Positions 1-64,000 of a stretch of DNA of 64,000 nt are shown piece by piece. This stretch comes from Calditerrivibrio nitroreducens DSM 19672 (lineage in GTDB: Bacteria; Chrysiogenota; Deferribacteres; Deferribacterales; Calditerrivibrionaceae): positions 744,001-808,000 of the forward strand of contig NC_014758.1 in assembly GCF_000183405.1 (NCBI RefSeq). The letters run 5' to 3'. The translations under genes and the position numbers were made by a program. Below the pieces are notes generated by a model, which searched no databases, was not told where the DNA came from, and was given only the letters and a program-made list of their open reading frames with translations. How positions within the stretch are numbered: position 1 is the stretch's first letter; the number at the start of each line of letters is the position of its first letter.

Positions 1-644
1 TATTAAAATATTTTAACTGTGAAATTCATGAAATATACGGCACATCAGAAACATCAACAGCTACAGATATAAACTTATTAAAATTCCCTAATAAGTTTAA
101 AAGCGTAGGTTATCCTATTTCTGGGGTTTCAATTAAAATATTGGATAATGATAAAAATGAATTAAAATACAATAATATTGGTGAGATTGCTATAAAAACA
201 GACTTAATATTCAAAGAATATTTGAACATGCAAAAAGAGACTGAAATTTCCTTCACAAAAGACAGGTATTTTTTAACAGGAGATTTAGGCTATATAGATG
301 AAGATGGTTTTTTATATTTCAAAGGCAGAAAAAAATTTATTTACAAGGTTGGAGCTATCAATGTTTATCCAGAAGATATAGAAAAAGTTTTATTAGAATT
401 TGAAGGTATAAAAGAGTGTTGTGTGGTTGGCATTCCTGAAAATAGTTTCTTAGGAACTAAGCTTGTAGCTTATTTTACTTCCAATGAAAAAATTGATTTG
501 CCAGAATTGAGAAAGTTCTGCTTAAAAAGATTATCTACTTATCAAGTACCTTTTAAGTTTATAAAATTGGATGAATTACCAAAAAATCACGTAGGTAAGA
601 TAGATAGGAAGAATTTAGAAAAAATTGCTTTAGAGGATAATTAA
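1..644 (+). CDS. Acyl-adenylating enzyme (AMP-binding family), 5'-truncated
   Basis: This is the C-terminal part of an adenylate-forming enzyme (acyl-CoA synthetase/AMP ligase class), which activates a carboxylic acid with ATP and passes it to a thiol. The reading frame is open from base 3, so the start lies before the window; the first in-frame ATG at 141 is internal. The sequence shows the A5-type motif YGTSETS, then FLTGDLGYIDEDGFLYFKGR, which holds the conserved Asp that binds ribose and the hinge region, and a C-terminal lysine in NHVGKIDRKNL matching the A10 catalytic lysine. It ends one base before the FkbM gene and lies in a cluster with an acyl carrier protein, so loading that carrier is a more likely role than CoA ligation. 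The substrate cannot be told. Confidence 0.85.
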   Translation, partial: LKYFNCEIHEIYGTSETSTATDINLLKFPNKFKSVGYPISGVSIKILDNDKNELKYNNIGEIAIKTDLIFKEYLNMQKETEISFTKDRYFLTGDLGYIDEDGFLYFKGRKKFIYKVGAINVYPEDIEKVLLEFEGIKECCVVGIPENSFLGTKLVAYFTSNEKIDLPELRKFCLKRLSTYQVPFKFIKLDELPKNHVGKIDRKNLEKIALEDN

Positions 645-645
645 T

Positions 646-1725
646 ATGAAAGAAAAAGTGTGTATTGTAGGAGTTTGTGATAAGTGGAGAGAATTGCTTT
701 ATCAAGAATTGATTGAAGATGGAAAAGAAGTGTTATTTTATATAGATAGTTTTAGTAAACATTCTAAAATTCCAACAATTAAACCAGATGAGGTAAAAGA
801 TAAATTACAGTATGAAGAGGTTACTTTTTTATTTACTTACCCTATAGTGGGAGGTAGGAAGGTGGTATTGGATATATTAAAATCTCAGTTAGGGGAAATG
901 CTTATTTGGGACTACAAATATACTTACACAAAATATAAAAATGTTTTCAAAAGAGTTTTAGAAAATGATGGAGATTGGTGGTTAGGCAGTGGTTATAACA
1001 AACAAAAAGCTTTTGATACGATTGAATTATTAACTGATGAAAAAAGTAAAAATATTTTTAAAGCATGGTTAACTTTCAGAGAAAGTTTTGATATCAATCT
1101 AATTCCTGATCCAGAAGAAAATCAATATTTCCCAGAAGATATTCAAATGGAGAATTCTTTACCTAAAGAAGTAAGTTTTTTAGATTTTGGTGCTTATGTG
1201 GGAGATACTTTCGAATTCTTCTATTCAAAAATAATTAATCTTGGGGGAAAAATAGTATATTATGCAGGTTTTGAACCATTTGAAAGGAATTATAGAAATC
1301 TTTTAGAAAACCTAGAAAAGTATGCAGATGTTTCTATGAACTTATTGCCTTTAGCCGCAGGAAGTAAAAGCGAGTTGATTTTTTTTGAGGAAAAAAGTGC
1401 TGATAGTCAATTTTCAAAATCATCGAGCTGCTATAATCATGATAGTATACCCATTTTAGCTGTTGTGCCTGATGAAATTTTCAGGAACATAAAGTTCAAT
1501 TTAATTAAAATTGATACTGAAGGTAGCGAATTGGAAATTTTGAAGGGTTTAAAAAACATAATTAAGGAAAATAAGCCTGTGATGATGATTAGTTTATACC
1601 ATAAACCAGAAGATTTTTATGAAATACCTTGGTATATTAAACAAATTTTTCCTGATTCAGCTTTTTATATTAGGACACATGCGACATTTTTTATGGAAAC
1701 CGTGCTTTATGTAATTCCTAAATAA
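646..1725 (+). CDS. FkbM-family SAM-dependent methyltransferase
   Basis: Predicted S-adenosylmethionine-dependent O-methyltransferase of the FkbM family (359 aa). The methyltransferase domain is in the C-terminal half: the SAM-binding motif LDFGAYVGDTFE lies at residues 179-190, and the diagnostic FkbM motif KIDTEGSELEILK at about 288-300. The N-terminal 170 residues begin with a Rossmann-like strand (KVCIVGV) and resemble the small nucleotide-binding domain that often precedes FkbM domains in glycan clusters. It starts one base after the upstream ligase, so the two are translationally coupled. In this setting it probably methylates a sugar or its acyl substituent; the acceptor is unknown. 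Confidence 0.85.
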   Translation: MKEKVCIVGVCDKWRELLYQELIEDGKEVLFYIDSFSKHSKIPTIKPDEVKDKLQYEEVTFLFTYPIVGGRKVVLDILKSQLGEMLIWDYKYTYTKYKNVFKRVLENDGDWWLGSGYNKQKAFDTIELLTDEKSKNIFKAWLTFRESFDINLIPDPEENQYFPEDIQMENSLPKEVSFLDFGAYVGDTFEFFYSKIINLGGKIVYYAGFEPFERNYRNLLENLEKYADVSMNLLPLAAGSKSELIFFEEKSADSQFSKSSSCYNHDSIPILAVVPDEIFRNIKFNLIKIDTEGSELEILKGLKNIIKENKPVMMISLYHKPEDFYEIPWYIKQIFPDSAFYIRTHATFFMETVLYVIPK

Positions 1726-1743
1726 TGTGGTTGGGGAATAAGT

Positions 1744-2817
1744 ATGAAAAAATTAAAACTTGCTTTCATAGGTGGTGGGATAAACTCTATAGCCGGCTAT
1801 CCACATTTCGCTGCAACGAATTTGGATGGCAAGTTTGAGATTTTGGCAGGTGTATTTAGCAGAAATAAAGAAATTAATTTAAAAACTGCAGAGAGATATA
1901 ATGTTAAGTACATCTTTCATGATGTAGATAAATTATTAGATGAGATGAGAGATGAAGTGGACATTATAGTCATATTAACTCCTACACCTTTTCACTATGA
2001 ACACACAGTAAAAGCCATAAAAAAAGGTTTTGCGGTTTTTTGTGAAAAGCCTTTATTTAAAACTTTAAAAGAAATAAAAAACTTTGAAAAAGAGTTTATT
2101 AATAAAAGTTATTTTTTAGCAGTCAGCTACAACTATATAGGGTATCCTTTGATGATTGAATTAAGAGATTTAATACAGAAAGGTATGTTAGGCGATATCG
2201 TGTCTATCAATCTCGAAATGCCACAGGAGAGTTTTTTAAAGCCCCCTAAAGGCATTGATTATCCAAGTTGGTGGAGAAAAAAAGATGACGAAATCCCTAC
2301 TATTGCATTAGATCTTGCATCTCATCTATTTTCCATGAGTTATTTCCTAACTAAGGAAAATATAACAGAAGTTATATCTATTAAAAGTAAGTATTCAAAA
2401 TTTGGAGTGATTGATGATATTAAAGCCTCTGTAAAATATGAAAATAGTACTACAGGAATATTGTGGGTTAGTAAAGTAGCATTGGGAAACAGAAATGGTT
2501 TGAAAGTATCTGTTTACGGAACGAAAGGTTCAGCAGTTTTTTTTCAGGAGGAGCCTGAAAAAATTGTCTTTACAGATAGTAATGGCATTAAAACAATACT
2601 TGATAGAGCATCAAATTTAGAAATTTCCAAAAACAAACTTTACAATAGAATGATACCTGGTCATCCATCTGGTTATATAGAAGCCTTTGCTAACATTTAT
2701 AGTGCTATTTATGATAGTTACCTTTACTACATAGAGAATGGAGTTATGAAAGAAGATCCTTTAATTTGGACCTTTGACAAAGAAAAATTAAACTTTGAGT
2801 TTTTATCAAAATTATAA
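1744..2817 (+). CDS. Gfo/Idh/MocA-family NAD(P)-dependent oxidoreductase
   Basis: A 357-aa sugar oxidoreductase of the Gfo/Idh/MocA family. The N-terminal Rossmann fold begins at once (LAFIGGGINS, residues 6-15). The family signature EKP is at 101-103 (FCEKPL), where the lysine is part of the active site. The C-terminal alpha/beta substrate domain includes ALDLASHLF, corresponding to the family's conserved Asp-x-x-x-His region. Such enzymes oxidise or reduce ring hydroxyls of nucleotide sugars. It sits 18 bases after the methyltransferase and 11 before the acyl carrier protein, so it belongs to the same glycan operon. The substrate is unknown. Confidence 0.85.
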   Translation: MKKLKLAFIGGGINSIAGYPHFAATNLDGKFEILAGVFSRNKEINLKTAERYNVKYIFHDVDKLLDEMRDEVDIIVILTPTPFHYEHTVKAIKKGFAVFCEKPLFKTLKEIKNFEKEFINKSYFLAVSYNYIGYPLMIELRDLIQKGMLGDIVSINLEMPQESFLKPPKGIDYPSWWRKKDDEIPTIALDLASHLFSMSYFLTKENITEVISIKSKYSKFGVIDDIKASVKYENSTTGILWVSKVALGNRNGLKVSVYGTKGSAVFFQEEPEKIVFTDSNGIKTILDRASNLEISKNKLYNRMIPGHPSGYIEAFANIYSAIYDSYLYYIENGVMKEDPLIWTFDKEKLNFEFLSKL

Positions 2818-2828
2818 GGAGGAAATTT

Positions 2829-3089
2829 ATGAGTAAATATGAAGTTGCTAAAGATATATGTGATTTTTTAAGTATAGAGTATGGAGATATTGAAGAGGTA
2901 TATAATATCAACTATATAGAAAAAGGTTACGTAGATTCTTTTGGAATTATTCAACTTTTTTTATACATTGAAGATAAGTACGGAATAAGCTTTGATGAAA
3001 AAGAAAGGATTGACAGGGATATTTTTACATTAGAAGGTCTTGTGAATAAAATCTTAAATAAATTAGGAAGAGATAATGAAGAAATATAA
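2829..3089 (+). CDS. Acyl carrier protein
   Basis: A free-standing 86-aa acyl carrier protein. The phosphopantetheine attachment site is DSF at residues 36-38 (Ser37) in place of the usual DSL, followed by the acidic recognition helix II typical of carriers (FLYIEDKYGI). A strong AGGAGG precedes the ATG. It overlaps the next gene by 14 bases. It is not in a fatty-acid cluster: its neighbours are an adenylating enzyme and an AAC(3)-like acyltransferase. It therefore probably carries a special acyl group for glycan decoration, comparable to the free ACPs of O-antigen loci. That role is inferred from context; the carrier identity itself is well supported. Confidence 0.85.
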   Translation: MSKYEVAKDICDFLSIEYGDIEEVYNINYIEKGYVDSFGIIQLFLYIEDKYGISFDEKERIDRDIFTLEGLVNKILNKLGRDNEEI

Positions 3090-4926
3090 AAAAACAGATA
3101 TTATAAAGGCACTAAAAGATGTAGGCTTAACAAAAGGAGATAAAGTATATTTTAGTTCTAATTTGGGAGTTGTTGGTTTACCAGAAGAAAACATTAAGAA
3201 TATAGATGATCTATGTAAACTTTTTTTAGATTCGATATTAGAAGTTATAGATGTGAATGAAGGTACTTTATTGGTGCCTTGTTTTTCGTATACTGCTGGT
3301 AAAAATCTTGCAAGTGAGCCGGCTATCTTTGATTTAAAAAACACAAAACCAGAAATAGGATCGTTTCCATATTTCTTTTATAAACAAGATAATGTTAAAA
3401 GATCAATAGACCCTATGTTGTCTGTATGTTGTATTGGTAAAGACTGTGATAGATTTTTTACTTATGATAAACAGTGTACTTACTGTGAAGGTGGATTTTT
3501 ATCTAAGTTATCTAAAAGTAGTGTTAAAATATTAAATATTGGAATAGGTCCTGACTGGATGCCATTTATCCATTATGTTGATTGGTTAGTAAAAGCTCCT
3601 TACAGGTATGATAAGGTTTTTAACACGGTGATAAAAGATGATTTTCTCTTGAATTATCCTTGGCTATATAGTGTTAGGATTTTATCAGAAATCAGTTTTC
3701 CTTATGAAAAGAGGGTTGCAGAAAAAGCACTGAAAGAGGGGATATGGAAAAAAGCACCTTTAGGGAATATTGATATCTTTTTAGCTGTTGCGTCAGATTA
3801 TTTTAAAGTGGCGTACAAAATGGCTAAAGAGAATAATTGGATTTTAGCCAAAGGTCCGGTATGTGATGTTTTTCAAGAGGAGGAAAAAAGAATAAAAGAA
3901 GAAAAATACAGTATCCACTATAACAGGGATAGTGATTTAGAGATTTTGGAGAAATTATTATCTATACCGAGATATAAGATGAGTAAATCTTTTGATGATG
4001 GAGTAAATTATGTTGTTAATTATTTTGGTGTAAGAGACTATAAATTGATAGAATCTGAAACCGGAGAGCATATTTATTGGTCTATTGTGCCTGAAAAATG
4101 GATCTTGGAAGACTACCATCTTAAAGATAGTAAAGGGAATATAATTTTTTCAAAATCAGACAATAAATTTAATAGGATTTTTGAACATTCTTTATCATAC
4201 TCAGGTAAAGTATCAAAAGAAATACTATTAAAACATGTTAAAATATCAATGGAAGGGTTGGAACATTTTAGCTGTGAACACAATAGAGATTGGGGATTTG
4301 TTATCCATTTCAGTGAACTTGACAATTTAAAGGATGATGAGTATGAAGTATATATAAAAACGGCTTTTATAAAGTCTAAACTTAAAGGGGTTGAGTTTAG
4401 TCTTTTTAGTGGTGATTGTTATCCAACTTTATCCTTAATAGGATTTTTAGATGGTCCATACAAAGCAGACGAAAACTTATCAGCTATTTTTCTATTAAAG
4501 GGTATATATGATGAGCTAAAGAATATAGACTTAAAACTTAATTTGAATTTTGCTATTTTACCAAATAAAGTTGGGTTGAATATGTATATCAAAAAAAGAC
4601 AAGATAAAATAAAAGATTTTATCATTCTAAATTTTTTGGGCAATAGTAAGCCTTTTACATTTTTAACAAACAATCGGAATAGGTTTAAAATACCTTCTTA
4701 TCTTTTTCCGTTGGAGTACTTTTTAGGTTACGGAAACAACCCTGTTTTGGAGAAGTTTGAAAATTTTGATGTAAACATATTGAATATAATAAGAAGTGAA
4801 CAGCCTTACTCACACAAATTTCCTCACCCAAAAGCAAATACGGATGTTGATACTCTATTAGATTTTAATAGTGTAAATGAAAGTGTAAATTTCATAAAAA
4901 AAATACTCTTGGAGGGTAATTTGTGA
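3076..4926 (+). CDS. AAC(3)-like N-acyltransferase fused to a degenerate DUF4910-like aminopeptidase domain
   Basis: A 616-aa two-part protein. Residues 1-270 match the aminoglycoside 3-N-acetyltransferase (AAC(3)) family: an N-terminal GLTKGDKVYFSSNLG segment, VKRSIDPMLSV, and His166 in FIHYVDWL at the place of the family's catalytic histidine. Residues 285-616 align by eye along their whole length with the next protein (for example WSIVPEKW with WTVPDEW, and FLDGPYKADENLSA with YLCHPSMANNELSG). The metal ligands are mostly lost: His to Gly460, Glu to Asn, Asp-Glu to Asn-Asn, with only a C-terminal His584 kept. I infer that the N-terminal part transfers an acyl group from the upstream carrier protein to an amino sugar, and that the C-terminal part is a non-catalytic binding or partner domain. 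It overlaps both neighbours by a few bases. Confidence 0.8.
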   Translation: MKKYKKTDIIKALKDVGLTKGDKVYFSSNLGVVGLPEENIKNIDDLCKLFLDSILEVIDVNEGTLLVPCFSYTAGKNLASEPAIFDLKNTKPEIGSFPYFFYKQDNVKRSIDPMLSVCCIGKDCDRFFTYDKQCTYCEGGFLSKLSKSSVKILNIGIGPDWMPFIHYVDWLVKAPYRYDKVFNTVIKDDFLLNYPWLYSVRILSEISFPYEKRVAEKALKEGIWKKAPLGNIDIFLAVASDYFKVAYKMAKENNWILAKGPVCDVFQEEEKRIKEEKYSIHYNRDSDLEILEKLLSIPRYKMSKSFDDGVNYVVNYFGVRDYKLIESETGEHIYWSIVPEKWILEDYHLKDSKGNIIFSKSDNKFNRIFEHSLSYSGKVSKEILLKHVKISMEGLEHFSCEHNRDWGFVIHFSELDNLKDDEYEVYIKTAFIKSKLKGVEFSLFSGDCYPTLSLIGFLDGPYKADENLSAIFLLKGIYDELKNIDLKLNLNFAILPNKVGLNMYIKKRQDKIKDFIILNFLGNSKPFTFLTNNRNRFKIPSYLFPLEYFLGYGNNPVLEKFENFDVNILNIIRSEQPYSHKFPHPKANTDVDTLLDFNSVNESVNFIKKILLEGNL

Positions 4927-6212
4927 GTATTGGACAATCTATGCATGATTTGATAAGAAGATTATTTCCTATAAACAGAAGTCTAACAGGTAAAGGGTTC
5001 AGAAAATCTCTGGAAATAATAAAAGAATATGTCTCTGGTTTAGAAATAAAACATATTGAAAGTGGTGAAAAATGCTTCGATTGGACGGTTCCAGATGAGT
5101 GGGATGTTGAAGAAGCATACTTAGAAGAGGTAGATAGTGGAAAAAGAATTGTAGATTTTAGAAATAATAATCTACATCTTGTGGGATACTCCATTCCGGT
5201 AGATGTGGTTTTAAATTTTGAAGAATTAGATAAACACCTACATTATAGAGAAGACTTACCAGATGCCATCCCTTATGTTACTTCTTACTATAATCCTTAT
5301 TGGGGGTTTTGCCTTAGTTATAACCAATACAAAAATTTAGATAGAAATAAAAAATATAGAGCTGTAATAAAAAGCAGGCTTTTCAGAGGTGTTTTGAATT
5401 ACGGAGAGATTATAATAAAAGGAAAAACAGATAAAGAAATATTTTTTTCAACATATTTATGCCATCCTTCTATGGCAAATAATGAATTATCTGGGCCAGT
5501 TATGGCAGCTTTTTTAGCAAATTATGTTAAAGAAAGAAAAGATAATAAGTATACTTACAGGTTTATATTTATACCGGAAACTATAGGATCTATTTGTTAT
5601 ATTTCCAAAAATTTAGAAAATATGAAAAAGAATATTGTTGCTGGATTTGTATTGACTTGTTGTGGTGATGAAGGCAAGTTTTCTTATGTCCCAAGTCGAT
5701 ATGGTGATACTATTGCTGATAAAGTAGCATTAAATTTGTTAAAATATGAATTAGATGAATTTAAAGAGTACAGTTTTTTAGATAGAGGCAGTGATGAAAG
5801 ACAGTATTGCTCTCCTGGAGTGGATTTGCCTGTTTGTTCAGTAATGAGAAGCAAATATGGAACTTTTAAAGAATATCACACATCTCTCGATAATCTGGAT
5901 TTTGTCACTCCTAAAGGATTAGAGGAAACTTTTGAGTTTTATAAAAAGGTAATCAATATATTAGAAAATAATGATATTTGTGTTTCCAATATTTTATGTG
6001 AGCCACAAATGGGTAAAAGGGGATTATATAATACTATTTCTCATATGGGTAGAACAGGATCAGTAAAACTTATGATGGATTTTATTGCTTATGCTGATGG
6101 AAGAAATGATCTGATAGATATTGCAAATATTTTAAATTGTTCAGCATATAATTTGCTGGAAATAAAAAATATTCTATTAAAAAATAACTTAATTGAGAAA
6201 AGTGATGTGTAA
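4923..6212 (+). CDS. DUF4910/DUF2172 aminopeptidase-like zinc protein with C-terminal winged helix
   Basis: A 429-aa member of the polysaccharide-locus family with an M28-like aminopeptidase fold (DUF4910 with the inserted DUF2172 region). Probable metal ligands are visible: His181 in LCHPSMANNELSG, Glu219 in IPETIG, Asp291/Glu292 in RGSDERQY and His319 in EYHTSLDN. The insert holds DWTVPDEW. The last 60 residues look like a winged-helix domain (DIANILNCSAYNLLEIKNIL). Its start overlaps the previous stop (ATGAG...TGA), and that neighbour carries a decayed copy of this fold. Family members occur in glycan biosynthesis clusters without a settled reaction. Removal of an acyl or aminoacyl group from an amino sugar is a guess. 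Confidence 0.8.
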   Translation: MSIGQSMHDLIRRLFPINRSLTGKGFRKSLEIIKEYVSGLEIKHIESGEKCFDWTVPDEWDVEEAYLEEVDSGKRIVDFRNNNLHLVGYSIPVDVVLNFEELDKHLHYREDLPDAIPYVTSYYNPYWGFCLSYNQYKNLDRNKKYRAVIKSRLFRGVLNYGEIIIKGKTDKEIFFSTYLCHPSMANNELSGPVMAAFLANYVKERKDNKYTYRFIFIPETIGSICYISKNLENMKKNIVAGFVLTCCGDEGKFSYVPSRYGDTIADKVALNLLKYELDEFKEYSFLDRGSDERQYCSPGVDLPVCSVMRSKYGTFKEYHTSLDNLDFVTPKGLEETFEFYKKVINILENNDICVSNILCEPQMGKRGLYNTISHMGRTGSVKLMMDFIAYADGRNDLIDIANILNCSAYNLLEIKNILLKNNLIEKSDV

Positions 6213-6762
6213 TGATAATTTAAAGCAGTTTTATTATGAAGGGTTAGACTTTATAGATTTTACTATAATTAACAGTGAGGATAAACATAGTGAAATTCTG
6301 GCGATTAGAAATAACGATTCAATCAGAAAATATATGTATAATGATAAAATAATTACATTGGAAGAGCATATTCAATTTGTAAATAGCCTTAAGAAAGACA
6401 ATACAAAAAGATATTGGGCAGCATATGAATATTCAACTTTTGTGGGTTCTATTAATTTAACGGAAATAGATTGGGTTAATAAAAGAGCAAAATTAGGTAT
6501 TTATACTAATCAGAGTATTAAAGGTGTGGGTGTAAAATTGTTAAATACTTTAAAATGGATTGCTTTTGAAAAATTTTCTTTAAATTGTTTGAGGCTTGAA
6601 GTTTTGGCTAATAATATTAAAGCAATTAGTTTTTATGAAAAAAATCAATTTAAACTTGAAGGAGTACTAAGAGAGTATGTTTTACAAAATGAGTCTTATT
6701 TGGATAGTAAGATTTATAGTATATTAAGAAAAGAGTATTATGAGAACAATCACGGTAACTAA
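6205..6762 (+). CDS. pseH: PseH-like GNAT N-acetyltransferase (pseudaminic acid pathway)
   Basis: A GNAT-fold acetyltransferase resembling PseH, which acetylates the 4-amino group of UDP-4-amino-4,6-dideoxy-AltNAc in pseudaminic acid synthesis. The N-terminal stretch IRNNDSIRKYMYNDKIITL is characteristic of PseH. The acetyl-CoA loop region is somewhat altered (NQSIKGVGVKLLN), with the usual C-terminal NIKAISFYEKNQF. I place the start at ATG 6205, giving 185 aa and an 8-base overlap with the previous gene; a TTG at 6193 would add four residues. PseI follows with overlapping frames. With PseI next door the pathway assignment is strong, though the acyl donor could be the local carrier protein instead of acetyl-CoA. 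Confidence 0.8.
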   Translation: MCNDNLKQFYYEGLDFIDFTIINSEDKHSEILAIRNNDSIRKYMYNDKIITLEEHIQFVNSLKKDNTKRYWAAYEYSTFVGSINLTEIDWVNKRAKLGIYTNQSIKGVGVKLLNTLKWIAFEKFSLNCLRLEVLANNIKAISFYEKNQFKLEGVLREYVLQNESYLDSKIYSILRKEYYENNHGN

Positions 6763-7771
6763 AAATGTCTTTATCATAGCGGAGCTTTCTGCCAATCATA
6801 ATCATAACATAAGCATTGCAAAAGAAACGATTTGTGCAATGAAGGAGTCAGGGGCTGATGCTGTGAAATTACAGACTTATACACCAGATACTATAACGAT
6901 TGATTGTAAAAACGATTACTTTAAGATTAATCAGGGGACGCTGTGGGATGGTAGATATTTTTATGATCTGTACAAAGAAGCCTTTACCCCATGGGAATGG
7001 CATTTGGAGCTGAAAGAACTGGCTGAAAAGCTCGGACTTGTTTTCTTTTCCACACCTTTCGATAAAACAGCTGTGGATTTTTTGGAAGAATTAAATGTTC
7101 CTATTTATAAAGTTGCCTCTTTTGAAATTACTGATATACCATTAATTGAATATATTGCTTCCAAAGGTAAGCCAATTATCATATCCACAGGGATAGCGAC
7201 AATCGAAGATATCGAGCTTGCCGTAGAAACTTGTAAAAAGAATGGTTGTGAAGAGATTACACTATTAAAGTGTACATCAGCATATCCTGCGCCACTTGAA
7301 GAGGCTAATTTGTTGACTATTCAAGATATGAAAAATAGATTCAATGTGGAGGTGGGTTTATCCGACCATACCCTTGGTATATCTGCTCCTGTTGCAGCCG
7401 TTTCACTTGGAGCAAAAGTAATTGAAAAACATTTCATACTTGATAAAAAGCTTGGTGGTCCTGATGCAGCTTTTTCCCTTGAACCTGAAGAGTTTAAGGC
7501 GATGGTAAAGGCAATCAGGGAGGTGGAAAAAGCACTGGGAACTGTTACATATGAGCTTACAGAAAAGCAGAAAAAGGGTAGGGAGTTTTGCCGATCACTT
7601 TTTGCTGTGGAGGATATTAAAAAAGGGGAAGTCTTTTCAGAAAAAAATGTCAGAAGTATCCGTCCAGGATATGGTTTACATCCTAAGTATTATAAAGAGA
7701 TAATTGGCAAAAAGGCAAATCGGGATATTCCAAGAGGTACACCGATAAGTTGGGATATTATTGAAAAATAA
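6740..7771 (+). CDS. pseI: Pseudaminic acid synthase
   Basis: A 343-aa NeuB-family synthase that condenses a 2,4-diacetamido-2,4,6-trideoxy hexose with phosphoenolpyruvate to give pseudaminic acid. The TIM barrel opens with FIIAELSANHNHN and includes the PseI-typical segment QGTLWDGRYFYDLYKEAF, ahead of STPFDKTAVDFLEE and a conserved VGLSDHTLG. The C-terminal 60 residues are the antifreeze-like SAF domain (GREFCRSLFAVEDIKKGE to RDIPRGTPI). It starts inside the end of pseH. From roughly base 6850 on, base use shifts toward that of the rest of the window. The other pathway genes (pseB, C, F, G) are not here and probably lie before the window. Confidence 0.92.
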   Translation: MRTITVTKNVFIIAELSANHNHNISIAKETICAMKESGADAVKLQTYTPDTITIDCKNDYFKINQGTLWDGRYFYDLYKEAFTPWEWHLELKELAEKLGLVFFSTPFDKTAVDFLEELNVPIYKVASFEITDIPLIEYIASKGKPIIISTGIATIEDIELAVETCKKNGCEEITLLKCTSAYPAPLEEANLLTIQDMKNRFNVEVGLSDHTLGISAPVAAVSLGAKVIEKHFILDKKLGGPDAAFSLEPEEFKAMVKAIREVEKALGTVTYELTEKQKKGREFCRSLFAVEDIKKGEVFSEKNVRSIRPGYGLHPKYYKEIIGKKANRDIPRGTPISWDIIEK

Positions 7772-7805
7772 AAATTACTATCCTGAATTTTTTTCTTCTT
7801 ACTTT

Positions 7806-7821
7806 TGGCATATATTTTGTT
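7806..7821 (+). promoter_or_regulatory. Possible sigma-54 type -24/-12 site before the Maf gene
   Basis: TGGCATATATTTTGTT has the GG-N10-GC layout of a sigma-54 promoter, with the -24 TGGCA intact and the -12 GC changed to GT. It lies 34 bases before the Maf start codon, in the only gap of this part of the locus. Sigma-54 control is common for flagellar genes, but one key base is off and AT-rich DNA gives chance hits. Confidence 0.3.
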
Positions 7822-7854
7822 ACTTACAAATCTAAAATATTCGTTGGAGTTATT

Positions 7855-9732
7855 ATGGATTTGTTTGAAAAGAATATGAGATGTCTTGAGGAATATAGGC
7901 CTGAACTATTTAGAAAATTAGTAAATTTTAAACCGTCAAAGTATACAATCATACCTACAAGGCATCCAAAAAAGTATCCAAATTTGCTTCATATTGCATC
8001 TGATAGTATAGCGTATAATCCCAATGACCCTTTCGATACACTACTAAACGAATTGAAGCGAAAGATCCATTTGCCAGTACTTAATCTTTTTTTTGGTTTT
8101 GGACTTGGATATGAATTGATTTTGATGTTGCAGCATTTTGTGGATAAAGAGTCTGTATATATTGTTGTGGATCCTGAGCTGGAGCCTTTTTATCATGCTA
8201 TGAGAGTAGTTGATTATGAGGCTATGATAAAAGATAAACGTGTTTTTCTCCTTATTGGTGAAGATGATAAAAATATGTATCTTCTTTTGCATGATATTTT
8301 AATGATGAGGAATCTGAAGTTTTACGTAAAAGCTGTGAATATAATTGATAATAGTCTGTCCATAAAATTAAACACGCAGTATTACAAAAATGTTATGGCA
8401 CACCTAAAAGATGCCATAAAAAATGTTCTTTTACATTTTGGAAATGATCCATGGGATTCTTTGATAGGTATTGAGAATACATTTGTAAATATCAATGAGA
8501 TTATTCAAAATCCAGGGATTAAAGATTTAAAAAATAAGTTTGAAAATAAACCTGGCATTGTTGTGGCTACCGGCCCATCCCTCAATAAAAATATTGAGCT
8601 TCTAAGAGGGCTTGAGGATAAAGCTGTGATTTGTGCTGCGGATGCCTCTCTGAGGGTAATGAAAAAATACGGTTTAAAACCACACCTTGTTACCTCTCTT
8701 GAAAGAGTTATAGCAACGTCTAAACTCTTTGAAGGTCTTACGGCAGATGATGTAAAAGATGTATATCTATCAGCATGTCCGGTGATACGACCAGAAACAT
8801 ACGCTAATTTCCCAGGAGAAAGGATAATTGTATATCGGAATTTTGCAACGTTTAAATGGTTGGATATTGAAAAAGGGATATTGGATATAGGCCCTTCCTC
8901 AGCTAATATGGCATTTAAGATCCTTGAGTTTCTTGGCTGTAATCCTATAATATTGATAGGGCAGGATCTTGCTTTCGGAGAGAATGATGTAACTCATGCA
9001 TCTGGTGCAACTTTTGGAGAAAAGGAACAACAATACTACAGTATAGATATATTAGAAGTAGAGGGGAATTTTGTACCAAAAATAAAAACGACTGGTGTGT
9101 GGTATCAATTTTTAAAGTTTTATGAGAAAGATGTGGCAAATTTCAAAGGTAAAGTTGTCAATGCCACCGAAGGGGGGGCAAAGATACCTGGCACTGAAAT
9201 TATGACTTTTAGAGAGGCAATCGATAGATATATCAATGGAAATATAGGTGTACTTGACACAATTAAAAAATCACTTGTATACCCAAGTCCTGAAGAGATA
9301 AAATTTTTGAGAGAAAAAATGAAAAGTAAAGTGATAGAGGCGCTTGAGTATGCTGATGAAGTTATTTTTAGATTAGAAAAGGGGAAGATTCTAACTGAAA
9401 AGTTTACAAATGAAGTAATCAAAAAGTATGAAGAATCAGGTCAAGTTGATTCAAAATTGTATGAAGAATTGTTTGTTGAACTACAAAAACCATTGCAGAT
9501 ATTTTCTGAAATGAAATTTTATGAGATATTTGCACATTTTGTCCAATCATACTTTATCACATCTATGGTGGAAATTAATGGAGTGGTGGGATCAGACCTT
9601 CCAGGTTATAAGAAAAATTTCAGTACTGTGGCTCTGCTGGATGATATGTATCTCGTGATGATCAAGTTAATTATGGCCATGAAAAATTCTATGTTGAATA
9701 TGAAAAGAGAGCTTGAAAAATACGATAGTTAG
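7855..9732 (+). CDS. Motility accessory factor (Maf/DUF115) glycosyltransferase
   Basis: A 625-aa protein of the Maf family, which attaches nonulosonic acids such as pseudaminic acid to flagellin. The central DUF115/MptE-like Rossmann domain (about 200-380) shows PGIVVATGPSLNKNIELL, CAADASLRVMKKYGLKPHLV and SLER, then IDIGPSSANMAF-like and ILIGQDLAFG segments. The N-terminal part has FGFGLGYEL, a glycine-rich motif seen in the family. GGAG lies before the ATG. Its place directly behind pseI joins sugar synthesis to flagellin glycosylation. No glycosylation acceptor (flagellin) gene is in the window. Identity is good; the exact sugar is inferred. Confidence 0.87.
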   Translation: MDLFEKNMRCLEEYRPELFRKLVNFKPSKYTIIPTRHPKKYPNLLHIASDSIAYNPNDPFDTLLNELKRKIHLPVLNLFFGFGLGYELILMLQHFVDKESVYIVVDPELEPFYHAMRVVDYEAMIKDKRVFLLIGEDDKNMYLLLHDILMMRNLKFYVKAVNIIDNSLSIKLNTQYYKNVMAHLKDAIKNVLLHFGNDPWDSLIGIENTFVNINEIIQNPGIKDLKNKFENKPGIVVATGPSLNKNIELLRGLEDKAVICAADASLRVMKKYGLKPHLVTSLERVIATSKLFEGLTADDVKDVYLSACPVIRPETYANFPGERIIVYRNFATFKWLDIEKGILDIGPSSANMAFKILEFLGCNPIILIGQDLAFGENDVTHASGATFGEKEQQYYSIDILEVEGNFVPKIKTTGVWYQFLKFYEKDVANFKGKVVNATEGGAKIPGTEIMTFREAIDRYINGNIGVLDTIKKSLVYPSPEEIKFLREKMKSKVIEALEYADEVIFRLEKGKILTEKFTNEVIKKYEESGQVDSKLYEELFVELQKPLQIFSEMKFYEIFAHFVQSYFITSMVEINGVVGSDLPGYKKNFSTVALLDDMYLVMIKLIMAMKNSMLNMKRELEKYDS

Positions 9733-9983
9733 ATAATTGCTACTTTTATATAAGAATGGAAATTTAAAAAAATATTGTAAAAGAAAACTATTTAGTGTAA
9801 AAAAATATATGCTTTGTTTTTTAAAAAAAGTTTGTTGTGGTTTTTGGGGATTGACTTCCTTCGGCGGTAGCCTGTAAATATTTTAGTATACTAAAGGTAA
9901 TAAATTTAAGAATCTGGATAATTGGCAGAATATGAAATTAGCAGATATTATCGATAATTTTGATAGTTTAAAAGAAACAGAGA
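9733..9983. other. Intergenic stretch before the IS element with a small cut-off ORF
   Basis: About 250 AT-rich bases follow the Maf gene. From ATG 9932 a reading frame (MKLADIIDNFDSLKETER) runs into the left end of the IS element and stops inside it at about 10039. It has no strong ribosome binding site. It may be the 5' end of a gene broken by the insertion, or chance. Upstream, TTGACT (9853) could be a -35 box. I see no other structure. Confidence 0.3.
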
Positions 9984-11328
9984 GACCGCTTCATACTTTG
10001 TGTAAAAGGGTGATTTACTATAATCATGATATCTCATGTTAGCTCAGATGTCCAGCAATTCTTTCATTGAATACTATAGATAACTGAGACATTATTTCTG
10101 CCCAATTGGAAATAGCTTTGTCCCATTTTTTGGAAATATCCTTATAAACTAAAAATACAATTTTAAACAATGCATCATCATTGGTAAATCCTCCTTTACT
10201 CTTAGTTATTTTTCGAATCTGCCTGTTAAAACCTTCAACGGTATTAGTGGTATATATTATCCTTCTAATAGGCTCTGAATACTCAAAATAGGTAGATAAT
10301 TCGGCCCAGTTTGTTTTCCATGAATTAATAACCATTGGATATTTTTCGCCCCATTTAGCAGAAAGATCTTCTAAAGCATCTTCTGCTGCAGATTTCGTAG
10401 GTGCCTTATATACTTTCTTTAAGTCTGACATAAATTCTTTCTGACATTTTGACCCAACATATTTCAATGAATATCTTATCTGATGAATTATACAACGCTG
10501 GACTATTGTCTTGGGAAACACACTGTTTATAGCTTCTGAAAAACCCCTCAAGCCATCCACAGAGGCTATCAGTATATCTTCTACCCCCCTGTTTTTTAAA
10601 TCGGTCACAACAGAAAGCCAAAACTTAGCCCCCTCATTATTCGTAAGCCACATCCCAAGTAAATCCTTTTTCCCCTCAAGCGTTATTCCTATTGCAAAAT
10701 GTAACGATTTATTCCTGTAATAACCATTATCATCTTTCACCTTAAATACCATAGCATCCATATAAACAATAGTATAAATGCTCTCTAATGTGCGACTCTG
10801 CCAGGCACTGATTTCTGGTGCTATCTTATCTAATATCCTAGATATTAAACTGTCTGACATCTCTACACCATACATATCATTTACCTGCTTTTCTATGTCT
10901 CTAAGGCTCATTCCACGGGCATAAAGACTTATTATCTTCTCATCAATACCACTTATTGTTCGCTTGCCTTTGGGAATCAATTTCGGCTCATATTCACATG
11001 ACCTGTCTCGGGGAATATCTAATTCTAAACTGCCAGCATCACTGCGAACAGTCTTCTTGTAGTATCCATTTTTACTATTCTTTTCTGATTCTTCCAGATG
11101 CTCCTCAAGTTCAGATTTAAGAATATTTTCTATCATATTCTTCATAAATTCCTTGGTTAATGAAGATAAATCTTCCTGACTTCTGCAAGTTTTACTCAAC
11201 TCTTTAAAATCTACATTGTTCAGTACTTCTGTTTTGTTTAATTTTGAATTTTACATAACGTTTACGCTCCTAAAGTTTGTTTTTTTATTATACACGATTT
11301 TACTCCTTACACAAACTTTGAAGCAGTA
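9984..11328 (-). mobile_element. IS256-family insertion sequence
   Basis: A complete-looking element of about 1.34 kb with one transposase. The ends are imperfect inverted repeats: GCTTCATACTTTGTGTAA at 9988 on the left and, on the other strand at 11324-11307, GCTTCAAAGTTTGTGTAA; similarity reaches a little further on both sides. I could not find a convincing 8-9 base target duplication, so the exact outer limits are uncertain by a few bases. The insertion lies 8-9 bases before the start codon of the DUF354 gene. Confidence 0.85.
10039..11199 (-). CDS. IS256-family transposase (mutator type)
   Basis: A 386-aa DDE transposase of the IS256/mutator family, about full length for the group. The likely catalytic triad is Asp148 (VYMDAMVF), Asp215 (ASVDGLRGF) and Glu322 (TNTVEGFNRQIRK). 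The conserved CIIHQIRYSLKYV segment follows the second Asp. The N-terminal third carries the usual zinc-free DNA-binding region with LSLYARGMS-like text (KIISLYARGMSLRDIE). No frameshift or stop interrupts it, so the element may still be active. Confidence 0.93.
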   Translation of the reverse strand: MSKTCRSQEDLSSLTKEFMKNMIENILKSELEEHLEESEKNSKNGYYKKTVRSDAGSLELDIPRDRSCEYEPKLIPKGKRTISGIDEKIISLYARGMSLRDIEKQVNDMYGVEMSDSLISRILDKIAPEISAWQSRTLESIYTIVYMDAMVFKVKDDNGYYRNKSLHFAIGITLEGKKDLLGMWLTNNEGAKFWLSVVTDLKNRGVEDILIASVDGLRGFSEAINSVFPKTIVQRCIIHQIRYSLKYVGSKCQKEFMSDLKKVYKAPTKSAAEDALEDLSAKWGEKYPMVINSWKTNWAELSTYFEYSEPIRRIIYTTNTVEGFNRQIRKITKSKGGFTNDDALFKIVFLVYKDISKKWDKAISNWAEIMSQLSIVFNERIAGHLS

Positions 11329-11336
11329 TCGAGTTT

Positions 11337-12446
11337 ATGATCTGGTTTGACCTTGTTACTCCAAAGTCTGTGCTTTTTTTTACACCTATAATAAGAGCGA
11401 TCGAAAAGAAGGGGCATAAAACTTTAATTACCACCAGATCGGGTGAAGGGTACAGCGAAATTATAGAGCTATTAAAACTATATAATTTAGACTATGTGGA
11501 CAGAGGGGTTTTTGGAGGGGCATGTCTTGCGGATAAATTATCAGCTTCCATCGAAAGACAGAAAGCTTTGATGGAATATATCTCTATTTTCAACGTAAAA
11601 AAGCTTGTTTCCCTTTGTAGTGTAGATGCAAATAGAGTAGCCTTCGGGCTTGGGATCCCTGTAATAAATTTCTACGACATACCATTATCGGATTATAGGG
11701 CTGATTTTAGAAAGGCTTTACCACAGGCAAGGCTTACATTACCGCTTTCAGATAAGGTTTTTAAACCATTTGTTGTCCCTGATGAAATATTTATGAGATT
11801 TTCCCTCGAAAAGCATCAAATTTATGAATACAGTTTTATCGACCCTGTTATCTGGCTCAATGATTTCAAACCAGATTTTGAGTACGTAAAAGAGATATTT
11901 AAAAAATACAGTATAGATGTAAATAAGCCTTATATCCTTGTCCGTGAAGAGGAGTATAAGGCAAGCTATGTGGATAAAAAATATCCGATTCTTTACGAAT
12001 CTATTAATATTATTAGAGAAAAAAAGGATGCAAATATTATATTTATCCCGAGGTATGAGTCAGACTACCTCAAAAAAGAATTCCCGGAATGTTATGTATT
12101 GGAGGAAAAAGTTATTATTCAGCATCTGCTTGCCTATGCGTCGCTTTTTATTGGTGGCGGTGGTACCCTCAATACGGAGAGCTGTTATTTCGGCACCCCC
12201 ACAATTTCCACGAGAAGCTTTGTATCCCACTACGATAAGTATCAGATAGATAATGGCCTTATGGTGTGGGTGACAGATAAAAATGAGTTAATTGGTAATG
12301 CCTTAAAGATGTTTGGCAATAGATATGAAGATAGGGCGAGGGAAGTTTTTTCAAAAATGACGGTGAATTTAAATGAGATAATAGAAGTTATTTTAAATGG
12401 GGATATATTAAAGAAAGATTTTAATATGTTTGACAATGTGGAGTAA
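11337..12446 (+). CDS. DUF354-family glycosyltransferase-like protein
   Basis: A 369-aa member of the DUF354 family, whose fold resembles GT-B glycosyltransferases such as UDP-GlcNAc 2-epimerase. It starts with the typical MIWFDLVTPKSVLFF and contains DPVIWLNDFKP, a central PYILVREEEYKASYVD, and the conserved IGGGGTLNTESCYFGTPTIS nucleotide-binding region near residues 275-295. The ATG is 8-9 bases from the right end of the IS element, and only a weak GAG precedes it, so the original promoter and possibly the ribosome site have been displaced. It converges on hypF with a 9-base gap. Function beyond a probable surface-sugar role is unknown. Confidence 0.8.
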   Translation: MIWFDLVTPKSVLFFTPIIRAIEKKGHKTLITTRSGEGYSEIIELLKLYNLDYVDRGVFGGACLADKLSASIERQKALMEYISIFNVKKLVSLCSVDANRVAFGLGIPVINFYDIPLSDYRADFRKALPQARLTLPLSDKVFKPFVVPDEIFMRFSLEKHQIYEYSFIDPVIWLNDFKPDFEYVKEIFKKYSIDVNKPYILVREEEYKASYVDKKYPILYESINIIREKKDANIIFIPRYESDYLKKEFPECYVLEEKVIIQHLLAYASLFIGGGGTLNTESCYFGTPTISTRSFVSHYDKYQIDNGLMVWVTDKNELIGNALKMFGNRYEDRAREVFSKMTVNLNEIIEVILNGDILKKDFNMFDNVE

Positions 12447-12455
12447 GATAAATAA

Positions 12456-14684
12456 TTATTGATTAATACCAGCGTAATAGACCTGCCCAAGAGATATAGA
12501 AGCATCATTTGGGGGGAGAATATGCTGATGGAGGGGAGTGAATTTGTTTTCTTTTAGTAAATCTCCCGCTAATTTTAAAAGTAAGATATTTTGAAATACC
12601 CCCCCGGAAAATAGCACGGTATCAATCTCTGTTTCCTCTCTAATTATTCTACAGCAATCCAGTATTATATGTGCTATAGTTTTGTGAAATTTGAAAGATA
12701 TCTCTTCTGGCGGTATCTTTTTGAAAAAGTCTGAAATTACTGACTCTATGATTTTGGAGATATCGATTTCGTAATCATTTATCTCATAATCATATCTGCC
12801 TATGGAAGTAAATTTTGCTATGGATTCAAGGGCTATGGCGGCGTGGCCTTCAAATTCGTTTGTCTTTACCCCTGTCAATATTGAACCAATAGCTTCAAAC
12901 AGTCTTCCCATACTTGATGTTAATGGTGAATTTATTGATTTATTTATAATAGATTTAATAATTTGAACCTCACCTTTTGAGTTGAAACGGTTTTCAACCT
13001 TCTCAATTATCTGTTCATCCATCCCAATCTGCAGTAGATATCCAATCAGCATCCGATAGGGGGCTTTGGCGGCGGCATCCCCACCGGGTTGTCTAAAATA
13101 TTTCAGATGAAACCTTCTGTTGATTTCTCCTTTTTTATAAAATATTTCTCCACCCCATATTGCCCCATCCTCTCCCAATCCAGTTCCATCAAATATTACC
13201 CCTATTACGTTGTCAGTTTTTCTATGCTCCGCCATTATGGAGAAAAGATGGGCTTTGTGGTGTTGTAATTTTATCGCCTTTAGTCCTTTTTTTTCTGCAT
13301 ACTTTTCTGCAAATATCGTTGAATAATAGTCTGGGTGCAGGTCTGTGATTACTTTTTTGACATCTATTTCAAAAAGATGTGTCAGTTTTTCAAACGTTTC
13401 TTCGTAGAATTCTGCCGATTCTGCATTATCCAGGTCTCCTATATACTGACTTACGATGGAATATTTACCTTTGGTGAGAGCTATGTGACTTTTTAACCCT
13501 GCTCCAGCTCCATAATAAGATTCTTTATAAAATATACCTGTAATTATGGGTATGGGGGCAAATCCCCTTGAAACCCTGATGGGATAGGGTTTATCTTCGA
13601 AGATTGTAAAAACTGAATCATCCACCCGTGTGTGTATCGGTCTGTTGTGATGTAGAAAATAGTTGGTAAATTTGTTTAACTTATTTTCTGCATCTTTTTC
13701 GTCGATGACGATCGGTTCATCCTTTTCATTTCCACTTGTGGCTATCAAAAAATCGGTTTTTAAGAAATGAAAAAGGATTTGATGTAGCGGTGTGTAGGCT
13801 TTCATGAATCCTATCTTTTTATTTACAGGGGAAATCGAAGAAGGCAATAAATCATTGGCATCAATTATTACGATAGGTGCAACCGGAGAATCGAAGAAGT
13901 CCTTAAGCTCCTGTGTAATGAAATCTTCTATATATTTTATATCTTTGACCATTACGGCAAAAGGTTTTACTTTACGTTTTTTTAATCTTCTTAATCTGTT
14001 TATCGCCTCCTCATTTCTGGCATCGCAGATTAGGTGGTATCCACCCAGCCCTTTTATTGCCACAATCTCTCCTTTATCTACCAGAGAGGCACACTCTTTA
14101 ATGGCTTCTACACCTTTTAAACCACCAAGGTAAACAGAAGGTCCACAGATGTCGCAGCAGTTTGGCTGTGCGTGGAATCTGCGATCTGTTTCATCCATGT
14201 ATTCTTTTTTACAATCAGGACACATTATAAAATTTGCCATTGTGGTTTTATCCCTGTCGTAGGGGATATTTTTTATAATTGAGTATCTTGGGCCACAGTT
14301 TGTGCAATTTATAAAGGGGTAGAGGTATCTTCTGTTGGAAGGATCGAACAATTCTGAGGCACAGTCTTTGCATATTGATAGATCAGATGGGATTAGGGTA
14401 ATACCTTTTTCTGGGGTGGATTTTTCAATTGTAAAATCTTTTAAGTGTAAGTCTGCCGTTTTTTCTATTGTTATATCTAAAATTTTGCTATTTTTTGGTG
14501 CTTCATCTTTGAGTCTTTTTAAGAAATTCTCCATTTCCTGTTCGCTGCATTCGAGGTGAATTATAACGCCATAGGTGCTATTTTTCACGTAGCCTTTCAT
14601 TCTCATAGACACTGCAAGGGTATAAACAAACGGTCTGAATCCAACCCCCTGAACTATTCCATCAATGGTTATCTGATATGCCAT
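12456..14684 (-). CDS. hypF: Carbamoyltransferase HypF ([NiFe]-hydrogenase maturation)
   Basis: Full-length (742 aa) HypF, which uses carbamoyl phosphate and ATP to make the cyanide ligands of [NiFe] hydrogenases by carbamoylating HypE. Domains in order: acylphosphatase-like (GIVQGVGFRPFVY, residues 1-90), two zinc-finger pairs (CKDC/CTNCGPRYS and CPDC/CDICGP, about 108-180), a YrdC-like domain (about 190-380) and a Kae1-like carbamoyltransferase (LQHHKAHLFSIMAEH; VIFDGTGLGEDG). It ends with PPNDASISLGQ, the family's typical tail. It is the last gene of a tight - strand run, 3 bases after a methyltransferase. No other hyp or hydrogenase gene is in the window. Confidence 0.96.
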   Translation of the reverse strand: MAYQITIDGIVQGVGFRPFVYTLAVSMRMKGYVKNSTYGVIIHLECSEQEMENFLKRLKDEAPKNSKILDITIEKTADLHLKDFTIEKSTPEKGITLIPSDLSICKDCASELFDPSNRRYLYPFINCTNCGPRYSIIKNIPYDRDKTTMANFIMCPDCKKEYMDETDRRFHAQPNCCDICGPSVYLGGLKGVEAIKECASLVDKGEIVAIKGLGGYHLICDARNEEAINRLRRLKKRKVKPFAVMVKDIKYIEDFITQELKDFFDSPVAPIVIIDANDLLPSSISPVNKKIGFMKAYTPLHQILFHFLKTDFLIATSGNEKDEPIVIDEKDAENKLNKFTNYFLHHNRPIHTRVDDSVFTIFEDKPYPIRVSRGFAPIPIITGIFYKESYYGAGAGLKSHIALTKGKYSIVSQYIGDLDNAESAEFYEETFEKLTHLFEIDVKKVITDLHPDYYSTIFAEKYAEKKGLKAIKLQHHKAHLFSIMAEHRKTDNVIGVIFDGTGLGEDGAIWGGEIFYKKGEINRRFHLKYFRQPGGDAAAKAPYRMLIGYLLQIGMDEQIIEKVENRFNSKGEVQIIKSIINKSINSPLTSSMGRLFEAIGSILTGVKTNEFEGHAAIALESIAKFTSIGRYDYEINDYEIDISKIIESVISDFFKKIPPEEISFKFHKTIAHIILDCCRIIREETEIDTVLFSGGVFQNILLLKLAGDLLKENKFTPLHQHILPPNDASISLGQVYYAGINQ

Positions 14685-14687
14685 AAG

Positions 14688-15425
14688 TTATCTTCTCTTG
14701 TTTAACCACCATTGGGGATCGATATGCTGCAAAAACTGTTCTGTTTCCACACCATTTATCTTATGAAACAATGGCGGTTCGATGGTCATCTCTGCTCCGG
14801 CACCTTTTCTATATTCCATAAATGCCAGTCTACCTTTTTTATTTATCTCTGGATAGAGTATTTTTAATCTCTTGGGTTCAATCGAATAGCTCCTTGTATA
14901 TTGGAATAGATCTGACAGCCTGTCAGCTATAAAAGATAGATAGAGATATCCGCCTGTTTTTAGATAGCTTTTACTAAATTTAAAGATATCTTCGATCGTC
15001 AGGCTAAAGGTAAATCTTGCAAGCTTTTTCTGTTCCGAATTGGAAGTGTATCCGGTATCCCCTTTTCTATAAGGTGGGTTTGAAATTATCATATCGACGT
15101 TTTCTCTCGGTTTGAATTCTTTTACGTCGATATTTACTGGGATGATGATCTCTTGAAGGTTGTTTACTTCAATTGTTTTACACAGTAATTCGTAAGATTC
15201 TTTCTGTATTTCAACTGCGTATATTTTTTCTATCTTAAAAAATTTTGCTAAGAGTACCGAGATTATACCGGTGCCTGCGCCTATTTCAATGACTTTTTTA
15301 TAGGTGGTGTCTTTTACAAAACCTGCCAGCAATATGGAATCTGTGGTAAATCTGAATCCATTTTTTGGCTGGAAGATCTTGATATCTGGTAGTATTATGC
15401 TGTCTAATGTAAAATTTTCACTCAT
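14688..15425 (-). CDS. TrmN6-like tRNA1(Val) adenine N6-methyltransferase
   Basis: A 245-aa SAM-dependent N6-adenine methyltransferase. Motif I (VIEIGAGTGIISVLLA) is at about residues 45-60 and the catalytic NPPY at 116-119, with an N-terminal FRFTTDSILLAGF typical of the TrmN6/YfiC group that methylates A37 of tRNA-Val. Length fits the family. It starts one base after the ABC ATPase stops and hypF follows after 3 bases. The protein class is firm; the tRNA target is inferred from similarity to the YfiC group. Confidence 0.82.
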   Translation of the reverse strand: MSENFTLDSIILPDIKIFQPKNGFRFTTDSILLAGFVKDTTYKKVIEIGAGTGIISVLLAKFFKIEKIYAVEIQKESYELLCKTIEVNNLQEIIIPVNIDVKEFKPRENVDMIISNPPYRKGDTGYTSNSEQKKLARFTFSLTIEDIFKFSKSYLKTGGYLYLSFIADRLSDLFQYTRSYSIEPKRLKILYPEINKKGRLAFMEYRKGAGAEMTIEPPLFHKINGVETEQFLQHIDPQWWLNKRR

Positions 15426-15426
15426 A

Positions 15427-16224
15427 TTACGAGGAAAATGCTACTCTTTCTTCTTTCATAAGGGAGGCGTTTATTAGATTTTTTGTGTATTGAGACTTAG
15501 GGTTATTGAAAATTTCAAAATTGGTTCCCTGCTCCACAAGCTCACCTTTTTTCAATACGATGATTTCATCACAGATAAATTTCACCACCGCAAGATCGTG
15601 GGCTATTAGAATTATTGTTTTTCCCTCATTCTTCAGTATTTTAAGGAGATTTAGAATCTGGGCGGCAAGTGAAACATCGAGGGCACTAATTGGCTCATCA
15701 GCAATTATTATCTCCGGATCAAGTATAAGAGCCCTTGCTATCGATATTCTCTGCCGCTGACCACCGGAAAATTGATGCGGATATCTATGGATGTGATCCT
15801 CTTCAAGTCCCACTTTTTTAATCGTATTACTAATTATCTCTGTAATTTTAGTTTTATCCTTTGTGATATGCTCTTTTAAAATATCCGAAAAGGATGAGTG
15901 AATCGTTAATCTTGGATTCAGACTGGAGTAAGGATCCTGAAAGATCATCTGAACATTTCTTCGGTATTCCCTATAGATCTTCTTATCTGAAATGGGTAAC
16001 CCTTTGTATCTTACCTCTCCTTTATCTGGTTTTATGATATCAGCCAATATCCTGGCAAGTGTGGTTTTACCACTGCCTGATTCCCCCACAATACCAAGGC
16101 AAACACCTTTTTTTAGCGACAAAGATATATTATTCAGAGCATAGATATATTCTTTAGAGCTTTTTAAAAAAGTATCGAAAAGTTTAAAACGTTTTGTTAT
16201 GTTATCCGCCTTAAGAAGTAGCAT
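15427..16224 (-). CDS. Oligopeptide/dipeptide-type ABC transporter ATP-binding protein
   Basis: A 265-aa ABC ATPase of the OppF/DppF type. Walker A is GESGSGKT (47-54), the Q-loop region reads MIFQDPYSSLNPR, the signature is SGGQR (153-157) and Walker B is IIIADEP with an intact Glu177, followed by SALDVS. The closeness to OppF is seen in the NPRLTI segment after the Q-loop. No permease, partner ATPase or binding protein lies beside it; it is wedged between an M16 peptidase and a methyltransferase with 1-3 base gaps. It must pair with subunits coded elsewhere, or serve another role. Confidence 0.87.
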   Translation of the reverse strand: MLLLKADNITKRFKLFDTFLKSSKEYIYALNNISLSLKKGVCLGIVGESGSGKTTLARILADIIKPDKGEVRYKGLPISDKKIYREYRRNVQMIFQDPYSSLNPRLTIHSSFSDILKEHITKDKTKITEIISNTIKKVGLEEDHIHRYPHQFSGGQRQRISIARALILDPEIIIADEPISALDVSLAAQILNLLKILKNEGKTIILIAHDLAVVKFICDEIIVLKKGELVEQGTNFEIFNNPKSQYTKNLINASLMKEERVAFSS

Positions 16225-16227
16225 GAT

Positions 16228-17526
16228 CTATTTCTTGGGGACGGTTTTAATCACCACAGAGTTGTTTGTGAGGATTTCTTTAAATACCCTTAAGATATCT
16301 TCATCTGTGGTTTTATTTATATTTTCTATGAAATTTTTATAATAATTTTCCATTCCGAGGGTATAGGAGTAACCGATATCCTCTGCCTCCGCCGATGCCT
16401 TTTCTCTTCTGAAGATCACTGTACTTTTTAATCTATTTCTGGCAGATTCCAATTCAGTTTTTGGGATACCATTGTTTAATATGTTGGAAAAAATATTCAT
16501 GATCTCCCTATCGACTTTTGTCTCTTTACCAGGTTCGCAGGTATAAAATACCAGAAATGTGCCCCCATACTTCAGGCCGGAATATCCACCGAATACGGAG
16601 TTTACAAGCCCTTTTTCATTTTTTAGTGTTTTATTTAGTATAGACATCTCACCACCGGATAAGATCTCTTCCAAAAGATCCAATGCGTATATATCCTTTT
16701 CATTGATTTTAGGGGCAGGATAGGCTATGAGACCGTATACCTGATTTACATCTTTTTTGAAAAACTTTTCAACATGATCTGGCAGCTTTTTTTGATCAAA
16801 AACTAAATGTTCTCCATGCGGGACATCTCTTTTCTTATTGAAATATTTTTCTGCAAGTGCGAAAGCTTTGCTTTTGTCTATATCACCCACAATTGCAAGG
16901 GTCATATTGTGGGGGTGGTAGTATTTTTTATAGTAGTCCATAAGTTTCTGATGGTTAAAAGATCTTACGTTGTCTTCTGTGCCGATGATCTCCATGCTGT
17001 AGCTTGTATTTTGATGTATCGTTTCCGCAAGGGTTGTCCACATATCGTATGTGGGATCGTCATATTTCCTTTTGATCTCCTCAATGACGACAGGTTTTTC
17101 TTTTTCTATCTCATCATCCAAAAAGAGAGCGTCAAATACCATCTCGCTGATAACTTTAAAAGCAACTTCGACATTTTCAGTGGGAATGGTGATATAGTAA
17201 AAAGTATAATCTTTACTGGTTGCTGCATTCATCTGACCACCATTTGCTTCAACTATGCTATCGATCTCGTCTGGTCTGAAGCTTTTTGTCCCTTTAAACA
17301 CCATATGCTCCAAAAAGTGTGATATACCATTGATCTCTTTAGTTTCATTTCTTGAGCCGGTGTTCATCCATAGCTGCACAGAAGTGATTTTTATGTTTGG
17401 TATGTTGTTATAAACCACTTTCACATCATTACTCAATTTAAATTCTTCGCTCGCAAACAGATTAACCCCCAAAAAGTTTATTATAAAACCCAACAGCAAG
17501 ATTTTAAAAAACTTCATCTTTTTCAC
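16228..17526 (-). CDS. M16-family zinc peptidase, secreted or periplasmic
   Basis: A 432-aa M16 (pitrilysin/processing-peptidase) protein with an N-terminal signal peptide (hydrophobic stretch FFKILLLGFIINFLGVNLFA, cut probably before SEE). The inverted zinc motif HFLEH is at residues 70-74 and the third ligand is probably Glu150 (VIEEIKR). Both the catalytic half and the C-terminal inactive half (with the R-x-x-x-Y-like SARNRLKSTVIFR region) are present, as in the short PqqL/YmxG-type proteins. It starts 6 bases after the glutamate dehydrogenase gene stops. Probably digests peptides in the envelope, in keeping with amino-acid use by the neighbouring dehydrogenase; that link is inference. Confidence 0.9.
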   Translation of the reverse strand: MKKMKFFKILLLGFIINFLGVNLFASEEFKLSNDVKVVYNNIPNIKITSVQLWMNTGSRNETKEINGISHFLEHMVFKGTKSFRPDEIDSIVEANGGQMNAATSKDYTFYYITIPTENVEVAFKVISEMVFDALFLDDEIEKEKPVVIEEIKRKYDDPTYDMWTTLAETIHQNTSYSMEIIGTEDNVRSFNHQKLMDYYKKYYHPHNMTLAIVGDIDKSKAFALAEKYFNKKRDVPHGEHLVFDQKKLPDHVEKFFKKDVNQVYGLIAYPAPKINEKDIYALDLLEEILSGGEMSILNKTLKNEKGLVNSVFGGYSGLKYGGTFLVFYTCEPGKETKVDREIMNIFSNILNNGIPKTELESARNRLKSTVIFRREKASAEAEDIGYSYTLGMENYYKNFIENINKTTDEDILRVFKEILTNNSVVIKTVPKK

Positions 17527-17532
17527 CTTCTA

Positions 17533-20500
17533 TCATATCTGTACTATTTTATCAAGGGATTCGAGTATCACATTATAAGGTATTAGTGAGTATGAATCCC
17601 CTTCCTCTAAGGATTTTACAAAATTGAAATAGTTCGAAAAGAAGAGTTTCTCTTTTTTTACTATATTCTTATACCACTCTGACTCAAGGGTAACTTTGTG
17701 GGCAAACTTTTTTTGAAGTATTTTTATCTTCTTTAAGAGGTTGTCTTTATTCACATTATCCCAGTGATCCTTTGGTTTTAGATCTTTTATCCTGTTGGTA
17801 ATTATCTTGAAATTTAATACCTCTGACATCTGATAATAATTTTTAATCAAAAGTTCTATATCAAGGGATTCTTTTACCACCACTTCAAAAAGATCAAACA
17901 CAGGTTTGCTGAATTTTATCCGGCTTACTTCGTATGCGAGATTGGATGGCAATCCTTTTGATATCAGATCCTGTTCGAATGCTCTGAATATTTTTTTGAA
18001 ATCCCCTCCCGGGGTATCCCCTATTTTTTGAAGCATTTTAATAAAAAGGTCTTTATTGTTTTGTAACATTTCAAAGTTTGTATCATTTAGCATCCACTCT
18101 GTGGCAACCGCAAGTGTTTTTTCTATTTCAATAAAAGCAGTGTAAGTGGTTGATGTGGATTTTTTTGCGTCTAATTGATCAAGTCTATTCCGTAATTCAG
18201 ATAGATTAAAGAGCTCTTCCGCCTGAAAATATCGTAGCATTATTTTATAAAAATCTTTTCCGTAGAGATTGTGGAGATTTAAATAATTTACAAAACCAAA
18301 TTGGTTTACAAATTTATTCACCATCACGGTGGCTAAAATCTCTTTAATCAATTTGTGTTCATAAATTGAGTGTCCATACTTTTCAAGCAATGTTTTTGGA
18401 TAATAGGATTCATATAGTTTTTTTAATATAGGCTCATTGATATCTACATCTTCTAATATTTGATCAAACAGGAAAAGCTTGGTGTAAGCCATCAATACTG
18501 CCAGTTCTGGACGGGTTATCCCTCTATTTTCTTTAATAAATTCTATCTTCTCAATTTCAAAATTTAATAATCCTATATTTTTAAGATAGTTTGCAGCTTC
18601 TATATATGGAAGTATATTATTTTCTGCGTTTATTGCCTCTATACTTAATATTCTTGATTGCTCAAAGTTGTCCTTTAATACAAGGTCAGCCACTTCATCC
18701 GTCAAATCTGATATTAGCCTGTTTCTCTCTTTTAGATCTTTTATCTCTTTTGTTTTCATAAGGTGTGACAGAAGTATTTTAAGGTTTACCTCATGGTCAG
18801 ACATATCTACACCGGCGGAGTTATCAACGGCGTCGGTATTAATTTTTCCACCTAAAAGTGCAAATTTTATTCTACCTTTCTGGGTAAAACCGAGATTACC
18901 ACCTTCACCAATAACTTTTACCTGTAGCTCCTCTGCATTGATTCTTACATTATCGTTTAGCTTATCACCCACCTCAGCATTTGATTCAGATGAGTCCTTA
19001 ACATATGTTCCAATTCCACCATTCCAGAGCAATTCTGCGTTGCATTTCAGTATCATTTTTATCAGCTCTTCACCGGTAGCAAAATTTTTATCCGTTTTAA
19101 ACATTGCTTTCATCTCTGGGGACAATTCTATTTTTTTAGCTGATCTTTCGAAGATTCCACCACCTTTCGAAATTAAGTTTTGATTGTAGTCGCTCCAGGC
19201 GGATTTTGGAAGCTTAAATAGTCTTAGTCGTTCGTTGAAGCTTGTTGCTGGATCGGGATCAGGATCGATAAATATGTGCATATGATTGAAGGCGGCTATC
19301 AACTTTATCTGTTTTGACAGAAGCATCCCATTTCCAAAAACGTCACCGGACATGTCCCCTATACCGATTACGGTAAAAGGTTCCCTCTGGATATCTTTTC
19401 CCATCTCTCTGAAATGTCTTTTTACAGATTCCCATGCCCCTTTTGCGGTTATACCGACTTTTTTATGGTCATAACCTGCACTTCCTCCAGATGCAAAAGC
19501 ATCACCTAGCCAGAAACCATAGTCGATGGAAACAGAATTCGCGATATCGCTGAAGGTTGCCGTTCCTTTATCTGCAGCAACGACCAGGTATGGATCGTTT
19601 TCGTCATAAATAACAACATTCTGGGGGTGAACAACTTTCTTACCCACATAGTTATCCGTAATATCCAGAAGTCCTCTAATGAGAGTTTTGTATTGCTCTA
19701 TTACATGAATTTTATCAAGATTGCTATCATCAAATCTTTTTTTAACTATGAAACCACCCTTAGACCCCACAGGAACTATCACTGTGTTTTTTACCATCTG
19801 GGTTTTCATGAGACCAAGGATTTCGGTTCTAAAATCGTCATGTCGATCGCTGAATCTAAGTCCACCTCTTGCTACTTTTCCACCCCTCAGGTGAATACCT
19901 TCCATATTAGAGCTGTGTACGTATATTTCATAGAGAGGTTTTGGATCTGGGAGAATATTAAGTGTTTTGGATGATATTTTAAAAGATATATAGTTTTTAG
20001 TGGGGTTTATGAAGAAGTTTGTCCTTATCATATTTTTTAGAATATCCATGAAACATCTTAAGATTCTATCCTCCACCACAGATTTTACAGATTCTATTTT
20101 AGTTGTTATTTCATCCGCAATTTTTTCTGTAAATCTTTTTTGAATTGATGGGTTGAATTTTTCTGAAAAGTATTCAATGAAAAGTTTTGAAATTTCTGGA
20201 TTATTTAGTAGTGCGTCATCTATGGTATTTCTTTTGAAATTTGAATTTATCTGCTCAAGATAGTTTCTGATGGATCTTAAAAGGTCAACTTCTCTGTAAT
20301 TCAGTTGGGAAGTTATGATGAGTTTGTTTAACCTGTCATTTTCTACGTTGTCAAGGATAACGTTTTCCACAAGTTCGGGTAGAGACTGTTTAAAATTTTC
20401 GTAAAACTGTTTTGCATCTTCTATGCAATCAAGGTAGATGCTATGGATATATGAGCAGGTATGCTCTTCTGATTTAATTTCAAAGATATCCTCTTCATTT

Positions 20501-22224
20501 ACTTTTAACCCTATGTTATCCACAATTGGCATTATATCCGTAAGAAGCATCCTCTGTTTTTTGTATATTTTTATGATTAGCTTGTTGTTTTCTATGTATA
20601 AAGATGAATAAACATTACCAGTGGATAATTTCTTCAGATTATTTATGTCAAATACAGCTTCGTAAGGGGAGCATTTCACTTTATAGTTTTCAGGGAAGAG
20701 GTTAACGTTTGTGTCATATACTTTGTCTGCTTCATATCCTGGAAGTTCTTCAGATAATATATTGTAAAATTCTTCTTCCCACCCTTTTATCAGTTCTGAA
20801 ATTACAGATTTTAGCTTATTTTCATCCACTTTTGTTATCAACTCTTTTGCATAGAGATTGAAGTGTATAAAATTATACCCGTGTTCATCATGCCTTACGG
20901 AAATATCCAGTGTTTTTGCCGTAAAGAGCTTTTCAAAGGATTCTTTCAGATCATTTACCAGCTCAGATGAGTATTTTTCATAAGGGATGGCAAGAAAGAT
21001 ATATAGATTTTTCTGTGGTGAAAATGTCTTATAATAAAGTCTTATCTGATTTTTCCCCTGTATGCTGAATATCGTTTTCATTATCTCTATGATGGTTTTT
21101 TCATCAAAATTAAAGATCTCTATCTTTGGAAAAGACTCAATTATATCGATTAGCCATTTGTGGTCGTGAGATCCGTTAACAAAATTAAAATGCTCTACAA
21201 CCTTTTTTATTTTATTCTTTATGATAGAGATTTCAAATGGGCTTGATTTGAGGGCATCTTTGGTGAATACACCTATTATGGAGATGATACTTAAATTATC
21301 TTTTTCACCAGTTATCAATATTATCCTATCATAATTTTTTCTCTTTTTCACCTTCGACTTATAGATTGCCTTATCCACTACGATAGGATAATTGTCCAGG
21401 GTCAGTATTTTGTTATTTTTTACAGCTTTTATGATGGATGGGATAAGTTTCGTTGTTCTATTAAATTTGTATACCCCCATCTGATCCAGGGAAAATTCGT
21501 TATCACTCTTTATGTTACTTATGATTCTAACCCCCTGAATTATAAACTTGTCACTGATAAGCCAGCTTATAAAATCTGATGTTTCGGTGCTTAGCCCCTG
21601 GTATCTTTGTTCCAGCTGTTTCAAAAAGCCCAACATCTTAGGGTAATCATCCACTACTATTAAAACATTTTCGTAGATATCTTCCACTTCTGCTTTTATC
21701 TTTTCAAGCTCTTCATTTGAGATATTAGATATAAAGATCACCACAAACGATTCATTTGAGGAACCTATATATGGCTCACCGATATCGATGACCTCACCTT
21801 TGTTATTTCTCTTGATGCTTAAAATTGGATGAATGATAAACTGCTGATTAAGGTTGATCTCATAGAAATACTCCCTCAGGCTATCCACCAGAAAAGGTCT
21901 ATCATCGGTGATTAATGTTAGTATTGAGAAATTTCCAATGATGAATTTATCTGTAATGCCATTGAAGCTATTTATGTAATATCTCTTTTTTTTGCGATCC
22001 TGTAGATTTTTATAAAGTTCAAGAAGGAAGTTTCGTAGATCTTCTCCATTTAAATGGGATATGAGGTTATCAGGGAGTTTATTTATCATAATCCTGGAAA
22101 AATTAAAAAAATTATCTTCCCTTTTAACCTTTTCAGGAAATAGTGATTCTATTAAACTCACCTTGTTGTTTCTGGAAAAATCCTCTGTAAGATCATTGTG
22201 TGTTAAAAAAGAAATATTTAGCAT
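17533..22224 (-). CDS. NAD-specific glutamate dehydrogenase, large type
   Basis: A 1563-aa enzyme of the 180-kDa NAD-GDH class, which oxidatively deaminates glutamate to 2-oxoglutarate. The long N-terminal half holds ACT-like regulatory repeats (ILTLITDDRPFLVDSL near the start). The catalytic core in the second half shows RGGKVARGGLRFSDRHDDFRTE in part, PVGSKGGFIVKK with the active lysine, and GIGDMSGDVFGNGMLLS, which belongs to the NAD-binding domain. The C-terminal helical extension is complete. It is somewhat shorter than proteobacterial members (about 1600 aa). It lies 23 bases behind the malic enzyme gene and shares its operon, tying amino-acid breakdown to the C4/pyruvate pool. Confidence 0.95.
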   Translation of the reverse strand: MLNISFLTHNDLTEDFSRNNKVSLIESLFPEKVKREDNFFNFSRIMINKLPDNLISHLNGEDLRNFLLELYKNLQDRKKKRYYINSFNGITDKFIIGNFSILTLITDDRPFLVDSLREYFYEINLNQQFIIHPILSIKRNNKGEVIDIGEPYIGSSNESFVVIFISNISNEELEKIKAEVEDIYENVLIVVDDYPKMLGFLKQLEQRYQGLSTETSDFISWLISDKFIIQGVRIISNIKSDNEFSLDQMGVYKFNRTTKLIPSIIKAVKNNKILTLDNYPIVVDKAIYKSKVKKRKNYDRIILITGEKDNLSIISIIGVFTKDALKSSPFEISIIKNKIKKVVEHFNFVNGSHDHKWLIDIIESFPKIEIFNFDEKTIIEIMKTIFSIQGKNQIRLYYKTFSPQKNLYIFLAIPYEKYSSELVNDLKESFEKLFTAKTLDISVRHDEHGYNFIHFNLYAKELITKVDENKLKSVISELIKGWEEEFYNILSEELPGYEADKVYDTNVNLFPENYKVKCSPYEAVFDINNLKKLSTGNVYSSLYIENNKLIIKIYKKQRMLLTDIMPIVDNIGLKVNEEDIFEIKSEEHTCSYIHSIYLDCIEDAKQFYENFKQSLPELVENVILDNVENDRLNKLIITSQLNYREVDLLRSIRNYLEQINSNFKRNTIDDALLNNPEISKLFIEYFSEKFNPSIQKRFTEKIADEITTKIESVKSVVEDRILRCFMDILKNMIRTNFFINPTKNYISFKISSKTLNILPDPKPLYEIYVHSSNMEGIHLRGGKVARGGLRFSDRHDDFRTEILGLMKTQMVKNTVIVPVGSKGGFIVKKRFDDSNLDKIHVIEQYKTLIRGLLDITDNYVGKKVVHPQNVVIYDENDPYLVVAADKGTATFSDIANSVSIDYGFWLGDAFASGGSAGYDHKKVGITAKGAWESVKRHFREMGKDIQREPFTVIGIGDMSGDVFGNGMLLSKQIKLIAAFNHMHIFIDPDPDPATSFNERLRLFKLPKSAWSDYNQNLISKGGGIFERSAKKIELSPEMKAMFKTDKNFATGEELIKMILKCNAELLWNGGIGTYVKDSSESNAEVGDKLNDNVRINAEELQVKVIGEGGNLGFTQKGRIKFALLGGKINTDAVDNSAGVDMSDHEVNLKILLSHLMKTKEIKDLKERNRLISDLTDEVADLVLKDNFEQSRILSIEAINAENNILPYIEAANYLKNIGLLNFEIEKIEFIKENRGITRPELAVLMAYTKLFLFDQILEDVDINEPILKKLYESYYPKTLLEKYGHSIYEHKLIKEILATVMVNKFVNQFGFVNYLNLHNLYGKDFYKIMLRYFQAEELFNLSELRNRLDQLDAKKSTSTTYTAFIEIEKTLAVATEWMLNDTNFEMLQNNKDLFIKMLQKIGDTPGGDFKKIFRAFEQDLISKGLPSNLAYEVSRIKFSKPVFDLFEVVVKESLDIELLIKNYYQMSEVLNFKIITNRIKDLKPKDHWDNVNKDNLLKKIKILQKKFAHKVTLESEWYKNIVKKEKLFFSNYFNFVKSLEEGDSYSLIPYNVILESLDKIVQI

Positions 22225-22247
22225 AATATGCTCCTGATATATATTTA

Positions 22248-23579
22248 TTATACTTTAGCTACCCCTGACTTGTATGCTTCCTCTTCCACAGCTTTTGCTA
22301 CTTCTTCATGAACTTTTATGTTTAATATGTTTGGTACCAGATCTCCGTGTATTGTGTGATTGGCTATCGCTTGAGCGGCAGCTATTTTCATTCTGGAATT
22401 TATAGTTTTAGCGTTTGCCATAAGAGCCCCTTTAAATAAGCCGGGGAATGCAAGGGCATTATTTATTGCTTTACCATCTGCAGCATACAACGCTCCAGCT
22501 TTTATTGCGTCTTCAGGGTCTATTTCCGGATCAGGGTTTGAGAGGGCAAGTATGATTTGACCTTTTTTCACCATATCTGGTGTTATAAGTTTTGGGCAAC
22601 CTGTTGTGGCTATGACTATTTTTGCATTGTCCATTATCCCCTTAAGATCGGTAGGGATTCCCCCTCTGGCAGCGAAAAGCTCTTTCATCTGCGGATTTAG
22701 ATCGGTACCGTAGATCTTTTTGATTCCATAAGCGGTGAGAAGTTTTTGTATACCACTACCTGCTGCTCCAAGCCCTATTATTCCGACGGTTGAGTCTCTA
22801 AGGTTTATAAAAGTATATTTAGCTATATTCAGCAAAGCAGCCAGAACAACTACTGCTGTTCCATGTTGGTCATCATGGGTGACAGGAATATCAAGTTCGT
22901 TATCCAGAATTTCTTCAATTTCGAAGCATTCCGGTGCCTTTATATCTTCTAATTTTATTGCCCCAAATGTTGGAGCTATTGCTTTTACGGTATCTATTAT
23001 TACCTTTGGATCCTTGCTGTCTATCAGTATTGGATATCCATTGATACCTGACAACATTTTAAACAGAAGAGCTTTCCCCTCCATTACCGGCATACCTGCC
23101 ACAGGTCCAATATCCCCGAGCCCTAAAATTGCAGTTCCATTGGTGACGATTGCCACATTGTTTGGTATTGTGGTGTATTTTCTTGCAAGTTCTGGTGATT
23201 CCTGTATCAATTTGCAAATTGAAGCCACACCTGGGGTGTAGACAAGCCTCAAATCATCCACAGAATCTATCTGCACCCTTGGGACAACTTCTATCTTGCC
23301 ATTCTGGTGTACTTCCTGAACTATATCTCTTATTTCTACAAGTTCTATTCCATCTAAGGAAGATATGGCTTCACAGATTCTATCCACATCCTCTTTAGTG
23401 GAAAAATAAACATCTAAATCCCTTACCTTATAATCTTTACCTATATGTACTGTTTTAATTTCACCAAACATACCCCCAAGTTCGCCTACTGTGAGGGCAA
23501 GTCGGCCAAGGTATCCAGGTTTATCAAGTATTTTAACTCTCAATGTTTTGATTATTTTGCTTCCGTATTCTATTCTCAT
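22248..23579 (-). CDS. NAD(P)-dependent malic enzyme with N-terminal ACT domain
   Basis: A 443-aa malic enzyme that decarboxylates malate to pyruvate. The first 85 residues are an ACT regulatory domain (TLRVKILDKPGYLGRLALTV). The catalytic part has RLVYTPGVA with the conserved tyrosine, the GDIGPVAGMPVMEGKALLF region with the active lysine, and HDDQHGTAVVVLAAL, which binds the metal. The Rossmann domain holds IIGLGAAGSGIQ. This short bacterial form lacks the phosphotransacetylase-like tail of MaeB. It is first in a run that continues with NAD-glutamate dehydrogenase. A GGAGG-type site precedes the ATG. Confidence 0.94.
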   Translation of the reverse strand: MRIEYGSKIIKTLRVKILDKPGYLGRLALTVGELGGMFGEIKTVHIGKDYKVRDLDVYFSTKEDVDRICEAISSLDGIELVEIRDIVQEVHQNGKIEVVPRVQIDSVDDLRLVYTPGVASICKLIQESPELARKYTTIPNNVAIVTNGTAILGLGDIGPVAGMPVMEGKALLFKMLSGINGYPILIDSKDPKVIIDTVKAIAPTFGAIKLEDIKAPECFEIEEILDNELDIPVTHDDQHGTAVVVLAALLNIAKYTFINLRDSTVGIIGLGAAGSGIQKLLTAYGIKKIYGTDLNPQMKELFAARGGIPTDLKGIMDNAKIVIATTGCPKLITPDMVKKGQIILALSNPDPEIDPEDAIKAGALYAADGKAINNALAFPGLFKGALMANAKTINSRMKIAAAQAIANHTIHGDLVPNILNIKVHEEVAKAVEEEAYKSGVAKV

Positions 23580-23599
23580 ATTATCCTCCAGATTTATAC

Positions 23600-23652
23600 A
23601 TTATAAAAAAATCTTTTTCAATAGTTAGTTTTAATATCCTAATATAATTAGG
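23600..23652 (-). promoter_or_regulatory. Promoter and palindromic operator candidate for the malic enzyme/GDH run
   Basis: On the - strand a perfect TATAAT lies at 23605-23600, 21 bases before the malic enzyme start codon, without a good -35 box. Further upstream, 23638-23652 is a perfect palindrome CCTAAT-ATA-ATTAGG. A poor -35 plus an upstream palindrome suggests a regulator-dependent promoter, but this is read by eye only. Confidence 0.35.
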
Positions 23653-23735
23653 TTTGTATATCTTTTTTGTTTTGTATGATTAAACTTTTTGATTCGCTAA
23701 AGCATATACTGTTAGTTTAAGCTCAATTATAGAAT

Positions 23736-24320
23736 TCAGATACAATCTTTTATTGCAGATGTGAATATCTTTATAATTCTTCCGGATAGTCCCCATATTA
23801 TATTTCCTTCATAGTTATAGAAAAAATTGATATGTTTTTCATCGTTTCTCAGCCAGGTTTCTTTCCATTGATTTTTTTTATCAAAAAAGAAGGTCAGTGG
23901 TATAAACATTACCCTTTCTACTTCGAAAGGATCTGGTTTTAACATGCAGTGATTAAAGTCTTCTATGTAAGCCACGTAAGGCTTAACTGTAAAATAGGTA
24001 ACGCTAAATTCGTTTTGTAGAAAACCTAATATTTTGACGTATTCTTCCGGTATCCCAATCTCTTCTTTAAGCTCCCTCAGTGCTGTTTCTACAAGGTCTT
24101 TATCTTCAGGATCCTGACTTCCCCCAGGAAACGATATTTCACCACTATGGTTTTTCAGATGATCTGTTCTTTTGGTCATAAGTATACCATAAGATTTATC
24201 TAATCTAACAATAGGTATTACTACTGAGGCCACTTTTTTGTATTTTTCGTAGTCTACATTACGCGGCTTTTTTATATATTTTTTAAGACAATCTTGAATT
24301 TTTAGTAAAAAGTCATCCAC
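23736..24320 (-). CDS. Nudix hydrolase, CoA pyrophosphatase type
   Basis: A 194-aa Nudix hydrolase. The Nudix box GGSQDPEDK...LRELKEEIGI spans about residues 66-90 with all acidic metal ligands. It is preceded by LMTKRTDHLKNHSGEISFP, the extra motif of the CoA pyrophosphatase (NudL/YeaB) group that splits coenzyme A into phosphopantetheine and 3',5'-ADP. The start overlaps the end of the upstream phasin-like gene by 8 bases. Chain length matches the family. Confidence 0.88.
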   Translation of the reverse strand: MDDFLLKIQDCLKKYIKKPRNVDYEKYKKVASVVIPIVRLDKSYGILMTKRTDHLKNHSGEISFPGGSQDPEDKDLVETALRELKEEIGIPEEYVKILGFLQNEFSVTYFTVKPYVAYIEDFNHCMLKPDPFEVERVMFIPLTFFFDKKNQWKETWLRNDEKHINFFYNYEGNIIWGLSGRIIKIFTSAIKDCI

Positions 24321-24600
24321 GCGTCTTCAAGGCCTCTATATCTTTCTTCAATTCATCTATATCCTGTTTTGTGGCAAGGTTTAGTTTTTTTACTATTTCA
24401 GAAATCATTTCTTCTATTTTTTTCTCAAATTCCTGTGCAGATCTATCTGCTGATTTTAAAAATTCTGCAATTTTTGAGTCACTTTCGTTATATTTTTCCC
24501 CCCTTGTCAGAAGTTCGTTTAAGAAGTCTTTTGCCTTTTCTTCAGTATAGGATGCCAGACCTAATCCTAAGAGAAAAAGTTTTTTTGAAATCTCATTCAT
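24313..24600 (-). CDS. Phasin-like coiled-coil protein
   Basis: A 95-aa, charged, helical protein. It begins with KKLFLLGLGLASYTEEKAKDF and continues with a KAKDFLNELLTRGEKY segment, the pattern of PhaF/PhaI-like phasins and related small coiled-coil proteins; the C-terminal half (TKQDIDELKKDIEALKTRG) forms a heptad coiled coil. GGGGGC lies in front of the ATG. The gene runs into the Nudix gene by 8 bases. Nothing in the window shows polyhydroxyalkanoate synthesis, so a granule role is uncertain; it could instead be a small scaffold. Confidence 0.75.
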   Translation of the reverse strand: MNEISKKLFLLGLGLASYTEEKAKDFLNELLTRGEKYNESDSKIAEFLKSADRSAQEFEKKIEEMISEIVKKLNLATKQDIDELKKDIEALKTRG

Positions 24601-24686
24601 ATTGCCCCCTTTTATAGTTTATAATAATATTTTATAAGACATTTTAAGAAATTCAATAAAATTTATTTTTTATTCTGAATGGTTGA

Positions 24687-25517
24687 CTATTTCAAAGCTG
24701 GTGGTAGTTGGGTTGTTGCGTTGTCAGAGGTGGTGGCTTTATCGTAAAGTATTAGAAAGCTAATTCTCCTATTCATTGGATCATTAGGGTTGTCTTTGAC
24801 TATTGGTCTTGTGGCGGCATATCCTGCAACGGAAGAGATCTTATTTGCGTCGTAACCATTTAACAATAGCTCTGCTCTTGCATTATTTGCCCTCTGGATG
24901 GATAGATCCCAGTTTCCATTTTTGTCTCCTCTATATGTCATTGCATCTGTGTGACCTTCTATGACAATTTTATTGCTTAGCTCGTTTAGTGTATTGGCCA
25001 GTACTTTTAAGACTGCCTTCCCATTTGTATTTAACGATGCACTTCCGCTTGAAAAGATTGGATTACCTGTTTTGTCAATAACATCAATTCTTATCCCTTC
25101 TGGGGTGGTGGATACCATAATCTGATCGCTGAATTCACTTAGTTGTGTTTTTACTACGCCCATAAGGGATTCTTTAACCTTTTCCCCATTATTTTCTGTA
25201 GCTGTGGCGGCAATCTCCACTTCAATCTTTTCCACGATCTGGGCCTGTCCTTTTTTATCCGCTTCAAAGGGCTTTCCGGTACCACCTTCCATTATAGACC
25301 CACCTGCTTTTTCGAAGATGGAAAATGTCCTGAAATACATTGCTATTTTTGCACGTTTTTCCTCAGATGTCATATTCAAAAGCCACATTACAAGAAAGAA
25401 TGCCATCATTGCTGTAACAAAGTCAGCGTAAGCAATCTTCCATGCACCTCCGTGATGTCCCCCACCTTCCACTTTTTTTACTTTCTTAATAATTATAGGT
25501 TTTTTTTCATTACTCAT
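24687..25517 (-). CDS. motB: Flagellar motor stator protein MotB
   Basis: A 276-aa stator subunit. The single membrane helix follows WKIAYADFVTAMMAFFLVMW, with the proton-binding Asp32. The plug region comes next, and residues 150-265 form the OmpA-like peptidoglycan-binding domain (IVIEGHTDAMTYRG; LSIQRANNARAELL; NRRISFLI). It lies 9 bases behind motA in the same direction. A proton-driven (MotB) and not sodium-driven (PomB) type cannot be decided for certain from sequence alone. Confidence 0.93.
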   Translation of the reverse strand: MSNEKKPIIIKKVKKVEGGGHHGGAWKIAYADFVTAMMAFFLVMWLLNMTSEEKRAKIAMYFRTFSIFEKAGGSIMEGGTGKPFEADKKGQAQIVEKIEVEIAATATENNGEKVKESLMGVVKTQLSEFSDQIMVSTTPEGIRIDVIDKTGNPIFSSGSASLNTNGKAVLKVLANTLNELSNKIVIEGHTDAMTYRGDKNGNWDLSIQRANNARAELLLNGYDANKISSVAGYAATRPIVKDNPNDPMNRRISFLILYDKATTSDNATTQLPPALK

Positions 25518-25526
25518 CTAAAGAAC

Positions 25527-26381
25527 CTATTTTATATTTTTGAGCTTTTCTTCTAATTCTTCAAAGGAAGGACGGGCAGAGGGGGGGATAGCTCTTCTGG
25601 CAAGCTCAATAGCTGCTTTTGGATCAGGTGTATTTACAAAAAATACAAGGGCTTCTTTGACTACTCTAAAGACAAAACTATTGAAAATAACAATATTTTC
25701 GAGAGCAGAAGCAATTGGTCCCACAATACCGTAAGCTAATAAAACCCCCAGGAATGTACCCACAAGGGCTGCACCTATATGGTGACCCAAAACTTCAGGT
25801 GGCTCACTGATAAGTCCCATAGTGATGACGACCCCCATAACCGCAGCAACAATACCAAATGCCGGTAGACCATCAGCCATTTTCTGAATTGCATGGGCTG
25901 GCAGATGTTCCTCTTTGTGGGCTGTTTCTATATCTACATCCATAAGGTTTTCCAATTCGTGGGGCTGCATAACACCAGTAAGTATAACTTTTAGGTTATC
26001 GCTGATGAAATGAAGAAGATGATGGTTTTTTAAAACAGATGGATAGTTGTTAAAAATAGGACTTTCTTTTGCATTCTCCACATCACTTTCAAGAGAAAGT
26101 AAACCATTTTTTCTTGCTTTGATGAAAAGCTCGTAAAGTAACATTAAAAGATCTTCATACTCTTTTTTGGAAGGTGTTTTGCCTGATAAAAAGCTTTTCA
26201 TCCCTCCTGCAATGAGCTTCAGTAGGGCTGTAGGAGAACCCACTATAAGTGCTCCGGTGGCGGCACCGGCAATAATTATAAATTCTGATGGCTGAATGAG
26301 CATATGAAGGTTACCACCAGACATCAAGTATCCACCCAACACCGCACCAAAAACTACTATATATCCAATAATAGCCGTCAT
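25527..26381 (-). CDS. motA: Flagellar motor stator protein MotA
   Basis: A 284-aa stator subunit with four membrane helices: two near the N terminus (IIGYIVVFGAVLGGYLMSGG; IIAGAATGALIVGSP) and two around residues 160-225 (GLPAFGIVAAVMGVVITMGL; IGAALVGTFLGVLLAYGIVG). The cytoplasmic loop between helices 2 and 3 carries the charged torque-producing region. It is transcribed before motB and away from lemA, with a 142-base gap between them. Confidence 0.93.
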   Translation of the reverse strand: MTAIIGYIVVFGAVLGGYLMSGGNLHMLIQPSEFIIIAGAATGALIVGSPTALLKLIAGGMKSFLSGKTPSKKEYEDLLMLLYELFIKARKNGLLSLESDVENAKESPIFNNYPSVLKNHHLLHFISDNLKVILTGVMQPHELENLMDVDIETAHKEEHLPAHAIQKMADGLPAFGIVAAVMGVVITMGLISEPPEVLGHHIGAALVGTFLGVLLAYGIVGPIASALENIVIFNSFVFRVVKEALVFFVNTPDPKAAIELARRAIPPSARPSFEELEEKLKNIK

Positions 26382-26459
26382 AGCTATACTACCTCAAAAT
26401 TTTTTAATCACACAAAAGCAATCGACCAATTTAAAAAAAACATAAGCATAAAATTAGTA

Positions 26460-26488
26460 TTGATTAAATTTCTTAAAAAATATATTAA
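26460..26488 (+). promoter_or_regulatory. Sigma-70-like promoter candidate for lemA
   Basis: TTGATT (26460-26465) and TATTAA (26483-26488) are 17 bases apart, in the divergent gap between motA and lemA and about 35 bases before the lemA start. The match is fair and the region is very AT-rich. Confidence 0.3.
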
Positions 26489-26523
26489 TACAAATGTAAC
26501 CATAAGTCAATGGAGAGTGATGT

Positions 26524-27078
26524 ATGACAATTTTTTCTATTATTTTTGTGGGAATGCTGGTCATTATTTTTTCAATAGGTGTCCTTTACTACAACAAGTT
26601 TGTTTCTCTCAGAAATATGGTGGAAGAGGCTTTTAGTAGTATCGATGTCCAGCTTAAGAGGAGGTATGACTTAATTCCAAACCTTGTGGAAACGGTAAAG
26701 GGGTATGCCAAGCATGAGCAATCCACACTTGAAAATGTTGTTAAACTGAGAAACCTGGCACAATCCTCTGAAAATATTACAGATAAGATAAAAAATGAAA
26801 ACATGCTTACCTCAGCTTTGAGGAGTGTGTTTGCTATAGCAGAAAGTTATCCAGATTTAAAAGCCAATGAAAATTTTCTATCCCTTCAATCATCTTTAAA
26901 CGATATAGAAAATAACATTCAGTCCGCCCGAAGATATTACAATGCTGTTGTAAAAGAATATAACACTCTTTGTGAGTCTTTCCCTTCCGTTTTTATTGCA
27001 AGGATGTTTCATTTCGGAAGGAAGGAGTTTTTTACCATCGATGAGGATGAAAAGAAGAATGTGAAGGTTTCTTTCTGA
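26524..27078 (+). CDS. lemA: LemA family protein
   Basis: A 184-aa LemA protein: one N-terminal membrane helix (IIFVGMLVIIFSIGVLYYN) and a mostly helical extracytoplasmic domain with the family signature SSIDVQLKRRYDLIPNLVE and later ARRYYNAVVKEYN. The start is preceded by GGAGAG. It ends 64 bases before a DUF2207 gene, a pairing seen in many bacteria, which suggests a membrane complex of unknown task. Confidence 0.93.
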   Translation: MTIFSIIFVGMLVIIFSIGVLYYNKFVSLRNMVEEAFSSIDVQLKRRYDLIPNLVETVKGYAKHEQSTLENVVKLRNLAQSSENITDKIKNENMLTSALRSVFAIAESYPDLKANENFLSLQSSLNDIENNIQSARRYYNAVVKEYNTLCESFPSVFIARMFHFGRKEFFTIDEDEKKNVKVSF

Positions 27079-27142
27079 TCGATTTGTATAAATCGTCTGT
27101 TTTAGATTGACATAGATTTTAATGTCTTAAATGGGGTTAAAT

Positions 27143-28831
27143 ATGAAGTTGATGAGCTACATACTTTTGTTTTTATTATTACCATTTTTTGTTTATGCCG
27201 AATATTTTGATATAGAAGATTACAATGTATCTATCTCTTTGAATAGAGATGCTTCATTTGAAGTGGTTGAGGAGATTGTGGTAAACTTTTTTTCCCCCAG
27301 ACATGGTATCTACAGGACAATACCAGTGGAGTATCAGCAGGATCAGATCAGTACAAATTTCGATCGGATGAATTTTGGTAGTAATGTATATAAAATAGAT
27401 ATTTATGATGTCTATGTGGATGGTCACCCCTTCGTCAAGTCTAAAGAGGGGAAATACCTAAAGATAAAGATTGGAGATAAGAATAAAAAGGTTTCTGGTA
27501 TTCAGAAGTATGTGATCAAATATAAGGTTTATGGGGCTATAAATTTTTTTGATGATCACAGCGAATTTTACTGGAATGTCATTGGGCATGAATGGAATAC
27601 CAATATTAAGAGAAGCTCTTTTGTTATCAGATTACCAGAGGATACCAATCTGGATGGTAATATACTGATATTTTATGGACCTTATGGAAGTAAAAAGCAG
27701 ATAGAAAACTTTAATTATAGCGATAAAACATTAACTGTAATGAATAACGGAAGCCTCATGCCAAGGGAGGGGGTTACTGTAGCAATAAGGTTTGATAAGA
27801 CATACTTCACAAAAAATGGTTTTTTAAGATTAAAGCTATTTTTGGTGAATAATTGGGCAATTTTTATTCCAATTATTGTTTTAATCGTATCTCATTTTTT
27901 GTGGCTTAAATATGGTAAAGACGATGATATTATAAAGATGGTGGAATATTTCCCTCCTGAAGGGGTTACACCTGCTGAAGCTGGTGTAATCATAGATGAT
28001 AAAACAGACAACAGAGACATCATATCACTAATTTTTTACTGGGCTACGAAAGGTATAATCAAGATTGAGGAGATAAAAGGGGAAGGGTTGTTTGCAAAAG
28101 ATGATTATATTTTGATAAAACAGAAAAGTTTGCCTACAGATGCAAAGAGTTATGAAAAGATTCTCTTTGATGATCTATTTAGGGTTCAAAATAATGTTGT
28201 GGTCTCTTCTTTGAAAAATAAGTTTCATACAACAATTGCCCAAGTCAGGAATGCCCTAAATAAAGAGATTGAGCGATCTAATATATATTATAAAGAGAGT
28301 AGAATTTTTCAGATTTTATTTATAGTCGCTGCTATTGTTTTAGGTTTTTTGGCATTTATGATGATAGCCATCGGAGGAATAAACAATGCTGTCTATCTGG
28401 GGGTATCCGCCGTAATTTTATTGGTATATAGCTTTATCATGCCTAAAAAAACCAAAATAGGTATGGATAAATACAAAAAAATTGTTGGTTTTAAAGAGTT
28501 TATAGACAAAACAGAAAAGAGTAAGCTAACGTATCTTTTAAACGAAGATCCTTTGTATTTTGATAAAACGTTGCCTTATGCGGTTGCTTTTAACATGCTT
28601 GACAAGTGGGTGGAAAAATTCGATGGGATTTTGAAAAGTCCGCCAGAATGGTATATATCCAATGGGCACGGTTTTTATATACATAATTTTGGAAGATCTC
28701 TGTCTCAATCAGTTAATTCTATGGCAAATAATTTTACTTCTGCCCCAAGCTCCGCTGGATCTGGTGGCAGTGGCTTTTCTGGGGGTGGTTCCGGTGGAGG
28801 CTTTGGTGGTGGAGGAGGTGGAAGCTGGTAA
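27143..28831 (+). CDS. DUF2207 membrane protein with glycine-rich tail
   Basis: A 562-aa membrane protein of the DUF2207 (YciQ-like) family. A signal peptide (LMSYILLFLLLPFFVYA) leads into the extracellular DUF2207 domain (ISLNRDASFEVVEEI; RHGIYRTIPV). A membrane helix lies near residues 235-255 (WAIFIPIIVLIVSHFLW) and two more near 390-430. The tail is Gly/Ser-rich (GGGSGGGFGGGGGGSW). I prefer ATG 27143, with GGGG six bases before it, over ATG 27131. The last glycine codons themselves spell GGAGGAGGTGG, which may be the ribosome site of the next gene. Confidence 0.88.
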   Translation: MKLMSYILLFLLLPFFVYAEYFDIEDYNVSISLNRDASFEVVEEIVVNFFSPRHGIYRTIPVEYQQDQISTNFDRMNFGSNVYKIDIYDVYVDGHPFVKSKEGKYLKIKIGDKNKKVSGIQKYVIKYKVYGAINFFDDHSEFYWNVIGHEWNTNIKRSSFVIRLPEDTNLDGNILIFYGPYGSKKQIENFNYSDKTLTVMNNGSLMPREGVTVAIRFDKTYFTKNGFLRLKLFLVNNWAIFIPIIVLIVSHFLWLKYGKDDDIIKMVEYFPPEGVTPAEAGVIIDDKTDNRDIISLIFYWATKGIIKIEEIKGEGLFAKDDYILIKQKSLPTDAKSYEKILFDDLFRVQNNVVVSSLKNKFHTTIAQVRNALNKEIERSNIYYKESRIFQILFIVAAIVLGFLAFMMIAIGGINNAVYLGVSAVILLVYSFIMPKKTKIGMDKYKKIVGFKEFIDKTEKSKLTYLLNEDPLYFDKTLPYAVAFNMLDKWVEKFDGILKSPPEWYISNGHGFYIHNFGRSLSQSVNSMANNFTSAPSSAGSGGSGFSGGGSGGGFGGGGGGSW

Positions 28832-29715
28832 GTAGATACGCCATTTTTACATCATCCATATTTCTCGAATATCTATTGCCTAAATTGTATGATGATCAAC
28901 TATTTGATATTCCGATATACACTTATAAATCTGAGTTACATAGAAAAAACAGATCTTTTGATATCAAAAACTATAAAGCTTTTTTTAATGTAGTGGAGCT
29001 TTCTTTTGGTAAGTTCTCAGAGCTAAAAGATAACGTAAGACTTTCTGACAACAAAATTGCTCTTTTTTTAGACTGGAATAAGGAATTTCTTGATGAAACG
29101 GCAAATTTTTTCCCAGTCTACGTTCAGCCGGCATTACTTCCCATGTACAGGGGGTATGGTGCAATTACAGAGCAATTTTTGAGGGGGGTCTCCGTTAGCG
29201 GTATTACTTTTTATATACCCTCTGATATTACGGATGCAGGTGATATCCTTTATCAGAGAGAGATCCGTATCGACTTTGAAGATTACCCCGAGGATTTTAT
29301 CAGAAAAGTTTGTGGTGAGGTTTTAAGTACTATAAAAACGATAGATTTATCAAATTGTAAAAGATTTAGCCAAAGGCAGGAGTTGTCATTTTCTTTAGGT
29401 AGAATAAGAAAAAGGGATGCAATCATCGATTTCAGATCTGATGCATTATCTGTCTATAACCATATCAGAGGTTTTAGTCGTCCATTTTTTGGTGCCTTCT
29501 GCTTTTATGAGGGGGAAAGAATTGTAATCTGGAGAGGTAAGCCGGAGAGATGGCAGGGGGTATATGGGGAGCCTGGGGAGGTTTTAAAAGTCACAGATGA
29601 CGGTATAGAGGTGGCTTGTGGAAATGGTACGGTGATCCTTACGGAGATGGAAAAAACGGTTGATATTAAAAAATCTTTTGTGTTTAATAAGTATATGAAT
29701 GTTTTTGTAAATTGA
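28825..29715 (+). CDS. Formyltransferase-fold protein lacking the catalytic Asn/His
   Basis: A protein related to methionyl-tRNA formyltransferase. The core has LLPMYRGYGAITEQFLRGV, then SGITFYIP and TDAGDILYQREI, matching the formyltransferase motifs including the conserved Asp. A C-terminal OB-like domain follows (FSRPFFGAF...GEPGEVLKV). The N-x-H motif that should stand before the LLP is VYVQPALLP, so both Asn and His are replaced; it is probably not an active formyltransferase. The first TTG (28876) would cut off the first beta strand (RYAIFTSS). The frame is open back to CTG 28825, which sits six bases after AGGAGG, so an unusual start is likely. It overlaps the end of the DUF2207 gene. 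Confidence 0.7.
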   Translation: MVSRYAIFTSSIFLEYLLPKLYDDQLFDIPIYTYKSELHRKNRSFDIKNYKAFFNVVELSFGKFSELKDNVRLSDNKIALFLDWNKEFLDETANFFPVYVQPALLPMYRGYGAITEQFLRGVSVSGITFYIPSDITDAGDILYQREIRIDFEDYPEDFIRKVCGEVLSTIKTIDLSNCKRFSQRQELSFSLGRIRKRDAIIDFRSDALSVYNHIRGFSRPFFGAFCFYEGERIVIWRGKPERWQGVYGEPGEVLKVTDDGIEVACGNGTVILTEMEKTVDIKKSFVFNKYMNVFVN

Positions 29716-29835
29716 TATTTTTACTGGTAGCACCTCATTTTTGGCACCACCTAATCAAAGGTAAGTGATGCCAGTGTAGTATGTGTTTGAATTCACAAGT
29801 AGGTCTGCCCCTTACTTTTCTTTTTTTCATCTTAG

Positions 29836-29927
29836 TTGAAACGTTAGAACGTTAGAACGTTAAAACGTTGGCACGTATGAACGTTGGAACGTTAAAACGT
29901 TGAACATTGAACGTTGAACTTTGAACA
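29836..29927. repeat. Degenerate AACGTT/TTGAAC short-repeat array, left
   Basis: About 90 bases made of 7-8 base units such as GAACGTTA, GAACGTTG and TTGAACT. It shares two exact blocks with the right array, one of 19 bases (29843-29861) and one of 23 bases (29883-29905), in the same orientation. Bases 29755-29835 before it hold no gene that I can see. Confidence 0.85.
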
Positions 29928-29999
29928 TTTTTATCATTTGACAATTTATCATAATAGACTATAATTATTTACATAAAGTATTATCATCTGGAGCAAATA

Positions 30000-31538
30000 A
30001 TGAAAAAACTGCCAATAGGGATACAGACTTTTAGCAAGATAAGAGAAGAAGGGTATACCTATATTGATAAAACCGAAGAAGCTTTTGAACTGGTTAATAA
30101 TTTTACATATGTTTTCCTCTCCCGCCCCCGTAGATTTGGTAAGTCATTATTCGTTGATACATTAAAAGAGTTATTTGAAGGGAACAAGAAGCTCTTTGAA
30201 GGATTATACATATACGACAAATGGAATTGGGATGAGAAATACCCGGTAATAAAAATCAGCTGGGATGGTAAAAATAGGAGCATCAAAGATCTCGAGGCAA
30301 ACCTCAGGGAAACTTTACTGGAAAATCAAAAAAGGCTAAATATAAAATGTGACGACGATCTGGATCTGGTAATCTGCTTTAGAAGGCTCATTACAGAAGC
30401 GGCTGAAAAATACAATCAAAAGGTAGTAATACTGATTGATGAGTATGATAAGCCGATATTGGATGTGATAGACGATATAGAGCAGGCTAAGGAGCATAGG
30501 GAATATTTAAAAGGACTATATTCTGTATTAAAAGGTGTGGATGCCTACATTAGGTTTGCTTTTCTTACAGGTGTGAGTAAATTCTCAAAAGCATCTATAT
30601 TCAGTGGTTTAAATATGCTTGAAGACATTTCATTAGTTGATACATTCGGCAATATCTGTGGCTATACCCAGAGGGATATTGAGACGAGCTTTAAAGACTA
30701 TTTTGTGAATGTGGATATGGAAGGCGTAAAGAGATGGTATAATGGGTACAATTTCCTGAAAGATAATGTTTACAACCCTTTTGATATATTAAATTTTATT
30801 AGAAATAAATGTCAATTTAGAAACTACTGGTTTGAAACGGGTACACCATCGTTTTTGATAAAGCTTATCAAATCAAGAAACTACTTTTTGCCAAAGCTTA
30901 CAAATTTGATTGTAGATGATAAACTTCTTTCCAGCTTTGACGTAGAGAATATAGATCTTGAAGTGATCCTATTTCAGTCAGGTTATCTGACAATAGAGAA
31001 GGTAATTCAGACCCCCAGAAATATAGAATACAAGCTCAGGATACCTAACCTTGAAGTCCAGATATCGTTAAATGATTATATACTTAGATACCTCTTTAAC
31101 CATCGGGAAGCTAATTATATTCAAAATCAGAGCTATGATGCATTTTACAATGGTGAACTTGATGTGATAAGAGATAATCTTACGACCCTTTTTTCATCGA
31201 TTCCATACACCAATTATACAAACAACGAACTAAAGCTATACGAAGGTTTTTACGCCAGTGTTGTATATTCTTATCTTGCATCTCTTGGGTTTGATTTGAT
31301 AGGAGAGGATGTGACAAATAAGGGTAGGATTGATTTAACGGTATTTGTGTCAGATAAGGTATACATTATTGAATTTAAGGTGGATGGGGTAAAAGGTGAG
31401 GCCTTATCCCAGATAAAGCATAAGAACTATGCCCAGAAGTATCTGGATATGGGTAAAGATATTTACCTTGTGGGTATAGAATTTAGCTCAAGTGAGAGGA
31501 ATATAGTAAATTTTGAATGGGAAAAGTTGGAACGTTAG
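30000..31538 (+). CDS. AAA-ATPase-like protein with C-terminal PD-(D/E)XK nuclease domain
   Basis: A 512-aa protein of the AAA-ATPase-like/DUF1703 type. The N-terminal signature is LPIGIQTFSKIREEGYTYID. The P-loop is SRPRRFGKS (41-49) and Walker B is VVILIDEYD (142-150). The C-terminal nuclease fold keeps its residues: Glu415 (YEGF), Asp445 (GRIDLTVF), Glu458-x-Lys460 (IIEFKV) and the QIKHKNYAQKY helix. Such genes are common, often multicopy, and without a proven role; defence, mobile-element or repair functions have been guessed. The stop codon lies inside the right repeat array (TTGGAACGTTAG). No partner gene is in the unit. Confidence 0.85.
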   Translation: MKKLPIGIQTFSKIREEGYTYIDKTEEAFELVNNFTYVFLSRPRRFGKSLFVDTLKELFEGNKKLFEGLYIYDKWNWDEKYPVIKISWDGKNRSIKDLEANLRETLLENQKRLNIKCDDDLDLVICFRRLITEAAEKYNQKVVILIDEYDKPILDVIDDIEQAKEHREYLKGLYSVLKGVDAYIRFAFLTGVSKFSKASIFSGLNMLEDISLVDTFGNICGYTQRDIETSFKDYFVNVDMEGVKRWYNGYNFLKDNVYNPFDILNFIRNKCQFRNYWFETGTPSFLIKLIKSRNYFLPKLTNLIVDDKLLSSFDVENIDLEVILFQSGYLTIEKVIQTPRNIEYKLRIPNLEVQISLNDYILRYLFNHREANYIQNQSYDAFYNGELDVIRDNLTTLFSSIPYTNYTNNELKLYEGFYASVVYSYLASLGFDLIGEDVTNKGRIDLTVFVSDKVYIIEFKVDGVKGEALSQIKHKNYAQKYLDMGKDIYLVGIEFSSSERNIVNFEWEKLER

Positions 31539-31672
31539 AAAGTTAGAACGTTAGAACGTTGGAACGTTAAAACGTTGAACGTTGAACTTTGAACTTTGAA
31601 CTTTGAACGTAGAACCTTGAACCTTGAACCTTGAACCTTGAACATTGAACTTTGAACGTAGAACCTTGAACT
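31526..31672. repeat. Degenerate AACGTT/TTGAACC short-repeat array, right
   Basis: About 147 bases of 7-8 base units. GAACGTTA/G units at the start change into TTGAACT and then TTGAACC units. The blocks at 31542-31560 and 31558-31580 are identical to blocks in the left array. The array starts inside the last codons of the AAA-ATPase gene, so those residues (KLER) are coded by repeat units. Confidence 0.88.
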
Positions 31673-31716
31673 TATTTTAGGGTGCAAAAAATGGGGTGGT
31701 GCTAGCATAAAGTTCA

Positions 31717-31745
31717 TTGATTTTTGTTTTAAAATATTATATCAT
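31717..31745 (+). promoter_or_regulatory. Sigma-70-like promoter for the arg operon
   Basis: TTGATT (31717-31722) and TATCAT (31740-31745) are separated by 17 bases and lie about 20 bases before argD, just outside the candidate element. A clear ArgR box was not recognised. Confidence 0.45.
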
Positions 31746-31765
31746 AGTTTTTTCGGAGGTAACAG

Positions 31766-32926
31766 ATGAGTGCCGTTATGAATACATACAATAGGTATAA
31801 CATCACCCTTGTTAAGGGGGATTATTTTTATCTTTTTGATGAAAATGGGAAAAAATATGTCGATTTTGCCACCGGGATAGCCGTGACAAATCTTGGGCAT
31901 TCAAACAAGGAGATTGCAGAAATCATCTGTAGACAGTCGGCTACGCTAATGCATACATCTAATTTATACAAGAATCCAATACAGGAAGAGGTTGCTCAGA
32001 TTATTTCAGATCTTAGTTTTGGGTGTAAAGTTTTTTTCTGTAATTCTGGTGCCGAAGCTAATGAGGCGGCTTTAAAGCTTGCAAGGATATATGGTAATAA
32101 GAAGCATAATGGTAAAAGATATAAAATAATTACAATGGTAAACTCCTTCCACGGTAGAACATTTGCCACCCTTGCGGCTACAGGACAGGAAAAGGTCAAA
32201 AAAGGTTTCGAGCCAACGCTTGATTTTATAAAACATATACCTTTTAACGATATTGATGCTTTTGAGAAGGCTATAGAACCTGAAACAGTTGCTGTGGTGA
32301 TGGAAGTAATCCAGGGGGAAGGTGGTGTGATCCCTGCCAAAGAGGGTTATCTTGACGCAGTTAGAAGAATATGCTTTGAAAAAGATATTTTGCTCATCTT
32401 TGATGAAGTACAAACGGGTATAGGAAGGACTGGTGAAGTATTTGGATATCAGCTTTATGATGTAAAGCCGGATATCTTTACCCTTGCCAAGGCACTTGGA
32501 AATGGTTTTCCCATTGGAGCAATGGTGGCAAAGACGGAGATTGCTGAATATTTATCCCCTGGTACCCATGCGAGCACTTTTGGAGGAAATTACCTTGGTT
32601 GTGCAATTGCAAAATATGTGTTGGAGACTGTTTCGGATAGGAGTTTTCTTGATAGTGTGAAAGAAAAAGGAAATTATCTTAAAAATAAGCTTAAAACTAT
32701 TTTTGGCGATATGGGTGAAATCAGGGGTGAAGGGATGATGATAGGTGTAAGACTCATAGATTCTATATCTTTATCGGATTTTATAGATAGAGCACATAAA
32801 AATGGAGTATTGACGGTTCCTGCCGGTGATAATACTGTGAGAATTTATCCTGCTTTGAATATCAGTTATGATGTGTTGAATGAGGGGCTTGAACTTATAA
32901 ATAAAACCATCGGAGAGTTTAAATGA
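31766..32926 (+). CDS. argD: Acetylornithine aminotransferase
   Basis: A 386-aa class-III PLP-dependent aminotransferase converting N-acetylglutamate semialdehyde to N-acetylornithine in arginine synthesis. It has VDFATGIAVTNLGHSN at the N terminus, the SGAEANEAALKLAR phosphate-binding loop, FDEVQTGIGRTG, and the PLP lysine in TLAKALGNGFPIGAM. GGAGG precedes the ATG. Its stop overlaps the argF start (ATGA). The neighbours argF and argG make ArgD the right call over other class-III enzymes. Confidence 0.95.
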   Translation: MSAVMNTYNRYNITLVKGDYFYLFDENGKKYVDFATGIAVTNLGHSNKEIAEIICRQSATLMHTSNLYKNPIQEEVAQIISDLSFGCKVFFCNSGAEANEAALKLARIYGNKKHNGKRYKIITMVNSFHGRTFATLAATGQEKVKKGFEPTLDFIKHIPFNDIDAFEKAIEPETVAVVMEVIQGEGGVIPAKEGYLDAVRRICFEKDILLIFDEVQTGIGRTGEVFGYQLYDVKPDIFTLAKALGNGFPIGAMVAKTEIAEYLSPGTHASTFGGNYLGCAIAKYVLETVSDRSFLDSVKEKGNYLKNKLKTIFGDMGEIRGEGMMIGVRLIDSISLSDFIDRAHKNGVLTVPAGDNTVRIYPALNISYDVLNEGLELINKTIGEFK

Positions 32927-33861
32927 AAAAAGATTTTTTAACTTTAAGGGATTATGATTCTGATACTCTCAAAAAACTTGTTCAGCTTGCAATCAAAATG
33001 AAAAAGGAAAGGCTGACCTTTGGTAGAGATATTTTAAAAAATAAAACGGTTGCCTTGATATTTGAAAAATCGTCCACAAGGACAAGGGTTTCCTTCGAAG
33101 TAGGTGTTTACGATATGGGAGGGTATCCACTTTTTTTGAGTAAAAACGATATACAGTTGGGTAGAGGGGAAACGATTGAGGACACCGCCAGGACACTTTC
33201 AAGATATGTTGATATGATCATGATCAGAACTTTTGAACATAGTAAAGTGGAAAAGCTTGCAAAATATAGCTCTGTGCCTGTCATAAATGGCCTTACAGAT
33301 GATTTTCATCCATGTCAGGTAATGGCGGATATTATGACAGTTTACGAAAAGTTTGGTACTTATGATTTAAAACTTGCCTATGTGGGTGATGGAAACAATA
33401 TGGCACATTCTTTGATGATTGGGTGTTCTAAGTTTGGTATCGATTTTTCTATCGCTACACCAAAGGGTTATGAACCAAAGTTTGAGGTCTTAAACTATGC
33501 TATGGATGTTGCCAGAAAAAACGGTAAAACGATCCATTTCAACAACGATCCTTACGAAGCTGTGAGGGGGGCTGATATAATCTATACAGATGTTTGGACC
33601 AGTATGGGTCAGGAAGCTGAGAATGAAATAAGATTAAAAGCTTTTCAGGGTTATCAGGTGGATATGGAACTTTTAAAGGCTACAGGTAAAAAAACATACT
33701 TTATGCATTGCCTTCCGGCGCATAGAGGGGAAGAGGTTTCAGATGATGTAATTGAATCTGAATTTTCGATCGTGTTTGATGAAGCAGAAAACAGATTACA
33801 TGCACAGAAAGCCATTATGGCTTACTTAATAAAAAATGGAGAATTTGGAGGTTTACTATGA
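32923..33861 (+). CDS. argF: Ornithine carbamoyltransferase
   Basis: A 312-aa enzyme joining ornithine and carbamoyl phosphate to citrulline. The carbamoyl phosphate motif KSSTRTRVSFE, the ornithine loop region (VINGLTDDFHPCQ) and the HCLPAHRGEEV motif with the active cysteine are all present. It overlaps argD and argG by four bases at each end (ATGA), so the three are translationally coupled. Confidence 0.96.
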   Translation: MKKDFLTLRDYDSDTLKKLVQLAIKMKKERLTFGRDILKNKTVALIFEKSSTRTRVSFEVGVYDMGGYPLFLSKNDIQLGRGETIEDTARTLSRYVDMIMIRTFEHSKVEKLAKYSSVPVINGLTDDFHPCQVMADIMTVYEKFGTYDLKLAYVGDGNNMAHSLMIGCSKFGIDFSIATPKGYEPKFEVLNYAMDVARKNGKTIHFNNDPYEAVRGADIIYTDVWTSMGQEAENEIRLKAFQGYQVDMELLKATGKKTYFMHCLPAHRGEEVSDDVIESEFSIVFDEAENRLHAQKAIMAYLIKNGEFGGLL

Positions 33862-35090
33862 GTAGAGAAAAGGTGGTATTGGCTTACTCAGGGGGGCTTG
33901 ACACCTCTGTCATATTAAAATGGCTCGACCTTAAGGGTTACGATGTTGTTGCCTATGTTGCAGATCTGGGACAGAGGGATGACTTTAAAGCGATTGAGGA
34001 AAAGGCCTATAAATCAGGTGCTAAAGAATTTTACGTTGTCGATCTAAAGGATTACTTTGTAAGAGATTTCGTTTTTACTGCAATAAAGTTTAATGCCATG
34101 TATGAAGGTAGATATCTTATGGGGACATCCCTTGCAAGACCAGTTATAGCAAAGGGGATGGTGGATATTGCCAGAAAGACAGGGGCAAAATATATCGCCC
34201 ACGGTGCAACCGGTAAGGGGAATGACCAGGTGAGGTTTGAACTGTCTGCTGCAGCACTCTATCCTGAGCTTAAGGCCATTGTGCCCTGGAGGGATCCAGA
34301 ATTTTTTAACGTAATAAAAGGAAGAAAAGAAGCTATGGACTTCGCCAGAGAGCATGGAATACCAGTAAAAGCTACTGCAGACAAACCATGGAGTTCTGAT
34401 GAAAATCTTATGCATATAAGCTTTGAGGCTGGAATACTTGAAGATCCTTCCATGAGGCCCCCCAAAGATATGTTTGAGCTTACCATAGATCCCGTAGATG
34501 CCCCTAATGAACCTGAGCAGATCGAGATAGAATTTGAAAAAGGTGCACCAGTAAAGGTAAATGGAAAAGCTTATTCCCCGGCAGAGCTTTTGAAGGTGGT
34601 AAATGCTCTTGGTTCCAAACATGGTATAGGAAGGGTTGATATGGTTGAAAGCCGTTATGTGGGGATGAAATCAAGGGGTGTTTACGAAACTCCAGGAGCC
34701 ACAATACTTATGGCTGCCCATAGAGACCTCGAAGGGCTTACTCTGGATGGATCTTTGATAAATCTTAAAGATACACTTATGCCGAGATTTTCCCACCTCG
34801 TGTATGCCGGGTACTGGTTTACCCACGAAATGGAGTGTTTGAGGACATTTTTGGAGAAAACTCAGGAATTTGTCACTGGTAAAGTTAGATTGGAGCTTTA
34901 CAAAGGGAATGTTTACTACATAGGTAGAGAGTCCGAATACTCCCTTTATGATAAGCTTGTGGTATCTATGGATGATGATCTTGGTGCATATAATCAAACA
35001 GATGCCACAGGATTTATAAAGCTACATGCGCTTCCTATAAAAGCCCATGCAAAAAGGCTTGCTAAATTTGGTAAAAACATAATCGGGTGA
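33858..35090 (+). CDS. argG: Argininosuccinate synthase
   Basis: A 410-aa synthase joining citrulline and aspartate with ATP. The N-terminal PP-loop is AYSGGLDTSV, followed by the conserved KYIAHGATGKGNDQVRFEL and DENLMHISFEAGILEDP segments. Full length for the family. It starts within the argF stop and ends three bases before glyQ. argH is not in the window, so the last step must be coded elsewhere. Confidence 0.97.
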   Translation: MSREKVVLAYSGGLDTSVILKWLDLKGYDVVAYVADLGQRDDFKAIEEKAYKSGAKEFYVVDLKDYFVRDFVFTAIKFNAMYEGRYLMGTSLARPVIAKGMVDIARKTGAKYIAHGATGKGNDQVRFELSAAALYPELKAIVPWRDPEFFNVIKGRKEAMDFAREHGIPVKATADKPWSSDENLMHISFEAGILEDPSMRPPKDMFELTIDPVDAPNEPEQIEIEFEKGAPVKVNGKAYSPAELLKVVNALGSKHGIGRVDMVESRYVGMKSRGVYETPGATILMAAHRDLEGLTLDGSLINLKDTLMPRFSHLVYAGYWFTHEMECLRTFLEKTQEFVTGKVRLELYKGNVYYIGRESEYSLYDKLVVSMDDDLGAYNQTDATGFIKLHALPIKAHAKRLAKFGKNIIG

Positions 35091-35093
35091 TGT

Positions 35094-35972
35094 ATGTATT
35101 TTCAGGATGTAATTCTTAAATTACAGGAGTTTTGGGCCAGGAATGGGTGTATAATTTATCAACCGTACGATATAGAGGTTGGGGCAGGTACATTCAACCC
35201 TGCCACTTTTTTGAGATGTCTTGGGCCTGAACCCTGGAATGTGGCTTATGTGGAACCCAGCAGAAGACCCACAGATGGTAGATATGGTGAAAATCCAAAC
35301 AGATTACAGCATTATTACCAGTTTCAGGTGATTTTAAAGCCCTCTCCGGATAACATACAGGATTTATACCTGGATAGTTTAAAACAGCTTGGTATAGATC
35401 CGCTGGAGCATGATATCAGGTTTGTGGAGGATGATTGGGAATCTCCAACACTTGGTGCATGGGGATTGGGCTGGGAGGTCTGGCTTGATGGTATGGAGAT
35501 TACCCAGTTTACATACTTTCAACAGGCTGGCGGTATCGATTTAAAACCGGTTTCGGGTGAAATAACATATGGTCTCGAAAGGATTACTATGTATCTTCAG
35601 GGAGTGGAGTCTGTTTTTGATCTAAAATGGAATGAAAATGTCACATACGGGGATGTTTACCATAGAAACGAAGTGGAATTTTCAAGATTCAATTTTGAAG
35701 AAGCGGATGTGGAGATGAATTTCAAGCTTTTCGAGATGTACGAAAAGGAGTGCGTAAGGCTTGTGGAAAAAGGATTAGTTTTGCCAGCTTATGATTTCTG
35801 TCTAAAGTGTAGTCATACATTTAATCTACTGGATGCAAGAAATGCCATCTCCGTAACAGAAAGAACTGGGTACATCGGAAGGGTAAGAAATCTCGCTAAG
35901 CTCTGTGCTGAGGGGTATCTTAAATCAAGAGAGGAGATGGGATTTCCGCTTCTAAGAAAAGCTAATAAATAG
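35094..35972 (+). CDS. glyQ: Glycine--tRNA ligase alpha subunit
   Basis: A 292-aa alpha subunit of the bacterial (alpha2beta2) glycyl-tRNA synthetase. It has the class II motifs typical of Gly[34 protein letters not shown]-like text ([20 protein letters not shown]) and [18 protein letters not shown]. It lies three bases behind argG and appears to be carried by the arginine operon. The beta subunit gene glyS, often next to it, is absent; a terminator follows at once. Confidence 0.97.
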
Positions 35973-35997
35973 ATAATTATAGTTGTTTGTATTTTAA

Positions 35998-36021
35998 AAA
36001 AGGGTGGTTTTACCACCCTTT
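35998..36021. terminator. Bidirectional terminator between glyQ and elbB
   Basis: A 9-bp stem AAGGGTGGT/ACCACCCTT with a TTT loop (36000-36020). Toward the - strand it is followed by a run of six or more T, so it should end elbB transcription well; toward the + strand the T tail is weaker. Confidence 0.8.
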
Positions 36022-36024
36022 CAT

Positions 36025-36693
36025 TTAAAGCATTTCGAATAATTTCTTTACCATATCTTCTATTCCTGTGGCCACTTCTGATATACTCTTTCCAAGCATA
36101 TAAGCCGGTGTGGTGATTATTTTGTTTTCTTTATCCACCACAGCTTCTTTAACAGGACAAGAGATATGCTTACCACCAAGTTTTTCGATGGCGGAGGCAA
36201 CTCCTGTGTCTGTACCTATGGTGAGTTTTGGATCGATTTTTAAGCCGGATAATGCCTTGGCAAGTAAAACGGGAGATATACAAACTGCCGCAAGAGGTTT
36301 TTTAGCTTTTACTGTTTCCTGAACGACTCTTGCCACTTCCGGATCTATTTTGCAATCTGCACCATCGAAAGCAAAAGTGGTGAGGTTTTTGGCGGCACCA
36401 AATCCACCCGGGAAGACAACAGCATCCACTTCTGAAACATTTAGATCTTTCAAATTTTTGATATTACCCCTTGCTATCCTTGCCGATTCCACCAGAACAT
36501 TTCTTGTTTCACCTTTTGCCTCTTCCCCAGTTAGATGGTTTACAACGTGATACTGGGGGATATCAGGCGCTGCCATTACAAGCTCCGCACCATACTTGTC
36601 CAGAAAATACATAGTTAAAACGGCTTCATGGATTTCACTTCCATCATAAACGCCACATCCGCTCAGTACAACTGCTACTTTTGGTTTTGCCAT
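36025..36693 (-). CDS. elbB: Isoprenoid biosynthesis glyoxalase ElbB (ES1 family)
   Basis: A 222-aa DJ-1/PfpI-superfamily protein of the ElbB group. It starts with KVAVVLSGCGVYDGSEIHEA and holds VDAVVFPGGFGAAKNL and a nucleophile-elbow cysteine in LAAVCISPVL. ElbB proteins have glyoxalase activity and were first linked to isoprenoid synthesis genetically. GGGAGG precedes the ATG. It is 17 bases after the upstream protoporphyrinogen oxidase gene and probably co-transcribed. Confidence 0.9.
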   Translation of the reverse strand: MAKPKVAVVLSGCGVYDGSEIHEAVLTMYFLDKYGAELVMAAPDIPQYHVVNHLTGEEAKGETRNVLVESARIARGNIKNLKDLNVSEVDAVVFPGGFGAAKNLTTFAFDGADCKIDPEVARVVQETVKAKKPLAAVCISPVLLAKALSGLKIDPKLTIGTDTGVASAIEKLGGKHISCPVKEAVVDKENKIITTPAYMLGKSISEVATGIEDMVKKLFEML

Positions 36694-36710
36694 ACAAACC
36701 TCCCATTAAT

Positions 36711-38075
36711 TTATTTGTTTAAGAGATTTTTAAATCTATCCACATTCATAAAGCTTGTTCTGGTGCAATCATTTATACCCACACCATATAAGATATTACC
36801 ACCGATAAAAATGTCATCAAATTTTTTATAGAACTCTTCAACCTTTTCAACTATTTTGTGGTGCCCGATGTAGTACTGGGGGATTGCTTTTTCCCATCTA
36901 AAATATTTTATTTTGTAAGGCTCTCTTTTTATTTTTAAAGTTTCTTTTATGTCATCGAAAGCCATCCTGATAAGTTCATCGTCGGATTTTTCAATTATCC
37001 ATCTATTTTTATCTCCACCCATTATCGTTCTAACGATTTTGTATCCATCCCTTGTTCTATCAGGGAATATCGAAGAATCAAACAGTGCTCCCAAAATTCT
37101 TTTATTCTCTGAATGGGGTATCAGATAGCCGAAGCCATCCAGAGGATCTTCCAGATCCTCCGGCTTGAATATAAACCCAGCAACAAAAACAGGAGGGTAA
37201 GTGATGTTATTTAGATCCCTGGATAGATCTTTATCAAGAACTGAGAGCATTTGGGAAACAGCATAGGCCGGGGCATTTATGAATATTTTATCGAACTCCA
37301 TGATGCCTTTATTGGTATTTAATATATATCTGTTTATTTTTTTATCTATTGAAAATACTTCCGTATTCAACATCTTTGTGATGCTTGTGGATTCGAGTAA
37401 ATCTGTTATCATATTATCCAGTCCATTTTTGTATGAAGTAAGGATTCCGCCGGGGCCTGATGGGCCACTTTTTTTCCCTTTTTTCTTTATCATCCCTTTA
37501 AAAAGGCCACCATAATTTATTTCCAGATCCCTTATTACGGGGAAACAGGATCTTAAGCTCATCTTTTCGGGATCACCTGCAAAAATGCCAGAGACCATTG
37601 GGCTGATAAGGTATTCAAGAGCTTCTTTCCCCAATCTTCTTCTGGCAAAGTCTGCCACAGATTCATCTTCAAGGACACTTTTTTGTATGAAATATTCGGA
37701 TAGTATCCTCATTTTTGCTGAGAAGGAGAGTAGCTTAGTTTTGAAAAACATTGGTGGATTTTCAGGTAATCTATGTAAAATCCCATTGCGCATGATATAT
37801 CTTTTTCTTGCTAAGTCATTACTTTTGACAAGATTGTTGCTTAATCCTGCCATTGATAGAAGTTCAAGGGTATGGGGTTTGCTGTCTAAAAAACCATTTG
37901 GCCCTGCTTCTACTATGAACCCATCTTCCCGTGAGGTCTCTATTGAACCGCCCCACCTCAATCTCTTTTCTATGATTGTTATTTCCATATCCAGATTCAG
38001 TTCATTTTTCAAATTTTCCAATAAAAAAGCGGTGGATATCCCTGATATTCCGCCTCCTATTATGGCTACTCTCAT
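36711..38075 (-). CDS. hemY: Protoporphyrinogen oxidase (HemY type)
   Basis: A 454-aa FAD-dependent oxidase for the oxidation of protoporphyrinogen or coproporphyrinogen in haem synthesis. The FAD motif VAIIGGGISGISTAFLLE opens the protein, then TIIEKRLRWGGSIETS and GFIVEAGPNGFLDSKP, typical of HemG/HemY PPO. The C-terminal FAD contact is IFIGGNILYGVGINDC. Whether it acts on protoporphyrinogen or coproporphyrinogen cannot be judged here. The genes hemE and hemH, often beside it, are not present. AGAGG precedes the start. Confidence 0.87.
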   Translation of the reverse strand: MRVAIIGGGISGISTAFLLENLKNELNLDMEITIIEKRLRWGGSIETSREDGFIVEAGPNGFLDSKPHTLELLSMAGLSNNLVKSNDLARKRYIMRNGILHRLPENPPMFFKTKLLSFSAKMRILSEYFIQKSVLEDESVADFARRRLGKEALEYLISPMVSGIFAGDPEKMSLRSCFPVIRDLEINYGGLFKGMIKKKGKKSGPSGPGGILTSYKNGLDNMITDLLESTSITKMLNTEVFSIDKKINRYILNTNKGIMEFDKIFINAPAYAVSQMLSVLDKDLSRDLNNITYPPVFVAGFIFKPEDLEDPLDGFGYLIPHSENKRILGALFDSSIFPDRTRDGYKIVRTIMGGDKNRWIIEKSDDELIRMAFDDIKETLKIKREPYKIKYFRWEKAIPQYYIGHHKIVEKVEEFYKKFDDIFIGGNILYGVGINDCTRTSFMNVDRFKNLLNK

Positions 38076-38139
38076 TTTTTACCTCTTTAATTGACATTTC
38101 ATTAATAAAATTATATCATAAAAATGTAATGGAGGCAAT

Positions 38140-38313
38140 ATGAATAGAAATATTAAACCATCTTGTTCGATTTGTGCTTGGCGGGGTACCTGTAATAAAA
38201 AATTTTCCATCAAAGATCCTTCAAAATGTATCGATTTTTCTCTGGATGTGACTATAGATCTACCAGAAGATGAGGATGATGATAAAAAAGAGAAGGATAA
38301 ATCAGAGAAGTAG
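38140..38313 (+). CDS. Small four-cysteine protein of unknown function
   Basis: A 57-aa reading frame with a good GGAGG five bases before its ATG, ending three bases before ispF. It begins MNRNIKPSCSICAWRGTCNK and has four Cys at residues 9, 12, 18 and 30, followed by an acidic then lysine-rich tail (EDEDDDKKEKDK). The CxxC-x5-C spacing suggests a small metal (zinc or Fe-S) site. I recall no named family. Its position and ribosome site support a real gene coupled to ispF. Confidence 0.75.
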   Translation: MNRNIKPSCSICAWRGTCNKKFSIKDPSKCIDFSLDVTIDLPEDEDDDKKEKDKSEK

Positions 38314-38316
38314 ATT

Positions 38317-38808
38317 ATGAAGATAAAGACAGGTATCGGGTTTGATGCCCACAGGTTTGTAGAAGGGAGAAAATTGATTTTAGGTGGGATTGAAATTCCA
38401 TATGATATGGGGCTTTTGGGGCATAGTGATGCCGATGTGTTGATTCATGCTATCATAGATTCACTTGTGGGGCCTGCGCTTGGAAGGGATATTGGAAATC
38501 TTTTTCCTGATAACGATATGAAATATAAGGATATAGATTCCAGAATACTTTTAAAAGAATCGGTATCTCTTATAAGAAAAGCAGGGTTTGAGATATCAAA
38601 TGTTGATGCAACCATAATTGCTGAAAAACCTAAAATGAAACCGTTTATACCGGAAATGAGATCAATGCTTGCGGATGTTATGGATATTGAAATAGATGAT
38701 ATAACTATAAAAGCCACAACTACAGAAAAGATGGGGTTTACCGGAAGAGGGGAGGGGATAGCGGCAATAGCCGTATCCACCATCATAAAAAGTTTTAGGC
38801 AACCTTAG
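38317..38808 (+). CDS. ispF: 2-C-methyl-D-erythritol 2,4-cyclodiphosphate synthase
   Basis: A 163-aa IspF of the MEP isoprenoid pathway. The zinc ligands are seen in GFDAHRF (Asp, His) and in the following LGHSDADVLIHA. The C-terminal TTTEKMGFTGRGEGIAA is the family signature. It lies three bases behind the small Cys protein and its 3' end overlaps the end of a convergent gene by 14 bases. ispD is not in the window. Confidence 0.96.
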   Translation: MKIKTGIGFDAHRFVEGRKLILGGIEIPYDMGLLGHSDADVLIHAIIDSLVGPALGRDIGNLFPDNDMKYKDIDSRILLKESVSLIRKAGFEISNVDATIIAEKPKMKPFIPEMRSMLADVMDIEIDDITIKATTTEKMGFTGRGEGIAAIAVSTIIKSFRQP

Positions 38809-39100
38809 GTTTATTCTCTTTTATTACTGAAGCGATCCCCTCTTTGTAGCTACTTACATCACCGATATATCTTACTTGATCTGTTTCAGCTAAGAATTTC
38901 ACCTCGTCAAGTGTTATCCAGGCTCTTTCAAACTTGTTGTCGATTGTGACAACCCTTTCACTCCATGGTTCAAAAGAACTGAAGCTAATAAGGTAGAAAT
39001 GCTCCTTTGTAATAATTGACCTTACAAGAACAACAAGTTTTTTGGTTTCGTATCTTTTGTCTTCTATCTCAAATATTGTTCCGGCATAGAATTTATCCAT
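38795..39100 (-). CDS. Hypothetical 101-aa protein
   Basis: A small acidic-to-neutral soluble protein with a GGAGGTG ribosome site before its ATG. It has a beta-rich look (FYAGTIFEIEDKRYETKKLV; VVLVRSI; HFYLISFSS) and no membrane segment or known motif that I recognise. Its last 14 bases overlap the end of ispF on the other strand. Probably a real gene, function unknown. Confidence 0.7.
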   Translation of the reverse strand: MDKFYAGTIFEIEDKRYETKKLVVLVRSIITKEHFYLISFSSFEPWSERVVTIDNKFERAWITLDEVKFLAETDQVRYIGDVSSYKEGIASVIKENKPKVA

Positions 39101-39165
39101 GTTTCACCTCCAGAGATATAAAGTATAATATATTGTAAAAAAATCAAGAATAAGTTAAATATATC

Positions 39166-39190
39166 AAAATAAAACATATTGTTTTATTTT
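39166..39190. terminator. Perfect AT palindrome, possible terminator of the phosphatase run
   Basis: AAAATAAAAC-ATATT-GTTTTATTTT is a perfect 10-bp inverted repeat with a 5-base loop, 6 bases past the stop of the HAD phosphatase gene. The stem is weak (only one G-C pair). It could end transcription or be a protein-binding palindrome. Confidence 0.4.
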
Positions 39191-39196
39191 ATAATC

Positions 39197-39823
39197 TTAA
39201 AGGTAATTAAGAATATCTATAGGGTTTTTGGCTATGAAATCTACATTGTGTGTATCTTCTATTTTCCCAAAACCCCAATTGGCAAAAACCATTTCTATAT
39301 TGGCATTCTTTGCTGCGTAAAGATCGGTATGATTATCCCCCACCATGATCACTCTTCTGACTGGTTTGCTATTATTTAATATGTAAAAAATCATATCGGG
39401 GTCAGGTTTCCCCTTTTTTACCTTGCAAGCTCCAACAATATTGCTAAAATATCCATCCACTTTAAGATGTGACAACATTTTTTCGGCAAATTTTGTGTAT
39501 GCATTAGTGGCAACTGACAACTGAAAATTTAGTCTTTTTAGCTCTTCAAGAAGGTCTAAGATACCTTCGTATAGATAGGTATTTTTTATACATTGTTCAA
39601 AATAGTGGGATTCGAAAAGATTGCGGTGCTGGGGGGTATATTCTTCTATTCCATATAATCCGTAAGCAAGCTTATTTCTGTCTCCGTTTATTATATCCAC
39701 CACCTCTGTTTTGGTAAGTGGCGGTAAACCAAAGTTTGACCTTACAAAGTTTACCGAAATGGTTATATCTTCGCTGCTGTCTATTAATGTACCATCCATG
39801 TCAAAAATTATGATATCCTTCAT
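39197..39823 (-). CDS. HAD-family phosphatase, phosphoglycolate phosphatase-like
   Basis: A 208-aa HAD hydrolase: motif I IFDMDGTLIDSS at the N terminus, motif II VATNAYTKFA, the lysine of motif III in KKGKPDPDM and motif IV MVGDNHTDLYAA. The cap is helical, as in Gph-type enzymes; the substrate may be phosphoglycolate or another small phosphate ester. It overlaps the YbaK gene end by four bases and ends a five-gene run. Confidence 0.88.
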   Translation of the reverse strand: MKDIIIFDMDGTLIDSSEDITISVNFVRSNFGLPPLTKTEVVDIINGDRNKLAYGLYGIEEYTPQHRNLFESHYFEQCIKNTYLYEGILDLLEELKRLNFQLSVATNAYTKFAEKMLSHLKVDGYFSNIVGACKVKKGKPDPDMIFYILNNSKPVRRVIMVGDNHTDLYAAKNANIEMVFANWGFGKIEDTHNVDFIAKNPIDILNYL

Positions 39824-40302
39824 CTATATCCAACCTCTACAACTGTCGGTTTTAATAGGTCTACTATAACCTGCGGATTGATTGATATTAAAAATCCTCT
39901 TTTACCGCCATTTATATAAATTTTTTCTAAGTCTAAGATAGTTTTTTCCATAAAAATTGGCAACTGTTTTTTTGTTCCGAATGGGGATGTCCCCCCCACC
40001 AGATACCCTGTATGTTTTTGGGCTACTTCGGGTGGACATGGCTGTATCGTTTTTACACCTAAAAATCTTGCAAGGTTTTTTGTGGATATCTCCATATCCC
40101 CATGCATGAGGACAATCAAAGGTTTTTTCGTTTCATCTTCCATCACTATTGTTTTAATCACAATATGTTCATCCACTCCAAGCTTCATAGATGAAGCTTT
40201 TGTACCACCTTTTTCCTCATATTCGTAGAGATGTTTGCCATAGACTATCTTTTTACCATCAAGCAGTCTTGTTACTGGGGTTACAGGAAACTTTTCTGAC
40301 AT
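39820..40302 (-). CDS. ybaK: YbaK/EbsC-type Cys-tRNA(Pro) deacylase
   Basis: A 160-aa editing-domain protein that frees Cys wrongly charged on tRNA-Pro. Features: PVTRLLDGKKI at the N terminus, GTKASSMKLGVDEHIVIKTIV, the VGGTSPFGTKKQLPIF motif and a GGKRGFLISINPQ stretch. I choose ATG 40302, preceded by GAGGTG, because a longer frame from 40419 lies inside the trmI coding end. It starts 8 bases after the trmI stop. Confidence 0.9.
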   Translation of the reverse strand: MSEKFPVTPVTRLLDGKKIVYGKHLYEYEEKGGTKASSMKLGVDEHIVIKTIVMEDETKKPLIVLMHGDMEISTKNLARFLGVKTIQPCPPEVAQKHTGYLVGGTSPFGTKKQLPIFMEKTILDLEKIYINGGKRGFLISINPQVIVDLLKPTVVEVGYR

Positions 40303-40309
40303 ATTCACC

Positions 40310-41077
40310 TCAGCTTTGCATCTTTCTTGCCCTGCAGATAAATGCACTGTGGTTGTAAATCCACATTTCAGGACGGACGGATAAACCATCCACCTTCCAT
40401 GGTCTTTTGATAAGTTCAAATGATTCTATGTCTGCGAAATAGTTTAATTCTTTTAGGGTGTCCACAAAAGTTTTAAGCTGTAAAACAGTTGGAATATATG
40501 CAACAACAATCCCACCATCCCTTAAACCATCTTTTAAATATTTTAATACATGCCATGGTTCCGGAAGATCCAAAAAGACTCTGTCATACACACCTTCAAA
40601 ACCCTCATAGATATTACCTATTCTTATTGTATGATTATCTACATCCCCGAGGAATTCTTTTATGAATCTTGCGGATTGCTCTGCAAAATCTTCTCTTATT
40701 TCGTAGCTCACAAGATGACCTTTACCAGCAAGTGCCCTCAAAAGTGCTATTGAAAAAGCCCCCTGACCTATACCAGACTCTAATATCTCAAGACCCGGAT
40801 AAACATCCCCTTCCATCAACATTGCTGCTGTATCTTTGGGATAGATAATCTGGGCATTTCTTTTTATATGCATAACGTAATCTATGTAAGTTGGCTTTAG
40901 TACAGTATATTTAATATTTTTACTGCTTAATACGATCCCACCATTTCCGGCTTCGATTATTTTATCATGTTCGATATAGCCATAATTAGTGGAGAATTTA
41001 CCCCCCTCTTTTAGTGTAACGGTGTGTTTATTTTTCTTATGATCTGTTAATATGACTTTATCACCATATTTTAGCAT
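40310..41077 (-). CDS. trmI: tRNA (adenine(58)-N1)-methyltransferase, TrmI type
   Basis: A 255-aa SAM-dependent methyltransferase for m1A58 in tRNA. An N-terminal beta domain (GDKVILTDHKKNKHTV) precedes the SAM motif ILESGIGQGAFSIALL, and the family's IIYPKDTAAMLM and FLDLPEPWHVLKYL segments are present. Length fits TrmI. It lies between priA (36-base gap) and ybaK (7-base gap) in the same direction. Confidence 0.91.
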   Translation of the reverse strand: MLKYGDKVILTDHKKNKHTVTLKEGGKFSTNYGYIEHDKIIEAGNGGIVLSSKNIKYTVLKPTYIDYVMHIKRNAQIIYPKDTAAMLMEGDVYPGLEILESGIGQGAFSIALLRALAGKGHLVSYEIREDFAEQSARFIKEFLGDVDNHTIRIGNIYEGFEGVYDRVFLDLPEPWHVLKYLKDGLRDGGIVVAYIPTVLQLKTFVDTLKELNYFADIESFELIKRPWKVDGLSVRPEMWIYNHSAFICRARKMQS

Positions 41078-41113
41078 CCATCACCTCTATATATTTTGGA
41101 AAAAAGATTATAA

Positions 41114-43060
41114 TCACATAAAGTTGTACGGGTCAACATCAAAAATAAATTTTGTGTTTCCATGCTTATATTTATAAAAAATATCATCCACCATTTTTCT
41201 ATATTTAGCAATATTTGAAACCGTCTTTACTTTGAGAATAATCTGCATTCTATGTCTGTTTTTTATCTTTGAAATGGGAGCTATTGCAGGTCCAAGTAAT
41301 TTATCTTCTTTTGATAGTGTATGTTTCAGAGATTCTGAAATTTTATTGGAGATATCCATCACCTTATCTATCCTCTGGCCGTCAATCAGGATCTTTACAA
41401 GATGTACAAAAGGGGGATATCCCATAGCTTTTCTTTTTTCGATGATATCATTGTAAAATCTATCCAATTGACCTGTTTTAACCACGTTGAATACTGGATT
41501 ATCCGGATTATACGTTTGAATGATCATCTGGCATGGCTTTTCAAATCTGCCTCCCCTGCCTAAAAATTGAGTGAGCATCTGGACAGATCTTTCTTCCACC
41601 CTGAAGTCTGGTAGGGTAAACAGATTGTCTATATTTATCACGCCTATAAGTGTGATGTCCGGATAATTGAGCCCTTTTGAAATAATCTGGGTTCCCACAA
41701 GTATCTTCTTTCTCTTCTCCCCAAATTCTGACAATATCGATTCTACCCTCCTGGTTGAAGTTACCACATCCTGATCCAGTCTAAGAATTTCTCCCGGAAA
41801 GAGCTGATCCATTAATTCAAAAACCTTTTCAGAACCAGTGCCAACAGTGAAAAAATCTTCACCACCACATTTTCCACATCTGAATTTATGCTGATAGGTT
41901 CCGCAATAGTGGCATCTGGCAACTTTATCAGATTTGTAGTAGGTCATGGAAACAGAGCAGTTATTGCACTGTAGAATGGTTCCACAGTATCTACATATTA
42001 TATAGCTGGAATACCCTTTTTTATTGATTAGTAGAAGGGTCTGCTCACCTCTGTTTAGCCTTTCGTAGATTCCATCATAAAGCTTTTTGCTTAAAAAATC
42101 ATCTATGACCTCTTCGTTTTTCATATCTATGATATCTATCGATGTTTCAGTATTGGGATGAAATTTTTGGTTTAGTCTGAGTAGTTTGTATTTGTTTGTG
42201 GATGCATTATAATAGCTCTCTATCGAAGGGGTGGCGGATCCTAAAACAACGGGTATGTTTAATATCTTTCCGTATAATACCGCCATATCTCTGGCATTGT
42301 AATGGGGGGTATCCTCCTGTTTGAAACTTGGGTCATGCTCTTCATCCACAATTATTAATTTGATATTCTTTCCTGGTACGAAAAGGGCACTTCTGGCACC
42401 TATTATGACACTTAAAGCACCGGAATTGAATCTAACTAAAATATCCTGCCTTTTTTTCTCCGTGATTTTACTATGATAAACGGCCACCTCTTTTTTCAGC
42501 CTTATCTGTAGACGATGAAAAAGCTGTGTGGTTAGGGTAATTTCTGGTAAAATATAAATTACCTGACCATCTCTGTCGAGCACATCGTTTATCAACTTAC
42601 AATATATTTCAGTTTTACCACTACCGGTGACACCGTAGATGAGGTATGTGTAAAATTTGTCCAATTTTTTCGCAATCTCTTCATATATAGACTGCTGTTC
42701 ATCATTTAATGATACAGTATGGTAGCTTAAGTTTGGCTCTTTTACCTTTTTAATATCCAAATCGATAAATCTTATAGGGGAGATTTTGTGAAGGGTGGTA
42801 CCTATGGGGTATGTATAGTAATTGCTGAGTTTTTCAAGAAATGTTAGATAGTAGTTTGTTAGACGTATATTGTCGTATATATCGAGTATCTCTTTAATGT
42901 CAAGGGGATCAAAATCGGTGGTTTTTGAATAAATTATTCCTAAAACAGTTCTTTTTTTTACCTCTACTTTAACTATAGTTCCATCCGGAATATCATTGAT
43001 AGATTTATAGGTCAAAAACTGTAAATAAGGGGTGGCCACTGCTACTTTGTAATAAAACAT
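41114..43060 (-). CDS. priA: Primosomal protein N' (replication restart helicase PriA)
   Basis: A 648-aa superfamily 2 helicase. Walker A is GVTGSGKT (143-150), the Walker B box is DEEHDPSFKQED, and the Cys-rich zinc region lies around CRYCGTILQCNNC and CHYCGTYQHKFRCGKC. The helicase C-terminal motifs include LLGTQ-like VGTQIISKGLNYPDITL and QFLGRGGRF. The N-terminal 3'-end-binding domain is short, so the protein is smaller than the 732 aa of E. coli. It starts three bases after the polyphosphate enzyme gene ends. Confidence 0.94.
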   Translation of the reverse strand: MFYYKVAVATPYLQFLTYKSINDIPDGTIVKVEVKKRTVLGIIYSKTTDFDPLDIKEILDIYDNIRLTNYYLTFLEKLSNYYTYPIGTTLHKISPIRFIDLDIKKVKEPNLSYHTVSLNDEQQSIYEEIAKKLDKFYTYLIYGVTGSGKTEIYCKLINDVLDRDGQVIYILPEITLTTQLFHRLQIRLKKEVAVYHSKITEKKRQDILVRFNSGALSVIIGARSALFVPGKNIKLIIVDEEHDPSFKQEDTPHYNARDMAVLYGKILNIPVVLGSATPSIESYYNASTNKYKLLRLNQKFHPNTETSIDIIDMKNEEVIDDFLSKKLYDGIYERLNRGEQTLLLINKKGYSSYIICRYCGTILQCNNCSVSMTYYKSDKVARCHYCGTYQHKFRCGKCGGEDFFTVGTGSEKVFELMDQLFPGEILRLDQDVVTSTRRVESILSEFGEKRKKILVGTQIISKGLNYPDITLIGVINIDNLFTLPDFRVEERSVQMLTQFLGRGGRFEKPCQMIIQTYNPDNPVFNVVKTGQLDRFYNDIIEKRKAMGYPPFVHLVKILIDGQRIDKVMDISNKISESLKHTLSKEDKLLGPAIAPISKIKNRHRMQIILKVKTVSNIAKYRKMVDDIFYKYKHGNTKFIFDVDPYNFM

Positions 43061-43063
43061 CTA

Positions 43064-44551
43064 TCAAAAGTTTTTAAGATGGTTCTCCATTCTGTCACAA
43101 ATGGTTTTTAAAACCTCAATGCGGGCATATTTTTTGTCATTAGCCGGTATAATATACCAGGGGGCTATGTCGGTACTTGTTTTAGCCACCATATCGTCCA
43201 CTGCATCCTTATATTGATCCCATTTCTCTCTATTTCTCCAGTCTTCTTCTGTGATTTTATATTGTTTTAGTGGAGTTGATTCTCTTTCTTTGAATCTTTT
43301 TAGCTGTTCATCTTTTGATATATGAAGCCAAAATTTAAAAAGTAAAATCTTCCCATATTGGGTAAGCTGCTCTTCAAAATCGTTTATTTCTGAATAGGCT
43401 CTACCCCATTCCTCTGGTGTGGCAAAATTTTCAACCCTTTCCACCAGAACCCTTCCGTACCATGACCTATCGTAGATGGTCACGAAACCGAATCTCGGGA
43501 CATGTCTCCAGAATCTCCATAGATAATGATGGGCTTTTTCTTCATCAGTTGGGGCTGCCACCTGTATTACCTGATAGAGTCGCGAGTCTATACCTTTTGT
43601 GATTCTTCTAATACACCCACCTTTTCCTGCAGCATCCCAGCCCTCGAAAAGTATAATTGTTGAAATCTTTTTCTGATGTGCCTGCCAGGTGAGACCCCAT
43701 AGTTTAAGCTGAAGTTTTTCCAGCTCTTTTTCGTAATCTTTTTTATTTATGAAAACCGATAGATCTACATTATCCAGGATGGATGGGTAATCATAGGATA
43801 TGTTGACGTTTGAGGTGATACATTTCTGTACACCTTCTTTATGGCTTTTTATGGCACCTTCATAGAGGTTTACGAGTGTTTCAATAACGTTTAGATTTCT
43901 GTTTCTCCAGTCATAAGCATCCACAAGAACCCATGGGGCTTCCACCCTATCTGTTATTCTGATTGATCTTGCGGCTGCATCGATGATATCTTTATAATGT
44001 TTGACATTTTTTTTGTTAATTCTAAATTTTGCTATCTCTTCGGGGTATTCTTTGTAGATCTTCTTCACCTTTTTTTTCTGACCCTCCTCGGAGAGGTGGA
44101 GCCAGAATTTTACAAGATATGTGCCGTTGTTGAATAGTGAACGTTCAAATCTTACTCTGCGTTGCATCCTTCTGTCAAATCTATCTAAATCTATCCTCCC
44201 ATAGGCTAAATCCAAAAATGTGTTTTCGTACCAGCCCCCAAATAGCAATGATGTGGTACCGGCGGCGGGTAGTGCCCTCCAATATCTCCAGAACGGGGGT
44301 CTTTCCCTTTCCTCCTCTGTCTCCGCCCAAAAAGTATGAGTTTTTAGATACCTTGTGTCCATAAATTCTGTGATGAGATTTATAATTTCACCTCTACCAG
44401 CGCCATCAACACCTGCAATGAGAATTGCAACGGGGATTTTAAGTTTTCTGGCTTCCAGCTGAGCAAAAAACAACCTCTGACGGAGATCCTGTATTTTCTC
44501 TTCGTAAAACTGTTTGTCTATTTTCTTTTCAAGCTCAACAAGTTCAAACAT
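43064..44551 (-). CDS. pap: Polyphosphate:AMP phosphotransferase (two-domain PPK2)
   Basis: A 495-aa protein of two PPK2 domains in tandem. The C-terminal copy has an intact Walker A (FEGWDAAGKGGCIRRI) and TIYDRSWYGRVLVERV. The N-terminal copy has a changed P-loop (GVDGAGRGE, Lys to Arg), as is usual in class II PPK2 (PAP), where only the C-terminal domain is active. It phosphorylates AMP to ADP with polyphosphate. GGGGG precedes the ATG. It is first of the pap-priA-trmI-ybaK-phosphatase run. Confidence 0.92.
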   Translation of the reverse strand: MFELVELEKKIDKQFYEEKIQDLRQRLFFAQLEARKLKIPVAILIAGVDGAGRGEIINLITEFMDTRYLKTHTFWAETEEERERPPFWRYWRALPAAGTTSLLFGGWYENTFLDLAYGRIDLDRFDRRMQRRVRFERSLFNNGTYLVKFWLHLSEEGQKKKVKKIYKEYPEEIAKFRINKKNVKHYKDIIDAAARSIRITDRVEAPWVLVDAYDWRNRNLNVIETLVNLYEGAIKSHKEGVQKCITSNVNISYDYPSILDNVDLSVFINKKDYEKELEKLQLKLWGLTWQAHQKKISTIILFEGWDAAGKGGCIRRITKGIDSRLYQVIQVAAPTDEEKAHHYLWRFWRHVPRFGFVTIYDRSWYGRVLVERVENFATPEEWGRAYSEINDFEEQLTQYGKILLFKFWLHISKDEQLKRFKERESTPLKQYKITEEDWRNREKWDQYKDAVDDMVAKTSTDIAPWYIIPANDKKYARIEVLKTICDRMENHLKNF

Positions 44552-44639
44552 ATTTTCCCCCTTTTCTATATGAGGTCTATATAATGATAATCTATATGAA
44601 ATGAAAAAACAACTGTATCTTGTATAGGGGATTAAGTTT

Positions 44640-45566
44640 CTATAAATGCTCGTAGCCGTATCGGGATATTTCCACCATAGAATTATCTTTTTTCCTCAGG
44701 AATACTCCTTCCCCATCTGTAATAAATCCGATTTTCAAAATATCAGGAAACTGGTTCAGGTATATTTCGAATTCAGATAAATAGTTTTTATCAATTGTAA
44801 ATGCTAATGCGTACTCCTCACCTGAAGAGAGTATGTAGTCAAGGGGGTTTTTTATGTTAAATTTTTCTAAGTGAGAAGTGTCAAAATATTTTTCGTCAAC
44901 AATTATTTTGACTTTACTATCTTCTGAAATATGGGAAAGATCCCTGCCAAGTCCATCACTTATGTCGATGCAGGACGTCACATAATGTAACGAACCTAAT
45001 AAACCACCAAGAGCCACCTCAGCCTTTTGATTATAATGGTAGTGGTGGTGTATGGAATGTTGTACTAAGCCCAGCTCTTTTTCCAGAGATAATTTTGATA
45101 ATCCCACAGGTCTTGATAAAAATAGAATATCACCGGATCTGGCGGTGGTTCTTTTGAGCAGAAATTTATTTTTTCTACCGATTATGGTAAGTGACATAAA
45201 AATTCCGCAGATCGAACCAGTTGTGTCTCCACCTATCAGATCTATTTTGTAGTAATCAAGGACATATTTTAAATCGTTTATGAAGTTTTCTAAATTTATA
45301 CTACCATCGCTTGATAATCCCAGGAGTGCATAAAAAGGGGGAGTACCCCCCATTGCGGCTATGTCACTTACGTTTGATGTAATAAGCTTAAAAAGTATGT
45401 TTCTTAGACCTGCTTCCCTTTTGAAATGCACATCTGATACAATAACATCTTTTGCTATGAGAAGTTCTCCTAATAGTGCGGCATCATCCCCGATTCCCAA
45501 TTCTCCATCAGTAAGGTGATATCGGTTTAAATCGGATAATTTTTTTATAAATTCAAACTCTTTCAT
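44640..45566 (-). CDS. thiL: Thiamine-monophosphate kinase
   Basis: A 308-aa ThiL, which phosphorylates thiamine monophosphate to the active diphosphate. The PurM-like fold shows GIGDDAALL, the metal-binding SDVHFKRE, NVSDIAAMGGTPPFYALLGL, GGDTTGS and CIDISDGLGRDL. It starts three bases after thiE stops and ends the thiC-thiE-thiL run, so it should share the TPP riboswitch. Confidence 0.94.
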   Translation of the reverse strand: MKEFEFIKKLSDLNRYHLTDGELGIGDDAALLGELLIAKDVIVSDVHFKREAGLRNILFKLITSNVSDIAAMGGTPPFYALLGLSSDGSINLENFINDLKYVLDYYKIDLIGGDTTGSICGIFMSLTIIGRKNKFLLKRTTARSGDILFLSRPVGLSKLSLEKELGLVQHSIHHHYHYNQKAEVALGGLLGSLHYVTSCIDISDGLGRDLSHISEDSKVKIIVDEKYFDTSHLEKFNIKNPLDYILSSGEEYALAFTIDKNYLSEFEIYLNQFPDILKIGFITDGEGVFLRKKDNSMVEISRYGYEHL

Positions 45567-45569
45567 CTT

Positions 45570-46208
45570 TTAGGGGAAAAACTCTCTAAATTTTTTAGCC
45601 GTTTCGTAGGGGTTTGGGCTTCTACATATCTCTGAGCTTACAGCCACACCCTTTACTCCGGTGTCAACCAATTGATGGCAGTTTTGCAGATTTATACCCC
45701 CAATTGCCACTGAAGGGATATCTGTCTTTGAGATGATCTCTTTAATCCCATCTGGGCCTATTAATGGTCTTAAGTCATCTTTTGTGGATGTTAAAAAAGC
45801 AGGACCAACACCAATATAGCTTACTTTGCTTTTTTCTGCCACTTCGAGATCCTCAAAATTGTTGCAGGAATACCCCACAAGGATATCCGGATAAAGCTCC
45901 TTTATGACGTAAGGGGGGATATCTTTTACCCCCACATGTATTGCATCTATCTCCAGAGCAAGAGCCAGATCCAGCCTATCATTTACCGTGATCATAATAT
46001 CTTTATCTTTTATGAACTCTTTAATTTTTAAGCCATTTTCATATCTTTGTTTTGCAGTTAGCTTTTTATCCCTCAATTGAATGGCCGTAACCCCACCGGA
46101 TACTACTTGAGGGATAAATTCCTCAAGGGGGATTTTTAGCATATCTGTCTCAAGTATGAGGTATAGTTTTAAATAGTGGCTAATTTTTTGTCTATATTTA
46201 CTGCACAT
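45570..46208 (-). CDS. thiE: Thiamine-phosphate synthase
   Basis: A 212-aa TIM-barrel enzyme joining the pyrimidine and thiazole parts of thiamine. It shows LYLILETDML at the first strand, TAIQLRDKKLTAKQRYE, the MITVNDRLDLALALEIDAIHVG region and VAIGGINLQN. The start at ATG 46208 makes a 40-base overlap with the end of thiC; a later start would remove the first strand, so I keep it. Chain length fits the family. Confidence 0.93.
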   Translation of the reverse strand: MCSKYRQKISHYLKLYLILETDMLKIPLEEFIPQVVSGGVTAIQLRDKKLTAKQRYENGLKIKEFIKDKDIMITVNDRLDLALALEIDAIHVGVKDIPPYVIKELYPDILVGYSCNNFEDLEVAEKSKVSYIGVGPAFLTSTKDDLRPLIGPDGIKEIISKTDIPSVAIGGINLQNCHQLVDTGVKGVAVSSEICRSPNPYETAKKFREFFP

Positions 46209-47446
46209 AACTTACCACACATTGTACATGAGTTTACATCATTGTTCTTTTTAAATTTCTCCCTTGCCTTTATCGGATCTATCGCAAGAGAAAACATCCC
46301 TTCCCAGTTTAACTCTTTTCTATATTTGCTCATAAGGATATCTTTTTCAATTGCACCCGGATATCCTTTTGCAATGTCTGCAATATGGGCTGCTATCTTT
46401 GATGCTATTACTCCTTCTCTTACATCGTCGACGTCTGGTAAAGAAAGATGCTCGGCAGGTGTAACATAGCATAGGAAATCAGCTCCGGCGGCACCGGCAA
46501 TTGCTCCACCTATGGCGCTTGTAATGTGGTCATATCCAGGTGCTATGTCTGTTGGAAGTGGCCCCAGAATGTAGAAAGGAGCTTCGTTGCACAACCTTTT
46601 CTGGATAATCATATTTGCCTGAATCTGATTTAGTGGGACATGCCCTGGCCCTTCTATCATAGTCTGAACATTTTTCTCCCATGCTCTTTCCGCCAGTTCA
46701 CCTAATATTATCAGTTCATCAATCTGGGCCCTATCTGTGGCATCTGCAATGGCACCAGGTCTGAAGCCATCCCCCAGACTTAAAGTTACATCGTATTTAT
46801 ATGCTATATCAAGTAGATCATCGTAAAATTCATAAAGTGGGTTTTCTTTCCCATTTCTTCTAATCCAGTCAGCAAGAATCGATCCTCCTCGGCTTACTAT
46901 TCCGCATACTCTGTTTGTTTTGTCCATCCTTGCAACCGATTCTTTTGTGACACCGCAATGTACAGTTATGTAATCGATCCCCTGTTTACACTGCTCTTCG
47001 ATAGATCTTAACAGCTTTTCTCCATCCATTTTGTGGGTGGGAATATCCTGCTCTGCTAACTTAGCTGCCACGGCATAGATCGGTACAGCCCCTACCATGA
47101 CGGATGATTCTTCTAAAATAATACTTCTTATCAATGTAAGATCCCCACCTGTTGAAAGATCCATTACGCTATCTGCACCTGCATCTATGGCAACTTTAAG
47201 CTTTTCCTTTTCAAATTCAAGTGTAGGGCAGTCACCACTTGTACCAATATTTGCATTAATTTTAGTCCTGAGCCCCTTTCCAATCCCCATTACTTTTTCG
47301 AAATTCCTGTTTTTGTTTTTAGGGATTACTATTTTACCTTTGGCAATGTTTTTTAAGAGAGTTGCTTCATCGATAGATTCTTCTTTGAGAATAGCTTTCA
47401 TCTCCTGGGTTAATATCCCTTTTTTGGCAGCTTCAAGCTGTGTCAT
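46169..47446 (-). CDS. thiC: Phosphomethylpyrimidine synthase ThiC
   Basis: A 425-aa radical-SAM enzyme that makes the hydroxymethylpyrimidine phosphate of thiamine from AIR. The C-terminal cluster motif is CTMCGKLC, which has the shorter CX2CX3C spacing of anaerobe-type ThiC. Family segments VMVGAVPIYAVAAKL, MIEGPGHVPLNQI and LGPLPTDIAPGYDHI are intact. I choose ATG 47446, with GGAGG before it; the longer frame from 47536 lies within the riboswitch terminator region. Controlled by the TPP riboswitch upstream. Confidence 0.96.
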   Translation of the reverse strand: MTQLEAAKKGILTQEMKAILKEESIDEATLLKNIAKGKIVIPKNKNRNFEKVMGIGKGLRTKINANIGTSGDCPTLEFEKEKLKVAIDAGADSVMDLSTGGDLTLIRSIILEESSVMVGAVPIYAVAAKLAEQDIPTHKMDGEKLLRSIEEQCKQGIDYITVHCGVTKESVARMDKTNRVCGIVSRGGSILADWIRRNGKENPLYEFYDDLLDIAYKYDVTLSLGDGFRPGAIADATDRAQIDELIILGELAERAWEKNVQTMIEGPGHVPLNQIQANMIIQKRLCNEAPFYILGPLPTDIAPGYDHITSAIGGAIAGAAGADFLCYVTPAEHLSLPDVDDVREGVIASKIAAHIADIAKGYPGAIEKDILMSKYRKELNWEGMFSLAIDPIKAREKFKKNNDVNSCTMCGKLCAVNIDKKLATI

Positions 47447-47494
47447 ATTTCCTCCGTATAATATTATTTTTCCGGAAGGTGGCTCCTGATAAGC

Positions 47495-47530
47495 AAAAAA
47501 GCCACCCGACGAATGGTCGGATGGCTTTTT
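47495..47530 (-). terminator. Rho-independent terminator of the TPP riboswitch
   Basis: On the - strand AAAAAGCCATCCGACC pairs with GGTCGGGTGGCTTTTTT-like sequence across a short ATTCGTC region, ending in T6. It stands between the TPP aptamer and thiC, so it is the likely expression platform, stopping transcription when thiamine diphosphate is bound. Confidence 0.82.
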
Positions 47531-47532
47531 AC

Positions 47533-47612
47533 TCACCCGTTCCCTTCGCCGGCATTACCCGGATCAGGTTCGAGGGGTATTTCTCAGCCCTTTATAAAAG
47601 AGCACCCCCACG
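47533..47612 (-). promoter_or_regulatory. TPP (THI-box) riboswitch
   Basis: Read on the - strand, the conserved THI elements are in order: GGGGTGCTC, GGGCTGAGA, ACCCCTCGAACCTGAT, CCGGGTAATGCCGG and CGAAGGGA. These form the P1-P5 architecture that binds thiamine diphosphate. It lies directly before thiC and its terminator and should control thiC-thiE-thiL. Confidence 0.96.
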
Positions 47613-47712
47613 GATAGATATAAATATAACTATTTTAAAATAAAAATCAAGGTTTTTGTTGACATAATTTCTCTTAAAAAGTATTTTTATTAAAAAATGT
47701 GGGGGTAATTTT

Positions 47713-49557
47713 ATGCCAAAATACAGATCTGCTACGTCTACTTCCGGAAGAAATATGGCTGGTGCCAGGGCTCTCTGGAGAGCCACAGGGGTAAAGGAGG
47801 AGGATTTTAACAAAAAACCGATCATCGCTGTGGTAAACTCTTTTACTCAATTTGTGCCGGGGCATGTTCATTTAAGGGAAATTGGAAAGATGATGGTTGA
47901 GGAGATAGAAAAGGCTGGTGGAATTGCCAAAGAGATGAATACAATTGCAATAGACGATGGTATTGCAATGGGGCATAATGGGATGCTTTATTCTTTGCCA
48001 TCAAGGGAGTTGATTGCTGATTCTGTGGAATATATGATAAATGCCCATTGTGCCGATGCGATGGTGTGTATTTCAAACTGTGATAAGATTACCCCGGGGA
48101 TGATGATGGCGGCAATGAGGCTTAATATTCCGACTATATTTGTTTCTGGTGGGCCTATGGAAGCTGGTAAAATAAACTTGAAAAATGAATTTAAAAAGAT
48201 GGATCTCGTGGATGCAATGGTGGCAGCGGTAAGCAAAGATTACACAGATGAAGAGACGTTGGTTATAGAACGATCCGCCTGCCCCACATGTGGATCCTGC
48301 TCCGGAATGTTTACTGCCAATTCCATGAATTGTCTGGCCGAAGCTTTGGGACTTGCATTACCCGGTAATGGTACTTTGCTTGCCACCCATAAGTTGAGAA
48401 AGGGGCTATTTACCGCCGCTGCTAAAAGAATTGTGGAATTGTGTAAAATGTACTACGAAGATGGTGATGAGTCTATACTGCCCAGATCTATTGCCAGCTT
48501 TGAGGTATTTGAAAATGCAATGACACTGGATATTGCCATGGGGGGATCCACCAATACTGTTTTGCATATTCTTGCCATAGCAAACGAGGCTAAAGTGAAT
48601 TTCACAATGAAAGATATAGATAGGTTGTCCAGAAAAACGCCCCATTTATGCAAAGTTGCCCCCTCTACGGATAAATACCATATTGAAGATGTCCATAGGG
48701 CTGGAGGGATTTTTGGTATTCTTGGTGAACTGGACAGGGCTGGACTTATACATAATAATGTTAAAACTGTTCACAGTAATACGCTGAAAGATGCTATTGG
48801 GAAGTGGGATATTAGAAATGGTGATGATGAGGCTAAAAGATTTTATTCCGCAGCCCCCGGAAATGTTCCTACACTGGAGCCTTTTTCTCAGGATAAATAT
48901 TGGGAGCTGGATCTTGATAGGGTAAACGGCTGTATAAGAAGCGTGGAAAATGCTTACAGCAAAGATGGTGGGCTTGCAGTGCTTTTTGGTAATATTGCTG
49001 AAGACGGTTGCATAGTAAAAACTGCTGGTGTGGATGAATCAATTCTAAAATTTAAGGGTAGGGCAAGGGTTTTTGAAAGTCAAGAGGATGCAGTGGATGC
49101 TATTTTAGCAGATAAAATAGTACCTGGAGATGTTGTGGTGATAAGATACGAAGGGCCAAAAGGGGGGCCAGGGATGCAGGAGATGCTTTACCCCACAAGT
49201 TATCTCAAATCTAAGGGTTTGGGTAAAGCCTGTGCGTTGATAACTGATGGTAGATTTTCAGGTGGTACCTCTGGGCTTTCCATAGGTCATATATCCCCTG
49301 AAGCTGCGGAAGGGGGCAATATAGCAATTATAGAAGATGGTGATGAAATAATTATCGATATTCCGGAGAGGAGGATAGATTTAAATCTATCCTCTGATGA
49401 GATAAAAAAACGTAGAGAAAAACTGATAAATACAATAGGATTTAGACCGAAGGATAGAAAACGAGAGATTTCACAGGCGTTGAAGGCGTATGCACTTCTC
49501 ACAACAAGTGCGGCAAGAGGAGCAGTGAGGGATCTGTCAAAATTCGAACGTATATAA
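47713..49557 (+). CDS. ilvD: Dihydroxy-acid dehydratase
   Basis: A 614-aa IlvD of valine, isoleucine and pantothenate synthesis. It has the N-terminal [16 protein letters not shown], the iron-sulfur cysteines in [12 protein letters not shown] and [20 protein letters not shown], and the C-terminal [18 protein letters not shown]. It stands alone on the + strand, divergent from thiC, with a GTGGGGG stretch before the ATG, and is closed by a strong terminator. Confidence 0.96.
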
Positions 49558-49561
49558 CCGT

Positions 49562-49591
49562 AAGGAGGGGGCATAACCCTCCTTTTTTTAT
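49562..49591. terminator. Rho-independent terminator between ilvD and flhB
   Basis: AAGGAGGG-GGCATAA-CCCTCCTT followed by a T run forms a strong hairpin right after the ilvD stop. It ends ilvD on the + strand and overlaps the last codons of flhB on the other strand. Confidence 0.85.
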
Positions 49592-50649
49592 ACAGCTTTA
49601 TTTTTAAGTCTATATACCATAGCAAGGATTTCCGCCACCGCCTTGTAGAGATTTTCCGGTATCTCTTCACCTATTTCTACGGAGGAATAAAGTGTTCTGG
49701 CAAGTGGGGGATCTTCGTGAATTAATACATTATTTTTGGATGCAATCTCCCTTATCTTCAATGCGATAAGCCTTTGCCCTTTTGCCACCACTTTGGGGGC
49801 TCTATCTTTTGCCATATCGTATTTTATAGCCACGGCGTAGTGGGTGGGGTTTGTGATGACCACATCAGCTTTTGGTACTTCCTCCATCATCCTTTTTCTT
49901 GCCATTTCCCTTTGCATACTTCTAATTCTCTGTTTTATCAGTGGATCCCCCTCCATCTGTTTAAACTCCTCTTTTACCTCCTGTTTCGTCATTTTAAGGT
50001 CTTCGTAATATTGCCATCTTTGATAAAGGAAATCTATCAATGCAATAACCATGATTATTATTGCCAGCTTAAATGAAACTTCATATATAAGCTTACCCAA
50101 AAAATGTATCGATGATACAGCATCCGCATCCGCAAGTGTAAGTATTGTGGGTATTTTGGACTTTATTATTAAAAAAGCTGCAAAACCTATTAAAGATATC
50201 TTTAAAATCGATTTTAAAAGTTCGAAAAGGGATTTTTTGGAAAACAATCTTCCAAAACCTGATATTGGATTTAATCTGTCCCATTTTAGTTCAAGAACTT
50301 TGCTGGAAAAAACCACTCCAAATTGAACAATATTTGCGAGAATAGCCACAAAAACAAGTACGAATAATAGCGGTAATGTTACTTTTGCCATAGATTTTAT
50401 GACTTCGATAAGTAAAAGATATGCACTTTCTTTATTGATCCTGTAGTTGTACATCGAAAAGTATCTAATAAAATCAGTTTTAAACTCTTCCACCATTGAA
50501 GGGATGTAGAAGTATAGTATCAATACCGCAATTAAAAAGGTTATACCTGTTGATAATTCTCTACTTCTTGGTACGTTACCTTCCTCTATCGCTTTTTGCT
50601 TCCGCCGCGGAGTGGCTTCTTCCGTTCTATCTGAATCGTTATCCGGCAT
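49588..50649 (-). CDS. flhB: Flagellar type III export protein FlhB
   Basis: A 353-aa export-gate protein that switches substrate specificity. The N terminus is SDRTEEATPRRKQKAIEEG. Four membrane helices follow (about residues 33-50, 85-110, 145-168, 190-210). The autocleavage motif NPTH is at 267-270 (VITNPTHYAVAIKY), with the FlhB-CC domain behind it (PPLARTLY). Its start overlaps the fliR stop by one base. Confidence 0.95.
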   Translation of the reverse strand: MPDNDSDRTEEATPRRKQKAIEEGNVPRSRELSTGITFLIAVLILYFYIPSMVEEFKTDFIRYFSMYNYRINKESAYLLLIEVIKSMAKVTLPLLFVLVFVAILANIVQFGVVFSSKVLELKWDRLNPISGFGRLFSKKSLFELLKSILKISLIGFAAFLIIKSKIPTILTLADADAVSSIHFLGKLIYEVSFKLAIIIMVIALIDFLYQRWQYYEDLKMTKQEVKEEFKQMEGDPLIKQRIRSMQREMARKRMMEEVPKADVVITNPTHYAVAIKYDMAKDRAPKVVAKGQRLIALKIREIASKNNVLIHEDPPLARTLYSSVEIGEEIPENLYKAVAEILAMVYRLKNKAV

Positions 50650-51428
50650 CAGACACCTAAGTATCTAAAAAGTCTTAAAATATTATTAAGATATTCATAC
50701 ATCAAAGATTCAAACATACTGTAAAAAAATGTCAAACTTGTGATGATGACGATCAATCCACCGGCTATCTGTATTGGAAAACCGATGATGAGGATATTTA
50801 GCTGAGGTACCAGTCTACCCATAATCCCCAAAACCACCTGGGTAACTAAAAGTGTAACAAATATTGGGGCAGTGATTTTCAACGCTGTAAGAAATATTTT
50901 GGAAAAAATAGTTACGATAAAGATATAAGATTCTTTGTTGAATACAAATACCCCAAGAGGTATCATTTCAAATGACTTTACGATAGCTTGAATTATGTAT
51001 AGATGCCCGCCGATGACGAGGAAGAAAAGGATCATGATGATATTTTGAAATTGGGCCACCAATGATATCTGGGCATTGTTCTGGGGGTCAAGCACGTTTA
51101 CTATACCAAATCCCATCTGGGTACCTATCACCTGCCCCCCAAACTGTACCCCAACGAAAAGAAATCTTCCGATTAAGCCGGTGGCTATACCTATCAACAA
51201 TTCTTTGATTATTATAAGTATCATCAAAAGGTTATTCGCTTTTGATAGATCTATGGCTGTTATAAATGGGAATATTAGAATCCCTATTAAGATGGATAAA
51301 AATAGCTTTATTCTGGCAGATATGATCTCACTACCAAAAACAGGAGCTGTAAATAAGATACCACTTATCCTTACAACTGTAAGGAAAAAAAGAACAATTT
51401 TATTGGTATCAAACAGAAATTCAAACAT
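50649..51428 (-). CDS. fliR: Flagellar biosynthesis protein FliR
   Basis: A 259-aa polytopic export-gate protein. It has several long hydrophobic segments (for example KIVLFFLTVVRISGILFTAP at the start and IIMILFFLVIGGHLYIIQAI in the middle) and the FliR-type GQVIGTQMGFGIVNVLDP. It is paired with flhB as in most flagellar loci; fliP, fliQ and flhA are not in the window. It begins five bases after the dihydroorotate-dehydrogenase-like gene. Confidence 0.94.
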   Translation of the reverse strand: MFEFLFDTNKIVLFFLTVVRISGILFTAPVFGSEIISARIKLFLSILIGILIFPFITAIDLSKANNLLMILIIIKELLIGIATGLIGRFLFVGVQFGGQVIGTQMGFGIVNVLDPQNNAQISLVAQFQNIIMILFFLVIGGHLYIIQAIVKSFEMIPLGVFVFNKESYIFIVTIFSKIFLTALKITAPIFVTLLVTQVVLGIMGRLVPQLNILIIGFPIQIAGGLIVIITSLTFFYSMFESLMYEYLNNILRLFRYLGV

Positions 51429-51433
51429 TTACA

Positions 51434-52402
51434 TCAATACCTGTCCCCCGCAGACTTCATATACTGGATACGTTCAAATGCCTTGAAGCCACCATCGAAT
51501 TTAGCAGCTATCCCGATGATATCGTTGATAGATTTAAAATTTTTTCTATCAAGGTAATTGTTAATATCATTTACTATTTCAGGTATGACACCATACCCTT
51601 TTTTGTATATTGCTGAAACGATCTGAAATGTTTTTGCCCCAGCCATGAGATGCTGGAGAGCGATATTTGCATTGTGAATACCTGTACTTGCAGAGATATC
51701 GATATTTACCTGATTACTACAAACGGCCACATATCTTAAAACCTGATAGGTTTCCTCTATACAGCTGTACACTTCAAGCCCATGGAATTTCATATTCTCC
51801 ACATCAATCGACATACGGAAGAATTTGTTAAACATTGTTATACCATTTGCACCAGCATCTTTTAGATTTTTTACCATAAGTGGTACTGAAGTGAAATAAT
51901 ACCCTATTTTAACGGCTAAAGGTATTTTTATGGCATTTCTTACAGAATAAACTATGTCCACATATTTTTTTTCAATTTCCCTTGGGTCTTCTTTTACACT
52001 AAAAGGGATATAAGCGATATTCAGCTCAAGGGCATCGGCACCTGCATCTTCTATCTGTCTGGCATAATCCACCCACCATTTACCCCCAAGACAGTTTACA
52101 CTTGCTATTACCGGGATGAATAGCTTATCCTTGGCCTCTCTGATAAAATCCAAATACTTTGTGGATCCATATAATTTGCTGGTATCATTGAGAAAATATT
52201 CAAAAGCTTCAGGATGATAGTCATCCGAAAGGGCTACATCTTCCGATAGCTCCTCTTCAAAAAGAGACTTTAATACGACGGCACCAGCTCCAGACTCCTC
52301 AGCCTTAAGAAGTCCACTAATGTTTTTTGTCATTGTGGAGCTACCGACGATCAAAGGGTTTTTCAATTTCAGTCCCATATAATCTACTTTTAAATCGGCC
52401 AT
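51434..52402 (-). CDS. Dihydroorotate dehydrogenase-like protein
   Basis: A 322-aa FMN-binding TIM-barrel protein of the dihydroorotate dehydrogenase-like family. It starts LKVDYMGLKLKNPLIVGSS, has ASVNCLGGKWWVDYARQIED, DALELNIAYIP and an FMN-phosphate region NIALQHLMAGAKTFQIVS. It is not a plain PyrD: this group has unknown substrates, though it may still supply an orotate-forming or related reduction. ATG 52402 with GGGAGA before it is preferred to ATG 52414. It runs into fliR with a 5-base gap. Confidence 0.82.
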   Translation of the reverse strand: MADLKVDYMGLKLKNPLIVGSSTMTKNISGLLKAEESGAGAVVLKSLFEEELSEDVALSDDYHPEAFEYFLNDTSKLYGSTKYLDFIREAKDKLFIPVIASVNCLGGKWWVDYARQIEDAGADALELNIAYIPFSVKEDPREIEKKYVDIVYSVRNAIKIPLAVKIGYYFTSVPLMVKNLKDAGANGITMFNKFFRMSIDVENMKFHGLEVYSCIEETYQVLRYVAVCSNQVNIDISASTGIHNANIALQHLMAGAKTFQIVSAIYKKGYGVIPEIVNDINNYLDRKNFKSINDIIGIAAKFDGGFKAFERIQYMKSAGDRY

Positions 52403-52546
52403 AAGATCTCCCATCTTTTTTGTTAATATTAATATGTTACTTTGATAATTTCAACAAAAAAAAGATTTTACATGGTTATTACATCAAGATTTGTAATATT
52501 TGAAAAAAAGCTTGTTTTTTTTACACGATTTTGGTATGAATTTTAT

Positions 52547-55500
52547 ATGAGAAAATTTGCAGTTTGTTTTCATCATACAAATGAAGATTTGAAAGTATGG
52601 GAACGCTTTACTGACTATTTATCTAAAAAGTTTGGTGATGATTTCCATCTTGTTACATATCCCTCTTTTCTGGAGGAACGGAAGAGAAGTAGAAGGGAGG
52701 ATTACGATCTTGTATTCCAGAATCCAGAGACGGTATTTATCCTCCTTGAAAGGGGTTACCTCCCTATTGCAAGGTTTGACAATCAATGGGATACTGTTTA
52801 TTACCTTAGAAAGAAAAATTTTTATAAAGATAAAAAATTATTAAAAGTTGGTATTGTACCGATAAGGTCTGTTTATTCCACCCTTCTGGATCTGGAAAAT
52901 ATCGGTTTTGACATAGATAAGCTTGATTTTATCGTATATCAAAGCCTAAAAGATATCCATTCTGCCTTACTCAACGATGAAATAGATATCGGTATTACCC
53001 GAAAAGATACATTTTCAGTCCTTCCAGAGGACTTCAAATCACAGATGGATATCCTCCTTGAATTCAGCATGGGGATATTTCACTCTTTTATGGTTAAGTC
53101 TACTGACATAGATTTCAGGAGTAAAATGGAATCTATTTTATTCAATATGCACATTGATCCTGAAGGGTTGGCCATTATTAAGGATCTTTATTCAGATAAA
53201 ATTGTGCCGATAGGGTACGAATTTGGTTTCCTGGATAGACTGAATAAAATTGGGGAAAAGATATTCGAATATAGAAATTTCCGAAGTTTTTTTAAGGTGA
53301 TAGATCAGGTTACAAATATTGGTGTGATAATTTATGGTAATACTGTCAAGTATGCCAATAAGTATGCTCTGGATTTTTTGAAATATAATGAAGAGGAATT
53401 ATACAAATTGGATGTTGTGGAGCTGTTTGAAAAAAGCAAGGCAGAATTAGTAAAAAATAATGTATCAAAGAGATTGGCAGGGGAGTTTTTTGATGTTAAA
53501 TATAAAAATATAAAAATGGTGGACAGAAATGGGGAGATTCTCGATGTGGAGGGTTTTGCTTCCACAGTGATTTTCCATGGAAAACCATCAGGAACCTTTA
53601 TTTTCATTGATAATAGAAAAAATATCTTTTTGGAGAAGCTTTTTTCTGGAATAAAGGAACTCAATCATATAATTACTTTTTCAGATGACAAGGAAGAGGT
53701 ATTTAAAAAGCTTAGTGAAAATATTACCACTGTAATGGGGTTTTGCTTTTCAAGGGTGATTTACTATGAGGATGGTCTACAGCATTCGGAATATACCTAT
53801 GGCATCCCTTTAAAGCTCCTGGAAAAGATAGAGATAAATGATAAAAATATCTTAATGGATATCGTTTCTGGCTATAATGGAGATATCAAAGCAATTGTAT
53901 TTGTGGTTCCTATTTTCATTGAGAATAGATTGATTGCCATTATTGAAGTTCACACCCAAAAGTATATCAATTTCCTCAATGAACTTATGGTATTGATGGA
54001 GGAATTAAAATCGGATATTACTTTTATATTACAGAAAATAGAAAAGGATGAGAAAGCCCTGTGGTTTTATAATGCCATTAAATCATCCAAAGATTTATGT
54101 TTTATAACAGATTTTGAAGGTAAAATATTATTCCACAATGAAGCGGTGGCTAAGGTATCTGGTTATTCTTCTGAAGAGATCATTGGTAAGACGCCTGCTA
54201 TATTCAATTCTGGAAGGATGAGTAGAGATTTTTTCGATAGATTTTACCAACAAATCAAAAGTGGTAAAGAATTTTCTGGAATTTTTATAAATAAAACAAA
54301 AAGTGGAAATTTATTTTATAACGATGCCACTGTCATACCGATATTGAAAAACAATATGATAAAAGGTTATGTTTCGATTGGGAAAAATATTACAAATGAG
54401 ATACTACTTCAGAATGAAATAGACAGAGTTAGATATGAAGATCATCTCACCGGATTGTACAACTACCTTGGTTTTCAACATAAGGGAAATGAATTTCTAA
54501 AATCAAATCCTGAATCTATATCGGCATTTGTTTTGGTGGATATTGATAATATGAGTTTTATAAATAACACCTATGGCTTTGCTTTTGGTGATGAGGTTTT
54601 GAAAATAGTGGGGAACTCCCTGAAAAAATTAACAAAAGAGAGGGATATCGTTTCAAGAATTGGAGGGGATGATTTTGCGATATTATTTTCAAATATCAAA
54701 AAGAAAGAGAATATAATAAAAATAGTTGAAAGATTATTGAGCTTTTTCCAGAAAAAATTTCTTATTGAAAACGAGTCGATTTACATTAATGTGAAGATTT
54801 CGGTAGTTATATATCCATATGATGGAAAAGATATTTTGAGTATTATGAATAAAGCTTCTTTAGTACTTTCTCAAATGAAAAAGATGGATGATATTATTCA
54901 GTTTTACGATCCAGATCTTGAAAAGCAGGCAGAGCAATATATGATTGTGGAAGATCTTTTGTCCACTGCAATTGAGGAAGATAGATATATACTACATTAT
55001 CAGCCATATTTTTATACAGATACTCTGGAGTTGGCTGGTTTTGAAGCTCTCATAAGGCTAAAAGATAAAGAAGGTAATATAGAATACCCTGGCTTTTTCA
55101 TCGATCATCTTGAACAATCAAAATATATTGACAGCTTTGAAAAATGGCTTATCAAAGAGGTATCGGAGCTTATTAAAGAAACAGGTTATAATATTTCTAT
55201 AAACATATCGGCAAAAGCTCTTGATATTGATAGCTTTGTATTAAAGTTTTCTCATCTGACACCAGATATTTCAAAAAGACTCACTGTAGAGATTACTGAA
55301 AGGGAAGTTAATGAAAACACAGATCTTTTTGTGGATAATTTTTATGAGTTTAAGAAAAAGATGAATTTAAAATTTGCTCTTGACGATTTTGGTACCGGAT
55401 ATTCTTCCCTTTCCAGACTTAAGTATTTACCCTGCGATATTTTAAAAATAGATATGAGTTTCGTTCGGGATATGTTTAGAAGTGAAAAGGATACAGCTTT

Positions 55501-55711
55501 TGTGAATGCTATGATAGATCTTGGGAAGAGATTTGGTTACACCACTCTGGCAGAAGGTGTTGAGACTCTGGAACAATTGGTATATTTAAAAAATAATGGG
55601 TGTGATCTCATTCAGGGTTATCTGCTGGGGAAACCTTTGGATAAGGATATCCTTTACAGCACAGATTGGAAAAAGTATTCCGAAAACCTCAGAAAGCAAT
55701 ATTTCAAATAG
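52547..55711 (+). CDS. PhnD-like/PAS/GGDEF/EAL cyclic-di-GMP enzyme
   Basis: A 1054-aa sensor for cyclic-di-GMP turnover. Domains, counted from ATG 52547: a PhnD/periplasmic-binding-like domain (1-225; VGIVPIRSVYSTLLDLEN; DEIDIGITRKD), PAS (about 245-365), a GAF-like stretch (370-495), PAS (505-625; FEGKILFHNEAVAKVSGYSSEE), GGDEF (signature GGDDF at 706-710) and EAL (EAL at 833-835; DDFGTGYSSL, AEGVETLEQ all kept). Both catalytic cores look intact. The inhibitory RxxD site is absent (KERD). No signal peptide or membrane helix is seen, so the PhnD-like part appears to be cytoplasmic. The longer frame from TTG 52442 is less likely. Confidence 0.87.
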   Translation: MRKFAVCFHHTNEDLKVWERFTDYLSKKFGDDFHLVTYPSFLEERKRSRREDYDLVFQNPETVFILLERGYLPIARFDNQWDTVYYLRKKNFYKDKKLLKVGIVPIRSVYSTLLDLENIGFDIDKLDFIVYQSLKDIHSALLNDEIDIGITRKDTFSVLPEDFKSQMDILLEFSMGIFHSFMVKSTDIDFRSKMESILFNMHIDPEGLAIIKDLYSDKIVPIGYEFGFLDRLNKIGEKIFEYRNFRSFFKVIDQVTNIGVIIYGNTVKYANKYALDFLKYNEEELYKLDVVELFEKSKAELVKNNVSKRLAGEFFDVKYKNIKMVDRNGEILDVEGFASTVIFHGKPSGTFIFIDNRKNIFLEKLFSGIKELNHIITFSDDKEEVFKKLSENITTVMGFCFSRVIYYEDGLQHSEYTYGIPLKLLEKIEINDKNILMDIVSGYNGDIKAIVFVVPIFIENRLIAIIEVHTQKYINFLNELMVLMEELKSDITFILQKIEKDEKALWFYNAIKSSKDLCFITDFEGKILFHNEAVAKVSGYSSEEIIGKTPAIFNSGRMSRDFFDRFYQQIKSGKEFSGIFINKTKSGNLFYNDATVIPILKNNMIKGYVSIGKNITNEILLQNEIDRVRYEDHLTGLYNYLGFQHKGNEFLKSNPESISAFVLVDIDNMSFINNTYGFAFGDEVLKIVGNSLKKLTKERDIVSRIGGDDFAILFSNIKKKENIIKIVERLLSFFQKKFLIENESIYINVKISVVIYPYDGKDILSIMNKASLVLSQMKKMDDIIQFYDPDLEKQAEQYMIVEDLLSTAIEEDRYILHYQPYFYTDTLELAGFEALIRLKDKEGNIEYPGFFIDHLEQSKYIDSFEKWLIKEVSELIKETGYNISINISAKALDIDSFVLKFSHLTPDISKRLTVEITEREVNENTDLFVDNFYEFKKKMNLKFALDDFGTGYSSLSRLKYLPCDILKIDMSFVRDMFRSEKDTAFVNAMIDLGKRFGYTTLAEGVETLEQLVYLKNNGCDLIQGYLLGKPLDKDILYSTDWKKYSENLRKQYFK

Positions 55712-55738
55712 ATTACGATATTTCAAACTCCTACGAAT

Positions 55739-57703
55739 TTAGCACATTTTTAGTTTAAATTTTTCTACCAATGTCAAAAGCCCCTTGGCGAGTTCCCTTA
55801 AATTTTCCGCCTGATTTCTATTTTGCTCAGCAATAGAAGAATTTTCTTCAGCCACAGCGGAAACTTCAGACATGTTTGCAGATATCTCGTTTGCAGCTGA
55901 GCTTTGCTCTTCAACAGCCGTTGCCACCGAATTGATTTTGTCTGCTATTTCCACAACTCCGCTTAAGATCTCATTAAAACTTGAATTTAGTTTTTCAATA
56001 ATTATTACGCTCTCTGAAGCAGCTTTACTTATGTTACTCACATCCTTTACTGATGCATCAACCTCTTTTTGTATATTTCCTATCATACTATTTATTTCTG
56101 AAATAGACTTACCTGTTCTTTCAGCTAATTTTCTTATCTCATCAGCAACAACTGCAAAACCTCTTCCAAACTCACCTGCTCTTGCCGCTTCAATAGCCGC
56201 ATTTAAAGCAAGAAGATTAGTTTGATCGGCAATCTCTCTTATAACCTCTAATATTGACCCAATCTCTTTGGATGCATCCCCAAGCTTTTGTATATTTTCC
56301 CCAGATTTTTGAACAGAGTTTGATAGGTCACTAACATTACTTACAGCTATTTTCAGATCGTTTTTCCCTTTATCGGCAAGATCTTTTACTGTAGATACTT
56401 CTCTTGATATACCACCGATATTATTTGTAATCTCCTGTATTGTGGCGCTCATTTCATGCACAGCAATCTCCACCTGAGATACTTTTGATGTTAGATGGTC
56501 AATGGCTTTTGACATCTCTTTAGAAGATAAATCTATAGAATCCGACGACTGAGTAACATTATCTGCTGATTTTTTTACACTACAAAGAGTATTATTCATC
56601 TGATATTTCATGTCTTCTACATTTTTGATGATAATTCCCATTTCATCGTTTCTGTTGTATTCAATTGATGTTGTCAGATCCCCTTCAGCAATTGATTTAA
56701 ATTCAGCTGATAGGGTGTCTACAGGTCTGGTTACATATTTATTGAAAATAAATCTTATAATTAAGAAAAGTAGGATTAATATTGCTATGCTGACCGAAGT
56801 AAACCATATTTTAATCGATTTTATAGTGGGCCCGATAAACTCATCCTCGTAAGAGCCTGCTGCAATGATCCAGTCTAAGTTTTTGTAATATGTGAATACA
56901 ACAACTTTAAATTTTCCTTCCCATGGATATCTTATTACCCCTTCTTTCTTGTTAATAATCTCTTTTATGAAATCGAAATTAGAAATATTTTCACCCTCTT
57001 TATTTGGGTGAATGATTACTGTTCCGGTTGAATCGATTACGTAGTAGTATCCAGTAGATCCTATTTTAGTAGATTTTATAGTATTTTTTATTTCATTTCT
57101 AATCATATTGGTTGTTTTTAATTCGTTACCGATGTAGTCATTCTCATTCACTGTTGCAACAAGGATTGAGTTTAACTTTTCAATGTATCCATAAGATGCA
57201 TAAGCTACAGGTTTTGCTGGGTCAGTTGTTCTTGTGTAGCGAATAAATCCATCTTTTTTATTCAATATTTCATCTATATATGGTTGCCCTTTCAAATTTT
57301 TCCCTAAGCTTGATGGATGTATGGTAAGTGTGCCATTCATATCTAACAAAAAAAAATAACCTTTTTCACCTATTTTTTTGGAAAAAATCAATTCTCTGAT
57401 TTCGTCAATATTTTTTGGGTTTTTTCTGTTTATTTCATTTAAAACGTTTGATAATAATCTGTTTAAATCCTTTTCAGCTTTTTCTCTTGCCCTGAGACTT
57501 GCATCGTCAATGGCTTTATCTGTACTTTCCACAAAATTTTTTACTAAATTCACCTAAGCCGCTAATTGATTGGCTATTTCTTTAGTAAAATAAGTTTTTG
57601 AAATTTTTATGGTAAGATAACCTAAAATGATCAAAGATAAAGCTATCACAATGAAACTACTCAAAAGGACTATAGTTCTTATTTTAAGATTTTTATTTTT
57701 CAT
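55739..57703 (-). pseudogene. Methyl-accepting chemotaxis protein split by an in-frame TAG
   Basis: A chemoreceptor reading frame that starts at ATG 57703 (AGGAG before it) with the first membrane helix (IRTIVLLSSFIVIALSLIIL), meets TAG at 57556-57554 after NQLAA, and goes on in the same frame with GTG as [19 protein letters not shown]. The rest is complete: two Cache units ([32 protein letters not shown]), a second helix ([18 protein letters not shown]), HAMP and the signalling tip ([20 protein letters not shown]). One base (CAG to TAG) would explain it. Without read-through the C-terminal part would lack its first membrane anchor; re-initiation at the GTG is possible. Confidence 0.8.
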
Positions 57704-57969
57704 AGTATAGCTCCTAAATTTTCTTTTTAATATAAATATAACAAATTTTTTAGAAAAAAGCAATGAAATTAAAATGTAAGTTTTTCGATTAATTATAATT
57801 TTTATTTAATAATTAGTTTATATATAGTTTTATTGTAGATTTAATAAAGGTTTGCAAAACACTACATTCTACTGAGATTTTTGTTAAAAAGATAATAATA
57901 AATTTTAATTAATGGCAACAAGCTTAAAAGATGGAGGTGATTCGAATTTGACGGAGTGTTTAAAAGAAA
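57704..57969. other. Intergenic region between the chemoreceptor and tRNA-Gly
   Basis: About 265 very AT-rich bases with long A and T runs. The chemoreceptor promoter must lie here on the - strand. No open reading frame, repeat or clear hairpin was seen. Confidence 0.4.
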
Positions 57970-58042
57970 AGCGGGTGGCGGGACTCGAACCCGTGACCTC
58001 AACCTTGGCAAGGTCGCGCTCTACCAACTGAGCTACACCCGC
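57970..58042 (-). tRNA. tRNA-Gly (GCC anticodon)
   Basis: Read on the - strand, the gene begins GCGGGTGTAGCTCAGTTGGT and ends with CACCCGC that pairs with GCGGGTG. The anticodon arm is CCTTGCCAAGG with anticodon GCC, and the T arm has GGTTCGAGTCC. The discriminator base is T and no CCA is coded. Confidence 0.97.
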
Positions 58043-58189
58043 GATGGGACTGAACTTATAGATAATTTTTTTATAAATGTCAACTACTTTTTTAAAAAAA
58101 AATTGTAATAAAATCGTTTCTTTATATTTAATAGATATATTATTCTTTTTGATCAATAAGTTAAAATAGATAGTACGTGTTAAAAATAA

Positions 58190-58212
58190 AAAGGTGGGTT
58201 ACCCCACCTAAG
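58190..58212 (-). terminator. Terminator after ackA
   Basis: AGGTGGG-TTAC-CCCACCT (58192-58209) forms a 7-bp GC-rich stem; on the - strand it is followed by TTTTTATTTTT. It ends the pta-ackA transcript. Confidence 0.85.
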
Positions 58213-58225
58213 TTTGTTATTTTTC

Positions 58226-59473
58226 TTATTTAAGGAATGTGTATTGATGCTCTGTGTGGTCTTTGTAGGTTCCATTCAATATAGCCACAACGTCTTCGAT
58301 GAATACAAGCTCCTCATTGGTAGGTATGACAAATACTTTTACTCTGGATTCTGGCGTTGATATCTCTGTTTCTCCAGATTTACTGAAGGTTTTTTTATTT
58401 TTTTCAAAATCAATTATAATGCCTAAGTTTTCCAAGCCTTGAAGGGCTTTTTCTCTTATTAGCCATGCATTTTCACCCACTCCAGCGGTAAAGACTATGG
58501 CATCTACTCTTCCAAGTACTGCATAGTAAGCCCCGATATATTTTTTTAATCGATATGCTTCAATTTCCAATGCCAGATGACATCTTTTATCTCCCTGTTC
58601 ACCTCCTGCGATGACATCTCTTCTATCTGTGTATTTTCCGGTAATACCAAGGATGCCAGATTTTTTATTCAAAATATTATCCATCTCTTTGGGGGTTACG
58701 TTGAGTTGCTGTTGCATAAATAGTGGTACCGCAGGGTCAAGATCCCCACACCTTGTACCCATAACAGCTCCTTCCAGTGGGGTAAGACCCATCGATGTGT
58801 CCACGGACACACCATTTTTAATGGCAGTATGAGATACGCCATTGCCTATATGCATTGTGATAATGTTGCACTCCTTTGCAGGTTTTCCAAGTAAAGCGGC
58901 TGCCCTTTTGGAAACATAAAGATGGCTTGTGCCGTGGAATCCGTATCTCCTCACACCATATTTTTCGTACCATTCATAAGGAACTGCGTAAAGATAGGCG
59001 TACTCCGGCATTGTTTGGTGAAATGCGGTGTCAAATATTGCCACGTGAGGGACATCTGGTAAAACTTTTTGTGCCCCTCTTATACCAGCAAGGTTAGGGG
59101 GATTATGTAAAGGAGCAAGATGCTGAACCTCTTCGATTGCCTTCACCACATCATCTGTAATCAATACACTTCTTTTAAACTTTTCCCCACCATGAACAAC
59201 TCTGTGTCCTACTGCGGAAATTTCAGAAATTTTTGAAATTACCCCTTTTGTGGGGCTTTCTAATGTGTGCACCACAAGGTTTATGGCGGTGATATGATCA
59301 TGACATTCATATTCTTCCCTGTGAGTTTCTTTCCCAGGTACTTCATGGACGATGAAGGAATCTCCGATTCCAATCCTTTCAACAATCCCTTTTGCAACTA
59401 CTTTTTGATTTTCCCAGTCATACAATTGATATTTTACCGATGAACTTCCACAATTTAAAGCAAGGATCTTCAT
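58226..59473 (-). CDS. ackA: Acetate kinase
   Basis: A 415-aa kinase interconverting acetyl phosphate and acetate with ATP/ADP. It starts with LALNCGSSSVKYQLYD (phosphate 1 motif) and has GHRVVHGGEKF, FDTAFHQTMP, RRYGFHGTSHLYV and TMHIGNGVSHTA. The C-terminal FTAGVGENAWLIRE is conserved. It starts nine bases after the pta stop; a terminator follows. Confidence 0.96.
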   Translation of the reverse strand: MKILALNCGSSSVKYQLYDWENQKVVAKGIVERIGIGDSFIVHEVPGKETHREEYECHDHITAINLVVHTLESPTKGVISKISEISAVGHRVVHGGEKFKRSVLITDDVVKAIEEVQHLAPLHNPPNLAGIRGAQKVLPDVPHVAIFDTAFHQTMPEYAYLYAVPYEWYEKYGVRRYGFHGTSHLYVSKRAAALLGKPAKECNIITMHIGNGVSHTAIKNGVSVDTSMGLTPLEGAVMGTRCGDLDPAVPLFMQQQLNVTPKEMDNILNKKSGILGITGKYTDRRDVIAGGEQGDKRCHLALEIEAYRLKKYIGAYYAVLGRVDAIVFTAGVGENAWLIREKALQGLENLGIIIDFEKNKKTFSKSGETEISTPESRVKVFVIPTNEELVFIEDVVAILNGTYKDHTEHQYTFLK

Positions 59474-59482
59474 AAACTCCTC

Positions 59483-60469
59483 CTAAGCCTGTACTGCTGT
59501 GATGGCAGCTACATTTACTATATCCATATATTTACATCCTCTTGATAAATCGTTTACCGGCTTTCTAAGACCCTGAATGATTGGCCCTATTGCCTCCGCT
59601 CCTGCGATCCTCTCCACAAGCTTATATGCTATGTTCCCTGCGTCAAGATCCGGGAAGATAAGGACATTTGCTTTACCTGCAACATTGCTACCGGGTGCTT
59701 TCTTTTCACCAACAGCTTTAATAAGAGCAGCATCAGCCTGCATTTCACCATCAATCATCAGATCTGGGGATATCTCTTTTGCTATTTTCAATGCTTCTAA
59801 TACTTTGTCGATGTCTGGGTGCTGGGCACTTCCTTTGGTGGAGAATGATAGCATTGCTACTCGTGGTTCCTCTTCCAAAAAAGCTCTACAGCTGTCTGCC
59901 GTGGCAACTGCAATCTCTGCCAGCTGTCTTGAATCAGGGTTTGGATTTACCGCACAATCAGCAAAAAGTATGGCACCATCTTTACCAAACTCTTTTTTAT
60001 TTGTAACCATAATAAAACAACTTGAAACTGTGTTAATCCCGGGTTTTGTGCCGATTACTCTTATGGCTGCCCTTAATACATCTGCAGTTGTGTTGCAGGC
60101 TCCGGTAACGCACCCCTGTGCTATGTCCTGCTCCACAAGCATAGCCCCAAAGTAAAGAATATCTTTCATACAATTTAACGCTTCTTCTTCACTTATCCCC
60201 TTTGATTTTCTCTTATTGTAATATGCACTTGCAAAATCGTTTAGATATTTACTGGTTGTGGGGTTTATTATTTCGCAGCTAATAGGGTAGCCTTTTGCTT
60301 TAAAAAGAGATTCTATTTTCTGTTCATCCCCAAGAACTATTATTTTTGCCAGCTTATTTTGAACAATGGTGTGGGCTGCATCAATAGTTCTCTCATCATG
60401 ACCTTCTGGTAAAACGATAGTTTTTTGTCTTTGTTTAGCCATTTCCCAAAATTTTTCCATTAGTGGCAT
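59483..60469 (-). CDS. pta: Phosphate acetyltransferase
   Basis: A 328-aa Pta of the short, single-domain type, exchanging CoA of acetyl-CoA for phosphate. It shows [17 protein letters not shown], the [19 protein letters not shown] active-site segment, [20 protein letters not shown] and [19 protein letters not shown]. With ackA it forms the acetate/acetyl phosphate couple, here close to an acetate transporter. Confidence 0.96.
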
Positions 60470-60569
60470 AAGGCACCTCTTAAATAGAATTATTTTTTAT
60501 TTTAACTGAAAATTATCATATTGTCAAGTTGATATTAAAATAGTTTAATATAACAAAACATTTTTTATG

Positions 60570-62456
60570 TTAAAACTGCCCTTTAAAGTATTTCAAACTC
60601 AGATTCAAAAGTTTAGATATATATCCCAGTGCATTTTTTAACCTATTTTGGTTAAATACGGAGAGTTCATTCGGGTTTATGTATTTATTTATTGTTATAC
60701 CATTTTCAGCATCTTTAATCTCTTTGGTAAGTGCAAGATCTACTACGGTTTCATAGGCTGATATTATCTTTGTGACAGTTTCTTCGGATAATATTTCGTT
60801 CATTTGGAGTTGTTTAGCCCTATCGATCGTATTGAGTTGTCTGATGTTATTGCTGAGACTGAATGCTCTAACAATATCTGTGATGAATGTGAGGGCTGAA
60901 TTCTTGAGGTTTAACATACCAGCATATTCACCACTTTTTTCCAGAATAAAATTCCCAAAAAATGTTATCGGTATCTTAAAATGGGTCTCCCTTTCGAGCA
61001 TCTGTATGAGAAATAGGGGTCTGGATGCAACTATCTTTAAAATAAAATCCCTTAAGGTTTCCACCAGCTCGCCATTGCCGTAGAATGTGTCCATATCAAA
61101 AACGATATTTGACCATGTAAATTCCTTGTCTTCAGCATTTAGGGTAATCATATCTATCTGTTTTTTCCATTGGGAGAGCTTTCGTGACATCTCATAATTT
61201 GTGACCATCACATTCCCGTTGCATTTCTCATAACCAACGTAATCAAGCTTTTCGGTAAAAAGCTTTCCAAAATCCATTAATATCGATATCTCTTCATCAC
61301 TCAAATCATCCCCAAAAATATATCCATTATCCTGATCCGGATTGAGCATCATCTCTTTTCGTGCTCCACTACCCATTATTATGATTGCATAATTCAAATC
61401 GGCTATATTCTTTCCGGTGGAATTCTGGAATTCTTCAAGGCATAGTTTGTGAACCTTTTTTTGTATATTTATATGTATCGTGGAAATTGTTGGCAGGATT
61501 TCAGATGTCATTCTGCTATTGTCCAATAGATGTTTTACTACAACGTAAAGGTTATTTTTTATAGACTTTAACTCATCATAGGACCTGGCATTTTCAATGT
61601 TTAGGGTAAAGGTACTGGCTGTTGCATAAAATATCTTCAAAAGATCTTTATTTGAGACAATTCCTAAGGGTTTATCTTTTTCGGTGATAATAGCATAATC
61701 CTGATTTTTGGATTGCATTTCTGATAATACTTCTATGGATGGGTAATATTTAGGTACCTTGATGGGATTATTTTCCATAAAAAGTGATACGTTTGCAGAT
61801 AAATCTATTTCTTCTTGTGAAAGAAATTTATGCACAATATGTTTTGATGTTATCAAACCTTTGACGTTGTTTTTTTTATCTGTTATAACCACCGAACCGA
61901 TATTCTTTTTGTTCATCAGTTTTGCGGCATTTAATATTGTGTCATCCTCATTCAAGGATTGGACGTTTTTAGTCATAAATGCTGATATAGGTTTGTATGT
62001 CAACTGCAATGATTTGATTGAACTATCACCTTGAAGAAGTCTGAATCTTTCAGAAACGAGATTGTAAAACCTATTTTTAAAAACTTCAAAATCACTAATT
62101 AATTTATAAATGCAGATTTCCGGAAAAAAAATCAATTTTACGAAATCTTTTGCTACAGCACTTACCAAATAATTTGATTTACCTAAAAAGGTGGTTATTC
62201 CCAATATAGATCCATAACCCATCTCCGCAATAGGTTGTTCATTATTAATAAATAAAACTGAACCTTCTAAAACAAAATATACACCTTTGTGATAAGTTTC
62301 ATTCTTTTCGAAAAGTTTTTCGTTATGGTTTAATTCAACTATATATGAATTTCCAAGTATTATTTTTAAATTTTTATCAGGTAGATCAGAGAATAAATAA
62401 TGGTTTTTTAAATTAACTATTAATTTTTCAATGTTATCTATAGTTATTTTGTTCAT
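60570..62456 (-). CDS. cNMP-binding/CBS/DUF294 nucleotidyltransferase-like regulator
   Basis: A 628-aa protein with a cyclic-nucleotide-binding-like domain (about 15-135; VYFVLEGSVLFINNEQPIAE), a CBS pair (about 160-275; MTKNVQSLNEDDTILNAAKL and MENNPIKVPKYYPSIEVL), a DUF294 nucleotidyltransferase-like domain (about 310-450; GSGARKEMMLNPDQDNGYIF) and a helical C-terminal domain. Proteins of this make-up often sit next to ActP-type acetate symporters, as here, and are thought to modify or sense metabolites in acetate uptake. It is divergent from the DUF485-actP genes. The nucleotide ligand is not known. Confidence 0.88.
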   Translation of the reverse strand: MNKITIDNIEKLIVNLKNHYLFSDLPDKNLKIILGNSYIVELNHNEKLFEKNETYHKGVYFVLEGSVLFINNEQPIAEMGYGSILGITTFLGKSNYLVSAVAKDFVKLIFFPEICIYKLISDFEVFKNRFYNLVSERFRLLQGDSSIKSLQLTYKPISAFMTKNVQSLNEDDTILNAAKLMNKKNIGSVVITDKKNNVKGLITSKHIVHKFLSQEEIDLSANVSLFMENNPIKVPKYYPSIEVLSEMQSKNQDYAIITEKDKPLGIVSNKDLLKIFYATASTFTLNIENARSYDELKSIKNNLYVVVKHLLDNSRMTSEILPTISTIHINIQKKVHKLCLEEFQNSTGKNIADLNYAIIIMGSGARKEMMLNPDQDNGYIFGDDLSDEEISILMDFGKLFTEKLDYVGYEKCNGNVMVTNYEMSRKLSQWKKQIDMITLNAEDKEFTWSNIVFDMDTFYGNGELVETLRDFILKIVASRPLFLIQMLERETHFKIPITFFGNFILEKSGEYAGMLNLKNSALTFITDIVRAFSLSNNIRQLNTIDRAKQLQMNEILSEETVTKIISAYETVVDLALTKEIKDAENGITINKYINPNELSVFNQNRLKNALGYISKLLNLSLKYFKGQF

Positions 62457-62857
62457 AATAAACTCCCTTATTCTAGGATAACATAAAGAATAGCTATTTG
62501 CAAGGGAAAATAATTTAAATGATTCAAATTAAAAGTTAAAATATTTAATATTGTTATAATGGATGATGATATAGATTTTGACGAGTTCAAAAAACTTTTT
62601 AATTTTGATAATTCTGTATGGTTATCTGGCATAAAAATAAATTTCATAATTATTAGTATATTAATCAATTTTTCCTCTATTTATAAAATATTTTAGAAAA
62701 AAATGTTGACATATTGCATAAAAGTGTATATTTAATACAAACAATGTTATATAAATTTTAAGTTTAATTTTTTACACCCAGTAAAAAAGGTCGGTTGGGT
62801 GAAGTGTTTGATAAAGTTTTTTAAGCTATTTAAAATTAAAAAAATGTGAGGTGTTTT
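62457..62857. other. Divergent regulatory region between the DUF294 regulator and the actP operon
   Basis: About 400 AT-rich bases. They hold the probable actP promoter (62706-62734), a TATAAT-like box at 62555-62560, and a leader hairpin CACCCA (62775-62780)/TGGGTG (62796-62801) about 60 bases before the DUF485 gene. A 45-codon frame from 62559 has no ribosome site and is not called. Confidence 0.6.
62706..62734 (+). promoter_or_regulatory. Sigma-70-like promoter of the DUF485-actP operon
   Basis: A perfect TTGACA (62706-62711) is followed by TATATT (62727-62732, 15-base spacer) or TATTTA (62729-62734, 17-base spacer). Transcription from here would give a leader of about 115 bases containing the CACCCA/TGGGTG hairpin. 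Confidence 0.55.
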
Positions 62858-63154
62858 ATGGACAAAAAAGCAAGAGAGGTACTTGAATCACAAAAATTTA
62901 AGTCCCTTGTGGCAAAAAAGTGGACAATTAGTTATGTTTTACTGGCATTACTTTTTATAGTGTATTATGGTTATATTTTTCTCATTGCGCTTAACAAGTC
63001 AGCGTTAACTGTTAAGGTTGGCCAGTATACTAATGTCGGTCTTGTTCTGGGTGTACTTGTCATAGTTGCAGCATGGATTTTGACCGCTTATTATGTCTGG
63101 TGGGCAAACAACACCTACGACAAAGAAGTGGAAGAACTTAAAAAGATGTTATAA
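62858..63154 (+). CDS. DUF485 membrane protein, partner of ActP
   Basis: A 98-aa protein with two membrane helices (VLLALLFIVYYGYIFLIAL; VGLVLGVLVIVAAWILTAYY), of the DUF485 family found directly before acetate symporter genes. The core motif is KFKSLVAKKWTISY near the N terminus. I prefer ATG 62858, with GAGGTG ahead, to the GTG at 62846. The actP start follows 18 bases later. Confidence 0.9.
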   Translation: MDKKAREVLESQKFKSLVAKKWTISYVLLALLFIVYYGYIFLIALNKSALTVKVGQYTNVGLVLGVLVIVAAWILTAYYVWWANNTYDKEVEELKKML

Positions 63155-63172
63155 TATCGGGAGGGATATTTT

Positions 63173-64000
63173 ATGGATAATGCAACTACCGCAGTACAAC
63201 AGTTTTCTTTTGGGAAACCAAATCCTTCATCAATTTTGTTTTTCTTTATAGTTGTGGCTATAACATTGCTTGCAACATATTTTGCTGCCAAAAAGTCACA
63301 GAAGACCGCTAGTTCTTATTACACAGCTGGTGGTGGTATATCAGGTTTTCAGAATGGTTTAGCCCTTGCCGGTGACTATATGTCTGCGGCATCTTTCCTC
63401 GGAATTTCCGGTATGGTGGCTCTAAAAGGTTATGATGGTGTAATTTATGCTGTTGGTTGGCTTGTGGGTTGGCCTGCGCTTCTTTTCCTTATAGCTGAAC
63501 CCCTTAGGAACCTTGGTAAGTATAGCTTTGCTGATGTTGTGGCTTTTAGATTGAATGCAAAGCCTATTAGAACTGCAGCTGCTATTGGTGGTCTTTTGGT
63601 TTTACTTTCATATACGACTGCCCAGATGGTTGGCTCTGGATCACTCATTAAGCTTCTTTTTGGTATGTCATATGAGATGGCTGTTGTTATAGTGGGTGTT
63701 GCAATGCTTATTTACCTTCTTTTGGGTGGTATGCTTGCAACAACATGGGTACAGATTATCAAAGCTACACTCCTTTTGGGTGGTGTAACTTTGATCACTA
63801 TTCTTGTCCTCGCTAAGTTTGGTTTCAATCCTGGTGAACTATACGGAGCTGTGGCTGCTAAATATGGGGATAAAGCCCTTGAACCTGGTGGTTTTATCAA
63901 AAGTGCGGCTGATGCGTTCTCTCTGGGTCTTGCTTTGATGCTTGGTCTACTTGGCCTTCCTCACATCCTTATGAGATTCTTCACCGTTCCAAATGCTAAA
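63173..64000 (+). CDS. actP: ActP-type cation/acetate symporter (3' end beyond the window)
   Basis: The first 276 codons of a sodium:solute symporter (SSS family) of the ActP group, which takes up acetate with a cation. The N-terminal helix is SILFFFIVVAITLLATYFAA, then YYTAGGGISGFQNGLALAGD and SAASFLGISGMVAL, the family signature, and GWPALLFLIAEPLRNLG. GGGAGGG precedes the ATG. Its frame is open to the last base. The DUF485 gene before it and the pta-ackA and DUF294 genes nearby support acetate as substrate. Confidence 0.9.
   Translation, partial: MDNATTAVQQFSFGKPNPSSILFFFIVVAITLLATYFAAKKSQKTASSYYTAGGGISGFQNGLALAGDYMSAASFLGISGMVALKGYDGVIYAVGWLVGWPALLFLIAEPLRNLGKYSFADVVAFRLNAKPIRTAAAIGGLLVLLSYTTAQMVGSGSLIKLLFGMSYEMAVVIVGVAMLIYLLLGGMLATTWVQIIKATLLLGGVTLITILVLAKFGFNPGELYGAVAAKYGDKALEPGGFIKSAADAFSLGLALMLGLLGLPHILMRFFTVPNAK

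Follow-up and report, generated by a model that had tools for sequence, protein, structure and literature searches.

At the start of the 64,000-nt window analysed here (the whole stretch of the Calditerrivibrio nitroreducens DSM 19672 genome between positions 744,001 and 808,000 of contig NC_014758.1), genes for activating and carrying an acid lie among genes for a flagellin sugar, which raises the question of what acid is made there and where it is placed. The reading proposed, with a probability of about one half, is that of a horizontally acquired acyl-decoration module within a pseudaminic acid (Pse) flagellin-glycosylation locus, in which a 3-deoxyheptonoyl group derived from DAHP would be N-linked to Pse; the substrates and the order of the steps are what we infer from the genes.

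Gene content and order of the locus

The + strand run described in the original prediction, with mostly overlapping or few-base junctions, was confirmed with all its named genes: the 3′ part of an AMP-forming acyl ligase (1–644, the C-terminal part at 3–644 having the Pfam domains AMP-binding and AMP-binding_C), an FkbM-type O-methyltransferase (646–1725), a Gfo/Idh/MocA oxidoreductase (1744–2817), a free acyl carrier protein (ACP; 2829–3089, with a DSF phosphopantetheine serine), an AAC(3)-like gene (3076–4926), a DUF4910 protein (4923–6212), PseH (6193–6762), PseI (6740–7771) and Maf (7855–9732). From the ligase through Maf, the intergenic distances were +1, +18, +11, −14, −4, −20, −23 and +83 bp, respectively. 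While the gene order was right, the run reaches beyond the edge of the window, upstream to flagellin. In particular, the upstream region (chromosome 734–744 kb), in which a search for pse genes had been suggested, contained flagellin, pseB, pseC, pseF, a PIN gene, pseG, a class II DAHP synthase homologue and the 5′ part of the ligase gene, the flagellin and pseB, C, F and G being identified by eye in the translated ORFs, without model scoring. Together with PseH and PseI, these genes complete the pseudaminic acid pathway, so that pseB, C, F, G, H and I, Maf and flagellin are all found in one glycosylation locus. A separate lipid or peptide cluster to which the ligase and ACP might have belonged had been named as the finding that would speak against the prediction, and flagellin and pse genes were found there instead.

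PseH scored 146.5 bits against TIGR03585 (cut-off 93.1), with 4ri1 and 4xpk as solved relatives, and PseI 532.5 bits against TIGR03586 (cut-off 340.25). In Maf, both the MptE-like (PF01973) and the Maf_flag10_N domains exceeded their cut-offs, and it was the sole protein with an MptE-like domain found in the host genome; against the PseD subfamily NF050051 it reached 201.3 bits, below the cut-off of 670.

The module is flanked by pseG on one side and pseH/pseI on the other, its genes overlap, and its G+C content is 25–31% compared to 38–41% for pseB/pseC and 37% for pseI. Such a distinct composition would also fit an acid attached to a target other than Pse or flagellin, such as a lipid or a peptide, in an accidental pse neighbourhood. 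However, the insertion of overlapping genes within the pseG to pseH/pseI stretch, and the flagellin genes adjoining the module in both of the MAGs described below, make this explanation very improbable.

As for the acyl-transfer genes, the full ligase gene, which encodes 495 aa, begins 843 bp before the window; its nearest solved structures were acyl-CoA and related ligases. The ACP had no match in Pfam and weak DltC/ACP matches in NCBIfam, and the catalytic motifs EK and D-x(3)-H of the Gfo/Idh protein were intact. The AAC(3) domain that had been predicted is present, but the gene is really a fusion of 616 aa, in which this domain (approximately residues 1–250) is followed by DUF2172 and by a degenerate DUF4910-like remainder that has lost the metal-ligand motifs. 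The AAC(3) domain matched solved AAC(3) enzymes distantly, and an antibiotic-resistance role was rejected on the score of the fusion against NF033082 (aminoglycoside 3-N-acetyltransferase), which was 35.7 bits and far under the cut-off of 270. The predicted structure of the fusion had a pLDDT of 41.5, and no conclusion rests on this model.

The neighbouring DUF2172-DUF4910-HTH_47 protein is a homologue of the solved putative peptidase 3k9t. It retains the motifs CHPSxAND, PET.G, GSDERQ and EYHT, except for a D to N change in CHPSMANNELSG, the N form being found in many stand-alone members. Because transfer by the AAC(3) enzyme needs a free amine, this putative sugar amidase is the obvious candidate for freeing the amine of Pse. 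Moreover, by gene content the locus has the arrangement of the Cj1295 type, a DUF4910-type protein and an AAC(3)-like acyltransferase accompanying the pse genes; Cj1295 is presumably a DUF2172/DUF4910 protein.

A DAHP synthase homologue in the operon and related loci

The class II DAHP synthase homologue (positions −2176 to −821 relative to the window, chromosome 741824–743179), which lies outside the window and is counted into the system, directly precedes the ligase gene, with an overlap of 23 bp. It matched PF01474 over its full length with 579 bits (cut-off 27), agreed at 77 of the 84 positions that do not vary among 16 other class II enzymes, and presented the active-site motifs KPRS, R-G-D-x-x-N, HGNT, HLEMT and DPRLN. 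The homology with the class II DAHP synthases 5uxm and 2b7o is likewise full-length, every active-site motif being common to both. Unlike them, the host homologue falls below the TIGR01358 equivalog cut-off (498.4 vs. 614.7 bits, with 591.5 bits for the homologue of a Candidatus Riflebacteria MAG), lies in a flagellin glycosylation operon and is redundant in its genome, which in addition encodes one KdsA-like enzyme and three DAHP synthases of class I. The class I enzymes rule out that it is the only DAHP synthase of the genome. Given the score below the cut-off and its long branch, its substrate could have drifted. No class II enzyme was found in the other members of its order that were searched.

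This enzyme had been missed by the original prediction, and it indicates where the acid would come from. No link of a DAHP synthase to pseudaminic acid or flagellin glycosylation was found in the literature searched, in which subscription journals are thinly covered, and within that literature a DAHP synthase in such an arrangement is new.

To find related loci, 385 genomes were scanned twice, separately with the DAHP synthase and with a profile of the AAC(3) fusion, and the best non-self contig was identical in both, the two genes being approximately 4 kb apart; the profile already contained the fusion of that contig, which had been noticed there only through the DAHP synthase match. The contig belongs to the Riflebacteria MAG and carries all seven module genes, including an FkbM homologue and the same AAC(3)-degenerate DUF4910 fusion, together with flagellins, pseBCFG, a NeuB-family synthase and mafs. 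The gene set, for which a search in relatives had been suggested, recurs next to flagellins in a phylum other than that of the host, which ties the acyl-activation genes further to Pse synthesis and flagellin glycosylation. In this MAG, the DAHP synthase lies on the opposite strand, and two unrelated genes (a B12-radical SAM and a disulfide reductase) stand between it and the ligase run.

A second MAG, ADurb.Bin157, was found through the AAC(3) fusion and not through the DAHP synthase. There, a class I-beta DAHP synthase gene (344.7 bits against TIGR01361, cut-off 267.75; motif KPRSSPYSFQG) comes after those for ligase, Gfo/Idh, ACP and AAC(3), with DUF4910 and flagellin nearby and no FkbM homologue. 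The Gfo/Idh gene is immediately 3′ of the ligase in both MAG modules. Judged by its sequence, the class I-beta enzyme stands in for the class II enzyme of the operon, and because of this replacement DAHP synthase activity seems to belong to the module. The full DAHP-type set was found in three loci only, two of them in MAGs that are probably from one phylum.

Two other genomes (G073 and G396) had AAC(3)-DUF4910-type fusions, the rest of the set not being recognised around either of them. With the AAC(3) fusion as query, no relative was found in the viral contigs searched, and only distant single-domain matches in the plasmids searched.

From DAHP to a flagellin sugar

In the proposed pathway, the DAHP synthase would condense PEP and erythrose 4-phosphate to the 3-deoxy-2-keto acid DAHP, whose C2 keto group would be reduced by the Gfo/Idh enzyme. 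FkbM would methylate a hydroxyl of the acid, probably at C2, and the phosphate would be removed by a phosphatase encoded elsewhere. The resulting 3-deoxyheptonic acid would be loaded by the AMP ligase onto the dedicated ACP. DUF4910 would take an N-acetyl off the Pse sugar, the AAC(3) fusion would pass the acid from the ACP to the freed amine, and Maf would transfer the resulting N-(3-deoxyheptonoyl)-type Pse to flagellin. The sugar residue predicted when one acetyl of Pse is exchanged for the acid is approximately 480.20 Da (466.18 Da without the methyl), with an oxonium ion at 481.20, compared to 316.13 Da for Pse5Ac7Ac; a concrete mass is thereby predicted for flagellin in an environmental bacterium. 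Gene content, gene order, cross-phylum conservation, the swap of DAHP synthase class and the intact catalytic motifs are established, and from them we infer the identity of the acid. Against the pathway count the lack of a phosphatase gene in the operon and the fact that, to our knowledge, no Gfo/Idh enzyme acts on such a 2-keto acid. The missing FkbM of ADurb.Bin157 and the position of the Riflebacteria DAHP synthase off the ligase run also weigh against it.

Extra DAHP synthases, such as PhzC, are often found in clusters for aromatic compounds. The enzyme might therefore boost the shikimate pathway, with the ligase activating an aromatic or cyclic acid derived from chorismate or shikimate that ends on Pse; a hydroxybenzoyl version, as an aromatic example, would have a computed residue of 394.14 Da. 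The closeness of the ligase to acyl/aryl-CoA ligases would agree with this, as would the short class I-beta enzyme of ADurb.Bin157 (286 aa), which may lack a feedback domain. Nevertheless, apart from the DAHP synthases, none of the three loci had a recognisable gene for the shikimate pathway, for chorismate lyase or for an aromatic acid, and the conserved Gfo/Idh would be left without a clear role, so that an aromatic acid is unlikely. That a DAHP synthase was recruited from the shikimate pathway for 3-deoxyheptonic acid, carried by the ACP and ending as an N-acyl group on a flagellin nonulosonic acid, is held tentatively, at slightly under even odds. If true, a new branch would draw DAHP into a use outside aromatic biosynthesis, and the module would show how enzymes can supply flagellin sugars with deoxy-aldonoyl groups, which would be a new class of decoration by sugar acids. 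We know of no explanation for the biosynthesis of acyl groups of this type on flagellin sugars.

Comparison with known systems

N-acyl-modified Pse on flagellin has already been described in the form of di-O-methylglyceroyl-Pse, and Cj1295 is needed for the N5-acyl Pse of C. jejuni (PMC3068675). The Cj1293-Cj1297 locus shares with the host pse genes, an aminopeptidase-like protein, an N-acetyltransferase (Cj1296/7) and the Maf family; the acid is the three-carbon glycerate, and no DAHP synthase is reported in the part of that paper available (PMC3068675). In contrast, the acid of the host would have seven carbons, judging from its DAHP synthase, Gfo/Idh and dedicated ligase. In Aeromonas group II polar flagellin glycosylation islands, an ACP and an AMP-dependent synthetase lie between pseBC and pseFGHI, with an additional 3-oxoacyl-ACP reductase and luxC/luxE interpreted as fatty acid genes; unlike in the host, the available part of the report mentions no DAHP synthase, AAC(3) or DUF4910 (PMC7874193). 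The novelty first attached to the ACP and ligase in a Pse island and to N-acyl Pse was therefore overstated, both having been described (PMC7874193, PMC3068675). A role in deacylation was put forward for Cj1295 in 2010 (PMC3068675), and the pathway would give the DUF4910/AAC(3) pair a testable role of this kind. Taken as a whole, the original interpretation was right in the Pse and flagellin context, but it had overlooked the DAHP synthase, the fused nature of the AAC(3) gene and the requirement for a free amine. We know of no test of the deacylation chemistry proposed for Cj1295.

An ACP, a ligase, AAC(3) and DUF4910 near pse genes are an already known kind of arrangement, as in C. jejuni Cj1295 and the Aeromonas islands. 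The host might accordingly make a known kind of acyl Pse, carrying a small acyl group such as O-methylated glyceroyl, and the DAHP synthase would be a bystander. The DUF4910-type and AAC(3)-type proteins of the C. jejuni locus would suit this possibility, and so would a Treponema-like genome (family f265) in which an ACP, a ligase, AAC(3), a methyltransferase and DUF4910 lie beside pseI/C/B without a DAHP synthase. It is nonetheless doubtful, as a DAHP synthase accompanies the AAC(3)-pseudo-DUF4910 fusion, ligase and Gfo in three out of three modules, once being of an unrelated sequence class, and no glyceryl-ACP (FkbH-like) gene was recognised. The Shewanella sfm cluster was also considered as a match and was rejected for having different genes.

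The 3-deoxyheptonoyl reading has a chemical neighbour in T. denticola, whose flagellin reportedly carries a Pse-type nonulosonate of 450.2 Da with an N-acyl 2-methoxy-4,5,6-trihydroxyhexanoyl group, a 2-O-methyl-3-deoxyaldonate (attributed to Kurniyati et al. 2017, a study cited in PMC9862357). We know of no genes that make this acid, and in a spirochaete search for its genetic basis, which yielded the family f265 locus with the general gene set, the NeuB gene stood alone in two possible T. denticola relatives. The acid has six carbons, compared to the seven predicted for the host, and the residue computed for its sugar is 450.185 Da, in agreement with the reported mass.

Gene content and setting of the locus

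The genome of Calditerrivibrio nitroreducens DSM 19672 comprises 2.22 Mb in two contigs, the window being chromosome positions 744001-808000. Since the window edge falls within the ligase gene, the 30 kb 5′ of it were also read. All the genes from which the original prediction had built an ACP-dependent acylation module tied to pseudaminic acid (Pse) glycosylation of flagellin were present in the same order, with overlapping or short junctions, and PseH and PseI passed their curated cut-offs. The pse genes sought upstream were also recovered, as a flagellin gene (756 aa) is followed there by pseB, pseC, pseF, a small PIN gene, pseG, a class II DAHP synthase homologue (451 aa; PF01474, 579 bits) and, directly after it, the ligase (495 aa), whose gene overlaps that of the DAHP synthase by 23 bp. 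Thus, the full Pse pathway, flagellin and the flagellin glycosyltransferase Maf lie together in one 19.5 kb stretch. By eye, a short antitoxin-like ORF and a PIN-domain-like ORF form a VapBC-like pair splitting pseF from pseG (chromosome 740.1-740.7 kb; window about −3860 to −3278), and a transposase-like ORF of the mutator/IS256 type lies directly downstream of maf (10039-11199, − strand).

The inserted run opens with the DAHP synthase gene. The G+C content of the module genes was 25-31%, compared to 37-41% in pseB, pseC and pseI, which fits acquisition. Catalytic motifs were retained in the Gfo/Idh, ligase, ACP and FkbM proteins. The DAHP synthase scored below its equivalog cut-off; of the 84 residues that do not vary among 16 other class II enzymes it kept 77, and every active-site motif is intact. 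Furthermore, three class I DAHP synthases (two I-beta, one I-alpha) were found elsewhere in the genome, so the class II copy should be dispensable for aromatic amino acids; a KdsA-like enzyme was also found. No class II DAHP synthase appeared in the other members of the order searched, and both this enzyme and the AAC(3) fusion were absent from three other genomes of the genus.

Comparable loci and the class of the DAHP synthase

When 385 diverse genomes were scanned for the DAHP synthase, the best non-self contig (L052), from a Candidatus Riflebacteria MAG, also carried a similarly built AAC(3) fusion about 4 kb away, and a profile of the two fusions detected no third of equal quality in the same genomes. 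A tree built from 18 class II enzymes paired the window copy, despite its long branch, with the Riflebacteria one (100/98). In this contig, a DUF4910 gene faces the run ligase-Gfo-FkbM-ACP-AAC(3) fusion, followed by two unrelated genes (B12-binding radical SAM and CoA-disulfide reductase-like; 4561-8681), the DAHP synthase, flagellin, csrA, fliW, flgL and flgK, and, farther on, by additional flagellins, two mafs, pseB-pseC-pseF-pseG and a NeuB-family synthase.

Scanning genome_contigs with the AAC(3) fusion yielded one further locus, in the MAG ADurb.Bin157, whose discovery was independent of any DAHP synthase because the fusion was the query. There, flagellin and the run ligase-Gfo-ACP-AAC(3) fusion are directly followed by a class I-beta DAHP synthase, above the TIGR01361 cut-off and with the KPRSSP motif, and then by DUF4910. 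Judging from the sequences, the same slot is filled by a gene of the same predicted function from another class. This swap, which emerges from just three loci (two from MAGs probably of one phylum), is the strongest evidence in this analysis that DAHP, rather than an arbitrary acid, would feed the module.

Pse islands that contain genes for an ACP and an AMP ligase are already described (PMC7874193), as is acyl-modified Pse (PMC3068675). Moreover, in the Treponema-like family f265, one locus (L115 of G703, 4327-9970) combines pse genes with neighbouring genes for ACP, AMP ligase, AAC(3), a methyltransferase and DUF4910; unlike the window module, it lacks a DAHP synthase and probably uses a different acid. 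The window module is distinguished by the DAHP synthase, its class exchange and the AAC(3)-pseudo-DUF4910 fusion. A literature search of limited coverage found no link between DAHP synthase and nonulosonic acids.

Proposed acyl group and its predicted mass

Acyl-Pse on flagellin is the favoured reading, with a probability of roughly 85%. Whether the acid is a DAHP-derived polyhydroxy acid is close to an even call, and an aromatic acid in its place seems less likely. Along the DAHP-derived route, DAHP would be reduced at C2 by Gfo/Idh, O-methylated by FkbM and then dephosphorylated, no phosphatase being found in the operon; the ligase would put the acid on ACP, from which AAC(3) would carry it to an amine of Pse. 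After PseH, Pse normally has no free amine. In C. jejuni, 2,3-di-O-methylglyceroyl at N5 of Pse requires the flagellin-locus protein Cj1295, for which its authors proposed removal of the N5 acetyl (PMC3068675). As proposed for Cj1295, the DUF4910 protein of the window (4923-6212, + strand) would strip this acetyl.

The flagellin glycan of T. denticola reportedly bears a 2-methoxy-4,5,6-trihydroxyhexanoyl group, i.e. a 2-O-methyl-3-deoxyaldonate, with a residue of 450.2 Da, offering a chemical precedent for the acyl group proposed here. The computed residue mass (450.185) agrees with this value, and the same calculation reproduces the published C. jejuni value of m/z 391. A seven-carbon acid derived from DAHP is predicted to give a residue of 480.20 Da, or 466.18 if unmethylated.

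AAC(3) fusion and DUF4910

The AAC(3)-like protein (616 aa) comprises an AAC(3) domain (4.1e−19) followed by DUF2172 (1.5e−21), and its remainder matches DUF4910 (profile comparison, 98.2% probability) without any metal-ligand motif. The separate DUF4910 protein, of which 3k9t is a solved relative, retains these motifs apart from a D-to-N difference in CHPSMANNELSG, the N form being frequent in stand-alone members. In particular, ANNE(L/V/I)SG was seen in the stand-alone proteins of the window and of eight compared loci, and AND in several fused ones, so the metal-ligand position alternates between N and D. Across eight loci from other Deferribacterales genomes, AAC(3)-like and DUF4910-like genes are often neighbours or are joined into one gene for a protein of about 700 aa. 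Such adjacency and fusion suggest a general deacylase/acyltransferase partnership.
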